DNA of 55,214 nt from Opitutales bacterium (GCA_007130045.1 SLTG01000056.1:1-55214); one strand, 5' to 3'. Counted from the first letter of the stretch, positions 1 to 55,214 are shown. The notes: generated by a model not told the origin, from the letters alone. Made by a program: numbers and translations.

Positions 1-3000
1 AATTGCGAATGAAGATGTTCACATAGTCGGCCCGGACATCTTGCTCCGGATGACCGGCCCCAACGTAAAGACCGATATCCTGGGGACCAGTGGTTGCATC
101 AGCAAACGTGGCCCTCCATTCATATCCAACGAATAGCGCAACATCGGTGCGGGTGAGAGCATGCTGCTGGGCGCCGTCCTCGTGAAAGGTGGTATTGAGG
201 CGGAGTGCTCCGTCCACCGTCTCCCACTCGGTCTCATGGCTTCTTGTTGCACCCAGGATCACCGTCGCCGTGTACGCATCGAGACCCTCGTCGAAGTTTT
301 CGGTAAGCGGATCCAGGTTGATCGTGAATTGGATCTGATCATCCGAGGCAGCATACGAATAACGTTGGACCCCGGAAGGCGGATCCAGGATAATCTCCCT
401 GCCCTCGCTCCAGCGAAACCAGATCTTTCCGTCCGCCGAAATCGGAGTCCCGTCCTCATCGTAGTGGTCTTCGAGCATCTCCCTGGTCAGGGTGATGCTG
501 ACGGGTCCGAACTCGGTATCCGGAGTGATTGCCTCGAGATCGACCGCGTGAACGTCATCGCTGGGATCCCCCTCCGGGCTCGCCCAGAAAATATCCTCGG
601 CATTCCCGACATTCGGCGGGGTTATTTCCGGACTGAAGATGTAAAGTTGCGCATCCCAGGGCGGGTTGCCCGTTTTTCCGGTGAACGTGATCGTGTAGGT
701 TGCACTTGCTATCGAATCGAAGGAGTCGAGCTCGGGAAGAGCGAAGCCGTGGATCGGCTGCCGCGTGTTCCGAAGGCTGTCATTTCCCGCAGATCCGACA
801 TTGTTGTCGGAGGACTCGTTATAAATCCACTGAGGATCGGGAAAATTGAGGCCATAATTCATCCGGATGTGATGGTTGTCGGTCAGCTCGACCGGCAAAA
901 TCCATGGCGGGGTTCCCTCTTCGACCGTCAGGAGGAAACTGGTGCTCGCCATCAGGCCCAACTCATCAGCGACCGTCAATGTGATCGTCGCCTCGCCCAG
1001 CCAGTCCTGTGCGGGAGTCACCGTGATGGTACGCTCGGCGCCTTCGCCTTCAATGACGATGTTTTCCACGGGAACCAGATCCTCGTTCGAGGAGGAGCCG
1101 GTAACGGTAAGATCTCCGGGATCGGCGAACTCATGCCCAACCGTGAATGCCAATGCTTCGGTAGGCTCATTGGCCGAGGTCGTTTGATCGGCTATGTCGG
1201 TGATCGTCGGGGGATCCGGCAAGATAACCGTCACCAGAAACTCGGAGCTGGCGGGTTCCGCGCCACCGCTGACAGTGAGGGTGATCGTGGCTTCACCGAC
1301 TTCCCCCTCGAGCGGAGTGACGGTGACCGTGCGATCGCCCCCTTCGCCTTCAATGACGATGTTTTCATCAGGCACCAGTGTGGTGTTTGAAGAAGAGCCG
1401 GTAACCGTCAACGACCCGGGATCGACCACTTCGTCGAAGACCGAGAACGACAAGGGTCCCGTGGTTTCGTTGACGAAAATGGTCTGGCTGGGAATTCCGG
1501 TGATTGCGGGAACATCGCCCAGCTCGATCTTCAGATCGTGAAAATCAGCGATGGGTTCGCCATCGGCCGGGCTGCCGGCTCTGCCTCCAATACCGAAAAG
1601 ATTTCCGACGAAAGGATCAGCGATCACAGTCGATACGGTCTGATTGAAGTCATCTTCGTCGGAGAGCGTGAAATCAAGCGTTAGGCCCGAACCATCGAAG
1701 GTCCCTTCCGCCTTGAGGGCGTATGTCGCCGGCAACCCGGAGGTCGAAAAAACGGCGAAATCGGCGATGGACCAGCCTGCGATCGCTCCTTCGGGATCGG
1801 AACCCAGCCATGTATCCGTCTGAATATGGAACTCGATGATGATCTGACCGGCATCCACACTGTCTTGAGACAGTGTGAAAGACCGTTCCTGCCACGGGCT
1901 TACGCCGGTGGTTGCGGAGAGCTCCTCAAGCACGTCACCCGGGTTGCTGGCCCGAAGAACCGAGACGCGAGCGCTGTGGAAATTAATATCCGTATCGAGT
2001 TGATGAAAATCGGAGTAAGTCAGCTGCACCTCGTCCAATCCCGTCAGGTCGATGACCGGAGAACGAAGACGGGCATCCCTGTCTTTCGAACTGGATTCGC
2101 CCGGATCGGTGGCGAATACATTCCTGCCGTCCTCCTCGCCGACTTGCCATGGATCCTCATTATCCCAGGCCGCCTCGGAAGCGGCCGAATCGGAAAAGTC
2201 ATCCGCAAACACATCGCTGGCTTCGAACGATCGGCCTTCCCAATCGCCTTCGATGAGAATTTCGCCCGAATACGTTTCGCGAATCCAGAATTTCCCCGGT
2301 TCCTCCGCGCTCGCGCTTGGGTTGAAACTCAAGGTGTAGAATTCATCGGAAGCGGAACTTCTGAACGGCGTCACCCCCGGCTCATGGGGCCCGCCGAGCA
2401 CCACCAGACCAATCTGGTCGAGGGAGAAACCCGGAAGTTTTTGAAGCGTAACCTCGGACTCGACGACGAAATTCTGTCCGGCGCCGTAATCCTGCAAAGA
2501 TGCAAGCGCCGTGCCCGTGTCCGGAGTGGCGAGCCTGAGACTATCTTCCTCCAGAGTAAAATCCTGCGCACGAATTCGCAGAAGATCGTCGGCCGTATCC
2601 TTGGCGGTCCCGAAATCCAGATCGACCGGTGCGACCAAATCCGTGAATTCGGTCTCCCAGAGGCCCGCTGCAGGGACCGGGTTGTCGAGGTTCGCACCGG
2701 TTGTGTCGATGTAAATATTGTCAAATAAAGCGGTGTCGCCGTTAACTCCGTTTTTCAACTGGAAGTGGGGCAAACCGTTGGCGGTCTTGAGGCGGAACAC
2801 CGCATTCTCATACACCAGCGTCTGCGTTTCGAAGTCGGGATCGGTGTCGCTTTGGATGTAGAAATCCGTCGTCTGGGCGTTGTCGTCAATGACGAACCAG
2901 ATGTTGTACCAGTGCTCGATCTCGGTATCCTCTGAGGCGATTTCATAGCTGTTATCATCGTAAGCGTCGAATCGGGAGCCAACGCCTCCCAGGCGAGCCA

Positions 3001-3382
3001 ATGATATGTAGTTGCCCCATGGGAGCCCTCCGTTCTCCGGGCCGATGCCCAGCCCGAAAACGAGATCCGCGTTTTTTGGATCCTCGGGATCGGGCGGGGG
3101 AAGGTAAGCCTGCACGAAAAGCGTGCCGACACCGCCCTCGATCGTGGTCTGAGGACTCAAGGCGAAAGAGGCGAACCCCGGATTCCCGCCTCCGCCGGTG
3201 CGGGTAAACTGCCCGACCATGTTACTCGAGTCGGCGGGATCGATGATGGTGGTTAAAGACGCGTCGTCTCCGATGGTCCAGGCATCGACGCCGGCTTCAA
3301 AGTCCTCGACCAGTTCGAAGGCGCCAAAAGAAGAGCTGGCGACGCCGATCGCAAGAAGGATCACGATTGGGATTTTCTTCAT
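1..3382 (-). CDS. Very large secreted multidomain protein with Ig-like repeats (C-terminus outside window)
   Basis: The frame is open from an ATG at 3382 to the window edge, giving 1127 codons with no stop, so the C-terminus is missing. Residues 1-20 form a signal peptide (MKKIPIVILLAIGVASS, then a small-residue site) without a lipobox cysteine, so the protein is probably exported. The first ~220 residues look like a jelly-roll (LamG-like) segment beginning 'FELVEDFEAGVDAW'. A second similar segment follows near residue 400. Two tandem ~100-residue Ig-like repeats lie at about 625-705 and 725-805, each with 'ENIVIEGEG' and ending 'GEATITLTV'. A further beta-rich region reaches the edge. It stands divergent to the rhamnosidase gene. 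A surface or extracellular role, perhaps carbohydrate binding or adhesion, is inference. No catalytic motif was recognised. Confidence 0.85.
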   Translation of the reverse strand, partial: MKKIPIVILLAIGVASSSFGAFELVEDFEAGVDAWTIGDDASLTTIIDPADSSNMVGQFTRTGGGGNPGFASFALSPQTTIEGGVGTLFVQAYLPPPDPEDPKNADLVFGLGIGPENGGLPWGNYISLARLGGVGSRFDAYDDNSYEIASEDTEIEHWYNIWFVIDDNAQTTDFYIQSDTDPDFETQTLVYENAVFRLKTANGLPHFQLKNGVNGDTALFDNIYIDTTGANLDNPVPAAGLWETEFTDLVAPVDLDFGTAKDTADDLLRIRAQDFTLEEDSLRLATPDTGTALASLQDYGAGQNFVVESEVTLQKLPGFSLDQIGLVVLGGPHEPGVTPFRSSASDEFYTLSFNPSASAEEPGKFWIRETYSGEILIEGDWEGRSFEASDVFADDFSDSAASEAAWDNEDPWQVGEEDGRNVFATDPGESSSKDRDARLRSPVIDLTGLDEVQLTYSDFHQLDTDINFHSARVSVLRASNPGDVLEELSATTGVSPWQERSFTLSQDSVDAGQIIIEFHIQTDTWLGSDPEGAIAGWSIADFAVFSTSGLPATYALKAEGTFDGSGLTLDFTLSDEDDFNQTVSTVIADPFVGNLFGIGGRAGSPADGEPIADFHDLKIELGDVPAITGIPSQTIFVNETTGPLSFSVFDEVVDPGSLTVTGSSSNTTLVPDENIVIEGEGGDRTVTVTPLEGEVGEATITLTVSGGAEPASSEFLVTVILPDPPTITDIADQTTSANEPTEALAFTVGHEFADPGDLTVTGSSSNEDLVPVENIVIEGEGAERTITVTPAQDWLGEATITLTVADELGLMASTSFLLTVEEGTPPWILPVELTDNHHIRMNYGLNFPDPQWIYNESSDNNVGSAGNDSLRNTRQPIHGFALPELDSFDSIASATYTITFTGKTGNPPWDAQLYIFSPEITPPNVGNAEDIFWASPEGDPSDDVHAVDLEAITPDTEFGPVSITLTREMLEDHYDEDGTPISADGKIWFRWSEGREIILDPPSGVQRYSYAASDDQIQFTINLDPLTENFDEGLDAYTATVILGATRSHETEWETVDGALRLNTTFHEDGAQQHALTRTDVALFVGYEWRATFADATTGPQDIGLYVGAGHPEQDVRADYVNIFIRN
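1041..1366 (-). repeat. Tandem duplication of an Ig-like domain, ~300 bp period
   Basis: A 26-bp block starting CCTTCGCCTTCAATGACG occurs identically at 1041-1066 and 1341-1366, exactly 300 bp apart. The surrounding bases are also similar (for example 'gagccggtaac' in both copies). This matches a 100-residue domain period in the encoded protein and indicates a fairly recent internal duplication. Confidence 0.85.
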
Positions 3383-3969
3383 TTTACGTTGTGGTTGTAT
3401 TTGGGCGGTGTGTTTTTCTTGGATTCGGGCTTGAGTTATCTCAAACTTCCGAACATCCTTACGCACCCGTAAAGTCAAGTCCAGAAAAATTTTACGCAAA
3501 CTTGACTCCGAAGGGCAAGAGATTGATAGAAAGCGCGTTGAGCACCCGCGAAATCACTCACTTTCGCGAGACTTTCTTGCGATGAAACAAACCCAGCACC
3601 GAAACTCGTCCCTCCGGCCTTCGCTTCCATCTCCCCTTCCCAACCATCTGAAAAGTCTGAATCCGTACGGAATCGGGCGCGACAATTCCGGCCGCTCATA
3701 TGGTACCCGAATTCGGTTTCGGTTGCCCTGTTGTTCTTTAAGAAAAAACCCAATGCACACCGTGCGTATCCCGTCATCAGGACCATCCAGCCGGAACAGC
3801 CCTCACCGCCCGAATGGCGCATTGTGGTTCGCCTTGACACCGTCATCGCGCTTCGGCCAGTATTCTTCCCATGAAAGCCAAACTTCAGACGGGTCCCGGC
3901 GGGTTCGAGCCCGGACTGATTGACAGGCGATTTCTTATAAATTCGCCCAAAGTGCAGTCGTTTCTCTCA
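3383..3969. other. Divergent intergenic region rich in inverted repeats, no convincing gene
   Basis: This 587-bp gap separates the large secreted protein (minus) from the rhamnosidase (plus). Short open frames here have no plausible start or protein character. It holds several inverted repeats: TTGAG/CTCAA at 3431-3444, CGTAA with TTACG upstream (3459-3472) or TTTACG downstream (3491-3496), AGTCAAGT/ACTTGACT at 3473-3480 and 3500-3507, and CGCGAAA/TTTCGCG at 3547-3568. A TTGACA hexamer lies at 3834-3839, but no good -10 follows at normal spacing. Regulatory sites for both flanking genes are likely here. Confidence 0.5.
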
Positions 3970-6633
3970 ATGAATAGGGCATATATCATCGCGATGTTCC
4001 GCGCCGCGGCGGCGTGCCTGTGGATTGGGGCGGCCCCCCTCCACGGGCAAGATCAAGAGGGTCCTCAAGAACCTGGCGGATTGCTTATTGAACGGCTCTC
4101 CACGGCGCTGGGAATCGATAACTTCAATCCGGCGATGAGCTGGGTGGTCAATCATCCGGAGTCCGAGCAATACCAGACTGCCTACCAAGTCCAAGTAGCC
4201 ACCGGCATTGGCGTTCTCGAAAATGGCGCCCCGGATGTCTGGGACTCGAACAAAGTGGATTCATCGGAGTCCAGCAACGCACGATATGCCGGGCCGGACC
4301 TCGAGCCGAACACCGTCTATTTCTGGCGGGTGCGCGTTTGGGACAAGCACGACGCCAGCAGCCCGTATTCCGAGCCTCACATGTTCGTTACCGGAGTCGA
4401 GGACGAATGGCAAGCCACCCCCATCTGGGCCGAGAATGACGCCGGAGACGGCCCTTCCGATTTCGCCTTCTTGCGGCGCGAGTTCGAGCTGCCCGATAAG
4501 GAAATCGAACACGCCATAGTCAATGTCACGGGGGTTTCGCCGGAGTCCGCCGCCCAGTATGTGTACAGGTTATACTTGAACGGCGAATTCGTCGGATGCG
4601 GTCCCGAGCGGGGATTCGATGGCGTCGAGCGTTACAACACCTACGAGGTTTCCGATTTCCTCGAACCCGGAACGGTCAACGCCGCGGGCGCGCTCAACTA
4701 CACCGCCGAGGAGCGCAAGTTTCTCTTTCAGATGGACATTACGTACGCCGATGGGACAAGCGAGACCATCACGTCCGATTCGTCCTGGCAGGCCTTGGAC
4801 GGCGATGACATTTACGTGGACGGCGGCAACGCGGGACACGACAGGTATTATCATGCGCCGCGGGAGTTCATCAATGCCTTGAATTACCCCTTCGGTTGGA
4901 AAAAGAGCGGCTTCAACGCCGCCGGGTGGTCGCAGGCCGTCGAGACGGACGCGATCGAAAGCTTGAAGCCCTCGGCCCAGCACAACGAACAGAAGTATAT
5001 TGCCGAACCGGTCCGGGTCGTCGAACGCGGGCCCGGCCATTATTTCATCGATTTCGGACGCTCGGTTATCGCCGGGTTCCGTCTCAATTGCATTGAGGGC
5101 GAGGCCGGCCAGGAAGTGGACATTCGTCTCGGGCAGGAATTGCTTGGCCCGCAAACAGTGAAATACGACAAACGCACAGCCAACACCTTCCAGGAAGTGT
5201 GGACGCTGGCCGACGGTATGCAAACGCTTACCAATTGGGGCTACCGGTCCTACCGGTATGCTGAAATCATCGGCGCGCCGGAGGGACTCGACGCATCGAA
5301 CTTCCAGGCGGTGATCGTACGGCAGCCCTTTGACCATTCGGAGTCCTATTTCGAGTCGGCCGACTATGTGTTGAACGACATCTGGGATATGCTCAAGTAC
5401 AGCATCAAGGCCACCAGCCTGGACGTATATGTGGATACTCACGCCCGGGAACGGCGCAATTACGAGGGCGATGCGTACATCAATCAACTCTCGCAATACG
5501 CCGTCGAGCGGCAATACGCTTTCCCCCGCTATTCGATGGAATACCTCTATTACCGCCCGACCTGGCCCACGGAATACAAGCAGTTTTCCATCAAAATGGC
5601 CTGGAACGACTACATGTACACGGGCAACGCCGACTCTCTGGCCGAACACTACGAGGTCTTGCGGGAAAAGACGATCGAGCCCTTTATCAACGAGGATTAC
5701 CTCGTCGAAAAGGGGCCGGAGGAAGGGGGACAGTGGGGCTCCACGGGACGCGACCTCGTGGATTGGCCCCCACCCCTTCGGGATGGATACCGGTTCTCGG
5801 ACATCAACACGGTTATCAATTCCTTCAATTACCGGGCTGTGCAACTGCTCGGCAAGATCGCCGAAGTTATCGGCAAAGACGAAGACGCCGCTGAATACAC
5901 CGAGCTTGCGGGCAATCTTCGCGAAGCCATCAACAATTATCTCTATGACCCGGACGCCGGCGCCTTCCGCGACGGTTTGAACATCGACCATCACGCGCTG
6001 CACGCAAGCATTTTCCCCGTGGCGCACGGCGCCGCCCGGCAGGAGTACCTCGAACCTTTGGCCGAGCACATTTTCGGCCGCGGGATGCAGTGCAATGTTT
6101 ACGGCGCGCAATTCGTGCTCGAGAGCCTTTACGCCGCTGAGCGGCCGGATCTCGCGCTCCAGCGGATGAACGCCGTCGAGGGCAATAGCTGGGGCCACAT
6201 GATGTACCGTGTGGGCGCCACCATCGCGGCCGAGTCATGGGATCCTGAACTCAAGCCCAACATGTCCTACTCCCACGGCGGATGGGGATCGGCGCCGGCC
6301 AACAACATCGCTCGGGGCCTGTTCGGCATTCAACCGCTTGAGCCCGCCTTCAACACGTTCCAGATCAAACCCCAGCCGGGAGGCCTGGCGTGGGCTCAAT
6401 ACAAGAAACCGACCATCAAGGGGCCCATCAGCGTGGAGTTCATCAAGGAAGACGACCGCTTCGAGATGACCGTCACGGTCCCCGCAAACACCCGCGCCAA
6501 CGTTTACGTGCCCCGAATGGACAAGGACCACGCCGAGGTCACCGTGAATGACGAAACCCGCGAGGGTCGCATGGCCGGAAACTTTGTGCTTATCGAGGAT
6601 GTCGGGTCCGGGACGCATACCTTCGCGCGCTGA
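3970..6633 (+). CDS. Secreted GH78 family alpha-L-rhamnosidase
   Basis: Predicted to remove terminal alpha-L-rhamnose from polysaccharides or glycosides outside the cytoplasm. The start at 3970 is preferred over an in-frame ATG at 3871 because it begins a normal signal peptide (MNRAYIIAMFRAAAACLWIG, cleavage near 'LHGQ'). The N-terminal part is an Fn3-like module ('YQTAYQVQVAT', 'FWRVRVWDKHD'), followed by the jelly-roll regions. The alpha-helical barrel carries the family block 'DTHARERRNYEGDAY' at about 488-502, equivalent to the usual DCPQRDERxGWTGD motif, and 'DWPPPLRDGY' near 598. The C-terminal 'GIQPLEPAFNTFQIKPQPG' is also typical. The length (887 aa) fits the family. The catalytic motif diverges from the best known members, so the exact substrate is uncertain. 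Confidence 0.9.
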   Translation: MNRAYIIAMFRAAAACLWIGAAPLHGQDQEGPQEPGGLLIERLSTALGIDNFNPAMSWVVNHPESEQYQTAYQVQVATGIGVLENGAPDVWDSNKVDSSESSNARYAGPDLEPNTVYFWRVRVWDKHDASSPYSEPHMFVTGVEDEWQATPIWAENDAGDGPSDFAFLRREFELPDKEIEHAIVNVTGVSPESAAQYVYRLYLNGEFVGCGPERGFDGVERYNTYEVSDFLEPGTVNAAGALNYTAEERKFLFQMDITYADGTSETITSDSSWQALDGDDIYVDGGNAGHDRYYHAPREFINALNYPFGWKKSGFNAAGWSQAVETDAIESLKPSAQHNEQKYIAEPVRVVERGPGHYFIDFGRSVIAGFRLNCIEGEAGQEVDIRLGQELLGPQTVKYDKRTANTFQEVWTLADGMQTLTNWGYRSYRYAEIIGAPEGLDASNFQAVIVRQPFDHSESYFESADYVLNDIWDMLKYSIKATSLDVYVDTHARERRNYEGDAYINQLSQYAVERQYAFPRYSMEYLYYRPTWPTEYKQFSIKMAWNDYMYTGNADSLAEHYEVLREKTIEPFINEDYLVEKGPEEGGQWGSTGRDLVDWPPPLRDGYRFSDINTVINSFNYRAVQLLGKIAEVIGKDEDAAEYTELAGNLREAINNYLYDPDAGAFRDGLNIDHHALHASIFPVAHGAARQEYLEPLAEHIFGRGMQCNVYGAQFVLESLYAAERPDLALQRMNAVEGNSWGHMMYRVGATIAAESWDPELKPNMSYSHGGWGSAPANNIARGLFGIQPLEPAFNTFQIKPQPGGLAWAQYKKPTIKGPISVEFIKEDDRFEMTVTVPANTRANVYVPRMDKDHAEVTVNDETREGRMAGNFVLIEDVGSGTHTFAR

Positions 6634-6683
6634 AACCGGCCCTTCGTCAACGCGGACAGAGGAGACATTCCGGCGCCAACCGC

Positions 6684-8633
6684 TCAAAAACGGAGATCCA
6701 TCCCGAGCATGCCGTTGATTCCGGGCATGGGATAGTTGGGCCGATATTCATAGCGTTCATCGGTGAGATTTTCGCCGGCGACAAAGATTTCCCCTTCGAT
6801 TCTTCCGAAATCCAGGCGAAACGCATAACTCAACCGGCCGTTCAACAGGTAATAGCTGTCCACGGTTTCATTGTTGGACAAACCTTCGCGCCTGGCTCGG
6901 GGGCCGACGTGCATGCCGGAGACCCGTTGAGCATCGAGGCTCAGAAAATAGTTTTCCAGGAAACGCCAATTGAGGCCGGCGCTGAAGGTGGTTTCGGGTG
7001 TGTACGGCAGGTCATCGGGATCGCTCCTGAGGAAGGTCGCGCCGGCGAACAATGACAGGTCGTTGATCGGGCTGTAATGGATGGTGGACTCAACGCCGCG
7101 AGTGCGATAGGATTCAACGTTCTCGAATTCCTGCGGTGGCCCGGGCGGCGACGGGGCCATGACGTAGCGATTCCGTCCTTCGTCGCGGAAGAATACCAGG
7201 TCGGCCCGGGCTCGTTGCCAGGAATGGCGAATGCCGACTTCATAGTGGTCGAGAGTCTCCGCGTGCAGGTCCCGCCACGATTCATCCAACCCGTCGAACA
7301 GGCGCTCCACTTCCAGGCCGGGGTAAATCACTCCCCGGGAATAACCGAAATGGACCTCCGTATTGACATAGCCCAGTTTGAGACCCGCGTGCGGGGCCGA
7401 CTCCGAAGGGAAGCGGTTGTGATCGTAGTGGCGAAAACCCATGGAAGGAACCGTGTAAAAGCTCCGGTCGTCGCCGATAAACTGGCTGATGGCGAAATAG
7501 GGTGATGTAATGCGGCGGCTTTTTCCCTCCCAGGCAGGATCCTCGTGACCGCTTTCGCCTTCGGTGAAGTCGAGATCGAGGCCAACCCGCACGTTTCCAT
7601 CCAGCCACGGGGCCGCTTCTTCACTGACTCCAATGCCGTAATGCCTGAATTTCCAGATTGCGTCAGGCGTGCCGTCGGGCCGCGACAGTTGCTCTCCCCG
7701 GCCCCGGTTGTAGTAAACCCGGACGTCCCCCCGGAACTCTTCGTAGTCGTGTTCCAACCTGATATAGCCCATGGAGGCTTCGGTGGCGTATTTGCCGTCG
7801 CGATCCTCGGGCGGGGCGCCCTCCTCGCCGGGATCCCATGCGTGATTGCGTGAGTGCAGCCCGAATACCGACCAATACCAATGATCGCCGGCTTCACGGC
7901 CGATCCGTCCGAAATAGTTTTGCATTTCTCCGCTCGAGTCGGTCCGGTGTCCGTCCGAGGTTCGAAAACTTTGACCGACATAGTAGTCGGTGGGGCCGAT
8001 CTTGCCCCCGTGTTCGGCTTTCTGGACCCAGGTATTGTAACTTCCGCCGGCGAGGTGGAGACCGGTGTCAAACCCTTCGAATTCCTGCCGTTTGGATTGG
8101 ATGTTCACCGCGGCAAAGGCGTTTCCGAAGTTCTGCGGTTGGGGACTCTTGTACACTTCGATGGCGGAGGCCGAATCGATGGACAGGAGATCGAGAAGCG
8201 GATGGTTCCAGATGCCCATGTACATCGGGACGCCGTCGATGAAGGTTTTGATTTCCGAGCCGGGCCGGCTGGACCCCATTCCGCGAATGAATACGGCCCC
8301 TCCTTCGGCTCCCCCGTGGGAACCGACCTGATTGTACCGGGATATGTTAACCCCGGGCGTCTGCCGCAATGCCGTTCCCAGGTCCTGTGCGTTCAGATTC
8401 CTCAACTGGTCCTCGGTAATGATCGTTGAGCTGGAACCGTAGGAATCGACGAAATTCCCTTCGATAACGGGAGTTGCGACTACAACCAAAGGCTGCATCT
8501 CCTCGATCGGCGTATCCTGCCGGGCGGAAACCACGGAGGCGAGCATCAGCATGGAAATCACCGTAACTGCGCCGTAAATCGCCCCGCGTGAAAGATTTGG
8601 GACAAGGGAAGAGGAGAGAAGACACCGGATCAT
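6684..8633 (-). CDS. TonB-dependent outer-membrane receptor
   Basis: Energised outer-membrane uptake channel, 649 aa. After a signal peptide (~1-38) comes a TonB-box-like stretch 'MQPLVVVATP'. The plug domain follows (~60-170), with 'QDLGTALRQTPGVNISRY' and 'VFIRGMGSSRPGSEIKTFIDG'. The remaining residues have the alternating pattern of a 22-strand barrel and contain 'AGENLTDERYEYRPNYPMPG' near the end. The last residue is phenylalanine, as expected for assembly by the BAM machinery. The gene stands alone, convergent with the rhamnosidase and divergent from the aldo/keto reductase. No cobalamin riboswitch or Fur-like box was recognised upstream. The substrate is unknown: an iron complex, vitamin or glycan are all possible. 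Confidence 0.93.
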   Translation of the reverse strand: MIRCLLSSSLVPNLSRGAIYGAVTVISMLMLASVVSARQDTPIEEMQPLVVVATPVIEGNFVDSYGSSSTIITEDQLRNLNAQDLGTALRQTPGVNISRYNQVGSHGGAEGGAVFIRGMGSSRPGSEIKTFIDGVPMYMGIWNHPLLDLLSIDSASAIEVYKSPQPQNFGNAFAAVNIQSKRQEFEGFDTGLHLAGGSYNTWVQKAEHGGKIGPTDYYVGQSFRTSDGHRTDSSGEMQNYFGRIGREAGDHWYWSVFGLHSRNHAWDPGEEGAPPEDRDGKYATEASMGYIRLEHDYEEFRGDVRVYYNRGRGEQLSRPDGTPDAIWKFRHYGIGVSEEAAPWLDGNVRVGLDLDFTEGESGHEDPAWEGKSRRITSPYFAISQFIGDDRSFYTVPSMGFRHYDHNRFPSESAPHAGLKLGYVNTEVHFGYSRGVIYPGLEVERLFDGLDESWRDLHAETLDHYEVGIRHSWQRARADLVFFRDEGRNRYVMAPSPPGPPQEFENVESYRTRGVESTIHYSPINDLSLFAGATFLRSDPDDLPYTPETTFSAGLNWRFLENYFLSLDAQRVSGMHVGPRARREGLSNNETVDSYYLLNGRLSYAFRLDFGRIEGEIFVAGENLTDERYEYRPNYPMPGINGMLGMDLRF

Positions 8634-8779
8634 AGCCGCCGAATCTTAGCGGGGAATAACTCGGAGGCAATCGAAATAGCCGTCAGACGACGCAGGCTTA
8701 AGTGTTGGGATTTTATGAATATTAGTGGTCCCGTGTGTGTTGATTATCAGGCGAAAACCGGCGCGTAATTTGCACCGGT

Positions 8780-8798
8780 GGGTTTGTCGCGCAAACCC
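8780..8798. repeat. Inverted repeat between the TonB receptor and aldo/keto reductase genes
   Basis: GGGTTTG at 8780-8786 and CAAACCC at 8792-8798 form a perfect 7-bp stem with a TCGCG loop. The site lies 112 bp before the reductase start and 147 bp before the receptor start. It could be an operator or a leader hairpin; no T-run follows on either strand, so it is not an obvious terminator. Confidence 0.4.
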
Positions 8799-8909
8799 GG
8801 ACGCAGCGCAATCCGACCGGACGCTTGCGGGATTCCGTCGAATAAACTTGCAACGAAGCGGGAGTCCGGTGTATCCTCCGTGCGAACCTCTTAACGAAGG
8901 AATCGTACC

Positions 8910-9860
8910 ATGACCACTCGGCGCAGCTTTTTCAAAACCGCACTCGTCGCCGCCGCCGGCGCCACGGGTTTCCATCGCCTCTCCGCAGGGATTGAAGACC
9001 CTTTGCCGCAGGTGGATCGTCGCCCGCTGGGGCGAATAAAAACCCCCGTATCGATTATCGGTCTCGGCCTGGGGTCGGCTTATACTCGGCCCTGGGGCGA
9101 CCGGACGGAAGAAGGTCATGCCCTGCTGAACCTGGCCTTGGACCACGGGGTGAATTATTGGGACACAGCCCGCGGCTACGGCCCCAGCGAGCGAATGATC
9201 GGTCCGGTGGTGGAAAAGCGCCGCGATGAGATATTCCTGGTTACAAAAAGCCGCAGCCGGGATTACGACGGGTTTTTACGCGACGTGGAAACAAGTCTTA
9301 ACGAACTTCGAACCGATCGGCTGGACCTGCTGCACATTTGGAATCTTCCTGCCAACGCCGATCTCGACCAAATTGAAAACGGCGCTATGCGGGCTGTCGC
9401 CAAACTCAAGGACGAGAAGGTGATCGGTCACTTCGGGATTTCCGGCCATAGCGGCGCGGAGATTCTCATACAGGCTATGCGGCGTTTCGATCCCGATGCG
9501 GTTCTGACTGTTTTTCCGTGCACTCGGGAAGACGAGGGGCGCTACGAGGACGAACTTCTGCCCCTGGCCCGTGAACGGAATATGGGGACGCTTGCGATGA
9601 AAATGGTGAGGCACGCCCGAAACGCGGATTTGGAGGGCAGCGACCTGATTCGCTACGCTTTGAGTCTGGACGGAATCCATTGTGGAGTCGTGGGATTGGA
9701 TACGGAGGCTCACCTGCGCGAGAATCTGAAGATGGCGACCGATTTCAAACCTTTGAGCGGCATGGAGAGCGCCGCGCTGCAGCGTCATGCGACGGAAATC
9801 CTGGCGCACGTTCCCCGGCCCTGGGAACGACCGGGATACCGGGATGGGATGCCCGTTTGA
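8910..9860 (+). CDS. Tat-exported aldo/keto reductase
   Basis: NAD(P)H-dependent reductase of the AKR fold, 316 aa. The N-terminus has a twin-arginine signal (TTRRSFFK followed by ALVAAAGATG), so the folded, cofactor-loaded enzyme is probably exported to the periplasm. The AKR catalytic tetrad is visible: D85 and Y90 in 'WDTARGYG', K113 in 'VTKS' and H142 in 'LLHIWN'. A GAAGG ribosome-binding site sits about 9 nt before the ATG. This is the type of oxidoreductase that is abundant in Verrucomicrobia and Planctomycetes. The substrate is unknown. Confidence 0.9.
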   Translation: MTTRRSFFKTALVAAAGATGFHRLSAGIEDPLPQVDRRPLGRIKTPVSIIGLGLGSAYTRPWGDRTEEGHALLNLALDHGVNYWDTARGYGPSERMIGPVVEKRRDEIFLVTKSRSRDYDGFLRDVETSLNELRTDRLDLLHIWNLPANADLDQIENGAMRAVAKLKDEKVIGHFGISGHSGAEILIQAMRRFDPDAVLTVFPCTREDEGRYEDELLPLARERNMGTLAMKMVRHARNADLEGSDLIRYALSLDGIHCGVVGLDTEAHLRENLKMATDFKPLSGMESAALQRHATEILAHVPRPWERPGYRDGMPV

Positions 9861-9907
9861 CCGGCGCCCCCGATCCAGCGAATCAGGAATTGCTCTTGTC
9901 CTGAGGA

Positions 9908-10375
9908 TCACTCACCCGGCTTCGAGCCGGGACGATTTTCGGACCCGCGGTCTTCATTCCATGGCCAATCAACGCAGCCGGCTGGAAGATCCGGCATCAA
10001 CACGATGTCGGCCTTTCCTTTCAGGACGACCGTGGTAATCTTGCTGCCGCCCAGGTGGCGGCGGGCTTCGGCCAGGGTTGCCCCGGATACCGACACGTCG
10101 TCCACCAGCAAAACCGACCCGCCCGACGTTTCCGGCTTCGGACCGGGGCCGACGAGAACGGGCGCCTCGGACAGGGGTTCATTGGAATCGTCCCGAAAGC
10201 GTATCCGTACGGTTTGCAGCGGGAGACGCAGGTGATGTGCGATCAGACACGCCGGCACCCGTCCTCCGCGGAGAATACCGATTACGGCCTTGGCATCCGC
10301 CGGAAATCGGGCCGTGCGTATGGAATCGGACACGGCCTCGAAAGCGACAGGCGGGTTTTCCGTATTGCCGTCCAT
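9908..10375 (-). CDS. Phosphoribosyltransferase family protein
   Basis: A 155-aa protein of the type I PRTase fold. It has the PRPP-binding loop 'VLLVDDVSVSGAT' at about 88-100 and an N-terminal 'AVIGILRGGRVPACLIAHHL', the hood/loop I pattern of Gpt-like and COG2236 enzymes. The ATG at 10375 is chosen because it lies 5 bp after the stop of the upstream membrane protein and begins the recognisable fold. The two genes are surely co-transcribed. Purine salvage (xanthine or guanine type) is the most likely role, but the substrate cannot be read. The 3' end contains a hairpin shared with the convergent reductase. Confidence 0.8.
   Translation of the reverse strand: MDGNTENPPVAFEAVSDSIRTARFPADAKAVIGILRGGRVPACLIAHHLRLPLQTVRIRFRDDSNEPLSEAPVLVGPGPKPETSGGSVLLVDDVSVSGATLAEARRHLGGSKITTVVLKGKADIVLMPDLPAGCVDWPWNEDRGSENRPGSKPGE
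9915..9931 (+). terminator. Possible terminator of the aldo/keto reductase gene
   Basis: CCCGGCT and AGCCGGG (7 bp, 3-nt loop TCG) are followed by ACGATTTTC on the plus strand, 54 bp after the reductase stop. The hairpin overlaps the last codons of the convergent phosphoribosyltransferase. The T-run is short, so this is a weak call. Confidence 0.4.
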
Positions 10376-10380
10376 GCGCT

Positions 10381-10929
10381 TCAACGAGATCCCCCGCGCC
10401 TGTTCCTGAACTGCAATGCCAGCATTCCGATGATCGCAAGAGCGATAAGCCCGGGCCACGACCGGGTGACTGCGCCTGTCAGGTGATCCATGTAGGCAAT
10501 GGGTACCAGGAGTTCGCGCAGCAAAATGAGCAGGATGCCGGAAAGCGGTTTGGTGAGCAGGTAGGCGGCCGGCCCCATCCACCAGCGCGGCCCCAGCCAC
10601 GAGGCGAGGACTAGGATCCATAAGACGAAGAGCAACAACTCCACCATGAGCAGACCCGCCATTCCGGGCTCCGGATGACCCATCAGCATATGGCTGATCC
10701 AGGGTACCAGCGCGGCAAGGGAAACGGCGATGCCAATGCGCCAATAGAGAGCGGCCAGCAGAGGCGCATAGAAGATCGGCAGGAGCCGCGCGCCCAGCGG
10801 AGTATCATTCGAAAGCGGAAGGAAATGGACCAGAAACGGAAGCAGCGCCAACCCAACGACAGCGACATTGAAGTCCGAAATAACACGCGGGAACGCGATC
10901 GTACGAGCGAATTGCACAGGAGCTTTCAT
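10381..10929 (-). CDS. Six-helix membrane protein, possibly an ECF transporter S-component
   Basis: A 182-aa integral membrane protein with about six hydrophobic segments (roughly 17-40, 48-63, 65-83, 89-111, 117-139, 157-173) and a basic C-terminus (RNRRGG). Its length, helix number and the 'FYAPLLAALYW-(R)IGIAVSLAALVPW' pattern resemble substrate-binding S-components of energy-coupling-factor vitamin transporters. No diagnostic AxxxA motif was confirmed. It is directly followed by a phosphoribosyltransferase gene (5-bp gap), which would fit uptake of a base or vitamin precursor. The transport role is inference. Confidence 0.7.
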   Translation of the reverse strand: MKAPVQFARTIAFPRVISDFNVAVVGLALLPFLVHFLPLSNDTPLGARLLPIFYAPLLAALYWRIGIAVSLAALVPWISHMLMGHPEPGMAGLLMVELLLFVLWILVLASWLGPRWWMGPAAYLLTKPLSGILLILLRELLVPIAYMDHLTGAVTRSWPGLIALAIIGMLALQFRNRRGGSR

Positions 10930-11003
10930 CAGGGCATGACTATCCCCATCCGTTGGCTACCGGGCAAGAGGGAAATAGGATAACGAATCGGTCCTTCGTC
11001 GGC

Positions 11004-11222
11004 TTAACGGGAATGGTGCCGCCATCTCTCCCGCCACGGATCCCGATACTTGCGAATCCAGTGCAGCATTGCCAAATCGAACCCGATGTCCCGACCGAGC
11101 CGTTCGGACTCAAGCCATTTATGACGGTCTATTTCTCTGCGTTCAGCGAGCATTTCGCGATAGAAGCTGGACCGATCCAGAAGTCGCCGCTCCCGATTTC
11201 TCCCATTTTCATCATTATCCAT
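11004..11222 (-). CDS. Small HKW/GRDIG-motif protein
   Basis: A 72-aa charged, probably cytoplasmic helical protein. The start at 11222 is supported by a GGAGG sequence 9 nt upstream; a GTG at 11231 is less likely. The central block 'EIDRHKWLESERLGRDIGF' followed by 'LHWIRKYRDPWRERW' resembles the C-terminal part of DUF4032-type proteins, in which 'HxWxxSExxGRDVG' is conserved. I recognise the motif but know no established function. It lies 74 bp upstream of the membrane protein on the same strand and may belong to that operon. Confidence 0.7.
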   Translation of the reverse strand: MDNDENGRNRERRLLDRSSFYREMLAERREIDRHKWLESERLGRDIGFDLAMLHWIRKYRDPWRERWRHHSR

Positions 11223-11231
11223 AGGTGACAC

Positions 11232-11472
11232 CCTCCAAGTGTCTCATCTACGTATTTTATTTCTTCGACAATCCTAATTTATGACTCAGCTTTATTCAAG
11301 TCGAGAATTCCGTTTGACAAATGCTTTACAGAATCTCACTATTGAAGAAATTGTTCCTAGGGAACATTATAATGAGTGGCTTTACGCAAGATCCCCGACA
11401 CCATAAGCCAGCAGTGGAAGCCGGTCCTGGATCTCGTTCAATGAACCAATCCGGTTCGGGCCGCTCAATCGC
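11232..11472. other. AT-rich intergenic stretch with palindrome and a possible 41-aa frame
   Basis: This gap is distinctly AT-richer than its neighbours. A plus-strand frame at 11281-11406 would encode 41 residues (starting MTQLYSSREFRL) but lacks a ribosome-binding site, so it may be a gene remnant. The palindrome TGTTCC-TAG-GGAACA lies at 11352-11366 and is overlapped or followed by TATAAT at 11368-11373. A TTGACA is at 11314-11319. The arrangement looks like a regulated promoter facing right, but no recognised gene follows directly on that strand. Confidence 0.35.
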
Positions 11473-11895
11473 TTAGCTGCCGAGTTTCAAGATCCGGTTG
11501 AACTCCTCCCGGGTGAGGGGCATGACCGACAGGCGGCTTTGGCGGACCAGGGCGACCTCGGCGAGGAGCGGATCCTTCTTGATGGCGCCGAGCCCGACGG
11601 GATTCTTGAGCGCCTTGACCGGTCTGATTTCGACCGAGACCCAGCGGTCGTCGTCGGCCGTGGGGTCGCGAAAGAACTCGCGGGACACCTCGGCGACCCC
11701 TACGACTTCCCGCGGTCCGACGCTGTGATAAAAAAGAACCCGGTCACCGGCGGACATTTCCTTCAGGTTATTTCGCGCCTGGTAATTGCGGACGCCGTCC
11801 CATGTGACCTTGCCGTCCCTTACAAAGGCGTCCCAGGAATATTTTTCGGGCTCCTCCTTTACCAGCCAATAGTTTTTTCTCGCCATGGTGGGCAT
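11473..11895 (-). CDS. EVE domain protein
   Basis: A 140-aa protein of the EVE (PUA-like) family related to human THYN1. Family hallmarks are 'NYWLVKEEPEKYSW', 'WDGVRNYQARNNL', 'GDRVLFYHS' and 'VVGVAEV'. EVE domains bind modified bases in DNA or RNA, and stand-alone copies are common in Gram-negative bacteria. The ORF begins at ATG 11895; an internal ATG at 11886 (MARKNYW) matches the usual family N-terminus and may be the real start. The gene is flanked by AT-rich DNA downstream and has no obvious operon partner. Confidence 0.9.
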   Translation of the reverse strand: MPTMARKNYWLVKEEPEKYSWDAFVRDGKVTWDGVRNYQARNNLKEMSAGDRVLFYHSVGPREVVGVAEVSREFFRDPTADDDRWVSVEIRPVKALKNPVGLGAIKKDPLLAEVALVRQSRLSVMPLTREEFNRILKLGS

Positions 11896-11961
11896 TATGA
11901 GTGCCAGGGTCGCGCAATACAGGAAATAATGCTCTTTTTTACCGGGATTCGCCTTTTCAGG

Positions 11962-11988
11962 TTGTTGCGGGGCGAAGGATGGTATAAT
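11962..11988 (+). promoter_or_regulatory. Candidate sigma-70-type promoter
   Basis: TATAAT at 11983-11988 is perfect. A TTGTTG at 11962-11967 gives a short 15-nt spacer. It would drive the 34-aa peptide gene and the downstream PIN-TRAM operon. Only the -10 is strong. Confidence 0.4.
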
Positions 11989-12081
11989 ACTCGCTGATAT
12001 ACCTGCCGTCGAACGCCGTCGCCGAAAAAGGTGATGGCGATACGGGGTTGAAACTATTATTGAGTCGAATCATCGTGAGTC

Positions 12082-12186
12082 ATGGAAGACGATCAGGAGA
12101 AGACCAGAAAAGCTGTCTTGCTTATTTACCTGCTGATAGCCATCGGAATTGCCCTTCCGATCGTCGTGTTCTTCTGGTTCCGTTGA
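12082..12186 (+). CDS. 34-aa single-helix membrane peptide
   Basis: ATG at 12082 to TGA at 12184-12186 encodes 34 residues: a charged N-terminus (MEDDQEKTRK), then a continuous hydrophobic helix (AVLLIYLLIAIGIALPIVVFF) ending WFR. This is the layout of a small bitopic membrane protein. It sits about 95 nt after a TATAAT box and 176 bp before the PIN-TRAM gene on the same strand. No strong ribosome-binding site is visible ('cgtgagtc'). I do not recognise a family. Codon sense and clean topology argue for a real gene, but a chance frame cannot be excluded. Confidence 0.5.
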   Translation: MEDDQEKTRKAVLLIYLLIAIGIALPIVVFFWFR

Positions 12187-12362
12187 CGGAAGCGGTTCCT
12201 GCTATCCGCGTGTCGAACAGGGCCATGATGACCTCCCGCTGGGAAACACCCGATTTTAGCCGTGCCTTCTCACGATGATTTCCATGATATTCATTCCCGC
12301 CGATCCGGATTCGCTCGTGAGACCCGATCGATTCGCCGTCACCGACCAAACGTTCTGCCGCG

Positions 12363-13370
12363 ATGAATAAAACCTTACTGATTATACGCGTATTCTTCAT
12401 TTTCCTTTGCGCGGCGGGAAGTTGGCTGATTTGGTACGCTACGCCCGAGTGGGACGACAGGCAGGCGCTGATTGTCGTGATCGGGTTCCTGATCGGGGCG
12501 TTGGTCATTCTAGTGGACCTGATGCTCAAGGGGTTTTCCCTTCGCGGTCTTACGGCGCTGACTTTCGGGCTGGGTGTCGGAGCGTTGATCGCTTTCTTCA
12601 TTTCCTCGTCGCCGTTGTTTGAACACGGAGAGGAACAGACCGTATTTCTGGCGCGAATGTCGCTCTTTGTCATCTGCATGTACCTGGGAGCAGTGATCGC
12701 ATTGAGGGGCAAGGACGAGTTCAATCTTGTCATTCCGTACGTCAGGTTTGTGCCGCACAATGTGGACGTGCCGCTCGTGGTGATTGACACGAGCGCACTG
12801 ATCGACGGGAGGATCGTAAAGGTTTGCCGGACCCAGTTTCTGAGTGCCGGACTGATCATTCCAACGTTTGTGCTCAGCGAACTGACCAACATCGCCGATT
12901 CATCCGATCCCGTCCGCAAAGCCAAGGGTCGCCGCGGGCTGGATGCGCTCAACCAGCTCAAAGAGATGGACCACCTCGACCTGCGTATCCAGGAGAGCGA
13001 GGTGGGGAAGGGAAAAGACGTGGATGCGAAGCTCATTTTTCTCGCAAGTTCTCTCAAAGCAAAGTTGCTGACCACCGATTACAACCTCGCCCGCATGGCG
13101 GAGTTTCACGGGATCATCTGGTTGAACCTGAACGCCCTGAGCAAATCCCTGATTTCGGAGCTCTCCGTTGGCGAGGTATTCGAGGTGGAGTTGGTTAAGG
13201 AGGGGAAGGAGAACGACCAGGCAATAGGCTACCTCGAAGATGGGTCGATGGTGGTGGTCAACGACGGAAGACCGCACCTCGGGGAAACGGTGCCGGTCGA
13301 GGTAATCAGCGTGCTTCCTTCGTCGGGCGGTCGAATGGTCTTCGGGCGTATTCTCGAGGAGGCCGGCTAG
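12363..13370 (+). CDS. Membrane-anchored PIN-TRAM domain protein (YacL-like)
   Basis: A 335-aa protein with four N-terminal membrane helices (about 5-25, 35-52, 63-82, 99-115). A PIN nuclease domain follows at ~138-265 and a TRAM RNA-binding domain at ~275-332. PIN acidic residues are visible at D142 and D147 ('VVIDTSALIDGRI'), E173 in 'FVLSELTNIAD', and in 'KDVDAKL' and 'LLTTDYNLA'. This order is that of Bacillus YacL and related proteins found in many phyla, suspected to act on RNA at the membrane. It is the first long gene of a run with the CPBP protease (14-bp gap). No ribosome-binding site precedes the ATG, an oddity shared by several genes in this window. Confidence 0.9.
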   Translation: MNKTLLIIRVFFIFLCAAGSWLIWYATPEWDDRQALIVVIGFLIGALVILVDLMLKGFSLRGLTALTFGLGVGALIAFFISSSPLFEHGEEQTVFLARMSLFVICMYLGAVIALRGKDEFNLVIPYVRFVPHNVDVPLVVIDTSALIDGRIVKVCRTQFLSAGLIIPTFVLSELTNIADSSDPVRKAKGRRGLDALNQLKEMDHLDLRIQESEVGKGKDVDAKLIFLASSLKAKLLTTDYNLARMAEFHGIIWLNLNALSKSLISELSVGEVFEVELVKEGKENDQAIGYLEDGSMVVVNDGRPHLGETVPVEVISVLPSSGGRMVFGRILEEAG

Positions 13371-13384
13371 AACCTTTCCATGGT

Positions 13385-13939
13385 TTGGTTCGCGTCATCG
13401 TCATATTCTATTTCGTGCTCGGGGGGTTCGGCCTCGGACTCATCGCATTGCGGGTGGATGCGGAAAGCGCGTTTGACCCTTTTGGTTCTGGAGGCGGCCA
13501 ATGGCCTTACTTTACCGCGGTGGCACTGGTCGCCATCGCGGTGGTGCATTTCGGGTCCGTGTTGGCGATCCGCTACAGCCGTTCGCTGGCGCGCACCGTC
13601 GATGAAATGCGCCAATGGCTCGGCGGGCTTTCCCGGTCCGAAGTCCTGGCGGTTGCGCTGGCCAGTGGCGTGGCGGAGGAGCTTTTTTTCCGAGGCTGGC
13701 TCCTGAACGAGGTCGGGTTGATCGCCTCCTCCGTCATTTTCGGTTTGGTGCATGTGCCACCGACGCGAAACTGGATGTATTGGCCGGTCTTTGCATTCAT
13801 TGTCGGACTGTTCCTCGGCGCGCTTTGTATTTGGTCGGATTCCCTGATCTACGCGATCATAGTTCACGCGGGTATCAATTTTATCAATATTCTCCGCCTG
13901 CCGCCGGAATTGAAGAAATTCGGAGTTGCCGGGAAATGA
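13385..13939 (+). CDS. CPBP family intramembrane glutamic endopeptidase
   Basis: A 184-aa membrane protein of the CAAX-protease/Rce1-like (Abi) family. The three active-site motifs are present: E98-E99-x3-R103 in 'EELFFRG', H123 in 'FGLVHVP', and H161 with N165 in 'HAGINFIN'. Four or more membrane helices surround them. The only upstream start in frame is TTG at 13385; no ATG is available before the first helix. The stop overlaps the start of the next gene by ATGA, implying translational coupling. The target peptide is unknown. Such proteases process prenylated or regulatory peptides in other bacteria. Confidence 0.87.
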   Translation: MVRVIVIFYFVLGGFGLGLIALRVDAESAFDPFGSGGGQWPYFTAVALVAIAVVHFGSVLAIRYSRSLARTVDEMRQWLGGLSRSEVLAVALASGVAEELFFRGWLLNEVGLIASSVIFGLVHVPPTRNWMYWPVFAFIVGLFLGALCIWSDSLIYAIIVHAGINFINILRLPPELKKFGVAGK

Positions 13940-14835
13940 TCTCCGCAATCCGAACCCGGCAGGGCTTTCCGATCGTGGTGGCTTGCCTTTTCCGCGGAGG
14001 CGTGATTCAACCTCAAGAAATGCCGAAGGAACCGAAGCTTGAGGATGCGGGCGCTTCCTTTTGGGAGATCAAGACCCTGGAGCCGGAGGCGTCGGCGTGT
14101 TGGAGGCTCGGGCCGCTCTCGCTCTGGGCGCGGCGCCGTAATAACGAGTGGGGGATTTTTGCCGAGCGCGGCGGATCGAAAGAACTCGTCCAGGAATTCG
14201 CAGGCGGCACGCCGCCCAGGGAAGACGCGGCATGGAAACGGTGGGCCTTTAAGCAAGAGGAAAGTGCCGTAGGACTCGTTCCAACGTCGCCGGACCGATC
14301 GGTGGTGGCGCGACCGGAGACTCCATTGCGTATTCCTCCGGACAACGATGTCCTCTTGTTCGTCAGCGTCCCATTGTGGCTCCGCGTATTCGTCGGCGGT
14401 GAACGGCGGGTGTTCCTTGTCGAGGAGCCCACCCGCGTGTTGTCGAACACGTGGTTTGGCGAGCCCACCGAAGGGGAACTTTGTTATGCTCTGAAAACGG
14501 GCGCCTCCCGCAGCTTGGCCGGCGTGAAAGCGGGCACGTACCGCTTTGTCTGTCCTTTGCTGATCAAGAATCACAGCGCGGAGGAACTGAATTTTCAGAA
14601 GGTCTGCCTTCCCGTTCCCCACGTTCAGCTTTACCGGGGCAAGACGCGAATCTGGAGCAATCGGATTTCGCTTTCTTACCTTGGGAAAAGTCAGTTCAGC
14701 GCGGTGGTGTTTGATGGCGAACCGCCGGAGTACGAAGAGATCCGCGAAAAACTTGGCGAACCGCGGATCAGGGAACGCAGGAGTTTCGTGCGGAGGAGCT
14801 TCGAAACCATCAGGACGTGGGGTTCGAATTGGTAG
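13936..14835 (+). CDS. DUF432-like protein
   Basis: A 299-aa soluble protein. The ATG at 13936 overlaps the protease stop (ATGA); an internal ATG at 14020 (MPKEPKLEDAG) starts closer to the conserved part and may be used instead. Recognisable blocks are 'CWRLGPLSLWARRRNNEWGI', 'VPLWLRVFV' and 'LSNTWFGEPTEGELCYAL'. They resemble my memory of the DUF432 family, which is often encoded beside MscS-type channels, as it is here (MscS begins 119 bp downstream). The family assignment is moderate and the function unknown. A regulatory or accessory role for the channel is inference from context. Confidence 0.7.
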   Translation: MISAIRTRQGFPIVVACLFRGGVIQPQEMPKEPKLEDAGASFWEIKTLEPEASACWRLGPLSLWARRRNNEWGIFAERGGSKELVQEFAGGTPPREDAAWKRWAFKQEESAVGLVPTSPDRSVVARPETPLRIPPDNDVLLFVSVPLWLRVFVGGERRVFLVEEPTRVLSNTWFGEPTEGELCYALKTGASRSLAGVKAGTYRFVCPLLIKNHSAEELNFQKVCLPVPHVQLYRGKTRIWSNRISLSYLGKSQFSAVVFDGEPPEYEEIREKLGEPRIRERRSFVRRSFETIRTWGSNW

Positions 14836-14883
14836 GTTATGAGACTCATGACGATTGATGCAGGGGAAGAATTGGTGTCTGGC

Positions 14884-14903
14884 CGCTCCGGGACCGGGGA
14901 GCG
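14884..14903 (+). repeat. Inverted repeat before the MscS gene
   Basis: CGCTCC (14884-14889) and GGAGCG (14898-14903) flank an 8-nt loop about 50 nt before the channel start. No T-run follows. It could slow or modulate read-through from the DUF432-like gene. Confidence 0.3.
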
Positions 14904-14954
14904 TTCCGTATCAGGCGTGCTGCCGGGAAATGGACGATGATTGAGGGAGGTGCA

Positions 14955-15839
14955 ATGGGAAGCGTTCTTGGAAGTATCGACTGGGGAACCTGGATCACCG
15001 AAGAGAATCTTGGGCGCATTCTGAGGTTGGGGTTTCTGCTGCTCGTGGCGTTGCCCATTCTCTACGTTGCGACCCGGGTAGTCACGCGCTTTGCCAAGAA
15101 ACGTTTCTCTCCACACAGCAGCTTCCTAATCGGTAAAGGGATTTTCTACGCAGGATCGATTATCATCGTTCTTACCGCCCTGTCCGACATGGGTTTCAAA
15201 TTGACCGCTGTGCTCGGTGCGGCGGGAATCGCCGGGGTCGCGATCGGTTTTGCCAGCCAGACCAGTCTTTCCAATATCATCAGCGGTCTGTTCCTGGTTT
15301 GGGAGAAACCGTTCACCGTCGGTGATGCCATCAAGGTCGGCGAACACGTCGGGGCGGTATTCGCTATCGACCTCATGTCCGTGAAGCTTCGGACGTTTGA
15401 CAACCGCTTTGTAAGGATTCCCAACGAACAGATAGTCAAGGGACAGATGATTAACATTACGAGGTTCCCAATCCGGCGTCTGGATATTCAGCTCGGGGTG
15501 GCGTACAAGGAGGATATCGAGAAGGTCATGCGAGTCCTGCGCGGCGTCGCCGATAATAATCCCTACTGCCTGGACGAACCCGAACCGGTCATTATTTTTC
15601 AGGAGTTCGCAAATTCCTCTCTTGATTTCCTTTTTGGCGTCTGGTTTGCGAAGACGGACCTTCTCTTGTTGCGCAACAGCATTATGCGGGAAATCAAGGA
15701 GCGTTTTGATGCCGAGGGTATCGAAATCCCGTTTCCCCACCGCACACTTTACGCCGGTTCCGCAACCGCGCCGTTTCCGGTGAAAATTATCGGAGACGAT
15801 GGCGACGGCACAGCCGGGGGCGCGCGCAGCGACGGTTAA
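14955..15839 (+). CDS. MscS family mechanosensitive channel
   Basis: Small-conductance tension-gated channel in the inner membrane, 294 aa. The start at 14955 is chosen because a strong GGGAGG lies 4 nt upstream; an upstream ATG at 14937 has none. Three N-terminal helices lead into the pore-lining helix 'VLGAAGIAGVAIGFA'. The family signature follows: 'SLSNIISGLFLVWEKPFTVG' and 'VRIPNEQIVKGQMINITR' in the beta domain. The C-terminal alpha/beta domain ends 'FDAEGIEIPFPHRTL'. This is a minimal MscS without extra helices. It closes a same-strand series with PIN-TRAM, CPBP protease and the DUF432-like protein. Confidence 0.93.
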   Translation: MGSVLGSIDWGTWITEENLGRILRLGFLLLVALPILYVATRVVTRFAKKRFSPHSSFLIGKGIFYAGSIIIVLTALSDMGFKLTAVLGAAGIAGVAIGFASQTSLSNIISGLFLVWEKPFTVGDAIKVGEHVGAVFAIDLMSVKLRTFDNRFVRIPNEQIVKGQMINITRFPIRRLDIQLGVAYKEDIEKVMRVLRGVADNNPYCLDEPEPVIIFQEFANSSLDFLFGVWFAKTDLLLLRNSIMREIKERFDAEGIEIPFPHRTLYAGSATAPFPVKIIGDDGDGTAGGARSDG

Positions 15840-15884
15840 GCCCTCCGGCGTTCCTCTCTTCGACATTTCCCCGCGGATTCCGGG

Positions 15885-16556
15885 CTACGCGGGCTGGGGA
15901 TCCGGAGGTGTGTCGTGTCGACCGTTTCCTTCGATCGGGGATTCGTTCCGAAACTGGATCAATTTCCAATATCCTCCGAGGTTAACCGGAAGAATGTCTT
16001 CGACTTCGATGGTCGTCATCTCAAGGAAGTGCGGGAGCGAGAAATCGGGTTTGAAACCCAGGCGCTTCGAGAACGGGGAGAAGAATTTTTCCACGCTCTT
16101 GAGAAACCCTTTCGACGAGGCAAAATGGTTGAGCACCAGAACCGTCCCCCCCGGCACGCAGACACGGGACATCTCCTGCATCATCTTCATCGGATCCGGA
16201 ACCACGGAGGCCACGTACATGGCGATGACCGCGTCGAATGAGTCGTCCGGGAACTCCAGATTCTGCGCGTCCATTTCCCAAAAGCCATCGACCTGCGGAT
16301 ACCTCACTTTGGGGAATCGTTTGCGGGCAACGTTCAACATCTCGGGACTGATATCGATGCCCGTGACTTTTACGTCCCGGTTGTAAAGCGGGATTGAATA
16401 GCCGGTCCCCACTCCGATCTCGAGGAAGCGGCTCCCTCTGGTCTGGTTGATCTTTTCCACCGATTTCTTGCGGCCATGGTTGACCCACGAGCCGAAGATC
16501 AAATCGTAAAATGGCGCGTAAAAGCCGTAGGTTTTGAGAATTGAGTCCTTGTCCAT
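15885..16556 (-). CDS. Class I SAM-dependent methyltransferase, PmtA-like
   Basis: A 223-aa Rossmann-fold methyltransferase. Motif I is 'FLEIGVGTGYS' (about 44-54), motif II 'VTGIDISPEML', and a post-I acidic residue lies in 'DAQNLEFPDDSFDAVIAMY'. The N-terminal 'YGFYAPFYDLIFGSWVNHGR' matches the start of Rhodobacter-type phosphatidylethanolamine N-methyltransferases (PmtA), so phospholipid methylation is the favoured role. Ubiquinone- or menaquinone-type methyltransferases are the alternative. The gene begins 23 bp after a tRNA-Pro gene on the same strand, with an AAGGAAA site before the ATG, so it is probably transcribed from the tRNA promoter. Confidence 0.82.
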   Translation of the reverse strand: MDKDSILKTYGFYAPFYDLIFGSWVNHGRKKSVEKINQTRGSRFLEIGVGTGYSIPLYNRDVKVTGIDISPEMLNVARKRFPKVRYPQVDGFWEMDAQNLEFPDDSFDAVIAMYVASVVPDPMKMMQEMSRVCVPGGTVLVLNHFASSKGFLKSVEKFFSPFSKRLGFKPDFSLPHFLEMTTIEVEDILPVNLGGYWKLIQFRNESPIEGNGRHDTPPDPQPA

Positions 16557-16579
16557 TTTCCTTGAAAGTTGAAACCGGG

Positions 16580-16653
<74 letters not shown>

Positions 16654-16670
16654 TTTCAAACAAGACCTCC

Positions 16671-16699
16671 AAGTCTCGCGTAATGGGCGGCTTTGTCAA
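16671..16699 (-). promoter_or_regulatory. Candidate promoter of tRNA-Pro and the methyltransferase
   Basis: On the minus strand a perfect TTGACA (16699-16694) is followed after 17 nt by AGACTT (16676-16671), a poor -10. The spacing to the tRNA 5' end at 16653 is appropriate. The call rests on the -35 and its position. Confidence 0.35.
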
Positions 16700-16754
16700 T
16701 GTTTTCATCAGCTTCGCCGGAATCCCCCGACCCGTTTTCACTTCCACTTCTGTA

Positions 16755-16783
16755 TTGCGCGATTCGGGCAAACACCCAATAAT
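16755..16783 (+). promoter_or_regulatory. Candidate promoter of the LysM protein gene
   Basis: TTGCGC (16755-16760), a 17-nt spacer, then AATAAT (16778-16783). The predicted transcript start (~16790) nearly coincides with the GTG at 16792. The message is therefore either leaderless or has a ~28-nt leader to the ATG at 16819. Confidence 0.45.
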
Positions 16784-16791
16784 AAGGCGTT

Positions 16792-17406
16792 GTGGTTACT
16801 AACGGAATCAAGGCGGCGATGACCCTGGCCATTCTTGCTCTTTGCGCCGGGGGCGTTGCATTGGTTTACTCACACATGGCCCGCGCCGAAGCCGAAGAGT
16901 CGAAACGCGAACTGCGGGAACTCGAGCGATTGAGCGAATTCGCTGAACGGATCCGGGATTTTGAGGGCGATTTGCGTGATGTCGCCGGGGAGGCGGGCGA
17001 GTTTATCGAGATTTTCGATGAGATGTTCGAAAATTTGATCGGCCAGACCGAAGATGGATTCCGCCGGGTGTCCGAACAGCGGCAACGGATGAATGAAACG
17101 ATTTCCAGGCTTGCCGAGACCGTGCGCGCCCTCGATGCGCGCATCGCCGAGCTCGAGCAGACAACCCCGCTTCCCGAAGATTCCGGATCCCCGGTTGCCG
17201 ACGCTCCCGACGAAGGCGGGATTTCGTCCGAAATCGCCGAACAACCGGAAGGGGAAAGCGAATCCCGGATTTATCGGATTCAGCCCGGGGACACGTTGAC
17301 CAGGATCGCCCGCGAACACGGGGTTTCGCTTACCGCCCTCCAGAACGCCAATTCCGAAGTCGATCCCAACCGCCTCCAGATCGGCGAGGAAATCGCGATC
17401 CCTTGA
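16792..17406 (+). CDS. Membrane-anchored coiled-coil LysM protein
   Basis: A 204-aa protein with one N-terminal membrane helix (~10-28), a long heptad-rich helix (~32-125, rich in E, R and L), an acidic linker, and a C-terminal LysM domain (~157-204) starting 'YRIQPGDTLTRIAREHGVS' and ending 'LQIGEEIAIP'. LysM binds N-acetylglucosamine-containing glycan. With a periplasmic coiled coil this suggests a peptidoglycan-attached structural or division-linked protein; that is inference. The start is either GTG 16792 or ATG 16819, which has AAGG 5 nt upstream. The single-gene unit is followed 76 bp later by the NUDIX gene. Confidence 0.83.
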   Translation: MVTNGIKAAMTLAILALCAGGVALVYSHMARAEAEESKRELRELERLSEFAERIRDFEGDLRDVAGEAGEFIEIFDEMFENLIGQTEDGFRRVSEQRQRMNETISRLAETVRALDARIAELEQTTPLPEDSGSPVADAPDEGGISSEIAEQPEGESESRIYRIQPGDTLTRIAREHGVSLTALQNANSEVDPNRLQIGEEIAIP

Positions 17407-17433
17407 CCCGTTCATCGCCGGATAGGTCATAAT
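17403..17433 (+). promoter_or_regulatory. Candidate promoter of the NUDIX gene
   Basis: TTGACC (17403-17408, overlapping the LysM stop codon) and CATAAT (17428-17433) are separated by 19 nt, slightly long. The gene start lies 50 nt downstream and has its own ribosome-binding site. Confidence 0.35.
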
Positions 17434-17482
17434 CACTGATAAGCCTTGCGCTGTCCTGCCCCGCAAACAAGGTGAATAGCGG

Positions 17483-18064
17483 ATGAGCGATGACGGCTAT
17501 TCTTTATCTCATTGGGAGGTGCTTCGGCGGGATTCCCATGCGGATTGCCGGGTTTTCTCCGTCCTGCGGAAAACCTGCCGGCATCCCGTGAGGAAACGGG
17601 AAGGCGAGTTTTTTGTGATTCAGTCTCCGGCATGGGTAAACGTCATCGCGCTCACCCCCGAACAAAAGCTGATCCTGGTCCGGCAATATCGCTTCGGTAC
17701 CGAGGGGATCTCACTCGAAATTCCCGGAGGGATGATCGATGGGGGCGAATCGCCGGTCGCCGCCGCCGTCCGCGAGCTCCGCGAGGAAACGGGATACGTG
17801 GGGCGCGATGCAAGAGAGATTGGTGTGGTCCATCCCAACCCGGCGATCCAGGAGAATAGCTGCCATCTGGTCCTCGTCGAGGACGTGCGGATGGAAGCTG
17901 AATTGGATTGGGACGGCAATGAGGAGCTGGAAACCGTCATCGCGGACGTTGACGAAACCTTCGCACTCGCCCGTGCGGGTGGGATTACCCACTCGCTGGT
18001 CATCGATGCCTTTTTTTTCTTCCTTCCTCACTGGGAACGTCTGAAATCCGTGAAGCGAATGTAG
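17483..18064 (+). CDS. NUDIX hydrolase, ADP-ribose pyrophosphatase-like
   Basis: A 193-aa enzyme that hydrolyses a nucleoside diphosphate linked to another moiety. The complete NUDIX box is at about 83-105: G83-x5-E89-x7-R97-E98-L-x-E101-E102-x-G104. The preceding 'ILVRQYRFGTEGISLEIPGG' is the arrangement seen in ADP-ribose/ADP-sugar pyrophosphatases (NudF type). An AAGGTG site sits 8 nt before the ATG. The C-terminus (FFFFLPHWERL) is hydrophobic but short. The ADP-ribose specificity is probable, not proven. Confidence 0.88.
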   Translation: MSDDGYSLSHWEVLRRDSHADCRVFSVLRKTCRHPVRKREGEFFVIQSPAWVNVIALTPEQKLILVRQYRFGTEGISLEIPGGMIDGGESPVAAAVRELREETGYVGRDAREIGVVHPNPAIQENSCHLVLVEDVRMEAELDWDGNEELETVIADVDETFALARAGGITHSLVIDAFFFFLPHWERLKSVKRM

Positions 18065-18122
18065 AAGCGGCTTTCGGCTCCATGCCCGTCTTCGAGCCCG
18101 GCTTGTCTTTTCAGGAAATGAC

Positions 18123-18152
18123 TTGTGCCCCAAGTGTCACGCTTCCTATACT
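18123..18152 (+). promoter_or_regulatory. serC promoter placing the transcript start at the ATG
   Basis: TTGTGC (18123-18128), an 18-nt spacer and TATACT (18147-18152). The start codon begins only 6 nt after the -10 box, and no ribosome-binding sequence is present, so the mRNA should be leaderless. Confidence 0.5.
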
Positions 18153-18158
18153 GCCGGC

Positions 18159-19259
18159 ATGGCTACAAACGCATCTGCTGATCATCGGTCTCACAACTTC
18201 AGCGCCGGTCCGGCTATCCTGCCGGTGGAAGTGCTCCAGCGCGCCCGCGAGGAACTGCTCAACTATCGGGGTACCGGGTCTTCGATCATGGAGTTGAGCC
18301 ACCGTGGTCGCGAATACGTTGAGGTGGACGCACAAGCGCGCAGCCGCCTGATCGAACTGCTCGGATTGGGCGATGATTTTGAAGTGATCTTCCTCCAGGG
18401 AGGCGCCAGCACCCAGTTCATGATGGTCCCCATGAATTTTCTCCGCGAAGGAAGGACTGCCGATTACCTGAATACCGGTTCATGGGCAAAAAAGGCAATC
18501 AAGGAAGCGCGCATCATCGGAAACGTTCACGAAGCGTTCAGCTCGGAGGAAAACAACTATAACCGGGTTCCCAAGGACTCGGATATCCGGATGTCGGAAA
18601 ACCCCGTCTATCTCCACTTCACTTCCAACAACACCATTTTCGGCACGCAGCAGCCTTCCGAACCCGCTTCCGCTGAGGTCCCGCTGGTCTGCGACGCGTC
18701 TTCGGACTTTCTTTCGCGTCCGATCGACGCCAAACGCTTCGGTCTCATCTACGCCGGCGCGCAGAAGAACGCGGGCCCGTCCGGTGTCACGATCGTCCTG
18801 ATCCGGAAAGACTTTCTTGAAGGCGCCCGAACCGAAGGACTGCCTTCAATGGTCAGGTACAAAACCCATGCGGGCACGATGTTCAACACCCCCCCGACAT
18901 TCGCCGTTTACATGGTGAACCTCATTCTCGGGTGGCTCCAGGAAAAGGGCGGTCTTTCCGCTATGGACCTGCACAACCGCGAAAAGGCGAAACTGCTCTA
19001 CGATCAGATCGACCGGGACGACTTTTACCGGACTCCGGTCGAGAACGATTCGCGGTCGCTCATGAACGTCGTGTTCCGGCTTCCAAGCGAAGAACTGGAA
19101 AAAACCTTTCTTAAGGAGGCCGAAGCGAACGACATGCACGGACTCAAGGGCCACCGCAGCGTTGGGGGATTGCGGGCCAGCATCTACAACGCCTGCCCCC
19201 GCGAAAGCGTCGAAACCCTCGCCGCCTTTATGGCCGATTTCCGAAAGAAACACGGGTGA
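18159..19259 (+). CDS. serC: Phosphoserine aminotransferase
   Basis: Converts 3-phosphohydroxypyruvate and glutamate to phosphoserine in serine synthesis (and acts in some PLP-synthesis routes). 366 aa, normal length. Family motifs are 'HNFSAGPAILPVEVLQ' at the N-terminus, 'LQGGASTQFMMVPMN', the PLP-binding K203 in 'YAGAQKNAGPSG', 'HAGTMFNTPPTFAVYM' and the C-terminal 'GLKGHRSVGGLRASIYNA'. The ATG at 18159 begins the conserved region. An upstream in-frame start at 18123 would lie inside the promoter. Convergent with fabD, with only 17 bp between the stops. Confidence 0.96.
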   Translation: MATNASADHRSHNFSAGPAILPVEVLQRAREELLNYRGTGSSIMELSHRGREYVEVDAQARSRLIELLGLGDDFEVIFLQGGASTQFMMVPMNFLREGRTADYLNTGSWAKKAIKEARIIGNVHEAFSSEENNYNRVPKDSDIRMSENPVYLHFTSNNTIFGTQQPSEPASAEVPLVCDASSDFLSRPIDAKRFGLIYAGAQKNAGPSGVTIVLIRKDFLEGARTEGLPSMVRYKTHAGTMFNTPPTFAVYMVNLILGWLQEKGGLSAMDLHNREKAKLLYDQIDRDDFYRTPVENDSRSLMNVVFRLPSEELEKTFLKEAEANDMHGLKGHRSVGGLRASIYNACPRESVETLAAFMADFRKKHG

Positions 19260-19276
19260 GGAGGTCCCGGATCCGC

Positions 19277-20131
19277 TCAGCGTTTTGTCTTTATCTTCCT
19301 AAGCAGCCCCGCCAGAACCTTCCCAGGGCCAACCTCTTCGAACTCCGCCTCCGGCGCCTCGTCGAGGATGTACGCGATGGAATCCGTCCATCGCACCGAT
19401 CTCCTGATCTGGGCGGCCAGATTCGACGCGATTTCGCCCTTTTCGTACGGTTTGGCCGAAACGTTCGCAACGACCGGAATTCGCGGCGCCGAAAATGAAT
19501 ACGATGCGAGAAACCGGGCAAAGGATTCCGCCGCCGGCTCCATGTAACGCGAATGAAACGCCGCGCTTACTTTCAGCGGCACGTACATCCGAGCACCCGC
19601 GTTTTCGAAAAAGGCTTGGGCACGGTCGATGTCAATCTTTGGCCCCGAGATGACGGTCTGATCCGGAGCGTTCAGGTTGGCGATGTCGAGAGAGTCCAAA
19701 TCGTTGTCTTTGAGCGCCGATTCAATCTCGTCTTGGTCGAGCCCGACGACAGCCGCCATCGCTCCACCCGTCTCCTCGCTCATCAGGCGACCACGCTCCT
19801 GAACCAGGCGAAGACCGGTCGCGAAATCAAAGACGCCGGCCGCAAGCAGCGCGTTGTATTCTCCGAGGGAGTGCCCGACGGCAAATGCGGGCGGTGCCGC
19901 GCCGTCTTCCAGTCTCGCCAACGACGCAAGGGCGTTGACCACGTAAAGAGCAGGCTGGGTGTATTGGGTAAGATTGAGTTTTCCGTCGGGATCCTCAAGA
20001 CAAAGCGCCTCGATCGAATAGCCAAGAATCCCGTCGGCCACCTTCACCTTATCGGGAAACCTTGAAAACAGCTCCTTGCCCATTCCGACCGCCTGGGACC
20101 CCTGCCCGGGAAACATGAATACCTTTGCCAT
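19277..20131 (-). CDS. fabD: Malonyl-CoA:ACP transacylase
   Basis: Loads malonyl units onto acyl carrier protein for fatty acid synthesis. 284 aa from ATG 20131; the longer frame upstream has no family similarity. It begins 'KVFMFPGQGSQAVGMG'. The nucleophile is S88 in 'GHSLGEYNA', with R113 in 'QERGRLM' and H193 in 'AAFHSRYM'. The block 'GYSIEALCLEDPDGKLNLTQ' and 'YTQPALYVVNAL' resembles the discrete acyltransferases of trans-AT polyketide or polyunsaturated fatty acid systems more than classical FabD. No other fab or polyketide genes are nearby, so a housekeeping role is assumed. Confidence 0.9.
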   Translation of the reverse strand: MAKVFMFPGQGSQAVGMGKELFSRFPDKVKVADGILGYSIEALCLEDPDGKLNLTQYTQPALYVVNALASLARLEDGAAPPAFAVGHSLGEYNALLAAGVFDFATGLRLVQERGRLMSEETGGAMAAVVGLDQDEIESALKDNDLDSLDIANLNAPDQTVISGPKIDIDRAQAFFENAGARMYVPLKVSAAFHSRYMEPAAESFARFLASYSFSAPRIPVVANVSAKPYEKGEIASNLAAQIRRSVRWTDSIAYILDEAPEAEFEEVGPGKVLAGLLRKIKTKR

Positions 20132-20284
20132 GGGTCGAATGTAGGGTGTCCAACCAGGAAAAGAAAAGTACAAATCCAAGTTGAGCTCGGATGGTGCCAA
20201 ACTCCCAACTTTTTTCTTTCCCGTTCGCCGGTTTTTCGTCAAACAAATGCATTTTCATATTCGTGTCGTATCGAGTTAATTCCA

Positions 20285-20977
20285 ATGTCTCTTCGCCGCA
20301 GTTCTTTAACCTCGCTCGTTTTTCTCAGGATGGTCCGCGTCCACAGCGCCCTGGCGGTCGCAATATTGGCGTGCGGTTCGGGTGCTATGGCTTCGGAGTC
20401 TTTCTTCTCCCCCGAACGCCGGGGCGAACTGAGCCGGCGGTGGGCGTTTGAGACGGGAGTCGCGTTTATCACCGACAGAAACATCGACCAGTTAAAGCGC
20501 GGGGAGCTCAACGTTTCCAGCGGCGATGCGGGCGGGCAGATTTATCATTTTACAGCGGCCTACCTGCTTCACGAATTCGAATGGGAAACAGATCGTTCTG
20601 TTTTTCGTCCCCAGGTGGAACTTCCGCTGACGCTCGGTATCGTCGACGAAAACGCACGGAGTCCGTTCCTCGATTACAACGCGGCCGTTGCCGTACGCTG
20701 GGTGGACTTTCCCTGGAACGAACATCTCTACACGACCTTTGCGACGGGGGTGGGATTCTCCTATTCGCAAAAGGTCCTCGCGATGGACCGAAAACGACAT
20801 CCGAATGACGAACGTTCGCACACTAAGTTTAACTGGCCGATTCAGCTCACCCTGGCCAGTCCGGAATCTCGTCACCACCAGATCGTCCTGTTCCTGGCGC
20901 ACCAGTCCGGAGGGCACTTTTTTGACCGGGGAGGAGTCAACAGTCTCGGCCTCGGATACCGGTTTGGCTTCGAATAG
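20285..20977 (+). CDS. Outer-membrane barrel, PagL-like lipid A deacylase candidate
   Basis: A 230-aa exported protein with a signal peptide (to about residue 37, 'ACGSGAMA'). The body alternates polar and aromatic residues, as in an 8-stranded barrel, and it ends 'GLGYRFGFE'. The block 'VLFLAHQSGGHFFDRGGVNS' resembles the catalytic His-Ser region of PagL-type acyloxyacyl hydrolases, which remove an acyl chain from lipid A. The match is partial, so 'outer-membrane protein' is safe and the deacylase role is tentative. It is divergent from fabD. There is no clear ribosome-binding site before the ATG. Confidence 0.7.
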   Translation: MSLRRSSLTSLVFLRMVRVHSALAVAILACGSGAMASESFFSPERRGELSRRWAFETGVAFITDRNIDQLKRGELNVSSGDAGGQIYHFTAAYLLHEFEWETDRSVFRPQVELPLTLGIVDENARSPFLDYNAAVAVRWVDFPWNEHLYTTFATGVGFSYSQKVLAMDRKRHPNDERSHTKFNWPIQLTLASPESRHHQIVLFLAHQSGGHFFDRGGVNSLGLGYRFGFE

Positions 20978-21274
20978 GGAAGAAGGACTCCCGGATCCCG
21001 CATCATTATCGTGAGTGCGGTTTCCATTCGCACATCGCATTCCAATAAAAACATAATCCTCTCAAGGCTGGATGCCGGCGCTCCGGGACACGTACCTCCC
21101 GCCCGGATCACCCAGGTGACATCCGGCTCTGCGACTCGACCGATCCCGTCGAAGTCCGGCTGACCCGTGGCGCATCAGCATCCGGCCTTGCCGGATGACC
21201 CGGCGAAATGAAATACTGTTTTCGAATACAGCCTCAGACGCAGTGAACGCCCGACAACCACACGATACGCAACC
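20978..21274. other. Intergenic region with a strong small hairpin
   Basis: 297 bp between the barrel protein and the MMPL transporter. No coding frame looks real. CATCCGGC (21179-21186) and GCCGGATG (21190-21197) form a perfect 8-bp stem with a 3-nt CTT loop but no T-run. It may be a leader structure of the transporter mRNA or a weak terminator. Confidence 0.4.
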
Positions 21275-23593
21275 ATGGACCGGCAGGGATTGAACCCTTT
21301 CGTCAAATTCCCCGTTGCGTCGTTGTTGGCAACCGGCGCCGTCCTGCTTCCGCTTTGGCTCCTGCCGGCGGAGTTTCAGGTTGGCACCGATCCCGTCGAG
21401 TTTCTTGAAGGAGACGCGCAGAAGCGGGCGGTTTACGAAGAGGCCGAACGGTATCTCCCGGCCGGCGAAGTGATGTTGGTGATCAACCTCCGGGCGGACG
21501 ACGTCTTCACCGCCGAAACGCTCACGCTTATGCGCGAAGTCGGTGAATCATTCCTGGAACGTCCCGACGTCTCGGCCGTGAAGAGTTTCACCCATTCCTA
21601 CCTGCCGGTGCGGGACGGTCTCACGGTGGATTTCAGGCCGTTCGTACCCGAGGGTGAGTTGACCGGGGAGGATTTGGAATGGCTCCGTGAATTCTCGCTT
21701 TCGCACCCGCTGGTGCGCAATGTCATGGTTTCCCATGACGGGCGCGACGCCCTGATCTCCGTCGACTTCGTTCGGGACTTTCCGGATCTTGAGAGCCGGA
21801 GGGAGTTTCGCGAGGAGGTCCGATCTATTCTGGAACCTTTTCAATCGGAGGCGGTGGAGTTCCAGATTCTCGCTCTCCCGCTGGTGCGGGAAGAACTGGA
21901 GACGACCTTGCGCAGGGACCTCGCGGTTTTTATTCCGCTTGCGGGCGGGGTCCTCCTGGTCGTACTCAGGATCGCGTTTCCATCCTGGCGACTGCTGCTG
22001 TTTATCCTCCTGAATACGGCGCTTTATATGTCGCTGCTTCCGGGCCTGTTTCAGTTGACGGGCCTGCGCTTCGGAACCTTTTCCGTGATTCTTTTCCCCT
22101 TGCTTGGAGGTGTCCATCTGACGCTCCTGGCCCATTTATGCAGCGCATATCAGAGAGCCCTGCGGGAAGCAGGGGACGGGCCGGGAGCCGTCGCGGCGGC
22201 GGGGAGCGCGATCCTCAAGTCCTGCATGTTCGCATGTCTGACGACCGCGGTGGGACTGCTTGCGTTGTCGATTTCCGACACCGAGCAATTGACGGCATTC
22301 GGTATCCTCGGGGCGGCGGGGGTTGCCGCCGCGTTTCTCTTGACGTTCGGGCCGGGTATGGCACTGCTGAATATACTGGGGCCGCGTGCCGGAAGCGAGA
22401 GGGGCTCGACGGCGAAAAGGCTGGCGGACGCGGGTGGCTGGCAGCAGCGGCAATGCGCGCGACTCGCACGATGGGTGACCCGGAGGAAAAGGGTGCTTTT
22501 AGCAGGCGGTGCTCTGTTATTTGGCGGGGCACTGCCCGGAGTTTTCCTTCTTCAAACCGATATCCGGGTAACCGAGCTCCTGGATCCGCACGGCGAAACA
22601 CGGGAGATAGCCGAGCGGTTGGACAGCGCGTACGGTGGCGTGAATCTGTTGCGCGTGGAATTGGACAGCGGAAGGAGCGGAGGGATCGATTCGCCGGAGT
22701 TTCTCCAGTACGTTTGGGACGTCCAACGCCATGCGGAAGATCGCGATCCGGTTTCCGGCGCCTACTCCTACGCGCTTCTTCACGCTCTCCTGAACCAGAT
22801 ATGGGAGGGAGGGGACGCGGATGCGCTTCGAGTGCCGGAAAGCCGCGCGAGAATCCAGCTTTTCGCAGGAGCCATGCATGCCCGTTCCGACGTTTTTCCG
22901 TTACTGGCGGCTATGAATGACGAAGACCGGCGTACCGCCCATCTCCTGGTGCGCACCCCGGACATGTACTCCGGGCGTTACCTTGACCTGATCGGGAATA
23001 TTGTGGAATACGCGCAAACCCACAGGCCCGAGGGCGTTGAGGTTTCGGCCGCGGAGGGAATTCACACCTTTCTCGAGTCCGAGCGGAAAATCGTGCGCGC
23101 ACAACTGCGGAGCGCGTGGTTTGCATTCGCCGCCATTGGCGCAATTCTCCTGGTCCTCTGGCGCTGCCTGGGTCTGGCTTTGGCCGGCTTGTTGACGGCT
23201 GCATTCCCTGTCGTCTTCGCTCTCGGGCTTGCGGGGTATCTCGGAATCGCCCTGAATTCCGTCACGCTCATGATGGCGGCGATCGTTCTGGGGGTGACGG
23301 TTGATGATGCCGTTCACTTCATCTCCCACTGGCGCGATGCCCGGCGCGGCAACCCGGGAGCCGCGGTTGAGGACGTTTTCCGGGTGAAAGGGCCGCCGAT
23401 CATCTGCACGACCATTATTCTGATTGCGATTTTTTGTCTCTTTGCAATCGCATCATTTCCTCCAATCGTCCAGTTCGGGTTTATGGCGGCAGTTGCGTTC
23501 GTGGTAACCCTGGGTTCGGTCTTGCTTTGCCTCCCGTCCCTCTTGAGCGATCGAACGTCAAGACCGGGCGATTCTGCTGGAATTTCCGAATGA
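21275..23593 (+). CDS. RND/MMPL superfamily exporter
   Basis: A 772-aa inner-membrane transporter with the two-fold MMPL layout. One helix (~10-30) is followed by a periplasmic domain, then five helices (~215-385). A helix near 400-425 leads into a second periplasmic domain, and the last five helices lie in ~610-760. The charged segment 'MMAAIVLGVTVDDAVHFISH' in the second half carries the conserved aspartates of proton-driven RND pumps. The size and architecture match the HpnN/MMPL group that moves lipids, hopanoids or carotenoid-like molecules. No substrate gene is adjacent. It is followed by a small lipoprotein gene. Confidence 0.88.
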   Translation: MDRQGLNPFVKFPVASLLATGAVLLPLWLLPAEFQVGTDPVEFLEGDAQKRAVYEEAERYLPAGEVMLVINLRADDVFTAETLTLMREVGESFLERPDVSAVKSFTHSYLPVRDGLTVDFRPFVPEGELTGEDLEWLREFSLSHPLVRNVMVSHDGRDALISVDFVRDFPDLESRREFREEVRSILEPFQSEAVEFQILALPLVREELETTLRRDLAVFIPLAGGVLLVVLRIAFPSWRLLLFILLNTALYMSLLPGLFQLTGLRFGTFSVILFPLLGGVHLTLLAHLCSAYQRALREAGDGPGAVAAAGSAILKSCMFACLTTAVGLLALSISDTEQLTAFGILGAAGVAAAFLLTFGPGMALLNILGPRAGSERGSTAKRLADAGGWQQRQCARLARWVTRRKRVLLAGGALLFGGALPGVFLLQTDIRVTELLDPHGETREIAERLDSAYGGVNLLRVELDSGRSGGIDSPEFLQYVWDVQRHAEDRDPVSGAYSYALLHALLNQIWEGGDADALRVPESRARIQLFAGAMHARSDVFPLLAAMNDEDRRTAHLLVRTPDMYSGRYLDLIGNIVEYAQTHRPEGVEVSAAEGIHTFLESERKIVRAQLRSAWFAFAAIGAILLVLWRCLGLALAGLLTAAFPVVFALGLAGYLGIALNSVTLMMAAIVLGVTVDDAVHFISHWRDARRGNPGAAVEDVFRVKGPPIICTTIILIAIFCLFAIASFPPIVQFGFMAAVAFVVTLGSVLLCLPSLLSDRTSRPGDSAGISE

Positions 23594-23673
23594 AATTCGA
23601 TATAAGGAATCTTGCCCGAAGGTATTATTTCACACTTCGGTGCGTTTCAATACTTCAAACAGGGATGGAGATC

Positions 23674-24042
23674 ATGAAGAATCGAACGAGAATCATCGCA
23701 CTGGCCGGTTTGCTCGGGCTTACCCTGGTCATGTCGGCGGGGTGTCAAACTTTTGGAGGGGCCGAGGGTCCCGCTATTGCAACGGTGATCAACCAAACCA
23801 TACATGACCTGGAGGTTCAGGAGCAGGGGGAGTTTGTAACCGTTCTTGGCAGAGGCGACACCTATAATGTTCGTGGCCCGACAGGACGGGCTCCGGTACG
23901 TTCCGTCACGCTTGTCGTCCTGGCCTATGACGAGCAGGGAGAATATGTGGGGTCGGCCTTCCGGACTCTTCGTCAACGAGGGTTTACCGTTTGGGAGATT
24001 TCCAACCGAACCCTGCGGCGCCCCGAAGACGAGATGGATTAA
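23674..24042 (+). CDS. Small lipoprotein
   Basis: 122 aa. A signal sequence ends at 'LVMSAGC', a plausible type II cleavage site with C26 or so as the lipidated residue. The mature part is short and beta-rich ('ATVINQTIHDLEVQEQGEFV', then 'VRSVTLVVLAYDEQGEYVGS'), ending in a charged tail. It resembles small Fn3/transthyretin-like periplasmic modules, but no family is recognised. The start at 23674 follows 'AGGGATGGAG'; an in-frame ATG at 23665 lies inside that sequence and is less likely. It is close behind the MMPL exporter (80 bp), possibly linked to it. Confidence 0.75.
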   Translation: MKNRTRIIALAGLLGLTLVMSAGCQTFGGAEGPAIATVINQTIHDLEVQEQGEFVTVLGRGDTYNVRGPTGRAPVRSVTLVVLAYDEQGEYVGSAFRTLRQRGFTVWEISNRTLRRPEDEMD

Positions 24043-24150
24043 GGGTTACGGAACACCGATCCCCGCCGGTAGCTCCTTTTGACGCCCTCAAGCGATTCAA
24101 TTGGCTGGGGGGCGTAGACACTATCTCCTTCGCACCGCACCGGGGCGAGT

Positions 24151-24179
24151 TTGACAACGCCATTGTTCACGGATGATCT
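24151..24179 (+). promoter_or_regulatory. Promoter of the ABC-class ATPase gene
   Basis: TTGACA (24151-24156), a 17-nt spacer and TGATCT (24174-24179). The predicted transcript start leaves a leader of under 15 nt before the ATG at 24195, which is preceded by AAAGGAA. Confidence 0.5.
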
Positions 24180-24194
24180 TTACGGAAAGGAACA

Positions 24195-25961
24195 ATGAAA
24201 GATCTCGATATGCTTCGCGGCACCCTTGCCCGGATCGACGGGCGAGGCTACAAGGCTTACAAAGACATTCAGGGAGAGTACGGCTTTGAAGGCGGCTGTC
24301 TGTTTATCGACCATGTCCAGGGAGACCCGTTCGCCTCGCCTTCAAAGGTTCGGGTTCGCCTGGACGCCGGGGCGGCCGGTCTTCCGGTCGATCTGTACTC
24401 TTCACGTGTGCGGTGTACCGCGTTCGAGGATTTCCTTGCACGGCGCATGCGGGTTGCCTTGAAAAAAAAGGGCAGTCGCGATCGCGGTATCGGGAAGATC
24501 GGGATGATGCTGATCGATGCGGGCGCTCAGGAGGTTTTGCAGCGTACCGCCGTACGGATCACCGAAAATTGGGTGGAAGCTCGAATCGAAGTCGGATTGC
24601 CGGCGTCCGGGCGTCGAATTCTGGGCCGGCACGCCGCCGAAATGCTATGCGGTGCACTTCCGGAACTCGCAAGGGAGGCATTGGCGTGGTCCGAATCCGT
24701 CGAGGAGGAGGGACGCGCTTTTGTCCAGTGTGTCGAGAATCAGGAGTCGATCCGCAGGGAACTCCAGAATCAAGGACTGGTTGCATTCGTTGCCGATGGT
24801 TCCATGCTGCCGCGCGAGAGCGGGGTGAGCGACAGGCCCCTTTCCCCGGCGAAGGGAATTCCCTTTGACTCTCCGGACTCCCTTCGGGTTTCAATTGACC
24901 TTCCGAATCCGGATGCTCCATACACGGGAGAAAGCCGGACGATATGGGGCATGGGAATTCCTGAAGGCGTAACCTTGATCGTCGGGGGCGGTTATCATGG
25001 GAAGTCGACACTCCTGCGCGCCATCGAACGCGCCGTCTATCCTCATATTCCCGGGGACGGACGCGAATACGTGGTTTCACGGAATGACGCGGTTAAAATC
25101 CGGGCCGAAGACCGGCGCAGAATCGAGAAGGTCGATTTATCGTCATTGATCGACAACCTGCCCAACGGTCAGTCAACCGTTATGTTTTCGACCGACGAAG
25201 CGTCGGGCAGCACCAGTCAGGCTGCGGGCATCATCGAATCTCTCGAGGCCGGATCGCGGTTCCTGCTGGTCGATGAGGATACCGCGGCAACCAACCTGAT
25301 GATGCGTGATGCGCGAATGCAGAAGCTCGTAAGCCGTGAAAACGAACCAATCACGCCATTGCTGGACCGCATCCGGGAGCTTTACGAAGAACATGGAGTT
25401 TCCAGTATCCTCGTCATGGGCGGCTGTGGCGATTACTTTGACGTGGCGGATCGCGTGATCCTTATGCGCAATTACCGTCCCGAAGACGTCACTTCCAGTG
25501 CGAGGGAAATTGCTGCTAAGATTCCGACGTGGCGCGGGTTTGGCGCCGACACCCCGTTCAAACTCCCCTCCGGTCGCGTTCCCGTCGCTCGATCTATAAA
25601 TCCGCTAAAAGGACGAGGGAAGGTGAAGATCGAAGCAGACGGCATTGATGGAGTCCGGTTCGGCAACGAAACCATTGATTTGCGCGCTGTGGAACAGGTG
25701 GCCGACCCAAGCCAATTACGTGCTGTTGGACGCGCACTTCATCGGGCTGCGGGTGAGTTTATAAGAGAAAATGAATATTCTGCCCTGCCGGAAATCCTGG
25801 ATTGGCTCGAATCGGTAATGGAACGGCATACCGTGGATGGGCTCAGCGATTTTCGAGGAAAACATCCCGGCAATCTCTCATTGCCGAGGAGATACGAAAT
25901 CGCGGCGGCCTTCAATCGTCTGAGAACACTGCTAATCAGAGACACTGAACGGACCGAATAA
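24195..25961 (+). CDS. ABC-class ATPase of the COG3044 type
   Basis: A 588-aa cytoplasmic protein. An N-terminal domain (~1-240) of the family type ('GRGYKAYKDIQGEYGF', 'FIDHVQGDPFASPSKVRVR') precedes an ABC-like ATPase core. The Walker A is 'GGGYHGKSTLL' at about 264-274, the serine-rich signature region is 'STDEASGSTSQAAGI', the Walker B is 'RFLLVDEDTAATNLM', and an H-loop-like 'SSILVMGGCGDYFDVADRVI' follows. This matches the 'predicted ATPase of the ABC class' family (Pfam ABC_ATPase), whose trypanosome relative MRB1590 takes part in RNA editing. The bacterial function is unknown to me. It is a single-gene unit with its own promoter. Confidence 0.9.
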   Translation: MKDLDMLRGTLARIDGRGYKAYKDIQGEYGFEGGCLFIDHVQGDPFASPSKVRVRLDAGAAGLPVDLYSSRVRCTAFEDFLARRMRVALKKKGSRDRGIGKIGMMLIDAGAQEVLQRTAVRITENWVEARIEVGLPASGRRILGRHAAEMLCGALPELAREALAWSESVEEEGRAFVQCVENQESIRRELQNQGLVAFVADGSMLPRESGVSDRPLSPAKGIPFDSPDSLRVSIDLPNPDAPYTGESRTIWGMGIPEGVTLIVGGGYHGKSTLLRAIERAVYPHIPGDGREYVVSRNDAVKIRAEDRRRIEKVDLSSLIDNLPNGQSTVMFSTDEASGSTSQAAGIIESLEAGSRFLLVDEDTAATNLMMRDARMQKLVSRENEPITPLLDRIRELYEEHGVSSILVMGGCGDYFDVADRVILMRNYRPEDVTSSAREIAAKIPTWRGFGADTPFKLPSGRVPVARSINPLKGRGKVKIEADGIDGVRFGNETIDLRAVEQVADPSQLRAVGRALHRAAGEFIRENEYSALPEILDWLESVMERHTVDGLSDFRGKHPGNLSLPRRYEIAAAFNRLRTLLIRDTERTE

Positions 25962-26062
25962 CCATTGACGCCTGAACCAAACTGAAGAACGTGATTCTCC
26001 GGGTTCCGGCTGCCGCTTTTCCCTTGTGTTCCCTGCGTCCTCTTGCGGCAAACATTGCCTTT

Positions 26063-27625
26063 TCAGACTTGACCGCCGCGCTCGGGGCTTGTTGGTTCCG
26101 ATGCTTCCTTGCCCCGTTCATCTCTCCCGCTTTCAACCCGGTACATTGTCAGGTTCGCGAGAAAACGGGCTTCCGCTTCGGGAAGGAACGGAAAGGTCAC
26201 CGTCCCGCTCGGGAGCGACAGCCTAACCGTTGCGACGCCCCGGCGGCGTTGAAACCAGCTCTGGCTGAGTTCCGCCCGCTGGGCGTTCCGCGAGGGAAAC
26301 ATCATGAGCCGGTGTCCGAACAATCCGCTCCTGAAATACGCGTACCGCCGGTCAACCGTCCATCCGACGGTCCGCCAATGTTGATACACAAGCAGCCAGA
26401 GAATCAGGAGCACCCCCAGGAACCCGGCCAGCAGGATTGCCTCGCCGATCGCCGCCGCGAACGTCCCGAACACCGCGGTAAACAGGAGCCCGAATCGAAG
26501 CATGAGAAAGCGCCGATAAAACGGGTGTACCCGGCGCAGCGATACGTCGGGGTTCACATCCGGCAGGAATTCTCCACTGAGCCGCCGCGCAGGATCCCGC
26601 GTCAGTCCCGGCACAAGAAAGGTGCGGGCGCCGGCATCGTTCTCCATTGCCGCAACACCGATCTGCCTGCATACAAGGTGCCTGCGCCGGATCATCCGTC
26701 CAACGGCCGTTTGAATCGACTCCACCGCCTGGAGCTTTGACAGCGACAGCACCTGTTCCTGGCGATTGAGCAATCCGCTTCGCTGGGTGAATCGCCCGTT
26801 TCCCCGGGTCAGTACAAAGCCGTGGAAACGAAGCCACGAAACGACCACCGAAATCGTAACCATCAGGACGACCAACCCAAACACCAACACGACCCCGGCC
26901 GCGAGTGCGGACCCGGTCGCCGTCACTATCCGCTCCCATAAATCGACCTCTCCTATGCGTTCGGCCAGGGACTGCTCGATCCGGTGGATAAAAGGCGACA
27001 ACGCCGCGGCCATGACGTACGCGTAATTGCTCGCCACACCGTGAAGGGTGAGGTTCCACGGAGTAACCCGGAAGAGCACCGAGGCTTCGCTTTCACCCGC
27101 AGAATCAGTTTCGGTTTCTCCTTTTCGCCCGTCGGATTCCCTTGAGGACTGCAGTTGGGTCCTAAGAAATTCCGCCGTCTCCCACCGGATTCCGGGAAGC
27201 TCGACTTCCGCCGCGGTGCTTCCGGGCGTGTCCACGCTGAACCGGACCAACCGGAACGGCCGCATATAAACCGGCTGTTGAAACGAAATATGCTGAATGC
27301 GCCCCGCCTGAAGCTTCAGTTCCTTGCGCTCGATAAGCCCCTTCTGGACACGGAGCATGTCTCCCTCCAGCCGGAATCTGAACCGCCGGTAGTAGATGAT
27401 GGAGATGGTTGTCCCAACGGCCAGCAACAGCCCGCCCGCAAGCGCGACCTCCATCACTCCGATCCGCTCGAACGCGGCCGCGCCCACGCCTGCCCCGAGA
27501 AGAAGGGGAATGTTCTCTCGGACGAACCGCACGATCCCGGCCGCCAGGATAAAAACAACCGACCACGGAGAAAGGCGGCGCCACCCGGAGGAACGTGACA
27601 ACGGGATTCCGCTATCGTCGCTCAT
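26063..27625 (-). CDS. YdbT-like membrane protein with bacterial PH domains
   Basis: A 520-aa membrane protein. ATG 27625 overlaps the end of the preceding YdbS-like gene by 14 bp. Hydrophobic pairs occur near residues 20-40 and 55-75, again near 215-260, and near 365-410. Each pair is followed by a beta-rich bPH2 domain: 'RFRFRLEGDMLRVQKGLIER', then 'GFVLTRGNGRFTQRSGLLNR', then 'YAYFRSGLFGHRLMMFPSRN'. Three repeats of this kind define the Bacillus YdbT type. The YdbS/YdbT pair is linked in Bacillus to resistance against some antimicrobial peptides. That role here is inference from pairing. Confidence 0.88.
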   Translation of the reverse strand: MSDDSGIPLSRSSGWRRLSPWSVVFILAAGIVRFVRENIPLLLGAGVGAAAFERIGVMEVALAGGLLLAVGTTISIIYYRRFRFRLEGDMLRVQKGLIERKELKLQAGRIQHISFQQPVYMRPFRLVRFSVDTPGSTAAEVELPGIRWETAEFLRTQLQSSRESDGRKGETETDSAGESEASVLFRVTPWNLTLHGVASNYAYVMAAALSPFIHRIEQSLAERIGEVDLWERIVTATGSALAAGVVLVFGLVVLMVTISVVVSWLRFHGFVLTRGNGRFTQRSGLLNRQEQVLSLSKLQAVESIQTAVGRMIRRRHLVCRQIGVAAMENDAGARTFLVPGLTRDPARRLSGEFLPDVNPDVSLRRVHPFYRRFLMLRFGLLFTAVFGTFAAAIGEAILLAGFLGVLLILWLLVYQHWRTVGWTVDRRYAYFRSGLFGHRLMMFPSRNAQRAELSQSWFQRRRGVATVRLSLPSGTVTFPFLPEAEARFLANLTMYRVESGRDERGKEASEPTSPERGGQV

Positions 27626-28196
27626 CCGAATCTCCCTGCGTTTCCTCGCCGTCCCGACCGTGAATACGCGAGAGCAGGAACTGCCGCACGAGTTCGGCAC
27701 GGTCGCGCTCCAACCCGCCGATCACAAGGTCCGCCCCCAGACCACCGGCCGTGTAACACGTCAGGCGAACGAGATTGAAATGCCTTTCGAGCGGGCCCGA
27801 CGCCGTTTCGACATGCTGAACCCGGGAAAGCGGAAGGATCACGGTTCTGCGGACGATGATTCCCCTCGCGTAAATCAGATCGTGTTCGCGCAAACCGTAC
27901 GCGCGTTTCCGGGCATCGAGCCAGGACAATGACGCAAACCCCGCTCCCAGAAACAGCGCGGCAAACGGCGCGACGGTTGCCGGCCCCTGAAACATCTCCC
28001 CGACGATCAACGCAAGCGTCGATCCCAGCGCTATAATCGACCAGGCGATTCCCTGGCTCACCACGCTGTAGATCGCAAACCGCGGCGAAACCGGCAGGAG
28101 CGGGACATCTTCGTACGCCGGAAGCTCTTCCGGCGCGATCATGTTGTTGTGAAATCCGTCGTCCATCACATTTTCGATCCAGGTTCTCAATCCCAC
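27612..28196 (-). CDS. YdbS-like bacterial PH domain membrane protein
   Basis: A 194-aa partner of the YdbT-like protein. Two membrane helices (~42-65 and 72-92) are followed by one bPH2 domain. Its family features are 'LREHDLIYARGIIVRRTVIL', 'PLSRVQHVETASGPLERHF', 'VRLTCYTAGG' and the terminal 'LERDRAELVRQFLLSRI'. The frame opens with GTG at 28196; ATG at 28166 (MDDGFHNN) is an alternative, and neither has a clear ribosome-binding site. The short overlap with the next gene implies translational coupling. Confidence 0.85.
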   Translation of the reverse strand: MGLRTWIENVMDDGFHNNMIAPEELPAYEDVPLLPVSPRFAIYSVVSQGIAWSIIALGSTLALIVGEMFQGPATVAPFAALFLGAGFASLSWLDARKRAYGLREHDLIYARGIIVRRTVILPLSRVQHVETASGPLERHFNLVRLTCYTAGGLGADLVIGGLERDRAELVRQFLLSRIHGRDGEETQGDSDERR

Positions 28197-28455
28197 GGTA
28201 ATCCAAACGGATTATCGGGCAAGGACGGATACGCACGCCCCACGCACCGCAGGCCCTTGAAAGGTTCGGGAAAAGAAGTGTGGATGCGCCATGGGCGATT
28301 GAAGCGGATGGGTTCAGGCACCTTTCCGGGATTGGAGACAAGCGAGGCGCTTGTTTCACTTGGCACCGGCTCCGCCGGGTTGGTTTGAACGGGGCTCGTT
28401 TCGCCAATGATTGGGTTGCATTCACGAGATGGATCCGGACAATACTGCTGGAAAA
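28197..28455. other. Divergent promoter region between the PH-domain operon and the arrestin cassette
   Basis: 259 bp with no convincing gene. It must hold promoters for both directions, but no near-consensus -35/-10 pair was seen. Confidence 0.4.
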
Positions 28456-29742
28456 ATGGGTTTCAGAATCTCATTTGGCGGGCGGGGGAGGCGGCGAACT
28501 CCGTCGGGGCCGATTTCAAAATCGGCCCGGCGCGGACTTGGACGCGGGGGACGTGTCGGGCTTTTTTTGTTTTTCGGGATATTCGCCGCGATGGGGAGCG
28601 TCTTTTTTTATTTCTTCTTCATCTCCTCGTTCCTGAAAGTTCGCGAAGCGGCGGCTTGGGAGGAAGTCACGTGCACGATCATCTCAAGTGATGTCGGCAG
28701 CTATCGGGGCAGTGAAGGCGGAACGGTTTACGCGCCGGAGATCGAGTACGAATATGAATACGCGGGCCGGACCTGGCGCTCGGATAAAGTCCGCTTTTTC
28801 GGGATGCGTTCGAGCAACCGGACTTCCCACGCGAACTTCGTCGCCCGCTTTCCCGAGGGAAGCGCGGCGGTTTGTTACGTAAACCCGGCAAATCCGTCCG
28901 AGGCGGTGCTTGATCGCGGCTATTCGGCCAGCATGTTTTTCGGACTCATCCCGCTCGTATTCGTCGGCGTCGGCGTCGGCGGAATGACCTATGCCGTGCG
29001 TGGAATGCGGAACGCCAAAGGAAAGGACTTTTCGCCGGTATTCAAAGGGAGCGAACAGGATCGCGGCAGCATGGGCCGGCTGACCGGCGAGGCGGTGCCG
29101 GGGTTGCCGGCGGTGGATGAAGCGGATTTCCAGGAATCCCGCCTGAAGCCATCGCAAACCGCTCTGGCGACTTGCCTGGCAATGGTCGGCGTCTCCATCT
29201 TCTGGAACGGCCTGGTTTCGGTCTTTGTCACGATCGCCGCTCGGAGTTGGATGGACGGCGATCCGGAATATTTCCTGACGTTCTTCATCATTCCGTTTGT
29301 TCTCGTGGGGATCGGTCTGATCGGGGGTGTTTTCTATTTTCTCCTCGCCCTGTTCAATCCCCGTCCGGACGTCACCGTTAGCGCGCGCGCGATTCAGTTG
29401 GGAGAGAAGTTGCGCATCAAGTGGATAGTCAACGGACGCACGGGGCGAATGGAATGGGTCCGGATCAGTCTCGAAGGAACGGAGTCGGCCACCTACCGCG
29501 TGGGGACAAGATCAACCACCGACACATCAAACTTCCTGTCCGAAACCCTGTTCGAATCTTCCGACCGGTTTGCCATGGCGGAAGGAAATCTCGAAGTGAC
29601 GATCCCCGCCGATACCATGCACTCGTTCGAAGCCCACAACAACAAGATCACCTGGGAACTTCGTTTTCACGGAAAGATCTCCACCTGGCCGGATGTAAAG
29701 CAGTCGTATCCCATCACGGTCCTGCCCCGGAAAATCGCGTAG
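28456..29742 (+). CDS. Membrane protein with DUF3592 and a C-terminal arrestin-like domain
   Basis: A 428-aa protein from ATG 28456, preceded by GGAAAA; an ATG at 28429 is also in frame. A basic N-terminus (GGRGRRR...SARRG) is followed by a helix (~36-60). A DUF3592-type extracytoplasmic domain comes next ('EVTCTIISSDVGSY', 'YEYEYAGRTWRSDKVRFFG', 'VCYVNPANPSEAVLDRG'), then helices at ~155-180, 235-262 and 270-298. The C-terminal ~125 residues are beta-rich and arrestin-like, with 'GEKLRIKWIV', 'RISLEGTESATYRVG' and 'NNKITWELRFHGKISTWPDV'. A 10-bp palindrome lies inside the first 25 codons. It heads a three-gene run; the function is unknown. Confidence 0.82.
   Translation: MGFRISFGGRGRRRTPSGPISKSARRGLGRGGRVGLFLFFGIFAAMGSVFFYFFFISSFLKVREAAAWEEVTCTIISSDVGSYRGSEGGTVYAPEIEYEYEYAGRTWRSDKVRFFGMRSSNRTSHANFVARFPEGSAAVCYVNPANPSEAVLDRGYSASMFFGLIPLVFVGVGVGGMTYAVRGMRNAKGKDFSPVFKGSEQDRGSMGRLTGEAVPGLPAVDEADFQESRLKPSQTALATCLAMVGVSIFWNGLVSVFVTIAARSWMDGDPEYFLTFFIIPFVLVGIGLIGGVFYFLLALFNPRPDVTVSARAIQLGEKLRIKWIVNGRTGRMEWVRISLEGTESATYRVGTRSTTDTSNFLSETLFESSDRFAMAEGNLEVTIPADTMHSFEAHNNKITWELRFHGKISTWPDVKQSYPITVLPRKIA
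28507..28528. repeat. Perfect 10-bp inverted repeat near the start of the DUF3592 gene
   Basis: GGGCCGATTT (28507-28516) and AAATCGGCCC (28519-28528) flank a CA dinucleotide. It lies about 50 nt inside the predicted coding start. It could be an mRNA hairpin controlling translation, an operator, or a hint that the true start is further downstream. Confidence 0.6.
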
Positions 29743-29780
29743 CCTGAATCAGTCACCGGATCGTGCGAAAATGAAGAGCA

Positions 29781-30221
29781 ATGGACGAACTGAAGATAGA
29801 GCTTGCGAGTGACCACAGGGAGTTTTTTCCGGGCGAGGAAGTGGCCGGAACGGTTTCCTGGCGGCTCGGAAAAGCGCCCCGCGAAGTCCATCTGCACCTG
29901 CTCTGGTATACTCAGGGGAAGGGGGACCGCGACGCACAACTCATTCGTACGGTTGAGTTCCAGCATCCCGCGAGCGAAGACAGCCGTCCGTTCCATATTT
30001 ATCTTCCGCGCGGACCTTACAGCTTCTCGGGTCGGCTGGTTTCGATTATATGGGGATTCGAGCTCATCGCGAATTCCTCGAAAGAAGCAGCGAACGAAGA
30101 AATCGTCCTCTCTCCCACAGGTAAAGAGGTCCGTCCGCCGAATGCCGACGAGCAGGAGGCCGGGCACCCGTTGGTTCAAAAGATCAAGAGCTGGTTCGGC
30201 GGGGGAAATGCGCGCGCGTGA
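29781..30221 (+). CDS. Small arrestin-like beta-sandwich protein
   Basis: 146 aa, no signal peptide or membrane helix, so probably cytoplasmic. The pattern 'ASDHREFFPGEEVAGTVSW' (polar beta strand, then 'G-E-x-V-x-G-x-V-x-W') followed by 'REVHLHLLWYTQGKGDRD' and 'FHIYLPRGPYSFSGRLVSI' is that of arrestin/Spo0M-like or Vps26-like sandwiches. It resembles the C-terminal domain of the preceding membrane protein, which suggests the two are partners or paralogous folds. It starts 38 bp after that gene and overlaps the following ATPase gene by 14 bp. Function unknown. Confidence 0.75.
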   Translation: MDELKIELASDHREFFPGEEVAGTVSWRLGKAPREVHLHLLWYTQGKGDRDAQLIRTVEFQHPASEDSRPFHIYLPRGPYSFSGRLVSIIWGFELIANSSKEAANEEIVLSPTGKEVRPPNADEQEAGHPLVQKIKSWFGGGNARA

Positions 30222-30783
30222 CAATCCGTTCACTGTTCAGCGAATCCACTCGATTCCCTACGTGTTCCCGGAGGGCGATTGGGGCTTGTTTTTGCAGCGC
30301 CTGGAAAAACTGGATTACCGCGGTGCGATCGTCGGGCCGAAGGGCAGGGGGAAAAGCACGCTGTTGCGCGAGCTCGGCGCCCGGCTCCGCGAGCGCAACC
30401 TCCAGCCCCGCTTCGTACGGCGCGATGAGGACGAGCCGTCGTTTCCGAAAGCATTCTGGAAACAGTTTCCGGCTACGCTGCAACCCGGTGACGTTATCTT
30501 GTTCGACGGCGCGGAGCAACTTACCTGCTGGGCGTGGCGGCGATTCGTGAGAATGAGCCGCGCCGCCCGAGGGCTCGTCATTACCTCCCACCGTCGCGGA
30601 ATGCTCCCGCTTCTGTACGTTTGCGATACGACTCCCGAACTTCTCAAGGAAGTCATCGCAAGAATCGCCCCGGACGAAGCCCCACGGCTGCCTCTTTCCG
30701 CCGAAGAACTGTATTCGCGCCATAAGGGCGACCTTCGGGAGGCGCTTCGCGAACTCTACGACCGCTACGCGCGGAAGGAGTGA
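30208..30783 (+). CDS. Small P-loop ATPase of the arrestin-like cassette
   Basis: 191 aa. The ATG at 30208 lies inside the end of the upstream gene (14-bp overlap) with GGGGGA in front. The Walker A is 'GPKGRGKSTLL' (43-53). The Walker B-like strand is 'VILFDGAEQL', with D instead of the usual second acidic residue position. A sensor-like 'GLVITSHRRGMLPLLYV' and the C-terminal 'HKGDLREALRELYDRYA' complete a conserved-looking protein. It is not a full AAA+ or ABC ATPase and resembles small nucleotide-dependent switches or tethering factors. Its partner is presumably the arrestin-like pair. Function unknown. Confidence 0.8.
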   Translation: MRARDNPFTVQRIHSIPYVFPEGDWGLFLQRLEKLDYRGAIVGPKGRGKSTLLRELGARLRERNLQPRFVRRDEDEPSFPKAFWKQFPATLQPGDVILFDGAEQLTCWAWRRFVRMSRAARGLVITSHRRGMLPLLYVCDTTPELLKEVIARIAPDEAPRLPLSAEELYSRHKGDLREALRELYDRYARKE

Positions 30784-30815
30784 GCAGCAAAGGGCGGCGC
30801 GGGCAGCGTTCCCTG

Positions 30816-30864
30816 TCCTTACGGACTGGCCTGCATTCCGCATCCTTGCGGACAGGCCTGCATT
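30816..30864 (+). repeat. Interspersed 22-bp repeat, locus 1 (two units)
   Basis: Units at 30816-30837 and 30843-30864 share the form TCCTTxCGGACxGGCCTGCATT with a 27-bp period; within the first, GTCC-TTAC-GGAC can fold back. A palindromic CGGCCCGCAGGCCG lies just after (30871-30884). The locus is 33 bp downstream of the ATPase stop and shares its sequence with 36659-36729 and 42145-42160. Confidence 0.8.
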
Positions 30865-30957
30865 GTTCTTCGGCCCGCAGGCCGCTTCCGTATGCAGCGG
30901 GGATCCCGAGAATTGGAATTGCAAGGCAAAACAGTTCCCGTCAAGGTCGCCGGCAAC

Positions 30958-31719
30958 ATGCAGACGAAACCTCACATTCACGCGGTGCGGCAACTAATCC
31001 GGTTCATCGTCCTATCCCTGTTCGCCCTTCTCTCGGCGACCGAACCGCTTTCAGGCCAGAAAATCGGCCTGAGCTCGCCGTTTGAAGCCTACACTCCGAA
31101 CGTTTCCGTAAGCTACACATATTATGACGGGCGGTTTGATTCCTCCCAACCGGTCACATTTGACGGTGAGATAACCGACGAGCTTCGTTTAAAACAGCAG
31201 GTCGTCGGCGCGCGCCTATCCCAGCAAGTCTGGTCCCGGGTGCAGTTGCACGCCGATGCGGGGATAGTCGAGAACGAACTCGCCGGGTCACGGTTCGACA
31301 GCGGGCCGGCCTACGGGGGCGGCATTCACGTGCTGCTGCATCCCGACCCGACTTTCTACCTGATGGCGATCGGATCGTTCCTCTGGCACGATACCGTCGA
31401 GCGTCGTGGCGACTCCGATACAGAGATGCAGATTCGCAACGACTGGCAGACAGGATTTCTGATCGGGCGTGAAGGAGACGCTCAGCCGTTGCTCGGAGAA
31501 GAGATCACCGGTTCACGCACCTACGTCGGCGTGGTCTATTCCGCGCGGAAGTTCCACCTTGATTCGGACGCATCCGAAACCTTCCAGCACGAACGCTACG
31601 CCGGAGTGATCGGGCTGGCGGGAATTCAATTGGACGTCGGCCACCGGTTCGGCCTCGCGTTCGAAGGCCATCTGGGCGCCGCCGCCGGCGCCAGCGGTTG
31701 GCTTTACTACCGGTTCTGA
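30958..31719 (+). CDS. Outer-membrane beta-barrel protein of unknown function
   Basis: 253 aa from ATG 30958, preceded by AAGGT and opening a signal peptide (HAVRQLIRFIVLSLFALLSA, cleavage near 'LSGQ'). The rest alternates as barrel strands ('VSVSYTYYDGRF', 'VGARLSQQVWSRVQLHADAG', 'FYLMAIGSFLW', 'RTYVGVVYSARKF') and ends 'AAGASGWLYYRF' with the terminal phenylalanine expected of outer-membrane proteins. No enzyme motif was seen. It is convergent with the RND efflux operon, 20 bp away. Confidence 0.75.
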   Translation: MQTKPHIHAVRQLIRFIVLSLFALLSATEPLSGQKIGLSSPFEAYTPNVSVSYTYYDGRFDSSQPVTFDGEITDELRLKQQVVGARLSQQVWSRVQLHADAGIVENELAGSRFDSGPAYGGGIHVLLHPDPTFYLMAIGSFLWHDTVERRGDSDTEMQIRNDWQTGFLIGREGDAQPLLGEEITGSRTYVGVVYSARKFHLDSDASETFQHERYAGVIGLAGIQLDVGHRFGLAFEGHLGAAAGASGWLYYRF

Positions 31720-31739
31720 AGTTCCATGAGACGTCAGGG

Positions 31740-34700
31740 CTAAGGACGCCCTCGCACAAAGAGCCGCTTGAGGTCGTCGATGACGGCGTAGAAACTGGGG
31801 ATGAGGATCATGGTGATCATAGTGGCGAAGATGAGACCGAAGATGATGGCCTGCGCCATGGGAGCGAGAAACTGCTCCTGTCCCCGGGTGAGGAAGGCCA
31901 GTCCGAAGAGTCCGCCGATCGTGGTCGCCGTGGTAAGCACGATCGGGCGCAAGCGCACCCGTCCGCTGTGAATGATCGAGTGCCAGCGCACAAACCGCAC
32001 GTGTTCGGGCGATATGTCGGACCGGGTCGCTTCGGCGCGGCGGCGGTTGATGAAGTGTACGAAGACCACCGAATTGTTGACGACGATTCCGGACAGGGCA
32101 ATCGCCCCCATGATCGCCATCAGGCCCAGCGGTTCGTTCATGAAGAGCAGCCCCCCAAACACCCCGATGATCCCGAACGGGATGACCGACATGACGATAA
32201 GCGGCTGCAGGAAGGCGTTGAAAATCACCGCGAGGATCACATAAATCATCAGCACCGCCAGCATGGCCGCCAACCGCATCGCTTCAAGGCTGCGTTGGGT
32301 GTCCTCGTTTTCACCGGCCAGATTGAATCGGTATCCCGGATACACCTCGGCGAATTCGGGAATCCAGTCTTCGATTAGACTGTTCGCTTCTCGCGACGTG
32401 ATCACCCGCGTGTCCACGTCGGCGGTTACGGTGAGTACCCGCAATTGGTTTCGCCGGATGATGGTCGCCATTCCCCGCGATTGAACCAGATCGGCCACCG
32501 ACGCAAGGCTGACCGGCTCGCCACGATCATTGATGACCCGCATTCCCAGGAGGATATCCGGATCGCGCTGCAGGCGTTCCTCCATTTTGACGCGAATGGT
32601 TACCTCGTCGTTTCCCCAGCGAATCCGCGACGCTTCAAGACCCCTGTAGGCACCCTGGAGCGCCCGCCCGACGACGGCAGTGTCCAGCCCGGACTGAAAC
32701 GCCTTTTCCTCGTCCAATTCGAACACATACTCGGTCGTACCCGGCGCGTAATCGTTGCCGATGTTGACGATGCCCTCCATTTGCCCCAGCCGCCCTTCAA
32801 TCTCCGTCGCTATCTCGCGCATCGGCCCGAATTCATCGCCCATGATCTGCACGTTGACCGCGCGTCCGACCGGCGGCCCCCCCTCCTGCGCTTCCACCGA
32901 GACCCGGATCATTTCGGGATAACGCTCAACGACCCTCCGGATATCGCGCATAATCGCGGAGGGCAGGCGGCTCTCCGGGTTTCGCTCGTCGATGTCCACG
33001 GTAATCATGGCGAGGTTGGCGCCGTTGCGCACGAACTGGTCGGTATCGTCAAGCCGGGATCCCATCTGGGTGGAAATGCCGAAGAGATCGTCCACAGGAA
33101 GCGCGTGAAAAATATCGCGCTCAATGTTCCGCACCACGGATTCGGTCTGATCGAGCGAGTAGTTCACCGGAAAGTCCAGCTTAACAAAGACCTGGTCCGC
33201 GTAATCACTGCTGAAGAGTTCGAACCGCACGATTCCGGCGTTGAACAGGCCCGCGCTTCCGGCGAGAAGGAGCATGAATCCCCCGATCACCGCGTAACGG
33301 CACCTAAGGCAGATTTTCAGGAAGTAAGTGTAAACCTCGATGATTCTTCGAATCAGATAGTTGACCGCCGCGCGAACTTCCGCGTACACGATCGCCGCGC
33401 TTAAGTAGAGTTTGCGAACGGGCCCCGGCGACTCCTTTCGGCGCCGCTCCAGTTTCGCCACGGTTTCGGGAAGGCGGACAAAATCGCAAAGGTGCGACGG
33501 AAGAATGACAAACGCCTGCACGAGGGAAAACGCGAGACCGGACACCACAACCACCGGGATGACAAAAAGAAATTTTCCGATGATCCCTTCGCCCAGAATC
33601 AGCGGCAGAAAGGCCGCCACCGTCGTCGCCACACTCCCCAACACCGGCCAGATCACTTCGCCGGTTCCGTTGATGGCCGCTTCCACCGGAGGGCTTCCTT
33701 TCTCGTAGTACCGGTAAACGTTTTCCGCGATCACGAGAGCGTCGTCCACGATCATTCCCAAAGCCATGATCAGGGCGAACAGGGAGAGCAGGTTCATGGT
33801 TTCGCCCATCATGTAAAGGACGATGAACGACCCGGCGAAAGAGATCGGCACCCCGATCGCGATCAGGAGGGCGAGGCGCCAGTTCAGGAACATGACGAGA
33901 AGGACGGTCACGACCACGAGCGCCTGAATCCCGTTCTGGACGACCGTCTGAATCCGGATGTCGATATACTTGGTGGCGTCGGACGTGACGACCCGTTCCA
34001 GGTCCGCCGGCAGGTAGAGCGCCGCTTCGTTGAACACCCGCCGAACCTCATCGGCGGTCTTCATGGCGTCGGTGCCCCGCTTTTTGATGATGGTGTAGCT
34101 GACCGCGGAGTTGAGGTTAATCCGCCCCCTCCGCTGCTCTTTCTCCATCGTATCCTTCACCCATGCCAGGTCGTTAAGCCGCAGCACACGGTCCTCGTAC
34201 ACCCGCACCGGGAGCGATTCCAGAGCCTCGGCAATCTCGATTTCCCCGCGCACACGCACGATCCGTTCGCCGCCCAGGGTCTCCATGCGACCGCCGACCC
34301 AGTCGCGGTTTCGCTGGGAAACCGCCTGTGAAATCTCCGCGAGTGAAACACCGAGCGCGTCCGCACGGAGGGGATCCGTTTCCACCCAGATCTCGCGGTC
34401 GCGCAGACCATCGACAAACACCTCCGAAACTCCGGGAACCAGACGCAGTTCCCGCATCAAGCGGTCGAGTTCCGGTCGGATCTCCTCGATCCGATAACCC
34501 GGCGGAATCACGACTCCGAGCGTCATCAGAGGCAACGGAATGTCGAACTCCCTGACGACCGATTCCTCGGCGCTCGCCGGCAGCTTGGCGCGGGCGCGGG
34601 AAACCTCCTGTCGCACGTCGTTCAAGACCGGATCCAAGTCGTCGATCCGCGGATCGATCTCCAGGAAGATGTCGGATATATTGTCCTGCGAAAACGAGAT

Positions 34701-34946
34701 CGTGTTGAGCACCCCCTGCGCGTTGGCGACTTCCTCTTCGATCGGAATTGTAATCAACTGCTCGATGTCCTCGGGGGCGGAGGTCGTGGCGTCAATGGTC
34801 TGAATCCGTATGAAATTAGTCGATACATCCGGAAACACATCGCGGCGCAGTTCGAATATGGCAAGGTAAAACCCGACCCCGAGCAACGCGATGGCGAGGA
34901 TGTTGACCGCGACGCGGTTGTTGACGCTCCAGCGGGCCGGATTCAT
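31740..34946 (-). CDS. RND efflux pump inner-membrane permease (HAE1/AcrB superfamily)
   Basis: 1068-aa proton-driven exporter. It begins 'NPARWSVNNRVAVNILAIAL' and has the twelve-helix duplicated layout with two large periplasmic loops. Family motifs include 'FPDVSTNFIRIQT', 'LMALGMIVDDALVIAENVYR'-type proton-relay aspartates near 400, and 'GIVVNNSVVFVHFINRRR' near 970. It most resembles heavy RND transporters of broad substrate range. It starts directly at the stop of the adaptor gene (TAA ATG), so it is translated from the same mRNA. No outer-membrane TolC-like gene is nearby; an unlinked one must serve. Confidence 0.95.
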   Translation of the reverse strand: MNPARWSVNNRVAVNILAIALLGVGFYLAIFELRRDVFPDVSTNFIRIQTIDATTSAPEDIEQLITIPIEEEVANAQGVLNTISFSQDNISDIFLEIDPRIDDLDPVLNDVRQEVSRARAKLPASAEESVVREFDIPLPLMTLGVVIPPGYRIEEIRPELDRLMRELRLVPGVSEVFVDGLRDREIWVETDPLRADALGVSLAEISQAVSQRNRDWVGGRMETLGGERIVRVRGEIEIAEALESLPVRVYEDRVLRLNDLAWVKDTMEKEQRRGRINLNSAVSYTIIKKRGTDAMKTADEVRRVFNEAALYLPADLERVVTSDATKYIDIRIQTVVQNGIQALVVVTVLLVMFLNWRLALLIAIGVPISFAGSFIVLYMMGETMNLLSLFALIMALGMIVDDALVIAENVYRYYEKGSPPVEAAINGTGEVIWPVLGSVATTVAAFLPLILGEGIIGKFLFVIPVVVVSGLAFSLVQAFVILPSHLCDFVRLPETVAKLERRRKESPGPVRKLYLSAAIVYAEVRAAVNYLIRRIIEVYTYFLKICLRCRYAVIGGFMLLLAGSAGLFNAGIVRFELFSSDYADQVFVKLDFPVNYSLDQTESVVRNIERDIFHALPVDDLFGISTQMGSRLDDTDQFVRNGANLAMITVDIDERNPESRLPSAIMRDIRRVVERYPEMIRVSVEAQEGGPPVGRAVNVQIMGDEFGPMREIATEIEGRLGQMEGIVNIGNDYAPGTTEYVFELDEEKAFQSGLDTAVVGRALQGAYRGLEASRIRWGNDEVTIRVKMEERLQRDPDILLGMRVINDRGEPVSLASVADLVQSRGMATIIRRNQLRVLTVTADVDTRVITSREANSLIEDWIPEFAEVYPGYRFNLAGENEDTQRSLEAMRLAAMLAVLMIYVILAVIFNAFLQPLIVMSVIPFGIIGVFGGLLFMNEPLGLMAIMGAIALSGIVVNNSVVFVHFINRRRAEATRSDISPEHVRFVRWHSIIHSGRVRLRPIVLTTATTIGGLFGLAFLTRGQEQFLAPMAQAIIFGLIFATMITMILIPSFYAVIDDLKRLFVRGRP

Positions 34947-36026
34947 TTATCTGACAACGATTCGATCGCCCTCATTCAACCCGGAGATCACCGGGTACCT
35001 TCCGCCGATCTCCGGACCCACCTCGATCGGCCTGGAGTTTGTAGCTTCATCAGCCCCGCCCAAGAGATCCACGTAGGCCTGGCCGCCCTCGTAGCGGACG
35101 GCGGTCGCCGGCACGAACAGGTGATCCTCAAAGATGCCGATCACCGCTTCAACCACGCCGCGGATCCCTCCGCGCAACCGGTTGTCCGGATTGGGAAGGC
35201 GCCCCTCGACCCGGAAGGTGCCGGTTTGACGATTGGCTACAGGGGCGATGTTTCGCACCTCCACCGGCAAAGGCCCGTCCTCGCCGGCCAGGGTCAGCAA
35301 CACCTCCGCACGGCCCTCCAGAAACGAGGCCTCGCGATCTCCGACATAGAAGACGACCCGCATTGGATCAAGTGCGGCCAGCCCGATCACCGGCTGGTAC
35401 GCCGTTACTGCATCGCCTGTTTCGATCAACCGCTCCGCGGCGGCTCCCGCGAACGGGGCGCGGACTTCGTGGCGCCGGAGATTCTCGCGCGCCTGTTCGA
35501 TTTCCCCTTCGAGACGGGCGATTTCCTTCTCCTTAACCTCCACCCGGGACCGCGCCTCCATCAGCGTCGATTCGGGTACTGCACGGGAAGCCGCGAGACG
35601 CTCGGCCTCCTGTCTCTGCCGTTCAAATTCCCTGAGCCGGGCCTCGGCGATTTCAAGCGACGCCTCGGCGATCCGCAGGCTCGTTCGCGCGAGGGTGTCC
35701 TCCATCCGCACCATGACATCTCCCGCCTCCACGGGATCGCCCGGATCAACGAGAATCTCGTCCACCCTACCGGCGACTTCGGCGGCGACCGCGGCATCGC
35801 TCCATGGCTCCAGGCGGGCGGCAAAGCGGCGAACACGGGTCTCGGTCCCCCGTTCGACCGTATGGATCAATGGAACCGGCTCGCGAATCTCGGCCCGCTC
35901 CTCCTCCAACCGCTGCCGCAGTTCGAGCTCGGCGAAGTAGCGGTTGAGGATCGTGATAAACAGGCCAAGGGCCAAAAATCCGAACGCCAACCCGAGAATA
36001 ACCCGCTTGCCCTTTCGGGATATCAT
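34947..36026 (-). CDS. RND efflux periplasmic adaptor (membrane fusion protein)
   Basis: 359 aa. One N-terminal membrane anchor (~8-28), then a lipoyl-like half ('AEVAGRVDEILVDPGDPVEA'), a coiled-coil hairpin of about 90 residues (from 'RTSLRIAEASLEIAEARLRE' to 'EIEQARENL'), and the second lipoyl half ('HEVRAPFAGAAAERLIETGD'). Beta-barrel and membrane-proximal domains follow, ending 'VISGLNEGDRIVVR'. This is the full adaptor layout. The start overlaps the stop of the upstream peroxiredoxin by ATGA and its own stop abuts the permease start. Confidence 0.94.
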   Translation of the reverse strand: MISRKGKRVILGLAFGFLALGLFITILNRYFAELELRQRLEEERAEIREPVPLIHTVERGTETRVRRFAARLEPWSDAAVAAEVAGRVDEILVDPGDPVEAGDVMVRMEDTLARTSLRIAEASLEIAEARLREFERQRQEAERLAASRAVPESTLMEARSRVEVKEKEIARLEGEIEQARENLRRHEVRAPFAGAAAERLIETGDAVTAYQPVIGLAALDPMRVVFYVGDREASFLEGRAEVLLTLAGEDGPLPVEVRNIAPVANRQTGTFRVEGRLPNPDNRLRGGIRGVVEAVIGIFEDHLFVPATAVRYEGGQAYVDLLGGADEATNSRPIEVGPEIGGRYPVISGLNEGDRIVVR

Positions 36027-36541
36027 CCGTCAAGCGAAGCGAGAACCTTCAGCACATCCGCCGCCTGCTGCTGAGTTGACGCGCTCAGGTCTCTCCAGGC
36101 GATCTTTCCGTCACGGATCAGGAATGCCTGGCGTGTGGCGAAAGCGCCCCCGCGAAGCGGCACCCGAAACGCCTTGATCACTTCCGATTCCGTATCGGCA
36201 AGCAAGGTGAAAGGCAGATCATGTTTTTCTTTGAACGCCTTCTGCGCCTCCACGTTATCGGTGCTGACCCCGATGACCGTGACATCACGATCGGACAAAG
36301 CTTCAAAATCGTCGCGCAGACTGCACGCCTGGGCCGTACACCCCGGCGTATCCGCTCTCGGGTAAAAGTAAACGAGCACATCCCCCTTGCCGTAAATCTC
36401 CTCAAGGGAGACCACGTTACCGTCCTGGTCCGGAGCTTTCGCTCCGGGAGCCGGATCGCCTACATCGAGTGGTTCCTCCGCTTTCATAGCCGGCAGCAAA
36501 AAGAAAAACGGGGCGAGAAGCAAGGCGATGATACGTTTCAT
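36023..36541 (-). CDS. Exported peroxiredoxin (Bcp/AhpC-TSA type)
   Basis: Thiol peroxidase, 172 aa from ATG 36541; the longer frame lacks family similarity. A signal peptide (KRIIALLLAPFFFLLPAM, cleavage after 'KA') sends it to the periplasm, unusual for Bcp-type enzymes. The peroxidatic cysteine lies in 'FYPRADTPGCTAQACSLRD', and the second cysteine five residues later is the resolving Cys of the atypical 2-Cys Bcp class. The remaining motif 'VIGVSTDNVEAQKAFKEKHD' is typical. It leads the RND operon, its stop overlapping the adaptor start by 4 bp. Confidence 0.92.
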   Translation of the reverse strand: MKRIIALLLAPFFFLLPAMKAEEPLDVGDPAPGAKAPDQDGNVVSLEEIYGKGDVLVYFYPRADTPGCTAQACSLRDDFEALSDRDVTVIGVSTDNVEAQKAFKEKHDLPFTLLADTESEVIKAFRVPLRGGAFATRQAFLIRDGKIAWRDLSASTQQQAADVLKVLASLDG

Positions 36542-36658
36542 AAAGAAATGATGACAAGTTTTTGCCCACTGGCAAGACGGGAGAGCGATTTGTCCCAAGT
36601 GGATCCGATGCGGTTCTTCCTCTTCCGAAAATGCAGGGGAAAGCCCCCCGGCTCCCGG

Positions 36659-36729
36659 TCCTCACGGACCGGCCTATATTTTCCGGGAGCTCACGGACCG
36701 GCCTACACTGACGGATCGGCCTGCGGGCC
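36659..36729 (+). repeat. Interspersed 22-bp repeat, locus 2 (three units, overlapping the uvrC 3' end)
   Basis: Units at 36659-36680 (TCCTCACGGACCGGCCTATATT) and 36688-36709 are 29 bp apart. A third, degenerate unit follows at 36710-36729. CCGGTCC-TCAC-GGACCGG makes a 7-bp hairpin in the first. The uvrC stop codon (36703-36705) falls in the second unit. Confidence 0.85.
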
Positions 36730-38226
36730 GGTCGGTTCTTCGGTGGGGGAATTCAGGAACGCGTGCAACTGGCTTGCCCGGCGGGGACCGATCCCCTCGA
36801 CGCGGGCGATTTCCTCCGGCGTCGCCTGTTTCAGGCGCTTCAGAGACCTGAAATGGGCCATAAGCGCCTCCCTTCGTTTTCTGCCGAGACCGGGAAAGTC
36901 GTCGAGGACCGATTCCCGTATCCGCCTCCCCCTTAATTCCGCGTTAAACGTGTTCGCGAACCGGTGGGCTTCGTCGCGCACACGCTGCAGGAGCCGGAGC
37001 GCCCCGCTGCGTTCCGGAAGATTCAACGGCTGCCGATCGTCAGTAAATATGACCGTCTCCCTTTTCTTCGCCAGCCCCACCAGGAACGGCGGCGTCAGGC
37101 CCTGCACAAGGAACGCCTTCAGCGCCGCGGTGACCTGCCCGCGCCCGCCGTCGATCAAGACGAGATCGGGAAAGGGCTTTCCCTCATCCGCCAGCCGCCG
37201 GTACCGCCTTCCGACCACCTCCTCTATCGCCCGGTAGTCGTCGTTGCCGACAAACGAACGGATTTTGTAGCGGCGATACTGGGATTTATCGGGACGCCCG
37301 TTGGCGAACCGCACCATCGAGGCGACCGAATAAGTACCGGAGATGTGGGAGATGTCGAAGCACTCGATCTTCTCCGGCACACGATCGAGTCTCAGGGCTT
37401 CACGGAGCTCCTCAAGTTCGCCCGCACGGTCGGCCGCGTTCAGAGGATCGCGGGCGAACTTACGGGTCTTCAGGAGGGTCTGCTCCAGCGCGTGAATTAT
37501 ATCGCGAAGCTCCGCCGCCTTCTCAAATTCCCGTTTCTCCGCCGCCCGCTCCATTTCACGCTTCAGGTCTTCCAGCCACTCGCGGGCCTTGCCCTCGAGA
37601 AATTCGCAGGCTTTCTCGACACGCTCGCGGTATTCTTCGACGGTAACTTCGTTTGGAAATCCGTAGAGTTCGCCGCGGACGTCGTTGTACAATCGAAACC
37701 GTCCGCCCGGAAGACGGGCGGGGGAGGCATCGGAAAGCACCACTCCGAATTTCCGGCGCAGTTCGTGCAAGGTTTTCCTCAAGGGCCCCGCGTGCGCGAA
37801 AGGTCCGAAGTACCTCGACCGGTCGTCGGTGCGATTGCGCACCAGGCGGAACTTCGGGATTTTCGCTCCCGTATCCACCCGCACGAGCAGGAAACGTTTA
37901 TCGTCGGTGAAATCGGTATTGTACCGCGGCTTCCACTCCTTGATCAGTCTTCCTTCCAGCAGGATGGCCTCCGACTCGGACTTGACTTCGAGGACTTCGA
38001 AATCCCGGATCATCGAAACCAGCGCGCGGATCTTCGGGTGGTTCAGCCGGCTGCGCGAAGGCTGGAAATAAGTCGAGACCCGCTTCTTGAGGTTCTTCGC
38101 CTTGCCGACGTAGAGAATGGTCCCCAGTCGGTCCTTCATCAGGTACACGCCGGGGCCTGGCGGCAGCCGCCGCACTTTTTCTTTGATTTTGCTCGTTCCC
38201 TCGTCTGGCATTTTCGGAAAACCCAT
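36703..38226 (-). CDS. uvrC: UvrABC system protein C, short form without the cysteine cluster
   Basis: Dual-incision endonuclease of nucleotide excision repair, 507 aa against ~600 in E. coli. The N-terminal GIY-YIG domain is complete ('PPGPGVYLMKDRLGTILYVG'). The UVR domain is 'REFEKAAELRDIIHALE'. The RNase H-like C-terminal nuclease has 'ECFDISHISG', 'DLVLIDGGRGQ' and 'RDEAHRFANTFN', and a helix-hairpin-helix pair follows ('FPGLGRKRREALMAHF', 'VEGIGPRRASQL'). The region that normally carries four Fe-S cysteines has none here. The start has AAGGTAAGG in front. The last dozen residues come from a repeat element. Confidence 0.96.
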   Translation of the reverse strand: MGFPKMPDEGTSKIKEKVRRLPPGPGVYLMKDRLGTILYVGKAKNLKKRVSTYFQPSRSRLNHPKIRALVSMIRDFEVLEVKSESEAILLEGRLIKEWKPRYNTDFTDDKRFLLVRVDTGAKIPKFRLVRNRTDDRSRYFGPFAHAGPLRKTLHELRRKFGVVLSDASPARLPGGRFRLYNDVRGELYGFPNEVTVEEYRERVEKACEFLEGKAREWLEDLKREMERAAEKREFEKAAELRDIIHALEQTLLKTRKFARDPLNAADRAGELEELREALRLDRVPEKIECFDISHISGTYSVASMVRFANGRPDKSQYRRYKIRSFVGNDDYRAIEEVVGRRYRRLADEGKPFPDLVLIDGGRGQVTAALKAFLVQGLTPPFLVGLAKKRETVIFTDDRQPLNLPERSGALRLLQRVRDEAHRFANTFNAELRGRRIRESVLDDFPGLGRKRREALMAHFRSLKRLKQATPEEIARVEGIGPRRASQLHAFLNSPTEEPTGPQADPSV

Positions 38227-38271
38227 GTACCTTACCTTGAAAAGCGGTTTTCTCAGCTTTTCCTTTCTCAG

Positions 38272-38277
38272 TATAAG
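38272..38277 (+). promoter_or_regulatory. -10 box of cinA, implying a leaderless message
   Basis: TATAAG ends 5 nt before the cinA ATG at 38283, so transcription should begin at or next to the start codon. No clear -35 is present at 17 nt (the T-rich 'ttttct' lies there), and no ribosome-binding sequence precedes the gene. Confidence 0.4.
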
Positions 38278-38282
38278 ACACT

Positions 38283-39551
38283 ATGGGCTGTGGCAGAAAT
38301 TTGGAAGTAATTACGATCGGCAACGAGTTGCTCACAGGGCGCACATCCGACAGGCATTTGCTTTACATCGGCAGGCAGCTCAGCAACTACGGGGTGCACA
38401 TCCAGCGCAGCGTCGTCGTCACGGACGATGCCAAAGCGATCGAACGTGAGATTCTGGAGAGCTTGCGGCAGGCGGACATCGTCCTGACAACCGGCGGTCT
38501 CGGCCCGACTTCCGACGACTGCACGCGTGAGGCGATCGCCCGGGCCGTGGGGGTGGAGCTGGTGCACGACGACGAAACCGCGAAACTGCTTGCCGCTTAT
38601 TTTAAGAGGGTAAACAGGCCGATGACGCCCAATAATCTGAAACAGGCGCGGAAACCGGCCGGAGCGGAAACCCTTCCCAACCACAATGGGACGGCCCCCG
38701 GACTCTGGCTGGAGCACGAGGGGAAAATCCTTATCGTCCTTCCCGGCCCTCCCGAAGAACTCCATCCGATGTTCGAGAACGCCGTGCTTCCGCGGTTGAA
38801 AAACCTCGGCCTGCTCGACGACGAGAATCCCGTCGTCGAATTGCGTACGGCCGGGGTCGGCGAGTCGATGCTCGAGACGACGCTCGATCCCGTCCTGGCA
38901 AAATATCCCGGACTGGACGTCGGGTACCGGGCCCAGAACGCCATCGTCGATTTCCGCATCAGCTCGTCAAACGGCGAGTACTCGCGCGAGGATCTGGAAA
39001 AGATCGCCGAGGAATGCGCCGAAACACTCGGAGAGGACTTCGTCGGTTTCGGCTGCCACACACTCAGCAGAATCATCTCCGAGAAGCTTCGCCAGCGGGA
39101 ACAAGTTCTCGCGGTCGCCGAATCCTGCACGGGCGGACTCCTTGCAAGCTGTTTCACGGACATTCCCGGCGCGTCGAAGACGTTTGCCGGCGGCGTGGTC
39201 ACTTATACGAACGCGGCGAAAGTCCAGCTTCTGGAAATCCCTGAATGCCTGCTCAGGCAGCACGGCGCGGTCAGCCCGGAGGCTGCGGTCGCGATGGCCA
39301 CCGCGGTCGCGGAAAGGTTGTCGTCCGAATACGCGCTGAGCCTGACCGGCTTCGCGGGCCCGGATGGAGGCGACCGGGATAATCCCGTCGGCACGATTCA
39401 CATCGGCCTCCACACCCCCGAGGGCGTGTGGTCGCGAAGGGTCAATTTCCAAGGCAACCGCACATCCGTGAAGAACCGCGCGGTCAACGCCGCTCTCGAC
39501 TGGCTCCGCCGCGAACTCGCCAAACCCACGCCGGCCCTGAGCACGACGTAA
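38283..39551 (+). CDS. cinA: CinA family protein (nicotinamide-nucleotide amidase / ADP-ribose pyrophosphatase)
   Basis: 422 aa with both usual domains. The N-terminal MoCF-like COG1058 domain has 'VITIGNELLTGRTSDRH', 'DIVLTTGGLGPTSDDCTREA' and 'ILIVLPGPPEELHPMF', and acts on ADP-ribose and related dinucleotides. The C-terminal domain (from about 255) has 'LAVAESCTGGLLAS', 'GGVVTYTNAAK' and 'YALSLTGFAGPDGG', the amidase that recycles nicotinamide mononucleotide. Divergent from uvrC with 56 bp between the start codons; both are genome or NAD maintenance functions. Confidence 0.95.
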   Translation: MGCGRNLEVITIGNELLTGRTSDRHLLYIGRQLSNYGVHIQRSVVVTDDAKAIEREILESLRQADIVLTTGGLGPTSDDCTREAIARAVGVELVHDDETAKLLAAYFKRVNRPMTPNNLKQARKPAGAETLPNHNGTAPGLWLEHEGKILIVLPGPPEELHPMFENAVLPRLKNLGLLDDENPVVELRTAGVGESMLETTLDPVLAKYPGLDVGYRAQNAIVDFRISSSNGEYSREDLEKIAEECAETLGEDFVGFGCHTLSRIISEKLRQREQVLAVAESCTGGLLASCFTDIPGASKTFAGGVVTYTNAAKVQLLEIPECLLRQHGAVSPEAAVAMATAVAERLSSEYALSLTGFAGPDGGDRDNPVGTIHIGLHTPEGVWSRRVNFQGNRTSVKNRAVNAALDWLRRELAKPTPALSTT

Positions 39552-39885
39552 CCCGGGACTTCCGCGGCTCAGCCGCCGGGTCCGGAATAGCGGGAGGCGT
39601 CCGCACGTGTCCCGGGCGGCACCCCCGCGTTCGCCGTTCCGTCGCTCTCCGACGACGACCGAATGTCCCCGCACCCCGCGAGAAAGAAGCCGAAGACAAA
39701 CATTGGCGCCAACCTGAACACCGTGAAATTCTTTATCATCCCGCTCCCGTTTCAAAGCAGAAAGATTCCACACCCGCTACCCGGCGAAAAAAAAAATGAT
39801 TGCCCTCGGCCCCCCTATCCGGCACAAAATTGCGCGACGGTTCCCAACAGCATTTCAAATGCTGAACCATTAACTGGAAGTTACC
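39552..39885. other. Intergenic region between cinA and the propeller protein
   Basis: 334 bp without a convincing gene. It contains a run of ten A (39784-39793 region) and a small hairpin CAGCAT/ATGCTG (39848-39864) just before the ribosome-binding site GGAAG of the next gene. The promoter was not identified. Confidence 0.4.
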
Positions 39886-42120
39886 ATGTATCAACCCTCG
39901 CACTTACCCACACTGTCCGCCGGAGGTCTTCGTCCCCATCACCTTATCCTTTTGGCTGCGGGAATTCTGTTTATAAGCCCGTTTGCGGGCCCGGAAGACT
40001 TATCGGCGGGCGAGAACCTGGAATGGGAGTGGCGCAATCCCTTGCCGCAGGGAAACAACCTGAACAGTGTCGTCGCCGGGGAGGGTGGGTTCGTCGCGGT
40101 CGGGAGCGACGGAACGATCGTACGCAATGACGATGGCGATCCAACGCCGGCGGAGTCGGGGACCGACCAAACTTTGCTGGACGTGGCCTGGAATGGAATG
40201 CTTTACGTTGCGGTAGGCTCGGGAGGCACGATCCTGACGAGTCCTGACGCCGAAACCTGGACTCCGCAGGATTCCGGTGTAACCTGGCTGCTCAGTGGCG
40301 TGACCTGGAGCGACGCCCATTCCCGCTTTGTTGCGGTGGGCCACAGCGGGACCATTATTGCGAGTAAAAACGGTATCGAATGGGACACGAAGGCTTCCGG
40401 AGAGAGTATTATGCGTTTCGCCGATGTGATTTGGACAGGGGATCAGTACGTAACTGTCGGTGGCAGCATTCCCGGGCGGGAATTCTACCGGGCCGTATCG
40501 ATCAGCGCCGACGGGGAGCAATGGGAGACGACGATCACACCATTCGAGCCTCCCTTGACCTCGATCGCCTGGAACGGGCATCGTTTTGTCGCAAGCGGCC
40601 ACGCCTGGTACGATCAAAGCATTGTCACGAGCACCGACGCGATCGACTGGGAACCGAAAGTTCCCGGAAGTGAAAGTCGGGCGACTTCCGTTGTTTGGAC
40701 CGGTTCAAAATTCCTTGCGCCTACTTTGGACGGCGCGATTCTTTCGAGCACGGACGGACTGGAGTGGGAAATTTCGGGCGCCGTTTTCGAACTTCCCCCG
40801 GAATCGGTCGCTACCGGTGGCGAGGGGTACGCCATTGTCGGCCGCGGGGGTCTGTTTGCGATAAGTGAAGACCTGGTCGACTGGACCAATTTGTTGAGCG
40901 GATATTTCGACGAACTTTATGACATCGATTGGAACGGGACTCGGTTCACGGCCGCCGGCGCGAACGGCACGATCCTCACCAGCACCGATGCCGTAGATTG
41001 GACGCGGCGGGACACCGATACTGCGAACACTCTCCGTGCCATCGTGGCGACGCCGGACGGAATAACCGCCGTCGGCAGCTTCGGAAGCATTGTCACCAGC
41101 ACGGACGGGTCGGATTTCGAGACCGTTGAAACGCCCTCCACAGAGGAGCTCAGGGATCTCGCATGGAGCGGCGAACGATACGTTGCCGTGGGAACGTCCG
41201 GAGAGATTCTGGCGAGCACGAATGCCGACATATGGACATCGCTCGATTCAGGCACATCGTCCGACCTCAACGCGGTAGCGTGGACCGGCAACCTCTTTGT
41301 CGCGGTCGGCTATTTCGGAACCATCCTGACGAGCGCAGACGGAAATGAATGGGAGGAACAGGAAACCGGATCCAGCTGGCGCCTGCACGCAATCACGTCG
41401 AGCTCGGATATCTTCGTGGCCACAGGAACATCCGGAACGATAGTCACCAGCACCAATGGAAGCGATTGGGAATCCGTCACGCTACCCAACCGGATGACCG
41501 TCAGGTCCGTCATTTGGACCGGAAGCGAGTTCATCGGAGTAGGGGATGGGGGGTTGGCGGTGACAAGCTCCGATGGAACGACCTGGGCTGTCACGCCTAC
41601 TCCCTCCCCGAATCGGCTGGAAGGCCTCGCGTCGAATGGGGACCTGCTCATGGCCGTCGGTCGCTACGGGGCAATTCTAGCGGGAGGGCTCCCCTCCGGC
41701 CCGACGACTTTCGACGGATGGCTGGCCGATCACTTTGACCCGGAGGAACCACACGACCCCGAGTCCGACCCGGGCGGACACGGAGTTCCAATGCTGCTGC
41801 GCTACGCTTTTGCACTGAATCCGGAGCTCCCCGAGTTCGCCGGGCTGCCTGCCGTGCGAACGATCATTCCGGAAGAGGAAGAACAGGCCTACCTGACGAT
41901 TTCCTTTACTCGACTTGGGAACACCATCGACCTCGAGTACCGGGTCAAAGCGGCCGACGCTCTGGGGGACGACTGGGAGGTGCTTGGCCCGGAATACCGC
42001 CTCAATGTCTCCCCGAACAACGATTTCCAAACAGAGCACGTCACCTACCGCGACCGAATTCCGATCGCCGATTCCGCCCGGCGTTTCCTGAGGGTAAGCG
42101 TGGAACACCTCGATCCGTAA
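39886..42120 (+). CDS. Secreted propeller-like repeat protein
   Basis: 744 aa with a signal peptide (~1-42) and about thirteen repeats of ~40-45 residues. Each repeat has the form 'W.G..fvAVG..GTILTSTDG..W', similar to BNR/Asp-box or YCF48-like propeller blades. The repeats run from about residue 50 to 600. The C-terminal ~140 residues form a separate module starting 'FDGWLADHFDPEEPHDPES' and 'VPMLLRYAFALNPELP', the tail common in secreted proteins of Opitutae, perhaps for surface sorting. The repeats are alike at the DNA level ('accagcac' with 'gatgg'), so recombination between them is possible. The function is unknown; a sialidase-like fold with no visible catalytic residues. Confidence 0.85.
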   Translation: MYQPSHLPTLSAGGLRPHHLILLAAGILFISPFAGPEDLSAGENLEWEWRNPLPQGNNLNSVVAGEGGFVAVGSDGTIVRNDDGDPTPAESGTDQTLLDVAWNGMLYVAVGSGGTILTSPDAETWTPQDSGVTWLLSGVTWSDAHSRFVAVGHSGTIIASKNGIEWDTKASGESIMRFADVIWTGDQYVTVGGSIPGREFYRAVSISADGEQWETTITPFEPPLTSIAWNGHRFVASGHAWYDQSIVTSTDAIDWEPKVPGSESRATSVVWTGSKFLAPTLDGAILSSTDGLEWEISGAVFELPPESVATGGEGYAIVGRGGLFAISEDLVDWTNLLSGYFDELYDIDWNGTRFTAAGANGTILTSTDAVDWTRRDTDTANTLRAIVATPDGITAVGSFGSIVTSTDGSDFETVETPSTEELRDLAWSGERYVAVGTSGEILASTNADIWTSLDSGTSSDLNAVAWTGNLFVAVGYFGTILTSADGNEWEEQETGSSWRLHAITSSSDIFVATGTSGTIVTSTNGSDWESVTLPNRMTVRSVIWTGSEFIGVGDGGLAVTSSDGTTWAVTPTPSPNRLEGLASNGDLLMAVGRYGAILAGGLPSGPTTFDGWLADHFDPEEPHDPESDPGGHGVPMLLRYAFALNPELPEFAGLPAVRTIIPEEEEQAYLTISFTRLGNTIDLEYRVKAADALGDDWEVLGPEYRLNVSPNNDFQTEHVTYRDRIPIADSARRFLRVSVEHLDP

Positions 42121-42144
42121 AGACCGCCGCAGCCAAATTCCCGG

Positions 42145-42160
42145 TCCTCACGGACCGGCC
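42145..42160 (+). repeat. Interspersed 22-bp repeat, locus 3 (one partial unit)
   Basis: TCCTCACGGACCGGCC, identical to the core at 36659-36674. The palindrome CCGGTCC-TCAC-GGACCGG spans 42141-42158. It lies 24 bp after the propeller protein stop. Confidence 0.8.
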
Positions 42161-42227
42161 GACCAGCCCCGGCTTCTTTTTCGTGGCAATCGGTTTCGCG
42201 GTTCGGCAGAATTCCGGTCAATTGAGC

Positions 42228-43334
42228 ATGGCTAAGAAACCTTTCTCATTCATCGGGGGAAACGACGACTTCCTGGTCGGACGGGCGGGCAAGGAGCGGT
42301 TCGCCGCGATGACCGAGGGGATCGAGGACGACTTCGGAAGGGAGGTCGTGGACGGGTATGCGAACAATGTCGCAGAAGTGGAAGGCGCGGTCGGACAGTT
42401 CGCCCAGGCGGTTCAGACATTCCCGATGTTCGGGGGAACAAAGGCGGTGTGGCTGAAGGACGTCTGTTTCCTGGCGGATTCGGTCACCGGCCGTGCCGAG
42501 GGAACCCTGCAACAGGTGGAGGCGCTCAAGGAACTGCTCGCCGGGATCGATCCGGACTCGGTCCACGTGCTGATCACCGCCTCACCCGTCGACCGGCGGC
42601 GGTCATTTCCGAAATGGTGCGAGAAGAACGCCGATTTTAAGTGGGTCGCCGGGGCGGGGCAGCGGGACGATCCCAAGGCGATCGAAGACCTCGTTCGCGC
42701 CGAGTGCGCGTCGTGGAACGTCAAGATCGCCCCCGACGCCCTCGTAATGCTGATCGGCAAGGTCGATTCCAACGCCCGCCTCCTGGTCGAAGAGGTCCGC
42801 AAACTCGCTACCTACCTGGGCGAGGAGAGTGAGACGATCGAAGAAAAGCACGTGGCCGAACTCGTTCCGAACTTTGGGGACGGGGACTTCTTCGAGGCGG
42901 CGGAGGCTTTCTTTTCGCAGGATCTTTCCTGGACGCTGGAGGCGCTGAAACGGCACTTCTTTGCCGGCCTCGACGCCCGCGGGCTCATCACCACGCTTCA
43001 GAACCGCAATCGCCTTCTCATTCAACTCCGAACGCTTCTCGACGCGGGAGAGATTCGTCCGGGCTACCGCGGACTCGACAAAGCGAGTTTCGAGCAGGCG
43101 GCGAGCGCCTACCGCGAGGCGTTTGGCGGACTGGATACGAAGTCTCCCTACAACGTGTTTTCGCAGAATCTGTGGTACCTGGGCAAACTTGCCGAAGGCG
43201 CCCGGGGTCTGACACTCAAACGGCTGATCACATTCCAGACCGAGTTCATCCGCGCCTTCGAAGAAATCCTCGTCCGGCCGAACCAGCAGGAGGAAGTGAT
43301 GCGGGAAATGGCGATCCGGTGCCTGGGAAAGTGA
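42228..43334 (+). CDS. holA: DNA polymerase III subunit delta
   Basis: Clamp-loader subunit, 368 aa from ATG 42228. The N-terminal 'FSFIGGNDDFLVGRAGKERF' and the 'QTFPMFGGTKAVWLKDV' block, the central 'HVLITASPVDRRRSFPKWCE' and the C-terminal helical domain ('LEALKRHFFAGLDARGLITT', 'GLTLKRLITFQTEFIRAFEE') match the delta family, which is poorly conserved overall. No ribosome-binding site precedes the ATG. Another replication gene, dnaN, lies 4 kb away on the other strand. Confidence 0.85.
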   Translation: MAKKPFSFIGGNDDFLVGRAGKERFAAMTEGIEDDFGREVVDGYANNVAEVEGAVGQFAQAVQTFPMFGGTKAVWLKDVCFLADSVTGRAEGTLQQVEALKELLAGIDPDSVHVLITASPVDRRRSFPKWCEKNADFKWVAGAGQRDDPKAIEDLVRAECASWNVKIAPDALVMLIGKVDSNARLLVEEVRKLATYLGEESETIEEKHVAELVPNFGDGDFFEAAEAFFSQDLSWTLEALKRHFFAGLDARGLITTLQNRNRLLIQLRTLLDAGEIRPGYRGLDKASFEQAASAYREAFGGLDTKSPYNVFSQNLWYLGKLAEGARGLTLKRLITFQTEFIRAFEEILVRPNQQEEVMREMAIRCLGK

Positions 43335-43423
43335 GGAGGAAAGCCAAATGTGCGGATACCCCGAGGTCCAGGCACCCGCTTATGCCCGGCGCTCCTTTTG
43401 AGATGCACTTATTGAAAAAGCTT

Positions 43424-43450
43424 CGCGCTTCAGGTGCGCGCCGGTTTTTT
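43424..43450 (+). terminator. Possible terminator after holA
   Basis: CGCGC (43424-43428) and GCGCG (43436-43440) with a 7-nt loop, followed four bases later by TTTTTT (43445-43450). The stem is short; it would separate holA from purB. Confidence 0.35.
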
Positions 43451-43490
43451 GTCGTGCCAATTCAGCTTTCGCCCATTAAGTTGATCGCCC

Positions 43491-44909
43491 ATGATTCCCA
43501 ACGTCCTTGCCGAACGTTATGCCTCCGATGAGCTGAAGGCGATCTGGTCCGCCGAAGGTCGCGTCCTCATCGAACGAGACTTCTGGATTGCCGTAATGAA
43601 AGCCCAGCGCGATCTCGGCCTGAACATACCCGATGAAGCCATCCGCGCGTATGAGAAAGTTCGCGACTCCGTCGATCTTCGTTCGATCGACGAGCGCGAA
43701 CGAAAAACTCTCCACGACGTTAAGGCGCGGATCGAGGAGTTCTGCGCCCTGGCGGGGTACGAACACATCCACAAGGGTCTGACCAGCCGCGACCTCACTG
43801 AAAACGTCGAGCAACTCCAGGTTTACCGTTCTCTTCGCATCGTCATTCGCAAAGCAGCCGCCGCGCTCAAGGCGCTTGCCGTTCAAGCTGAGCGGCACCG
43901 GGCCCTCGTGATCACCGGACGCACCCACAACGTTCCCGCCCAGCCCACGACCTTCGGCAAGCGTCTGGCGATGTCGGGCGAAGAGATCCTCAACGCATTC
44001 CGGGGGCTGGAGGAACTGGTCGCAAGCTACCCGGCACGAGGGCTAAAGGGGGCGGTGGGCACCCAGCTCGATCTTTTGACCCTGTTCGAAGGCGACGCCG
44101 GTAAGGTCGCCGAATTGGAGGAAAAGATCCTCGGGTACCTGGATTTCGGTCATTGCCTGAGCAATACGGGCCAGGTGTATCCACGCAGCCTGGATTTCGA
44201 GACGGTCAGCCGCTTGTGCCAGCTCAGCGCCGGAGCGGGCAGTTTCGCCAAAACGCTCCGCCTGATGGCCGGTCACGAACTGGCCAGCGAAGGATTCCTG
44301 GAAGGGCAGGTCGGGTCTTCGGCGATGCCCCACAAAATGAACAGCCGAAGCTGCGAAAGGATCAACGGGTTTCACACGATCCTGCAAGGGTATGTTTCGA
44401 TGACCGCGGCACTGGCCGGGGACCAGTGGAACGAAGGGGACGTCTCGTGTTCAGTGGTCCGCCGGGTGGCGCTGCCGGACGCGTTCTTCGCCGCGGACGG
44501 TATGCTGGAAACATTTCTTACGGTCCTTTCCAACATGGAAGCGTATCCCGCCGTAATCGAACAGGAAAACCGCCGGTACCTGCCGTTCCTGGCGACAACG
44601 ACGATCCTGATGGAAGCCGTCAGGGCGGGCGCCGGACGGGAACAGGCTCATGAGGCGATCAAGGAACACGCCCTCGCCACTGTGCGGGCTCTCCGCACGG
44701 GCGAAATCAAAGAGAACGATCTTGCCTTTCGCCTCGCCGCCGATTCTCGGATTCCGCTCGAACAGTCACAATTGGATGCGATCCTCGATCACCGCGAAGC
44801 GTTCCTGGGAACCGCCCGACAGCAGGTGGACATCTTCATCGAACAGGCGGACGAAGTCCTGGAACGCCATCCGGAAGCCAAAGAGTACCGCCCGGGCAGG
44901 ATCCTTTGA
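43491..44909 (+). CDS. purB: Adenylosuccinate lyase
   Basis: Catalyses two steps of purine synthesis (SAICAR to AICAR, adenylosuccinate to AMP). 472 aa. The fumarase-superfamily signature 'GSSAMPHKMNS' carries the catalytic serine loop at about 276-286. The other conserved regions are 'KGLTSRDLTENVEQLQVYR' (base-bearing region) and 'TGRTHNVPAQPTTFGKR'. The long C-terminal helices are as in this family. It is convergent with a Sel1-repeat lipoprotein gene, 10 bp away, with no room for an independent terminator. Confidence 0.95.
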   Translation: MIPNVLAERYASDELKAIWSAEGRVLIERDFWIAVMKAQRDLGLNIPDEAIRAYEKVRDSVDLRSIDERERKTLHDVKARIEEFCALAGYEHIHKGLTSRDLTENVEQLQVYRSLRIVIRKAAAALKALAVQAERHRALVITGRTHNVPAQPTTFGKRLAMSGEEILNAFRGLEELVASYPARGLKGAVGTQLDLLTLFEGDAGKVAELEEKILGYLDFGHCLSNTGQVYPRSLDFETVSRLCQLSAGAGSFAKTLRLMAGHELASEGFLEGQVGSSAMPHKMNSRSCERINGFHTILQGYVSMTAALAGDQWNEGDVSCSVVRRVALPDAFFAADGMLETFLTVLSNMEAYPAVIEQENRRYLPFLATTTILMEAVRAGAGREQAHEAIKEHALATVRALRTGEIKENDLAFRLAADSRIPLEQSQLDAILDHREAFLGTARQQVDIFIEQADEVLERHPEAKEYRPGRIL

Positions 44910-44919
44910 CGTTTTCGTC

Positions 44920-45792
44920 TCAGTCCAAACCGGATTCTCCGGGTGCCAAATCCTCGACGCCCGGAGCGGCCGCCGCGCGGCCCGCTTCCCTGATCTCCCG
45001 CTGAATCTCCCCGGCGCGGCGCAGCCCCTCGCGTACTTCATCGGGACTCAGGTGCCTAACGATGTGCCTAAGGGCGGCTGGATTGCCTCCGTTCGCCATC
45101 GACAGGTAGCACCAGGAATAAGCCTCGACAAAACTATGGGGAACGCCGCGCCCGTAGTAGTACATCATCGCCAGATTGTACTGGGCCTGCGCGTAATTCT
45201 TTTCTGCCGCCTTCCGGTACCATCCGACCGCTTCGGCGGAATTCATTTGCACGCCTTCGCCGTTGGCGTAAAGAACGCCCAGGTTATTCTGCGCCGGAGC
45301 GTAGCCCTGCTCCGCGGCGGCGAGATACCATTCGCGCGCACGACTGCGATCCCTGGCAACGCCCTCGCCGTTATCGTACATCATCCCGATATTGTACTGC
45401 GCTCGCGCTTCGCCGTGCTCCGCCGCCTGACGGTACCACCGCGCGGCTTCCTCCAAGTCCTGACCGATTCCGTGACCCAGGTCGTGAAGAACCCCGAGAC
45501 GGTACATGGCGTCCACGTACCCCTGTTGCGCCGCCATGCGATACCAGCGCGCCGCTTCAAAGTTGCTTTGAGGCTCGTCGCGCTGCGTCTCATAGAACCA
45601 GCCAAGATAGAATTGGACACCGGGTTCGCCGGCTTCCCCTTCATCGATCAAATCCTGCAACGTCCGCGCTTCCGATGGGTTGTTCAAGGTATTCTCCGAA
45701 CTCTTTGAGCTCGTTGTCGCGCATCCTGCAAGCGGAAACAGCATAGGCAAAACCAGAAGCAGGAATAAATAAAGTGGCCGCGATTTTGTCAT
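44920..45792 (-). CDS. Sel1-repeat lipoprotein
   Basis: 290 aa. Signal peptide ending in a classic lipobox, 'FPLAGC', so it is lipid-anchored. Five Sel1-like repeats of 36 residues follow, each of the form 'A.aqYnLG.mY..G.GV..d...A..WY..AAeqG', from about residue 55 to 235, then a charged C-terminal tail. Sel1 proteins are scaffolds in envelope stress, motility or secretion. The partner is unknown. Confidence 0.9.
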   Translation of the reverse strand: MTKSRPLYLFLLLVLPMLFPLAGCATTSSKSSENTLNNPSEARTLQDLIDEGEAGEPGVQFYLGWFYETQRDEPQSNFEAARWYRMAAQQGYVDAMYRLGVLHDLGHGIGQDLEEAARWYRQAAEHGEARAQYNIGMMYDNGEGVARDRSRAREWYLAAAEQGYAPAQNNLGVLYANGEGVQMNSAEAVGWYRKAAEKNYAQAQYNLAMMYYYGRGVPHSFVEAYSWCYLSMANGGNPAALRHIVRHLSPDEVREGLRRAGEIQREIREAGRAAAAPGVEDLAPGESGLD

Positions 45793-45990
45793 TTCATCAA
45801 GTGTGGTCTTCGGTTCCTAAACGGTGGCCGATGTCTAAAGTGATGAGAAAGGCAGAGCGCCTGATTTGTTTCAATCTTAATCCCTGAAACGATGCTCTTG
45901 CAGCTGTTCCCGGTAAATTATCGAGCTTGCGGTCTCCCTCTCACGGCGGCACATCCGGTTGTTCTGTCGCTGCCTGTCGATTCGATCCGT
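45793..45990. other. Intergenic gap between two minus-strand genes
   Basis: 198 bp; no gene, repeat or clear promoter recognised. Confidence 0.4.
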
Positions 45991-46869
45991 TCAATAGCGG
46001 TTTGTGGCGCCGAGATAATTCAGCAGCCAGACCTCCTTCCAGACGCGATAACGTCCCTCCCGTGTGATCTTGCCATGCTCCTCCCGGAGGTGATGGGGAA
46101 TGAGAAAGCCCAACTCAGTGTTAACCCGTTCGAGAACAGCCTGTTGGCGATTCAGTTCATCTATCGGATCGGCGCTGAAAGGAACAATGTTTTCCTTGCA
46201 GATTTCCTGCCGCCTTTCGTGTCTTCTCAACAGCTTGGCCGGAGAGCGCGTCCAAGGCGTTCGAACCACTTTCCAGTTTTCCGGGTAAAATCCTCCAAAA
46301 GGCATAAAATGGTTGTCCGTAATCAATCGTGTGCCGTTCTCGGTTTGCGAAGTAAAGCAGTAACAGGGCGAAATAGTGCCGGTCCGGTGGGGAATAAACA
46401 TTACTTGAAAGCGTATTTTCCGCTCGGAATCCTCGTAAACACAGCTTCGAATCTTCAGGTCCATTCCAAGATCCGCCTGAATGGCCTGCATCTTCTTGAA
46501 ACCGTTCTCCTGCAACCAGTCGCGCACCACCGTAAAACGTTGCTGCATAGGCCATTCCTGCTGGCTGGTATTTGGAGAAAACCTTGGGAAAAGGGGGATG
46601 TCGCTTATGCTCAGCGCTTTAATTGCGGCCCAGTTGTAGAGCGTTTCCGCCAGAAACCACAGGAGAAAAGCCGTTAACGCGAGCACCCAGTACGGTCGGG
46701 TGCTCCACTCAAACCGATGTATAAGATAGGCGATCGCCATCGAGAATACGATCCAACGCAACCACCGGTTAACTATTGCGAGCACCGGCGAGGCGCGATT
46801 GCCATTCACAAACGTGATCAATACGGATACCGCCGCAACGAAAACTATAATGTACCCGAGTTCCTCCAT
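45991..46869 (-). CDS. Membrane protein of unknown function
   Basis: 292 aa. Three N-terminal hydrophobic helices (~5-20, 34-52, 58-80) precede a soluble domain of about 200 residues. The domain has a mixed alpha/beta pattern ('VRDWLQENGFKKMQAIQADLG', 'KIRFQVMFIPHRTGTISP' with a Cys-Tyr-Cys) and a charged C-terminus. No motif known to me. The frame is well supported by codon use and by absence of a better frame on the other strand. It stands alone. Confidence 0.7.
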   Translation of the reverse strand: MEELGYIIVFVAAVSVLITFVNGNRASPVLAIVNRWLRWIVFSMAIAYLIHRFEWSTRPYWVLALTAFLLWFLAETLYNWAAIKALSISDIPLFPRFSPNTSQQEWPMQQRFTVVRDWLQENGFKKMQAIQADLGMDLKIRSCVYEDSERKIRFQVMFIPHRTGTISPCYCFTSQTENGTRLITDNHFMPFGGFYPENWKVVRTPWTRSPAKLLRRHERRQEICKENIVPFSADPIDELNRQQAVLERVNTELGFLIPHHLREEHGKITREGRYRVWKEVWLLNYLGATNRY

Positions 46870-46936
46870 ACGGAAACAATAACCTATTTTGGCTTCATGA
46901 AAAGCCGGGCAGGTCGAGAGCGCACGAAGCCCCCTC

Positions 46937-48061
46937 TCAATTCAGCCTGAGCGGCATGATGACGCAGAGAAAGTTGTCCAGGGTCTTGAACACCCCGGGG
47001 CTGATCTCGTCTTTGATCTCCAGATATACCTCGTCCTGATGAAGCGCACGGAGAGGGTCCATCATAAATTGCGGATTGAAAGCAACTTTCACTTCCGGAC
47101 CGTCGTATTCGATCGCTATCGACTCGTGGGATTCGCCGAAATCGGGACTCGATGCGGTCAGCTCAAGCTTATTCTCGGCTACTCTGAGTTTTACCGTGTT
47201 GGATTTATCGCTCGTCACCAGAGCGGCGCGATGCACGCATTGCAGCATCAGCTCCCGGTCAAGCTTGATTCGCTGGTGGGTTTCTTTGGGAACAACTTGT
47301 TGATAATTCGGATAACTTCCTTCAACTATCTTGGACACCAGGTAGATGCTGTCCGCCAACCCCTCGGCTTCTCCCTCGGTGCTAATCTCAAAAGCCACCT
47401 GCCGTTCGTTAAAGGCGATCTTTACGTCTTTCCCTTTTTCAAGCAGGCGGAGCAGTTCCGTAACCGTCTTCGCGGGAATGATGATGTTGCCCGCATGTTC
47501 GGCGGGGAATTGGAGCTCCTTGCCGATCAACGCCAGCCGCCGGCCGTCGGTCGCCACAAGAGTCAATTTGCCATCCTGGAAGCTGAAATAGACGCCGTTG
47601 AGAATATATCGGGTCTCGTCGCTCGATTGCGCATACGAAACGCTCTTGAGCATGCGGACGAGATCCTCCTGCGGCATGACGAACGATCGTTCGTCCGTAA
47701 AGGCGGGAAGAGGCGGGAATTCCTCTTTCGCGATTCCCATGATCCGAAACGTTGAGCCGCCCGAAGCGATGCGCGTCTGGTTGCTCGAAGTCGTGCCCAG
47801 AGATACGTCGATATTCGGCAGTTCCCTGACGATGGTCGCTAGCCGCCGCACCGGCAGCGTGACCGCTCCGCCCTCCGTCACATCGGCCTTGATCCGGCAC
47901 CGGATTCCCATGTCCAGATTTGTCGTGCTGAGGGCAATCTGCCCGTCACCGGCCTCGATCAAAACATTGCTGAGGATGGGCATCGTTGCTCGGGAACCCA
48001 CTACGTTGAGGACCTGCTGGAGGCCTACGCTGAAATGATCGCGGTTAATATTGAATTTCAT
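46937..48061 (-). CDS. dnaN: DNA polymerase III beta clamp
   Basis: Sliding clamp that tethers DNA polymerase to DNA. 374 aa, three-domain size. The N-terminal '[19 protein letters not shown]' and '[14 protein letters not shown]', middle '[20 protein letters not shown]' with '[12 protein letters not shown]', and the C-terminal '[12 protein letters not shown]' and 'CVIMPLRLN' (hydrophobic ligand-binding pocket and end) are characteristic. It is not beside dnaA here; it is preceded by pssA, separated by a terminator and an AT-rich promoter region. Confidence 0.97.
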
Positions 48062-48157
48062 GATCGAAGGTGAATTTGCGGAATCTTTTTTCCGCTGACA
48101 ACAACTTTCAACTCACAGGGATTGATAGAGATAAGAAATCTTGGAATTTGTCTTATT

Positions 48158-48163
48158 ATTATA
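48158..48163 (-). promoter_or_regulatory. Likely dnaN -10 box
   Basis: A perfect TATAAT on the minus strand in AT-rich DNA, 97 bp before the dnaN ATG, implying a ~90-nt leader. A TTGCAG lies only 12 nt upstream of it, so the -35 is unclear. Confidence 0.4.
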
Positions 48164-48246
48164 GGGTGTGAAAAACTGCAATAATCCAGGCGATCCTTCT
48201 TGCCGCAAAGGAAACGGGTCATCTCGGGATGCCAATAATTTGGGAT

Positions 48247-48273
48247 AAAAAAAGGAGAAATTGCCGGTTTCTC
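48247..48273 (-). terminator. Rho-independent terminator of pssA
   Basis: On the minus strand GAGAAA (48273-48268) and TTTCTC (48260-48255) form a stem with the 7-nt loop CCGGCAA, followed by C and seven T. It lies 17 bp after the pssA stop and before the dnaN promoter. Confidence 0.65.
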
Positions 48274-48289
48274 ACAAAATGGATACTTA

Positions 48290-49195
48290 TTAATTCTTAT
48301 GCCCTGGATTCCTGGCGGGTAATTCGGAATTTTCAACCTTCATTTTACGTGCCTCGCGCCACTTCCGGATACGTTCAAGCCTGATGGACCGTTGCTTCCA
48401 ATGCCGGACGATGCCGTAAAAAATATAACTTAGAAAAATCAGCACAAGCCCGATTTCACGCCAAAGGTAAAGCACGCCGGCGACTGCGAAAATGAGAATG
48501 AACGTGCGGAACCGGGCTTTGGTATTCCAGTCAATCTCCTTGAAGCTCGGATAATAAATCGAGCTGACCATCAGATAGGCTATGAGGAGCATCAGCACAG
48601 GCAGGACGATCGAGACCCGCTGCAGGTCGTGGCTGTTGAGGAAAAAAACCAGTGACGCAATCGTTCCCGCCGCGGCCGGAACGGGGAGTCCGATAAAATC
48701 CTTGGTCGGATTCGAGCGTTCGCGGAAAAAGACGGACGGATGGGTGATAACATTGAAGCGCGAAAGTCGAACCGCGGCGCAAAGGAGGTAAACAAAGCCG
48801 ATAAACCAGCCGATCCGCTGAAAGAACGGGTATTGGTCGGTCGGCGACAGAATCAGGAAAAAAACCATGAGCGCCGGCGCGATCCCGAAGGACACAATGT
48901 CGGCGATCGAGTCGAATTCCTTTCCGAACAAGGATTCCCTCCCGCCAAGCCTGGCGAGGCGGCCGTCGAGGGCGTCGAAAATAACCGCGGCAAGAATGAA
49001 ACCCACCGCGTGCGTGTAATAAAGATTCGAGAGAGCCTCGTTTCCGAGCATCCCTGCCATCTGCGCCTGGATGCACTTGATGATGGCGACGAATCCGCAG
49101 AAGAGGTTGCCTGCGGTCATCAGGTTTGGCAAAAGGTAGATGCGGCTGGCTCGGGTCGCCTCGAATATTTCCTTGTCAAGATTAGGTTCGCTCAT
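48290..49195 (-). CDS. pssA: CDP-diacylglycerol--serine O-phosphatidyltransferase
   Basis: Makes phosphatidylserine, precursor of phosphatidylethanolamine. 301 aa, about eight membrane helices. The CDP-alcohol phosphatidyltransferase signature D-G-x2-A-R-x8-G-x3-D-x3-D is complete in 'DGRLARLGGRESLFGKEFD' plus SIAD. The C-terminus (~265-301) is strongly basic, unusual for the enzyme, and may interact with acidic lipid or nucleic acid. It follows the RelE-like gene by 17 bp. Phosphatidylethanolamine from this route would be the substrate of the PmtA-like methyltransferase at 15.9 kb. Confidence 0.93.
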   Translation of the reverse strand: MSEPNLDKEIFEATRASRIYLLPNLMTAGNLFCGFVAIIKCIQAQMAGMLGNEALSNLYYTHAVGFILAAVIFDALDGRLARLGGRESLFGKEFDSIADIVSFGIAPALMVFFLILSPTDQYPFFQRIGWFIGFVYLLCAAVRLSRFNVITHPSVFFRERSNPTKDFIGLPVPAAAGTIASLVFFLNSHDLQRVSIVLPVLMLLIAYLMVSSIYYPSFKEIDWNTKARFRTFILIFAVAGVLYLWREIGLVLIFLSYIFYGIVRHWKQRSIRLERIRKWREARKMKVENSELPARNPGHKN

Positions 49196-49212
49196 TACGC
49201 GGCGGGATTAAA

Positions 49213-49563
49213 CTATTTCTTGAGGCTTTCAAGGTACTTCCAGAACGACTGGTGCTGCTCGATCATCTGCTGGTCGGATATCGGAAGTTTGGTTCGGAAA
49301 ACGAAGTCGGCCAGCGAGTTTTTGTCCAGAATGTAGTGACTGTAAAAGGTTTCTCCACGCAGTTCGAAGTAGATCCGGTGATTTCCCGCCCGCAGACGAT
49401 AGAAAGTGATCCCTTCGCGGTGAAACTTGCCAAGGGGTTCTCGTGGGTGGGCCAGATCGTTGCCGGTCAGGTTGCTGATGGGTTCCAGCAATTGCATCTG
49501 CTCCCTTGCGTCCATCTTGGAGAGTTCGCGCATGCTTTGGTCGCTGAACGTGATCTGGTACAT
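49213..49563 (-). CDS. Orphan RelE/ParE-like protein
   Basis: 116 aa. Residues 1-80 have the RelE-like pattern: 'ITFSDQSMRELSKMDAREQM', then 'KFHREGITFYRLRAGNHRIY', where 'YRLRxGxxRIYF' is the core strand block of ParE/RelE toxins. An extra ~35-residue C-terminal helix region (SDQQMIEQHQSFWKYLESLKK end) is not typical. No antitoxin-like gene lies on either side. It is directly upstream of pssA and probably co-transcribed. A toxin is possible; a housekeeping nuclease or adaptor is equally so. Confidence 0.75.
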   Translation of the reverse strand: MYQITFSDQSMRELSKMDAREQMQLLEPISNLTGNDLAHPREPLGKFHREGITFYRLRAGNHRIYFELRGETFYSHYILDKNSLADFVFRTKLPISDQQMIEQHQSFWKYLESLKK

Positions 49564-49690
49564 CGTTGCCTGGAAGACCTGTTTCCGGTTAAACGAGCGA
49601 CCTTGACACGAGAAAAGTGCGCATGCAATCCAGAATCCGGGATTATACGGGAGGACGAACGGTGGTCCTTGAATTCCGGAAACCCGGGGG

Positions 49691-49721
49691 TTGACAGCAT
49701 GTGGGAGATGCGAACTATGAC
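49691..49721 (+). promoter_or_regulatory. Candidate promoter of the mini GIY-YIG-like gene
   Basis: TTGACA (49691-49696) and TATGAC (49716-49721) are separated by 19 nt. The predicted transcript start (~49728) favours the downstream ATG at 49771 over 49699. Confidence 0.4.
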
Positions 49722-49770
49722 GGGTTCACGACGCTTTCAGCGCGGAGACGGTTATGTTGTGAAATCACCC

Positions 49771-50130
49771 ATGAAACTCCATTGGTCGGCATTTTATCGT
49801 GATCTTACGGAAGACGAAATTCGGCAATACGCCCCGGTTGAAGGCGGTGTATATCTTCTGTGGGTTCGAATGAAAAACCGCAAGTGGCGGTGTTTTTTCG
49901 TCGGCTCGGCGCCGAATATCGAGGAGGCGCTCCTGCGGCACTTGTCTGCGGATGAGGAAAACGAAGCGTTGCGGGACCAGGTCACCAACTTCCTCTGCGG
50001 GTTCGAATACGCCCGGGTGGATGGAGAGGAGGAACGCGGACGAATCGAAAAATACCTTTACGACCGCTACCAGCCGGACCTGAACACGGTGGATCCCGGC
50101 GGCGACCCGCTGAAGGTGAACGCTCCCTGA
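49771..50130 (+). CDS. Mini GIY-YIG-like domain protein
   Basis: 119 aa from ATG 49771 (earlier in-frame starts at 49699 and 49717 overlap the promoter). The pattern 'EGGVYLLWVRMKNRKWRCFFVG' is GIY-like and YIG-like (GVY ... FVG). It is followed by an arginine in 'ALLRHL' and the C-terminal 'IEKYLYDRYQPDLN' with the Glu and Asn positions of GIY-YIG nucleases. No second domain is present. It may be a degenerate nuclease or a nucleic-acid-binding protein. Single gene, convergent with the cyclotransferase gene. Confidence 0.72.
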   Translation: MKLHWSAFYRDLTEDEIRQYAPVEGGVYLLWVRMKNRKWRCFFVGSAPNIEEALLRHLSADEENEALRDQVTNFLCGFEYARVDGEEERGRIEKYLYDRYQPDLNTVDPGGDPLKVNAP

Positions 50131-50276
50131 GAGAGGTTTTTTCCCGGTCGATCCGGAGCGCAGGCACTCCCGGCCACCGCCTGGGTGCCCGCTGAGTTAA
50201 CGGAGTTGTTGAAAGAACCCGATTGCGATGATCGGGGTCATGAACGCGGCAAAGCGCGAGCCTGGACGGGATCGGA

Positions 50277-50708
50277 TTATCTTCGCTGATTGTGAATATA
50301 CTTGAGGTAATCCCCCCCGGTGACGACCGGAAGTCCGGCGGACGGACGATTCAGCAGGTAGGTCCATGCGGAAAGGGTCCGACCGTCCGGGTCCAGGACC
50401 CCATGCTTCTCCCTAAAATATTCACCCGGATGTTCGGGATCCTTTGAACACCCTTCGTAAGCATCGAGCGCGTCAAGCAGATCGTCGCGGGGAGGAAGCC
50501 CGAAAAGGTCGCCTTCGACCACCGAATTCGAATCCGCGACGGGGACCAGCCCCGGATAATGCCCCAGGTCCACCAGGATCGCCGCCGTAAAGCGTGCGGG
50601 ATGAAGGAAGCGCGCTTCCTTGCGGATCCGTCGCGCTAATGGATTCTCAAACCCTGTCCGCAACGTTCCGTAAACAAAGAGCAACTCCTCCGGAGGACCT
50701 CGTTTCAT
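50277..50708 (-). CDS. Gamma-glutamylcyclotransferase family protein
   Basis: 143 aa from ATG 50708. The family opening 'LLFVYGTLRTGFENP' and 'VVEGDLFGLP', and the catalytic glutamate in 'LDALDAYEGC', mark the AIG2/GGCT-like fold, which cleaves gamma-glutamyl amides with 5-oxoproline release. Substrate specificity cannot be read. A longer frame to 50840 adds a hydrophobic N-terminus that does not belong to the family and has no ribosome-binding site. Confidence 0.88.
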   Translation of the reverse strand: MKRGPPEELLFVYGTLRTGFENPLARRIRKEARFLHPARFTAAILVDLGHYPGLVPVADSNSVVEGDLFGLPPRDDLLDALDAYEGCSKDPEHPGEYFREKHGVLDPDGRTLSAWTYLLNRPSAGLPVVTGGDYLKYIHNQRR

Positions 50709-50885
50709 ATCCGGAAAAACTGAATCCGAGACCAGGCCGAAAGCAAGAGCAACCAGGATTGAATAAATAGACAGACTATATTTACTTGACGTTCCATGGC
50801 CATAAACCGGACGACCGTCTGACGGACAATATATAGGCACCGGTACGGTTAATGTGAATCAGGCGGAGGAAAAAAGGTTCAGCCT

Positions 50886-50916
50886 GCCAAGGTCCTTGTG
50901 ATGCAGGGACCTTGGC
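50886..50916 (-). terminator. Terminator of the accB-thiE operon
   Basis: GCCAAGGTCC (50886-50895) and GGACCTTGGC (50907-50916) form a perfect 10-bp stem with an 11-nt loop. On the minus strand, AGGCTGAACC and then TTTTTT follow. It lies 31 bp after the thiE stop. Confidence 0.6.
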
Positions 50917-50946
50917 CGTTTACCCGGGGTGCCGCGCAGGTTGATG

Positions 50947-51606
50947 TCAATCGGCGAGAATTCTCCGGAAGGCACTAACGGCTTTCGCGGAGTCGGGGGC
51001 CTGGAGGACTTCGGAGACGACGACAACGCGTTTGGCGCCGGCCCGGAGGACGTCGCGGACGTTGGTGAGTTTGATCCCGCCGATGCAAAAGAAGGGGAGG
51101 GGCGGGCGGCGTCCGGCTACATGCTCGACCAACTCGAGGCCCACCGAGCTGTAATCGGGTTTGGTAGGGGTGGGAAAAACGGGCCCGACGGCGAAGTAAG
51201 ATAGCTGTGAGACGAGCGAGATCGCGTTTTCGGCCTGTTCGATGGAGTGCGTGGAGAGGCCGAGGATGCGTTCCGGGCCCAGGCGGCGGCGGGCTTCGGT
51301 GACGGGCAGGTCGTCCTGCCCCACGTGAAGGCCGAGGCCCGGGTATTCCAGGCAGAGGTCGATGTCGTCGTTGACGATGAGGCGTGGCGGGCGTCCGTGC
51401 GGGGAAAGGTTGGAGTCCGGGTCGAAGAGCGGCAGGATGGCGTGGAGAAGACGCCGGCGCTCGTCGAGGGTTTCCGCTTTGGCTCGGACCTGAACGAGGT
51501 CGGCGCCACCAGCGATCAGTTGGCGGCATTTTTCGGCCCATTGATCCGGGCCGACGTAGCCGGTGTCGAGAATCGCGTAAAAGCGTACCGGAGTAAGGTC
51601 AGGCAT
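50947..51606 (-). CDS. thiE: Thiamine phosphate synthase
   Basis: Joins the pyrimidine and thiazole moieties to thiamine phosphate. 219 aa from ATG 51606. TIM-barrel motifs: 'DLVQVRAKAETLDERRRLL', 'LIVNDDIDLCLEYPGLGLHV', 'GQDDLP', 'YFAVGPVFPTPTK' (the family signature) and 'FCIGGIKLTNVRDVLRAGA'. It is the last gene of the accB operon, 29 bp after the AmaP-like gene. No thiamine riboswitch precedes it, so its control seems tied to the operon. Confidence 0.93.
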   Translation of the reverse strand: MPDLTPVRFYAILDTGYVGPDQWAEKCRQLIAGGADLVQVRAKAETLDERRRLLHAILPLFDPDSNLSPHGRPPRLIVNDDIDLCLEYPGLGLHVGQDDLPVTEARRRLGPERILGLSTHSIEQAENAISLVSQLSYFAVGPVFPTPTKPDYSSVGLELVEHVAGRRPPLPFFCIGGIKLTNVRDVLRAGAKRVVVVSEVLQAPDSAKAVSAFRRILAD

Positions 51607-51635
51607 GGCTCCGATCGCCGTCCCTCCACCTTCGT

Positions 51636-52109
51636 TCACAGTTTCGAGTGCCCTTCGGCTTCTTTCGAAGGCTGTTCGGAGGCGTGTTCGGGGAGGATGC
51701 CCACGACCACGATGTCGATGTTTCCGATGGATTCGATGCCGAGGTTCTGCCTGACCACTTCGCTGATCTGTTCCTGAAGATAGCCCGAGATGCTGCTGAG
51801 CTTGCCGTTGGCGTTCAGGCGAAGGCGCACGTGAGTGTTGATAACGCCTCCGCGGGTGCCGACTCTGGCTTTGGCCCTGCCGACGTCGCTCACGCGCTCG
51901 CAACAGCCCTGGATCAGCTCTTGAAGTGCTTTTCGCGAGACGGTGACGTGGCCGTTCTCGCTGTCAAACGCCGAGATGGTGTCGGGCTGCCGGCGAGTCC
52001 ACCAGATGATGAGCAATACCATCAGGACGAGGATCGCGGACGCTCCCATTCCGTAGTAAAAGACGGGATTTGTGATGATTTCCATCAACTGGGGTGCCGT
52101 ATCAGACAT
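51636..52109 (-). CDS. AmaP-like membrane-anchored alkaline-shock family protein
   Basis: 157 aa. One N-terminal membrane helix (~19-37, 'YGMGASAILVLMVLLIIWW') leads to a cytoplasmic Asp23-like domain ('GHVTVSRKALQELIQGCCE', 'NTHVRLRLNANGKLSSISGY', 'LQEQISEVVRQNLGIES'). AmaP anchors Asp23 to the membrane in Staphylococcus. The neighbouring gene encodes a soluble Asp23-like protein, so the pair may form a membrane-attached complex near the carboxylase. Confidence 0.83.
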   Translation of the reverse strand: MSDTAPQLMEIITNPVFYYGMGASAILVLMVLLIIWWTRRQPDTISAFDSENGHVTVSRKALQELIQGCCERVSDVGRAKARVGTRGGVINTHVRLRLNANGKLSSISGYLQEQISEVVRQNLGIESIGNIDIVVVGILPEHASEQPSKEAEGHSKL

Positions 52110-52124
52110 AATGGTAAAGCTGGG

Positions 52125-52559
52125 TTAATCCGCGGCCATATTCTTCGGCCAGGAGGTTTCGGAGGGCGAGGGGCCGGGTTGTTCGGGAACTTTGACGCCA
52201 TCGATGACGACATTTACCCGAGAGACGTTTTTTCCCGTCATTTGGTTGAGCCGGTCGCGAACGGCGAGCTGGACGTTGTAGGCGGTCTTCGCGAGTTCGC
52301 AGCCGAATTCCATCAGAAGGCGGATCTCGATGACGTAGTAACCATGTTCGTCCTCGCTGACCCTGACTCCGCGGTCGGATTCTTTCTTGGAGAAGATTTC
52401 GGCGATGCCGTCGACAAAGCTTCCCCCCACGGCGCTTACCCCTTTAATTTCCAAGGCGGCCAAACGGACGATGCTCGCGACGACCGAATGGTTGATCTTG
52501 ATCTCCCCAAGGGAGTTCTGATCTTCGATGCTTTCGGGACAGGATTCCTGGTTTGCCAT
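52125..52559 (-). CDS. Asp23/Gls24 family protein
   Basis: 144 aa soluble protein. Features are 'GEIKINHSVVASIVRLAALE' plus IKGV, 'GVRVSEDEHGYYVIEIRLLM', and 'GKNVSRVNVVIDGVKVPE', the arrangement of Asp23/YqhY proteins. In Bacillus YqhY is encoded with accBC and helps keep acetyl-CoA carboxylase activity in bounds. The same linkage occurs here: 11 bp after accC. A carboxylase-linked role is inference by analogy. Confidence 0.88.
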   Translation of the reverse strand: MANQESCPESIEDQNSLGEIKINHSVVASIVRLAALEIKGVSAVGGSFVDGIAEIFSKKESDRGVRVSEDEHGYYVIEIRLLMEFGCELAKTAYNVQLAVRDRLNQMTGKNVSRVNVVIDGVKVPEQPGPSPSETSWPKNMAAD

Positions 52560-52570
52560 AACGGTTGGAT

Positions 52571-53938
52571 TTATCTAAATAATAACTCTGAAGGTGATCG
52601 ATGCAAGAAATCCTCGACGTATCCGGTCGTGGCGAGGCCCTGCCGGAATACGGGATCGCTCATTATCGCCTTGGAAAAGGGAATAGTGGTCTTGACCCCG
52701 CGAATGAGGTATTCACCAAGCGCCCGGTACATGCGGTCCATCGCGATTTCCCGGTTGGCGCCATAAGTGATCAGCTTGCCGATCATGCTGTCGTAGTGGG
52801 ACGGAATCCTGTACCCTCCGTAGGCATGGGAGTCCACCCGGACACCGTGGCCGCCGGGAGAGTAGTAGAGGTCAATGACGCCGGGGGAGGGAGTGAAATT
52901 CTTCGACGGGTCTTCCGCATTGATCCGGCATTCGATCGCGTGTTTTGAGAAAGTGATGTTCCTTTGATCGAATCCCAGCTTCTCGCCGGAGGCGATGCGG
53001 ATCTGTTCCTTGATCAGGTCGATTCCGGTGACTTCTTCGGTGACCGGATGTTCGACCTGAATACGGGTATTCATCTCCATGAAATAGAAGCTGCCGTCTT
53101 TATCGACGAGAAACTCGATCGTGCCGGCGTTGACATAGTCGGCGGCCTGGGCGGCCCGGACGGCGGCGCGCCCCATTTTCTTGCGGAGATCCGCAGTGAC
53201 GAACGGCGAGGGAGCCTCCTCGACAAGCTTCTGGTTGCGCCGTTGCACGGAACAATCCCGCTCCCCCAGGTGGAGGGTCTTGCCATGGGAGTCCGCCAGG
53301 ATCTGAAATTCAATATGACGAGGGTTCTGCAGGTATTTTTCGATGTAGACCGAGGCGTTGCCGAACACCTTTTCCGCTTCGTTGCGGGCCTGATTGAACT
53401 CGCGGGCGAAAGTGACGTCGTTGTGGGCGACGCGCATGCCGCGCCCGCCGCCGCCGGCAACCGCCTTGATGATTACCGGATAACCGATTTTTTTCGCTAC
53501 TTTGAGCGCTTCGGTTTCCGAATCGATCGGTCCGTCGCTTCCCGGGGTGACGGGGACCCCGCTCTTGCGAACGGTATCGCGGGCGGTAGCCTTGTCCCCC
53601 ATCATGCGAATGGCTTTCGAGCTCGGGCCGATGAAGTTGATGTTGCACGACTCGCACTGGTCGGCGAAGTCGGCGTTTTCGGAAAGGAATCCGTAGCCGG
53701 GATGGATGGCGTCGACGTCGGCGATTTCAGCAGCGCTGATGATGCGATCGGCCTTCAGGTAGCTTTGGTTGCTTGGCGCGGGTCCGATGCAGATGGCCTC
53801 ATCGGCCAGCTGGACGTGGAGCGATTCCACGTCCGCCTCGGAATAGACCGCGAGCGACTTGATACCGAGCTCGCGGCAGGCACGGACGATCCGAAGCGCG
53901 ATTTCTCCCCGGTTGGCGATGAGAATTTTCTGAATCAT
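52571..53938 (-). CDS. accC: Acetyl-CoA carboxylase biotin carboxylase subunit
   Basis: Carboxylates biotin on AccB using ATP and bicarbonate, the first half-reaction of malonyl-CoA synthesis. 455 aa. It begins '[20 protein letters not shown]'. The ATP-grasp glycine loop is '[12 protein letters not shown]' near 160-171, followed by '[20 protein letters not shown]', '[20 protein letters not shown]', and '[16 protein letters not shown]' with the metal-binding residues. It follows accB by 68 bp. Downstream genes share its strand with short gaps. Confidence 0.97.
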
Positions 53939-54006
53939 GAAAAAAGGTGCTGCAGGTTGTTGAAAGCGCGAAGGACACTCCGCGAAGCTTCTTTCGCCAT
54001 GCCATT

Positions 54007-54480
54007 TCAGGCCTGCTTCACTTTATAAAGGGGTTCTCCGTATTCGACCGGTTGACCCGTCTCGACGAGAACCTCGACGATCACGCCTTTGACATCGGCA
54101 TGAATTTCGTTCATCACCTTCATGGCTTCAATAATGCAGACGACCGTCGATTCGGCGACTTTCTGGCCGATCTCGACGTAGGGAGCGCTTTCCGGAGACG
54201 CGGATCTGTAGAACGTTCCAACCATAGGGGATTTGATGAATATTATGCCCTCTTCCTCATTCTTATCCTTCGGATCGTCCGCTTTCTGCGGGGCAGCCAA
54301 TTGTTCGGGAGAGGCGCCGGCGGGCGGGAGCGAGTAGTTGCCGTGGCCGGTGGAGGCGGAAATTTGCCCCGAAGGGCCGCGCCGAATCCGGAGTTTCAGA
54401 TCCTTCTGCTCGATCTCGAGCTCGTTCAGATCCGAATCCTTCATCAAGTCGATGAGTTGCTTTACTTCTTGTAAGTCCAA
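54007..54480 (-). CDS. accB: Biotin carboxyl carrier protein
   Basis: 157-aa carrier of acetyl-CoA carboxylase. An N-terminal acidic region (~1-35) is followed by a flexible Ala/Pro/Gln-rich linker and the biotinyl domain (~80-157). The biotinylated lysine is K121 in '[11 protein letters not shown]'. The '[10 protein letters not shown]' thumb region typical of AccB precedes it. First gene of the accB-accC-asp23-amaP-thiE group, divergent from the rRNA operon. Confidence 0.96.
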
Positions 54481-55093
54481 AGTAGGTCCTTCCTTTCAAA
54501 AAAACGGTTGTTTGTCGGAAATTTATTCTCAGCGGGTCCACAGTATATTTGCGACAACAAACATCCTGTTAGCAGAGGTAATGGCAGGTTTTCAAATAAA
54601 TTGTTGCACAATCGCTTACGAGAAGGTTGCTGGCAGGGGGAAAGCGGCCGGATTCGCGGTGGCCGACCCGAGTGCGTTCGCCGCACATCGAATCCGCGCG
54701 GAGTAATGCGCTCGCCGATGTATTTCCGGGTCGTGGACGACCGCCCGAAAAAGGCGCCTTATCCGCTGGAATTGAGGGTCCTGAAGGTATTTCCGGGGCT
54801 TCCGGTAAAGAAGAAAAAGTTTTTTCAAAAAGCCCTTGCCAAAGTCCGGTGCACGAGCAAGTTTAAGGATTCCTTCTTTGGGAAGGACAGCGCTTCCGGG
54901 CGGAAATTGAAAATTTTTTCAAAAATGTGTTGACCGGAGGTTTGAGATTTGTTCAGATTGTAATCTTTCCCTCATGGGAAGCATTGGTTCTTTGAAATTT
55001 AATTTGTGCGATTGATCGGGACCCCCGATCATATCAATTATTTAAGAAAGTAGTTCATGAATCCCAGGGATTCAGAACTTCTCTGATATTCAT
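54481..55093 (+). promoter_or_regulatory. Ribosomal RNA upstream region and leader
   Basis: 613 bp between accB (minus) and the 16S gene (plus), without a convincing protein gene. A TTGACC at 54930-54935 in AT-rich DNA is a candidate -35, with TGTAAT at 54959-54964 too far (23 nt) to be a sure partner. The leader contains 'GGTTCTTTGAAAT' (54986-54998), similar to pre-16S leader boxes, and a hairpin TGATCGGG (55013-55020)/CCCGATCA (55024-55031). The accB promoter must also be here. Confidence 0.45.

Positions 55094-55214
<121 letters not shown>

Follow-up and report, generated by a model that had tools for sequence, protein, structure and literature searches.

A three-gene cassette at positions 28456-30783 of the window (the whole 55,214-nucleotide stretch of Opitutales DNA that was analysed) encodes a four-helix membrane protein with a predicted arrestin-like C-terminal domain, a predicted soluble arrestin-like protein, and a putative small P-loop NTPase. 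The reading preferred here, in which about even confidence is placed, is that this operon specifies a complex, anchored in the membrane and regulated by an NTPase of its own, in which an arrestin fold is split between two proteins; the direct observations behind it are the genes and their operon-like spacing, their co-inheritance, the predicted folds, an NTP-binding motif, and a natural fusion of genes 1 and 2. In eukaryotes, proteins of the arrestin fold act as organisers of receptor signalling and of the sorting of membrane proteins.

Organization of the Locus

All three open reading frames lie on the + strand (Table 1), with a 38-bp gap between genes 1 and 2 and a short overlap between genes 2 and 3 that likely couples their translation; most Verrucomicrobiota homologues instead have 4-bp ATGA overlaps at one or both junctions. 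The sequence-only reading had described three overlapping or closely spaced genes on one strand, the ATPase gene with a 14-bp overlap, and its coordinates agree with those found here. No sigma-70 promoter-like site was found for the cassette, an absence that is uninformative. Just past the cassette, at 30810-30875, lies a short imperfect repeat around GGCCTGCATT, which overlaps a terminator-like hairpin at 30847-30862 (a consensus match only). Immediately upstream of the cassette are two divergent bPH_2 genes, a membrane-protein pair with the bacterial PH domain (26063-28196, - strand) that is not conserved beside the cassette elsewhere; further out, positions 24195-25961 encode an ATPase of the ABC class (PF09818 type; ABC_N and MRB1590_C domains, E 2e-119), from a family that has an RNA-binding eukaryotic relative. 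Downstream is an unrelated 275-aa ORF, followed by a gene for an RND transporter on the opposite strand.

Table 1. Features of the three-gene cassette, with positions counted from the first nucleotide of the window; domains, helices and functions are predicted.
Feature	Position	Strand	Description
Gene 1	28456..29742	+	428 aa; four-helix membrane protein, DUF3592 and C-terminal arrestin-like domain
TM helix 1	28543..28650	+	Residues 30-65 in the AF2 model; hydropathy segment 38-54 over 44 homologues
DUF3592 domain	28666..28923	+	Residues 71-156; Pfam; predicted extracytoplasmic by the positive-inside rule
TM helix 2	28951..29019	+	Residues 166-188; followed by a positively charged, low-confidence cytoplasmic linker, 189-235
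TM helices 3 and 4	29161..29352	+	Residues 236-266 and 272-299
C-terminal arrestin-like beta-sandwich	29356..29739	+	Residues 301-428; best fit Vps26 C-lobe; predicted cytoplasmic
Gene 2	29781..30221	+	146 aa; soluble arrestin-like domain
Overlap of gene-3 start and gene-2 stop	30208..30221	+	Exactly 14 bp; ATG at 30208
Gene 3	30208..30783	+	191 aa; small P-loop NTPase
N-terminal motif A-x-x-N-P-F	30214..30231	+	Residues 3-8; A3, N6, P7 and F8 invariant in 59/59; family-defining
Walker A GPKGRGKS	30334..30357	+	Residues 43-50; G46, G48 and K49 in 59/59; GxxGxGK[ST] conserved
Variant Walker B VILFDGAE	30493..30516	+	Residues 96-103; G replaces E after Asp
C-terminal G-N/D-x-R motif	30727..30738	+	Residues 174-177; G174 57/59, R177 57/59; sensor-2-like by position

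Gene 1, a DUF3592 Membrane Protein

The product of gene 1 matches the Pfam domain DUF3592 (PF12158) at E 9.4e-18 and 65.1 bits, against a curated cutoff of 25.3; the domain is matched by all 44 gene-1 homologues in Pfam, and a similar MxFR N-terminus stands at the start of the homologues. Gene 1 differs from the Pfam definition of DUF3592, which is that of a domain of unknown function, in adding an arrestin-like C-terminal domain and neighbouring genes. The AF2 model, built with 44 sequences, has a pLDDT of 87.9 and a pTM of 0.55, with pLDDT >90 over residues 303-423. Foldseek matches the C-terminal domain to ARRDC3 (E 2.9e-7) and Spo0M (E 1.7e-6), and VIA-align superposes it on residues 160-297 of mouse VPS26B with Z 13.4 and an rmsd of 2.2 over 127 aligned residues. 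Weak Pfam traces of Arrestin_N (6/44) and Arrestin_C (2/44) are found among the homologues, with a best E of 0.002 and none for the window's own protein.

Over the 44 homologues the net charge is +2.5 at the N-terminus and +4.1 in the linker between TM2 and TM3; both loops, that of DUF3592 (+0.1) and that between TM3 and TM4 (-0.2), are neutral. Under the positive-inside rule this charge pattern would place DUF3592 outside the cytoplasm, and the linker and arrestin-like domain inside. The alignment to Vps26 begins in the linker before TM3 and groups a strand of the linker with the C-terminal domain, which agrees with both being on the same side of the membrane. The homologues differ in how many copies of the external domain they carry, and the arrestin part is constant: many, at ~570 aa, have two tandem DUF3592 units (L027, L031, L034, L042, L044 and others), and at some loci extra DUF3592 genes lie directly upstream.

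The TM1-DUF3592-TM2 part of the model (28543-29019) matches the BK-channel beta4 subunit KCNMB4 (6v22_E, Foldseek E 1.7e-4), and the Pfam family CaKB gives a weak match in 3/44 homologues (best E 0.0056); a TM-ectodomain-TM layout may be common to DUF3592 and KCNMB proteins. These matches favour a rather improbable alternative, in which the trio serves a membrane transporter or channel, as an accessory or in quality control: DUF3592 would be an extracytoplasmic modulator in the manner of BK-channel beta subunits, the arrestin parts would select membrane proteins as clients for turnover, and the NTPase would extract these clients or hand them over. Arrestins act in eukaryotic transporter endocytosis; however, the CaKB/KCNMB similarity is marginal and could reflect common topology, and no transporter, channel or protease gene recurs beside the cassette.

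Gene 2 and the Predicted Arrestin Lobes

No Pfam or NCBIfam family matches the gene-2 protein of the window. Its AF2 model (17 sequences) has a pLDDT of 88.4, with a low-confidence C-terminal tail from about residue 120; the top Foldseek matches are the ARRDC3 N-lobe, Spo0M and Vps26 (E 4.5e-7 to 1e-5), and ranks 1-37 are nearly all arrestin-clan. By VIA-align the best fit is to the Vps26 N-lobe, with Z 13.1 and an rmsd of 2.5 over 113 residues. The only sequence-level arrestin matches of gene 2 are weak ones to N-lobes, namely Pfam Arrestin_N, found in 14/56 gene-2 homologues (best E 4e-4), and TXNIP (E 0.017). An arrestin-type beta-sandwich is predicted both in gene 2 and in the C-terminus of gene 1. 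The sequence-only reading had proposed arrestin-like folds here, and a C-terminal beta-sandwich in gene 1 that resembles gene 2; structure prediction by AF2 bears out the former with arrestin-clan matches for both proteins, and the resemblance between the two, clear by predicted fold, is weak at the sequence level (profile-profile E 4e-4 to 2e-3, with a probability of 14-35%).

Set against Vps26, gene 2 falls on the N-lobe throughout and the gene-1 C-terminal domain on the C-lobe. When compared with beta-arrestins both take the C-lobe (gene 2 with Z 11-11.8), and for the gene-1 domain the ARRDC3 N-lobe (Z 12.5) comes close to a tie with the Vps26 C-lobe; because the beta-arrestin C-lobe and ARRDC3 N-lobe fits compete, the predicted folds are only suggestive of an N-lobe-like gene 2 and a C-lobe-like domain in gene 1.

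Genes 1 and 2 are naturally fused in some genomes. In G169, a single-contig genome, they form one 556-codon ORF, and in G118 and G290, of the same genus, both profile matches lie in one 572-codon open frame; the fused genes (L029 5793-7463, G118:C17 and G290:C5) occur in this one genus only. A sequencing error is unlikely, as the fusion is present in three assemblies. Within the fusion the C-lobe-like part precedes the N-lobe-like part, which is the reverse of the order in eukaryotic arrestins.

Gene 3, a Small P-loop NTPase

By its motifs gene 3 is a predicted P-loop NTPase, with the Walker A motif and the Walker B Asp conserved in 59 sequences; the sequence-only reading had named it a small ATPase, and the Walker A and the Walker-B-like VILFDG that such a protein calls for are both present (Table 1). 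The NPF motif at the N-terminus is also invariant in 18 sequences that were found without it in the search pattern. Within the Walker B motif, D100 is kept in 59/59 sequences; the following position is G101 in 56/59 and acidic in 0/59, and an acidic residue is found at 102 or 103 in 54/59. Since the Walker B lacks the usual adjacent Glu, hydrolysis by gene 3 is uncertain.

The gene-3 protein of the window gives only sub-cutoff P-loop matches in Pfam, and no Pfam AAA model reaches its cutoff. The full-length gene-3 profile aligns to RFC2/RFC3 over residues 41-186 (E 2e-5), and the late GNxR resembles AAA+ sensor 2; an AAA+ class based on RFC similarity does not hold up, as the RFC2 match falls to E 1.5 when the Walker A region is left out. 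One trait of STAND/NACHT proteins is a small residue immediately following the Walker B Asp; gene 3 has this trait in G101, which is never replaced by D or E. The nSTAND_NTPase5 model scores 20.3 bits for gene 3 (P0003) against a cutoff of 34, a sub-threshold match that carries no weight because the model gives sub-cutoff matches in every one of the 19 genomes and 14 controls; a STAND class on this basis was rejected. In one homologue (G083, L023 6246) the ATPase gene has no ATG, GTG or TTG at the expected start, and a possible non-canonical start is a CTG that overlaps the upstream TGA (CTGA) and agrees with the alignment of the family.

Conservation of the Trio in Verrucomicrobiota

An even sample of 388 Verrucomicrobiota genomes was searched by profile for each family. 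The ATPase profile is found in 16 of the 388 genomes and the gene-2 profile in 27, and all 16 ATPase genomes fall among these 27; the full-length gene-1 profile is found in ~32 genomes, among 98 with any DUF3592 match at that threshold. Gene 1 is immediately upstream of gene 2, or fused to it, in 26/27 genomes, the exception being an ORF of contig G378:C526. The order gene 1-2-3 is kept at 16 of the 18 ATPase-bearing loci examined; at the two deviating loci the ATPase gene is on the same strand, 1 kb further on in G202 and ~5-6 kb away in G028. Genes 1 and 2 occur without a detected ATPase gene in 11/27 genomes, several of which are incomplete MAGs, and the fused versions in G118 and G290 are among them. 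As these 11 genomes keep genes 1 and 2, the arrestin pair is probably the core of the system, and the NTPase an added control that is dispensable in some Verrucomicrobiota.

The same absence of the ATPase is consistent with an alternative considered unlikely, in which the products of genes 1 and 2 make up a scaffold in the membrane that is static, or an anchor for the cell envelope or cytoskeleton, and the NTPase acts as a chaperone in its assembly and is lost when unneeded, with no signalling switch. The missing canonical position of the catalytic Glu in the NTPase also favours a static scaffold, as does the proposed placement of Spo0M, an established bacterial arrestin-clan family (PMC2515105), near the divisome; Spo0M co-immunoprecipitates with FtsZ in B. 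subtilis, and divisome contacts are reported (PMC5325327). However, the constant presence of the arrestin gene with the ATPase gene in the Verrucomicrobiota sample, together with the tight gene coupling, suggests more than occasional help from the NTPase, and no divisome genes recur in the flanks of the cassette.

Distribution Beyond the Phylum

The gene trio that the sequence-only reading had proposed as a module recurs widely: in the survey of gene neighbourhoods, homologues lie together in at least seven phyla. Among 179 Planctomycetota sampled independently, 15 genomes have the ATPase gene, 12 with the complete ordered trio and 3 with a lone ATPase gene; in G414 (Thalassoglobus, with a lone ATPase gene), G415, G416 and G420, genes 1 and 2 are found elsewhere in the same genome. 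Named records were collected from genome contigs with a degenerate DNA pattern containing the ATGA start and the NPF motif, which gave 93 matches from which chance ones were removed by profile; a single-protein pattern search of genome contigs with P0003 found nothing. Since the DNA pattern demands an A right behind the start ATG, the configuration of the frequent 4-bp overlap, no overlap statistics are given for the named records. This search adds 44 further independent, profile-filtered ATPase loci, and with them Desulfobacterota (e.g. Desulfatibacillum alkenivorans), Holophagales (Acidobacteriota), Omnitrophota, Sumerlaeota and Hydrogenedentota. Gene 2 is within 200 nt upstream of the ATPase gene at 37 of the 44 loci, and both genes 1 and 2 are in the fetched stretch at 36; four of the seven loci without an adjacent gene 2 end <0.6 kb upstream, at the edge of the fetched stretch. 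At L105 the trio is reordered as gene 2 - gene 3 - gene 1, and for L058 and L108 neither gene 1 nor gene 2 was found in the genome.

Clustering of the flanking ORFs gave no fourth conserved gene beyond close relatives; with no flanking family common outside these relatives, the adjacency is a property of the trio and does not reflect general synteny. The arrangement is not due to chance, because the same three families recur adjacent to each other in divergent genomes that do not share their other flanking genes. Distance matrices of the three families correlate with r 0.65-0.72, compared to a permutation maximum of 0.23, a correlation that partly reflects shared ancestry. In a concatenated-protein tree the trio of the window groups with a Planctomycetaceae record (support 0.98) and not with its own family, a placement that suggests that the three genes were transferred together from phylum to phylum.

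The patchy occurrence and transfer across phyla, along with the sub-threshold STAND/NACHT-like matches of the P-loop NTPase, would also suit an anti-phage or conflict system made of a membrane effector and an NTPase sensor, to which very little probability is given. PADLOC yields no convincing match (the best is mad8, E 4.8e-5, over the P-loop protein), the flanks examined contain housekeeping-type genes and no recurring defence gene family, and no toxic effector domain is recognised; P0003 and P0001 are unmatched in the plasmid collection, and P0001 is unmatched in viral contigs. With the flanks, PADLOC, and the plasmid and viral-contig searches all against it, defence was rejected as the main reading.

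Comparison with Known Arrestin-Fold Systems

Gene 2 matches the crystal structure of Spo0M from B. subtilis (5cl2; Foldseek E 7.6e-7, VIA Z 12.0), and the gene-1 C-terminal domain also matches Spo0M by fold; however, the matched Spo0M chain is one polypeptide of ~245 residues, whereas the arrestin parts of the cassette are split between a membrane and a soluble protein and are accompanied by an NTPase gene. Spo0M was found by fold only; its family was not listed in Pfam/NCBIfam scans of the trio nor in Pfam scans of the homologues. The best structural match for both proteins is Vps26 (retromer)/VPS26C (retriever), with gene 2 as N-lobe and the gene-1 domain as C-lobe. Vps26 differs in being eukaryotic and soluble with its lobes in one chain in the order N-C, while the bacterial fusion runs C-like then N-like, and identity is 5-16%. 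The top Foldseek match for both proteins is the ARRDC3 structure 4r7x, a likeness to the alpha-arrestins (ARRDC3, TXNIP); these, however, are eukaryotic ubiquitin-ligase adaptors that are soluble and have no NTPase partner. Arrestin proper has two lobes in one polypeptide, whereas here the domains are divided between genes 1 and 2 and are joined only in G169, G118 and G290.

Proposed Mechanism and Significance

As a membrane-anchored split arrestin-fold complex, the system would be built on gene 1, which would cross the inner membrane four times with DUF3592 outside and the C-terminal arrestin-like domain inside; the soluble, cytoplasmic gene-2 protein would dock on this domain to give a two-lobed, arrestin/Vps26-like platform at the membrane. 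The gene-3 P-loop NTPase would bind the platform, its nucleotide state controlling the recruitment or release of a cytoplasmic client, and the trigger would be something sensed by DUF3592. Co-inheritance, gene coupling and the natural fusion argue for the pairing of the two lobes, and co-inheritance is suggestive of regulation by the NTPase. The trafficking or signalling role, with a nucleotide switch, that the sequence-only reading had suggested is likewise an inference. A fuller version of this proposal is advanced tentatively and is thought somewhat doubtful: an undescribed bacterial arrestin machine in which a transmembrane receptor carries a C-lobe-like half that is completed by a separate N-lobe-like half, gated by an NTPase and moving between phyla as a unit.

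The sequence-only reading had considered such a module not described, which is consistent with the open-access PMC literature, where no paper describing the trio was found; subscription journals are mostly outside this scope, and a prior description is possible. No paper in the same literature names DUF3592 together with arrestin, and the sole DUF3592 paper concerns a beta-lactamase isolate. Spo0M is the only prokaryotic arrestin-clan family in the literature searched, and its mechanism is poorly known. As the trio is kept across at least seven phyla and no description of it was found, it is probably a complex for signalling or scaffolding at the membrane that has yet to be characterised. An operon that pairs membrane-embedded and soluble arrestin domains with an NTPase would offer a tractable prokaryotic test of how arrestin lobes work at membranes, and the cassette gives context to DUF3592, a widespread domain of unknown function.
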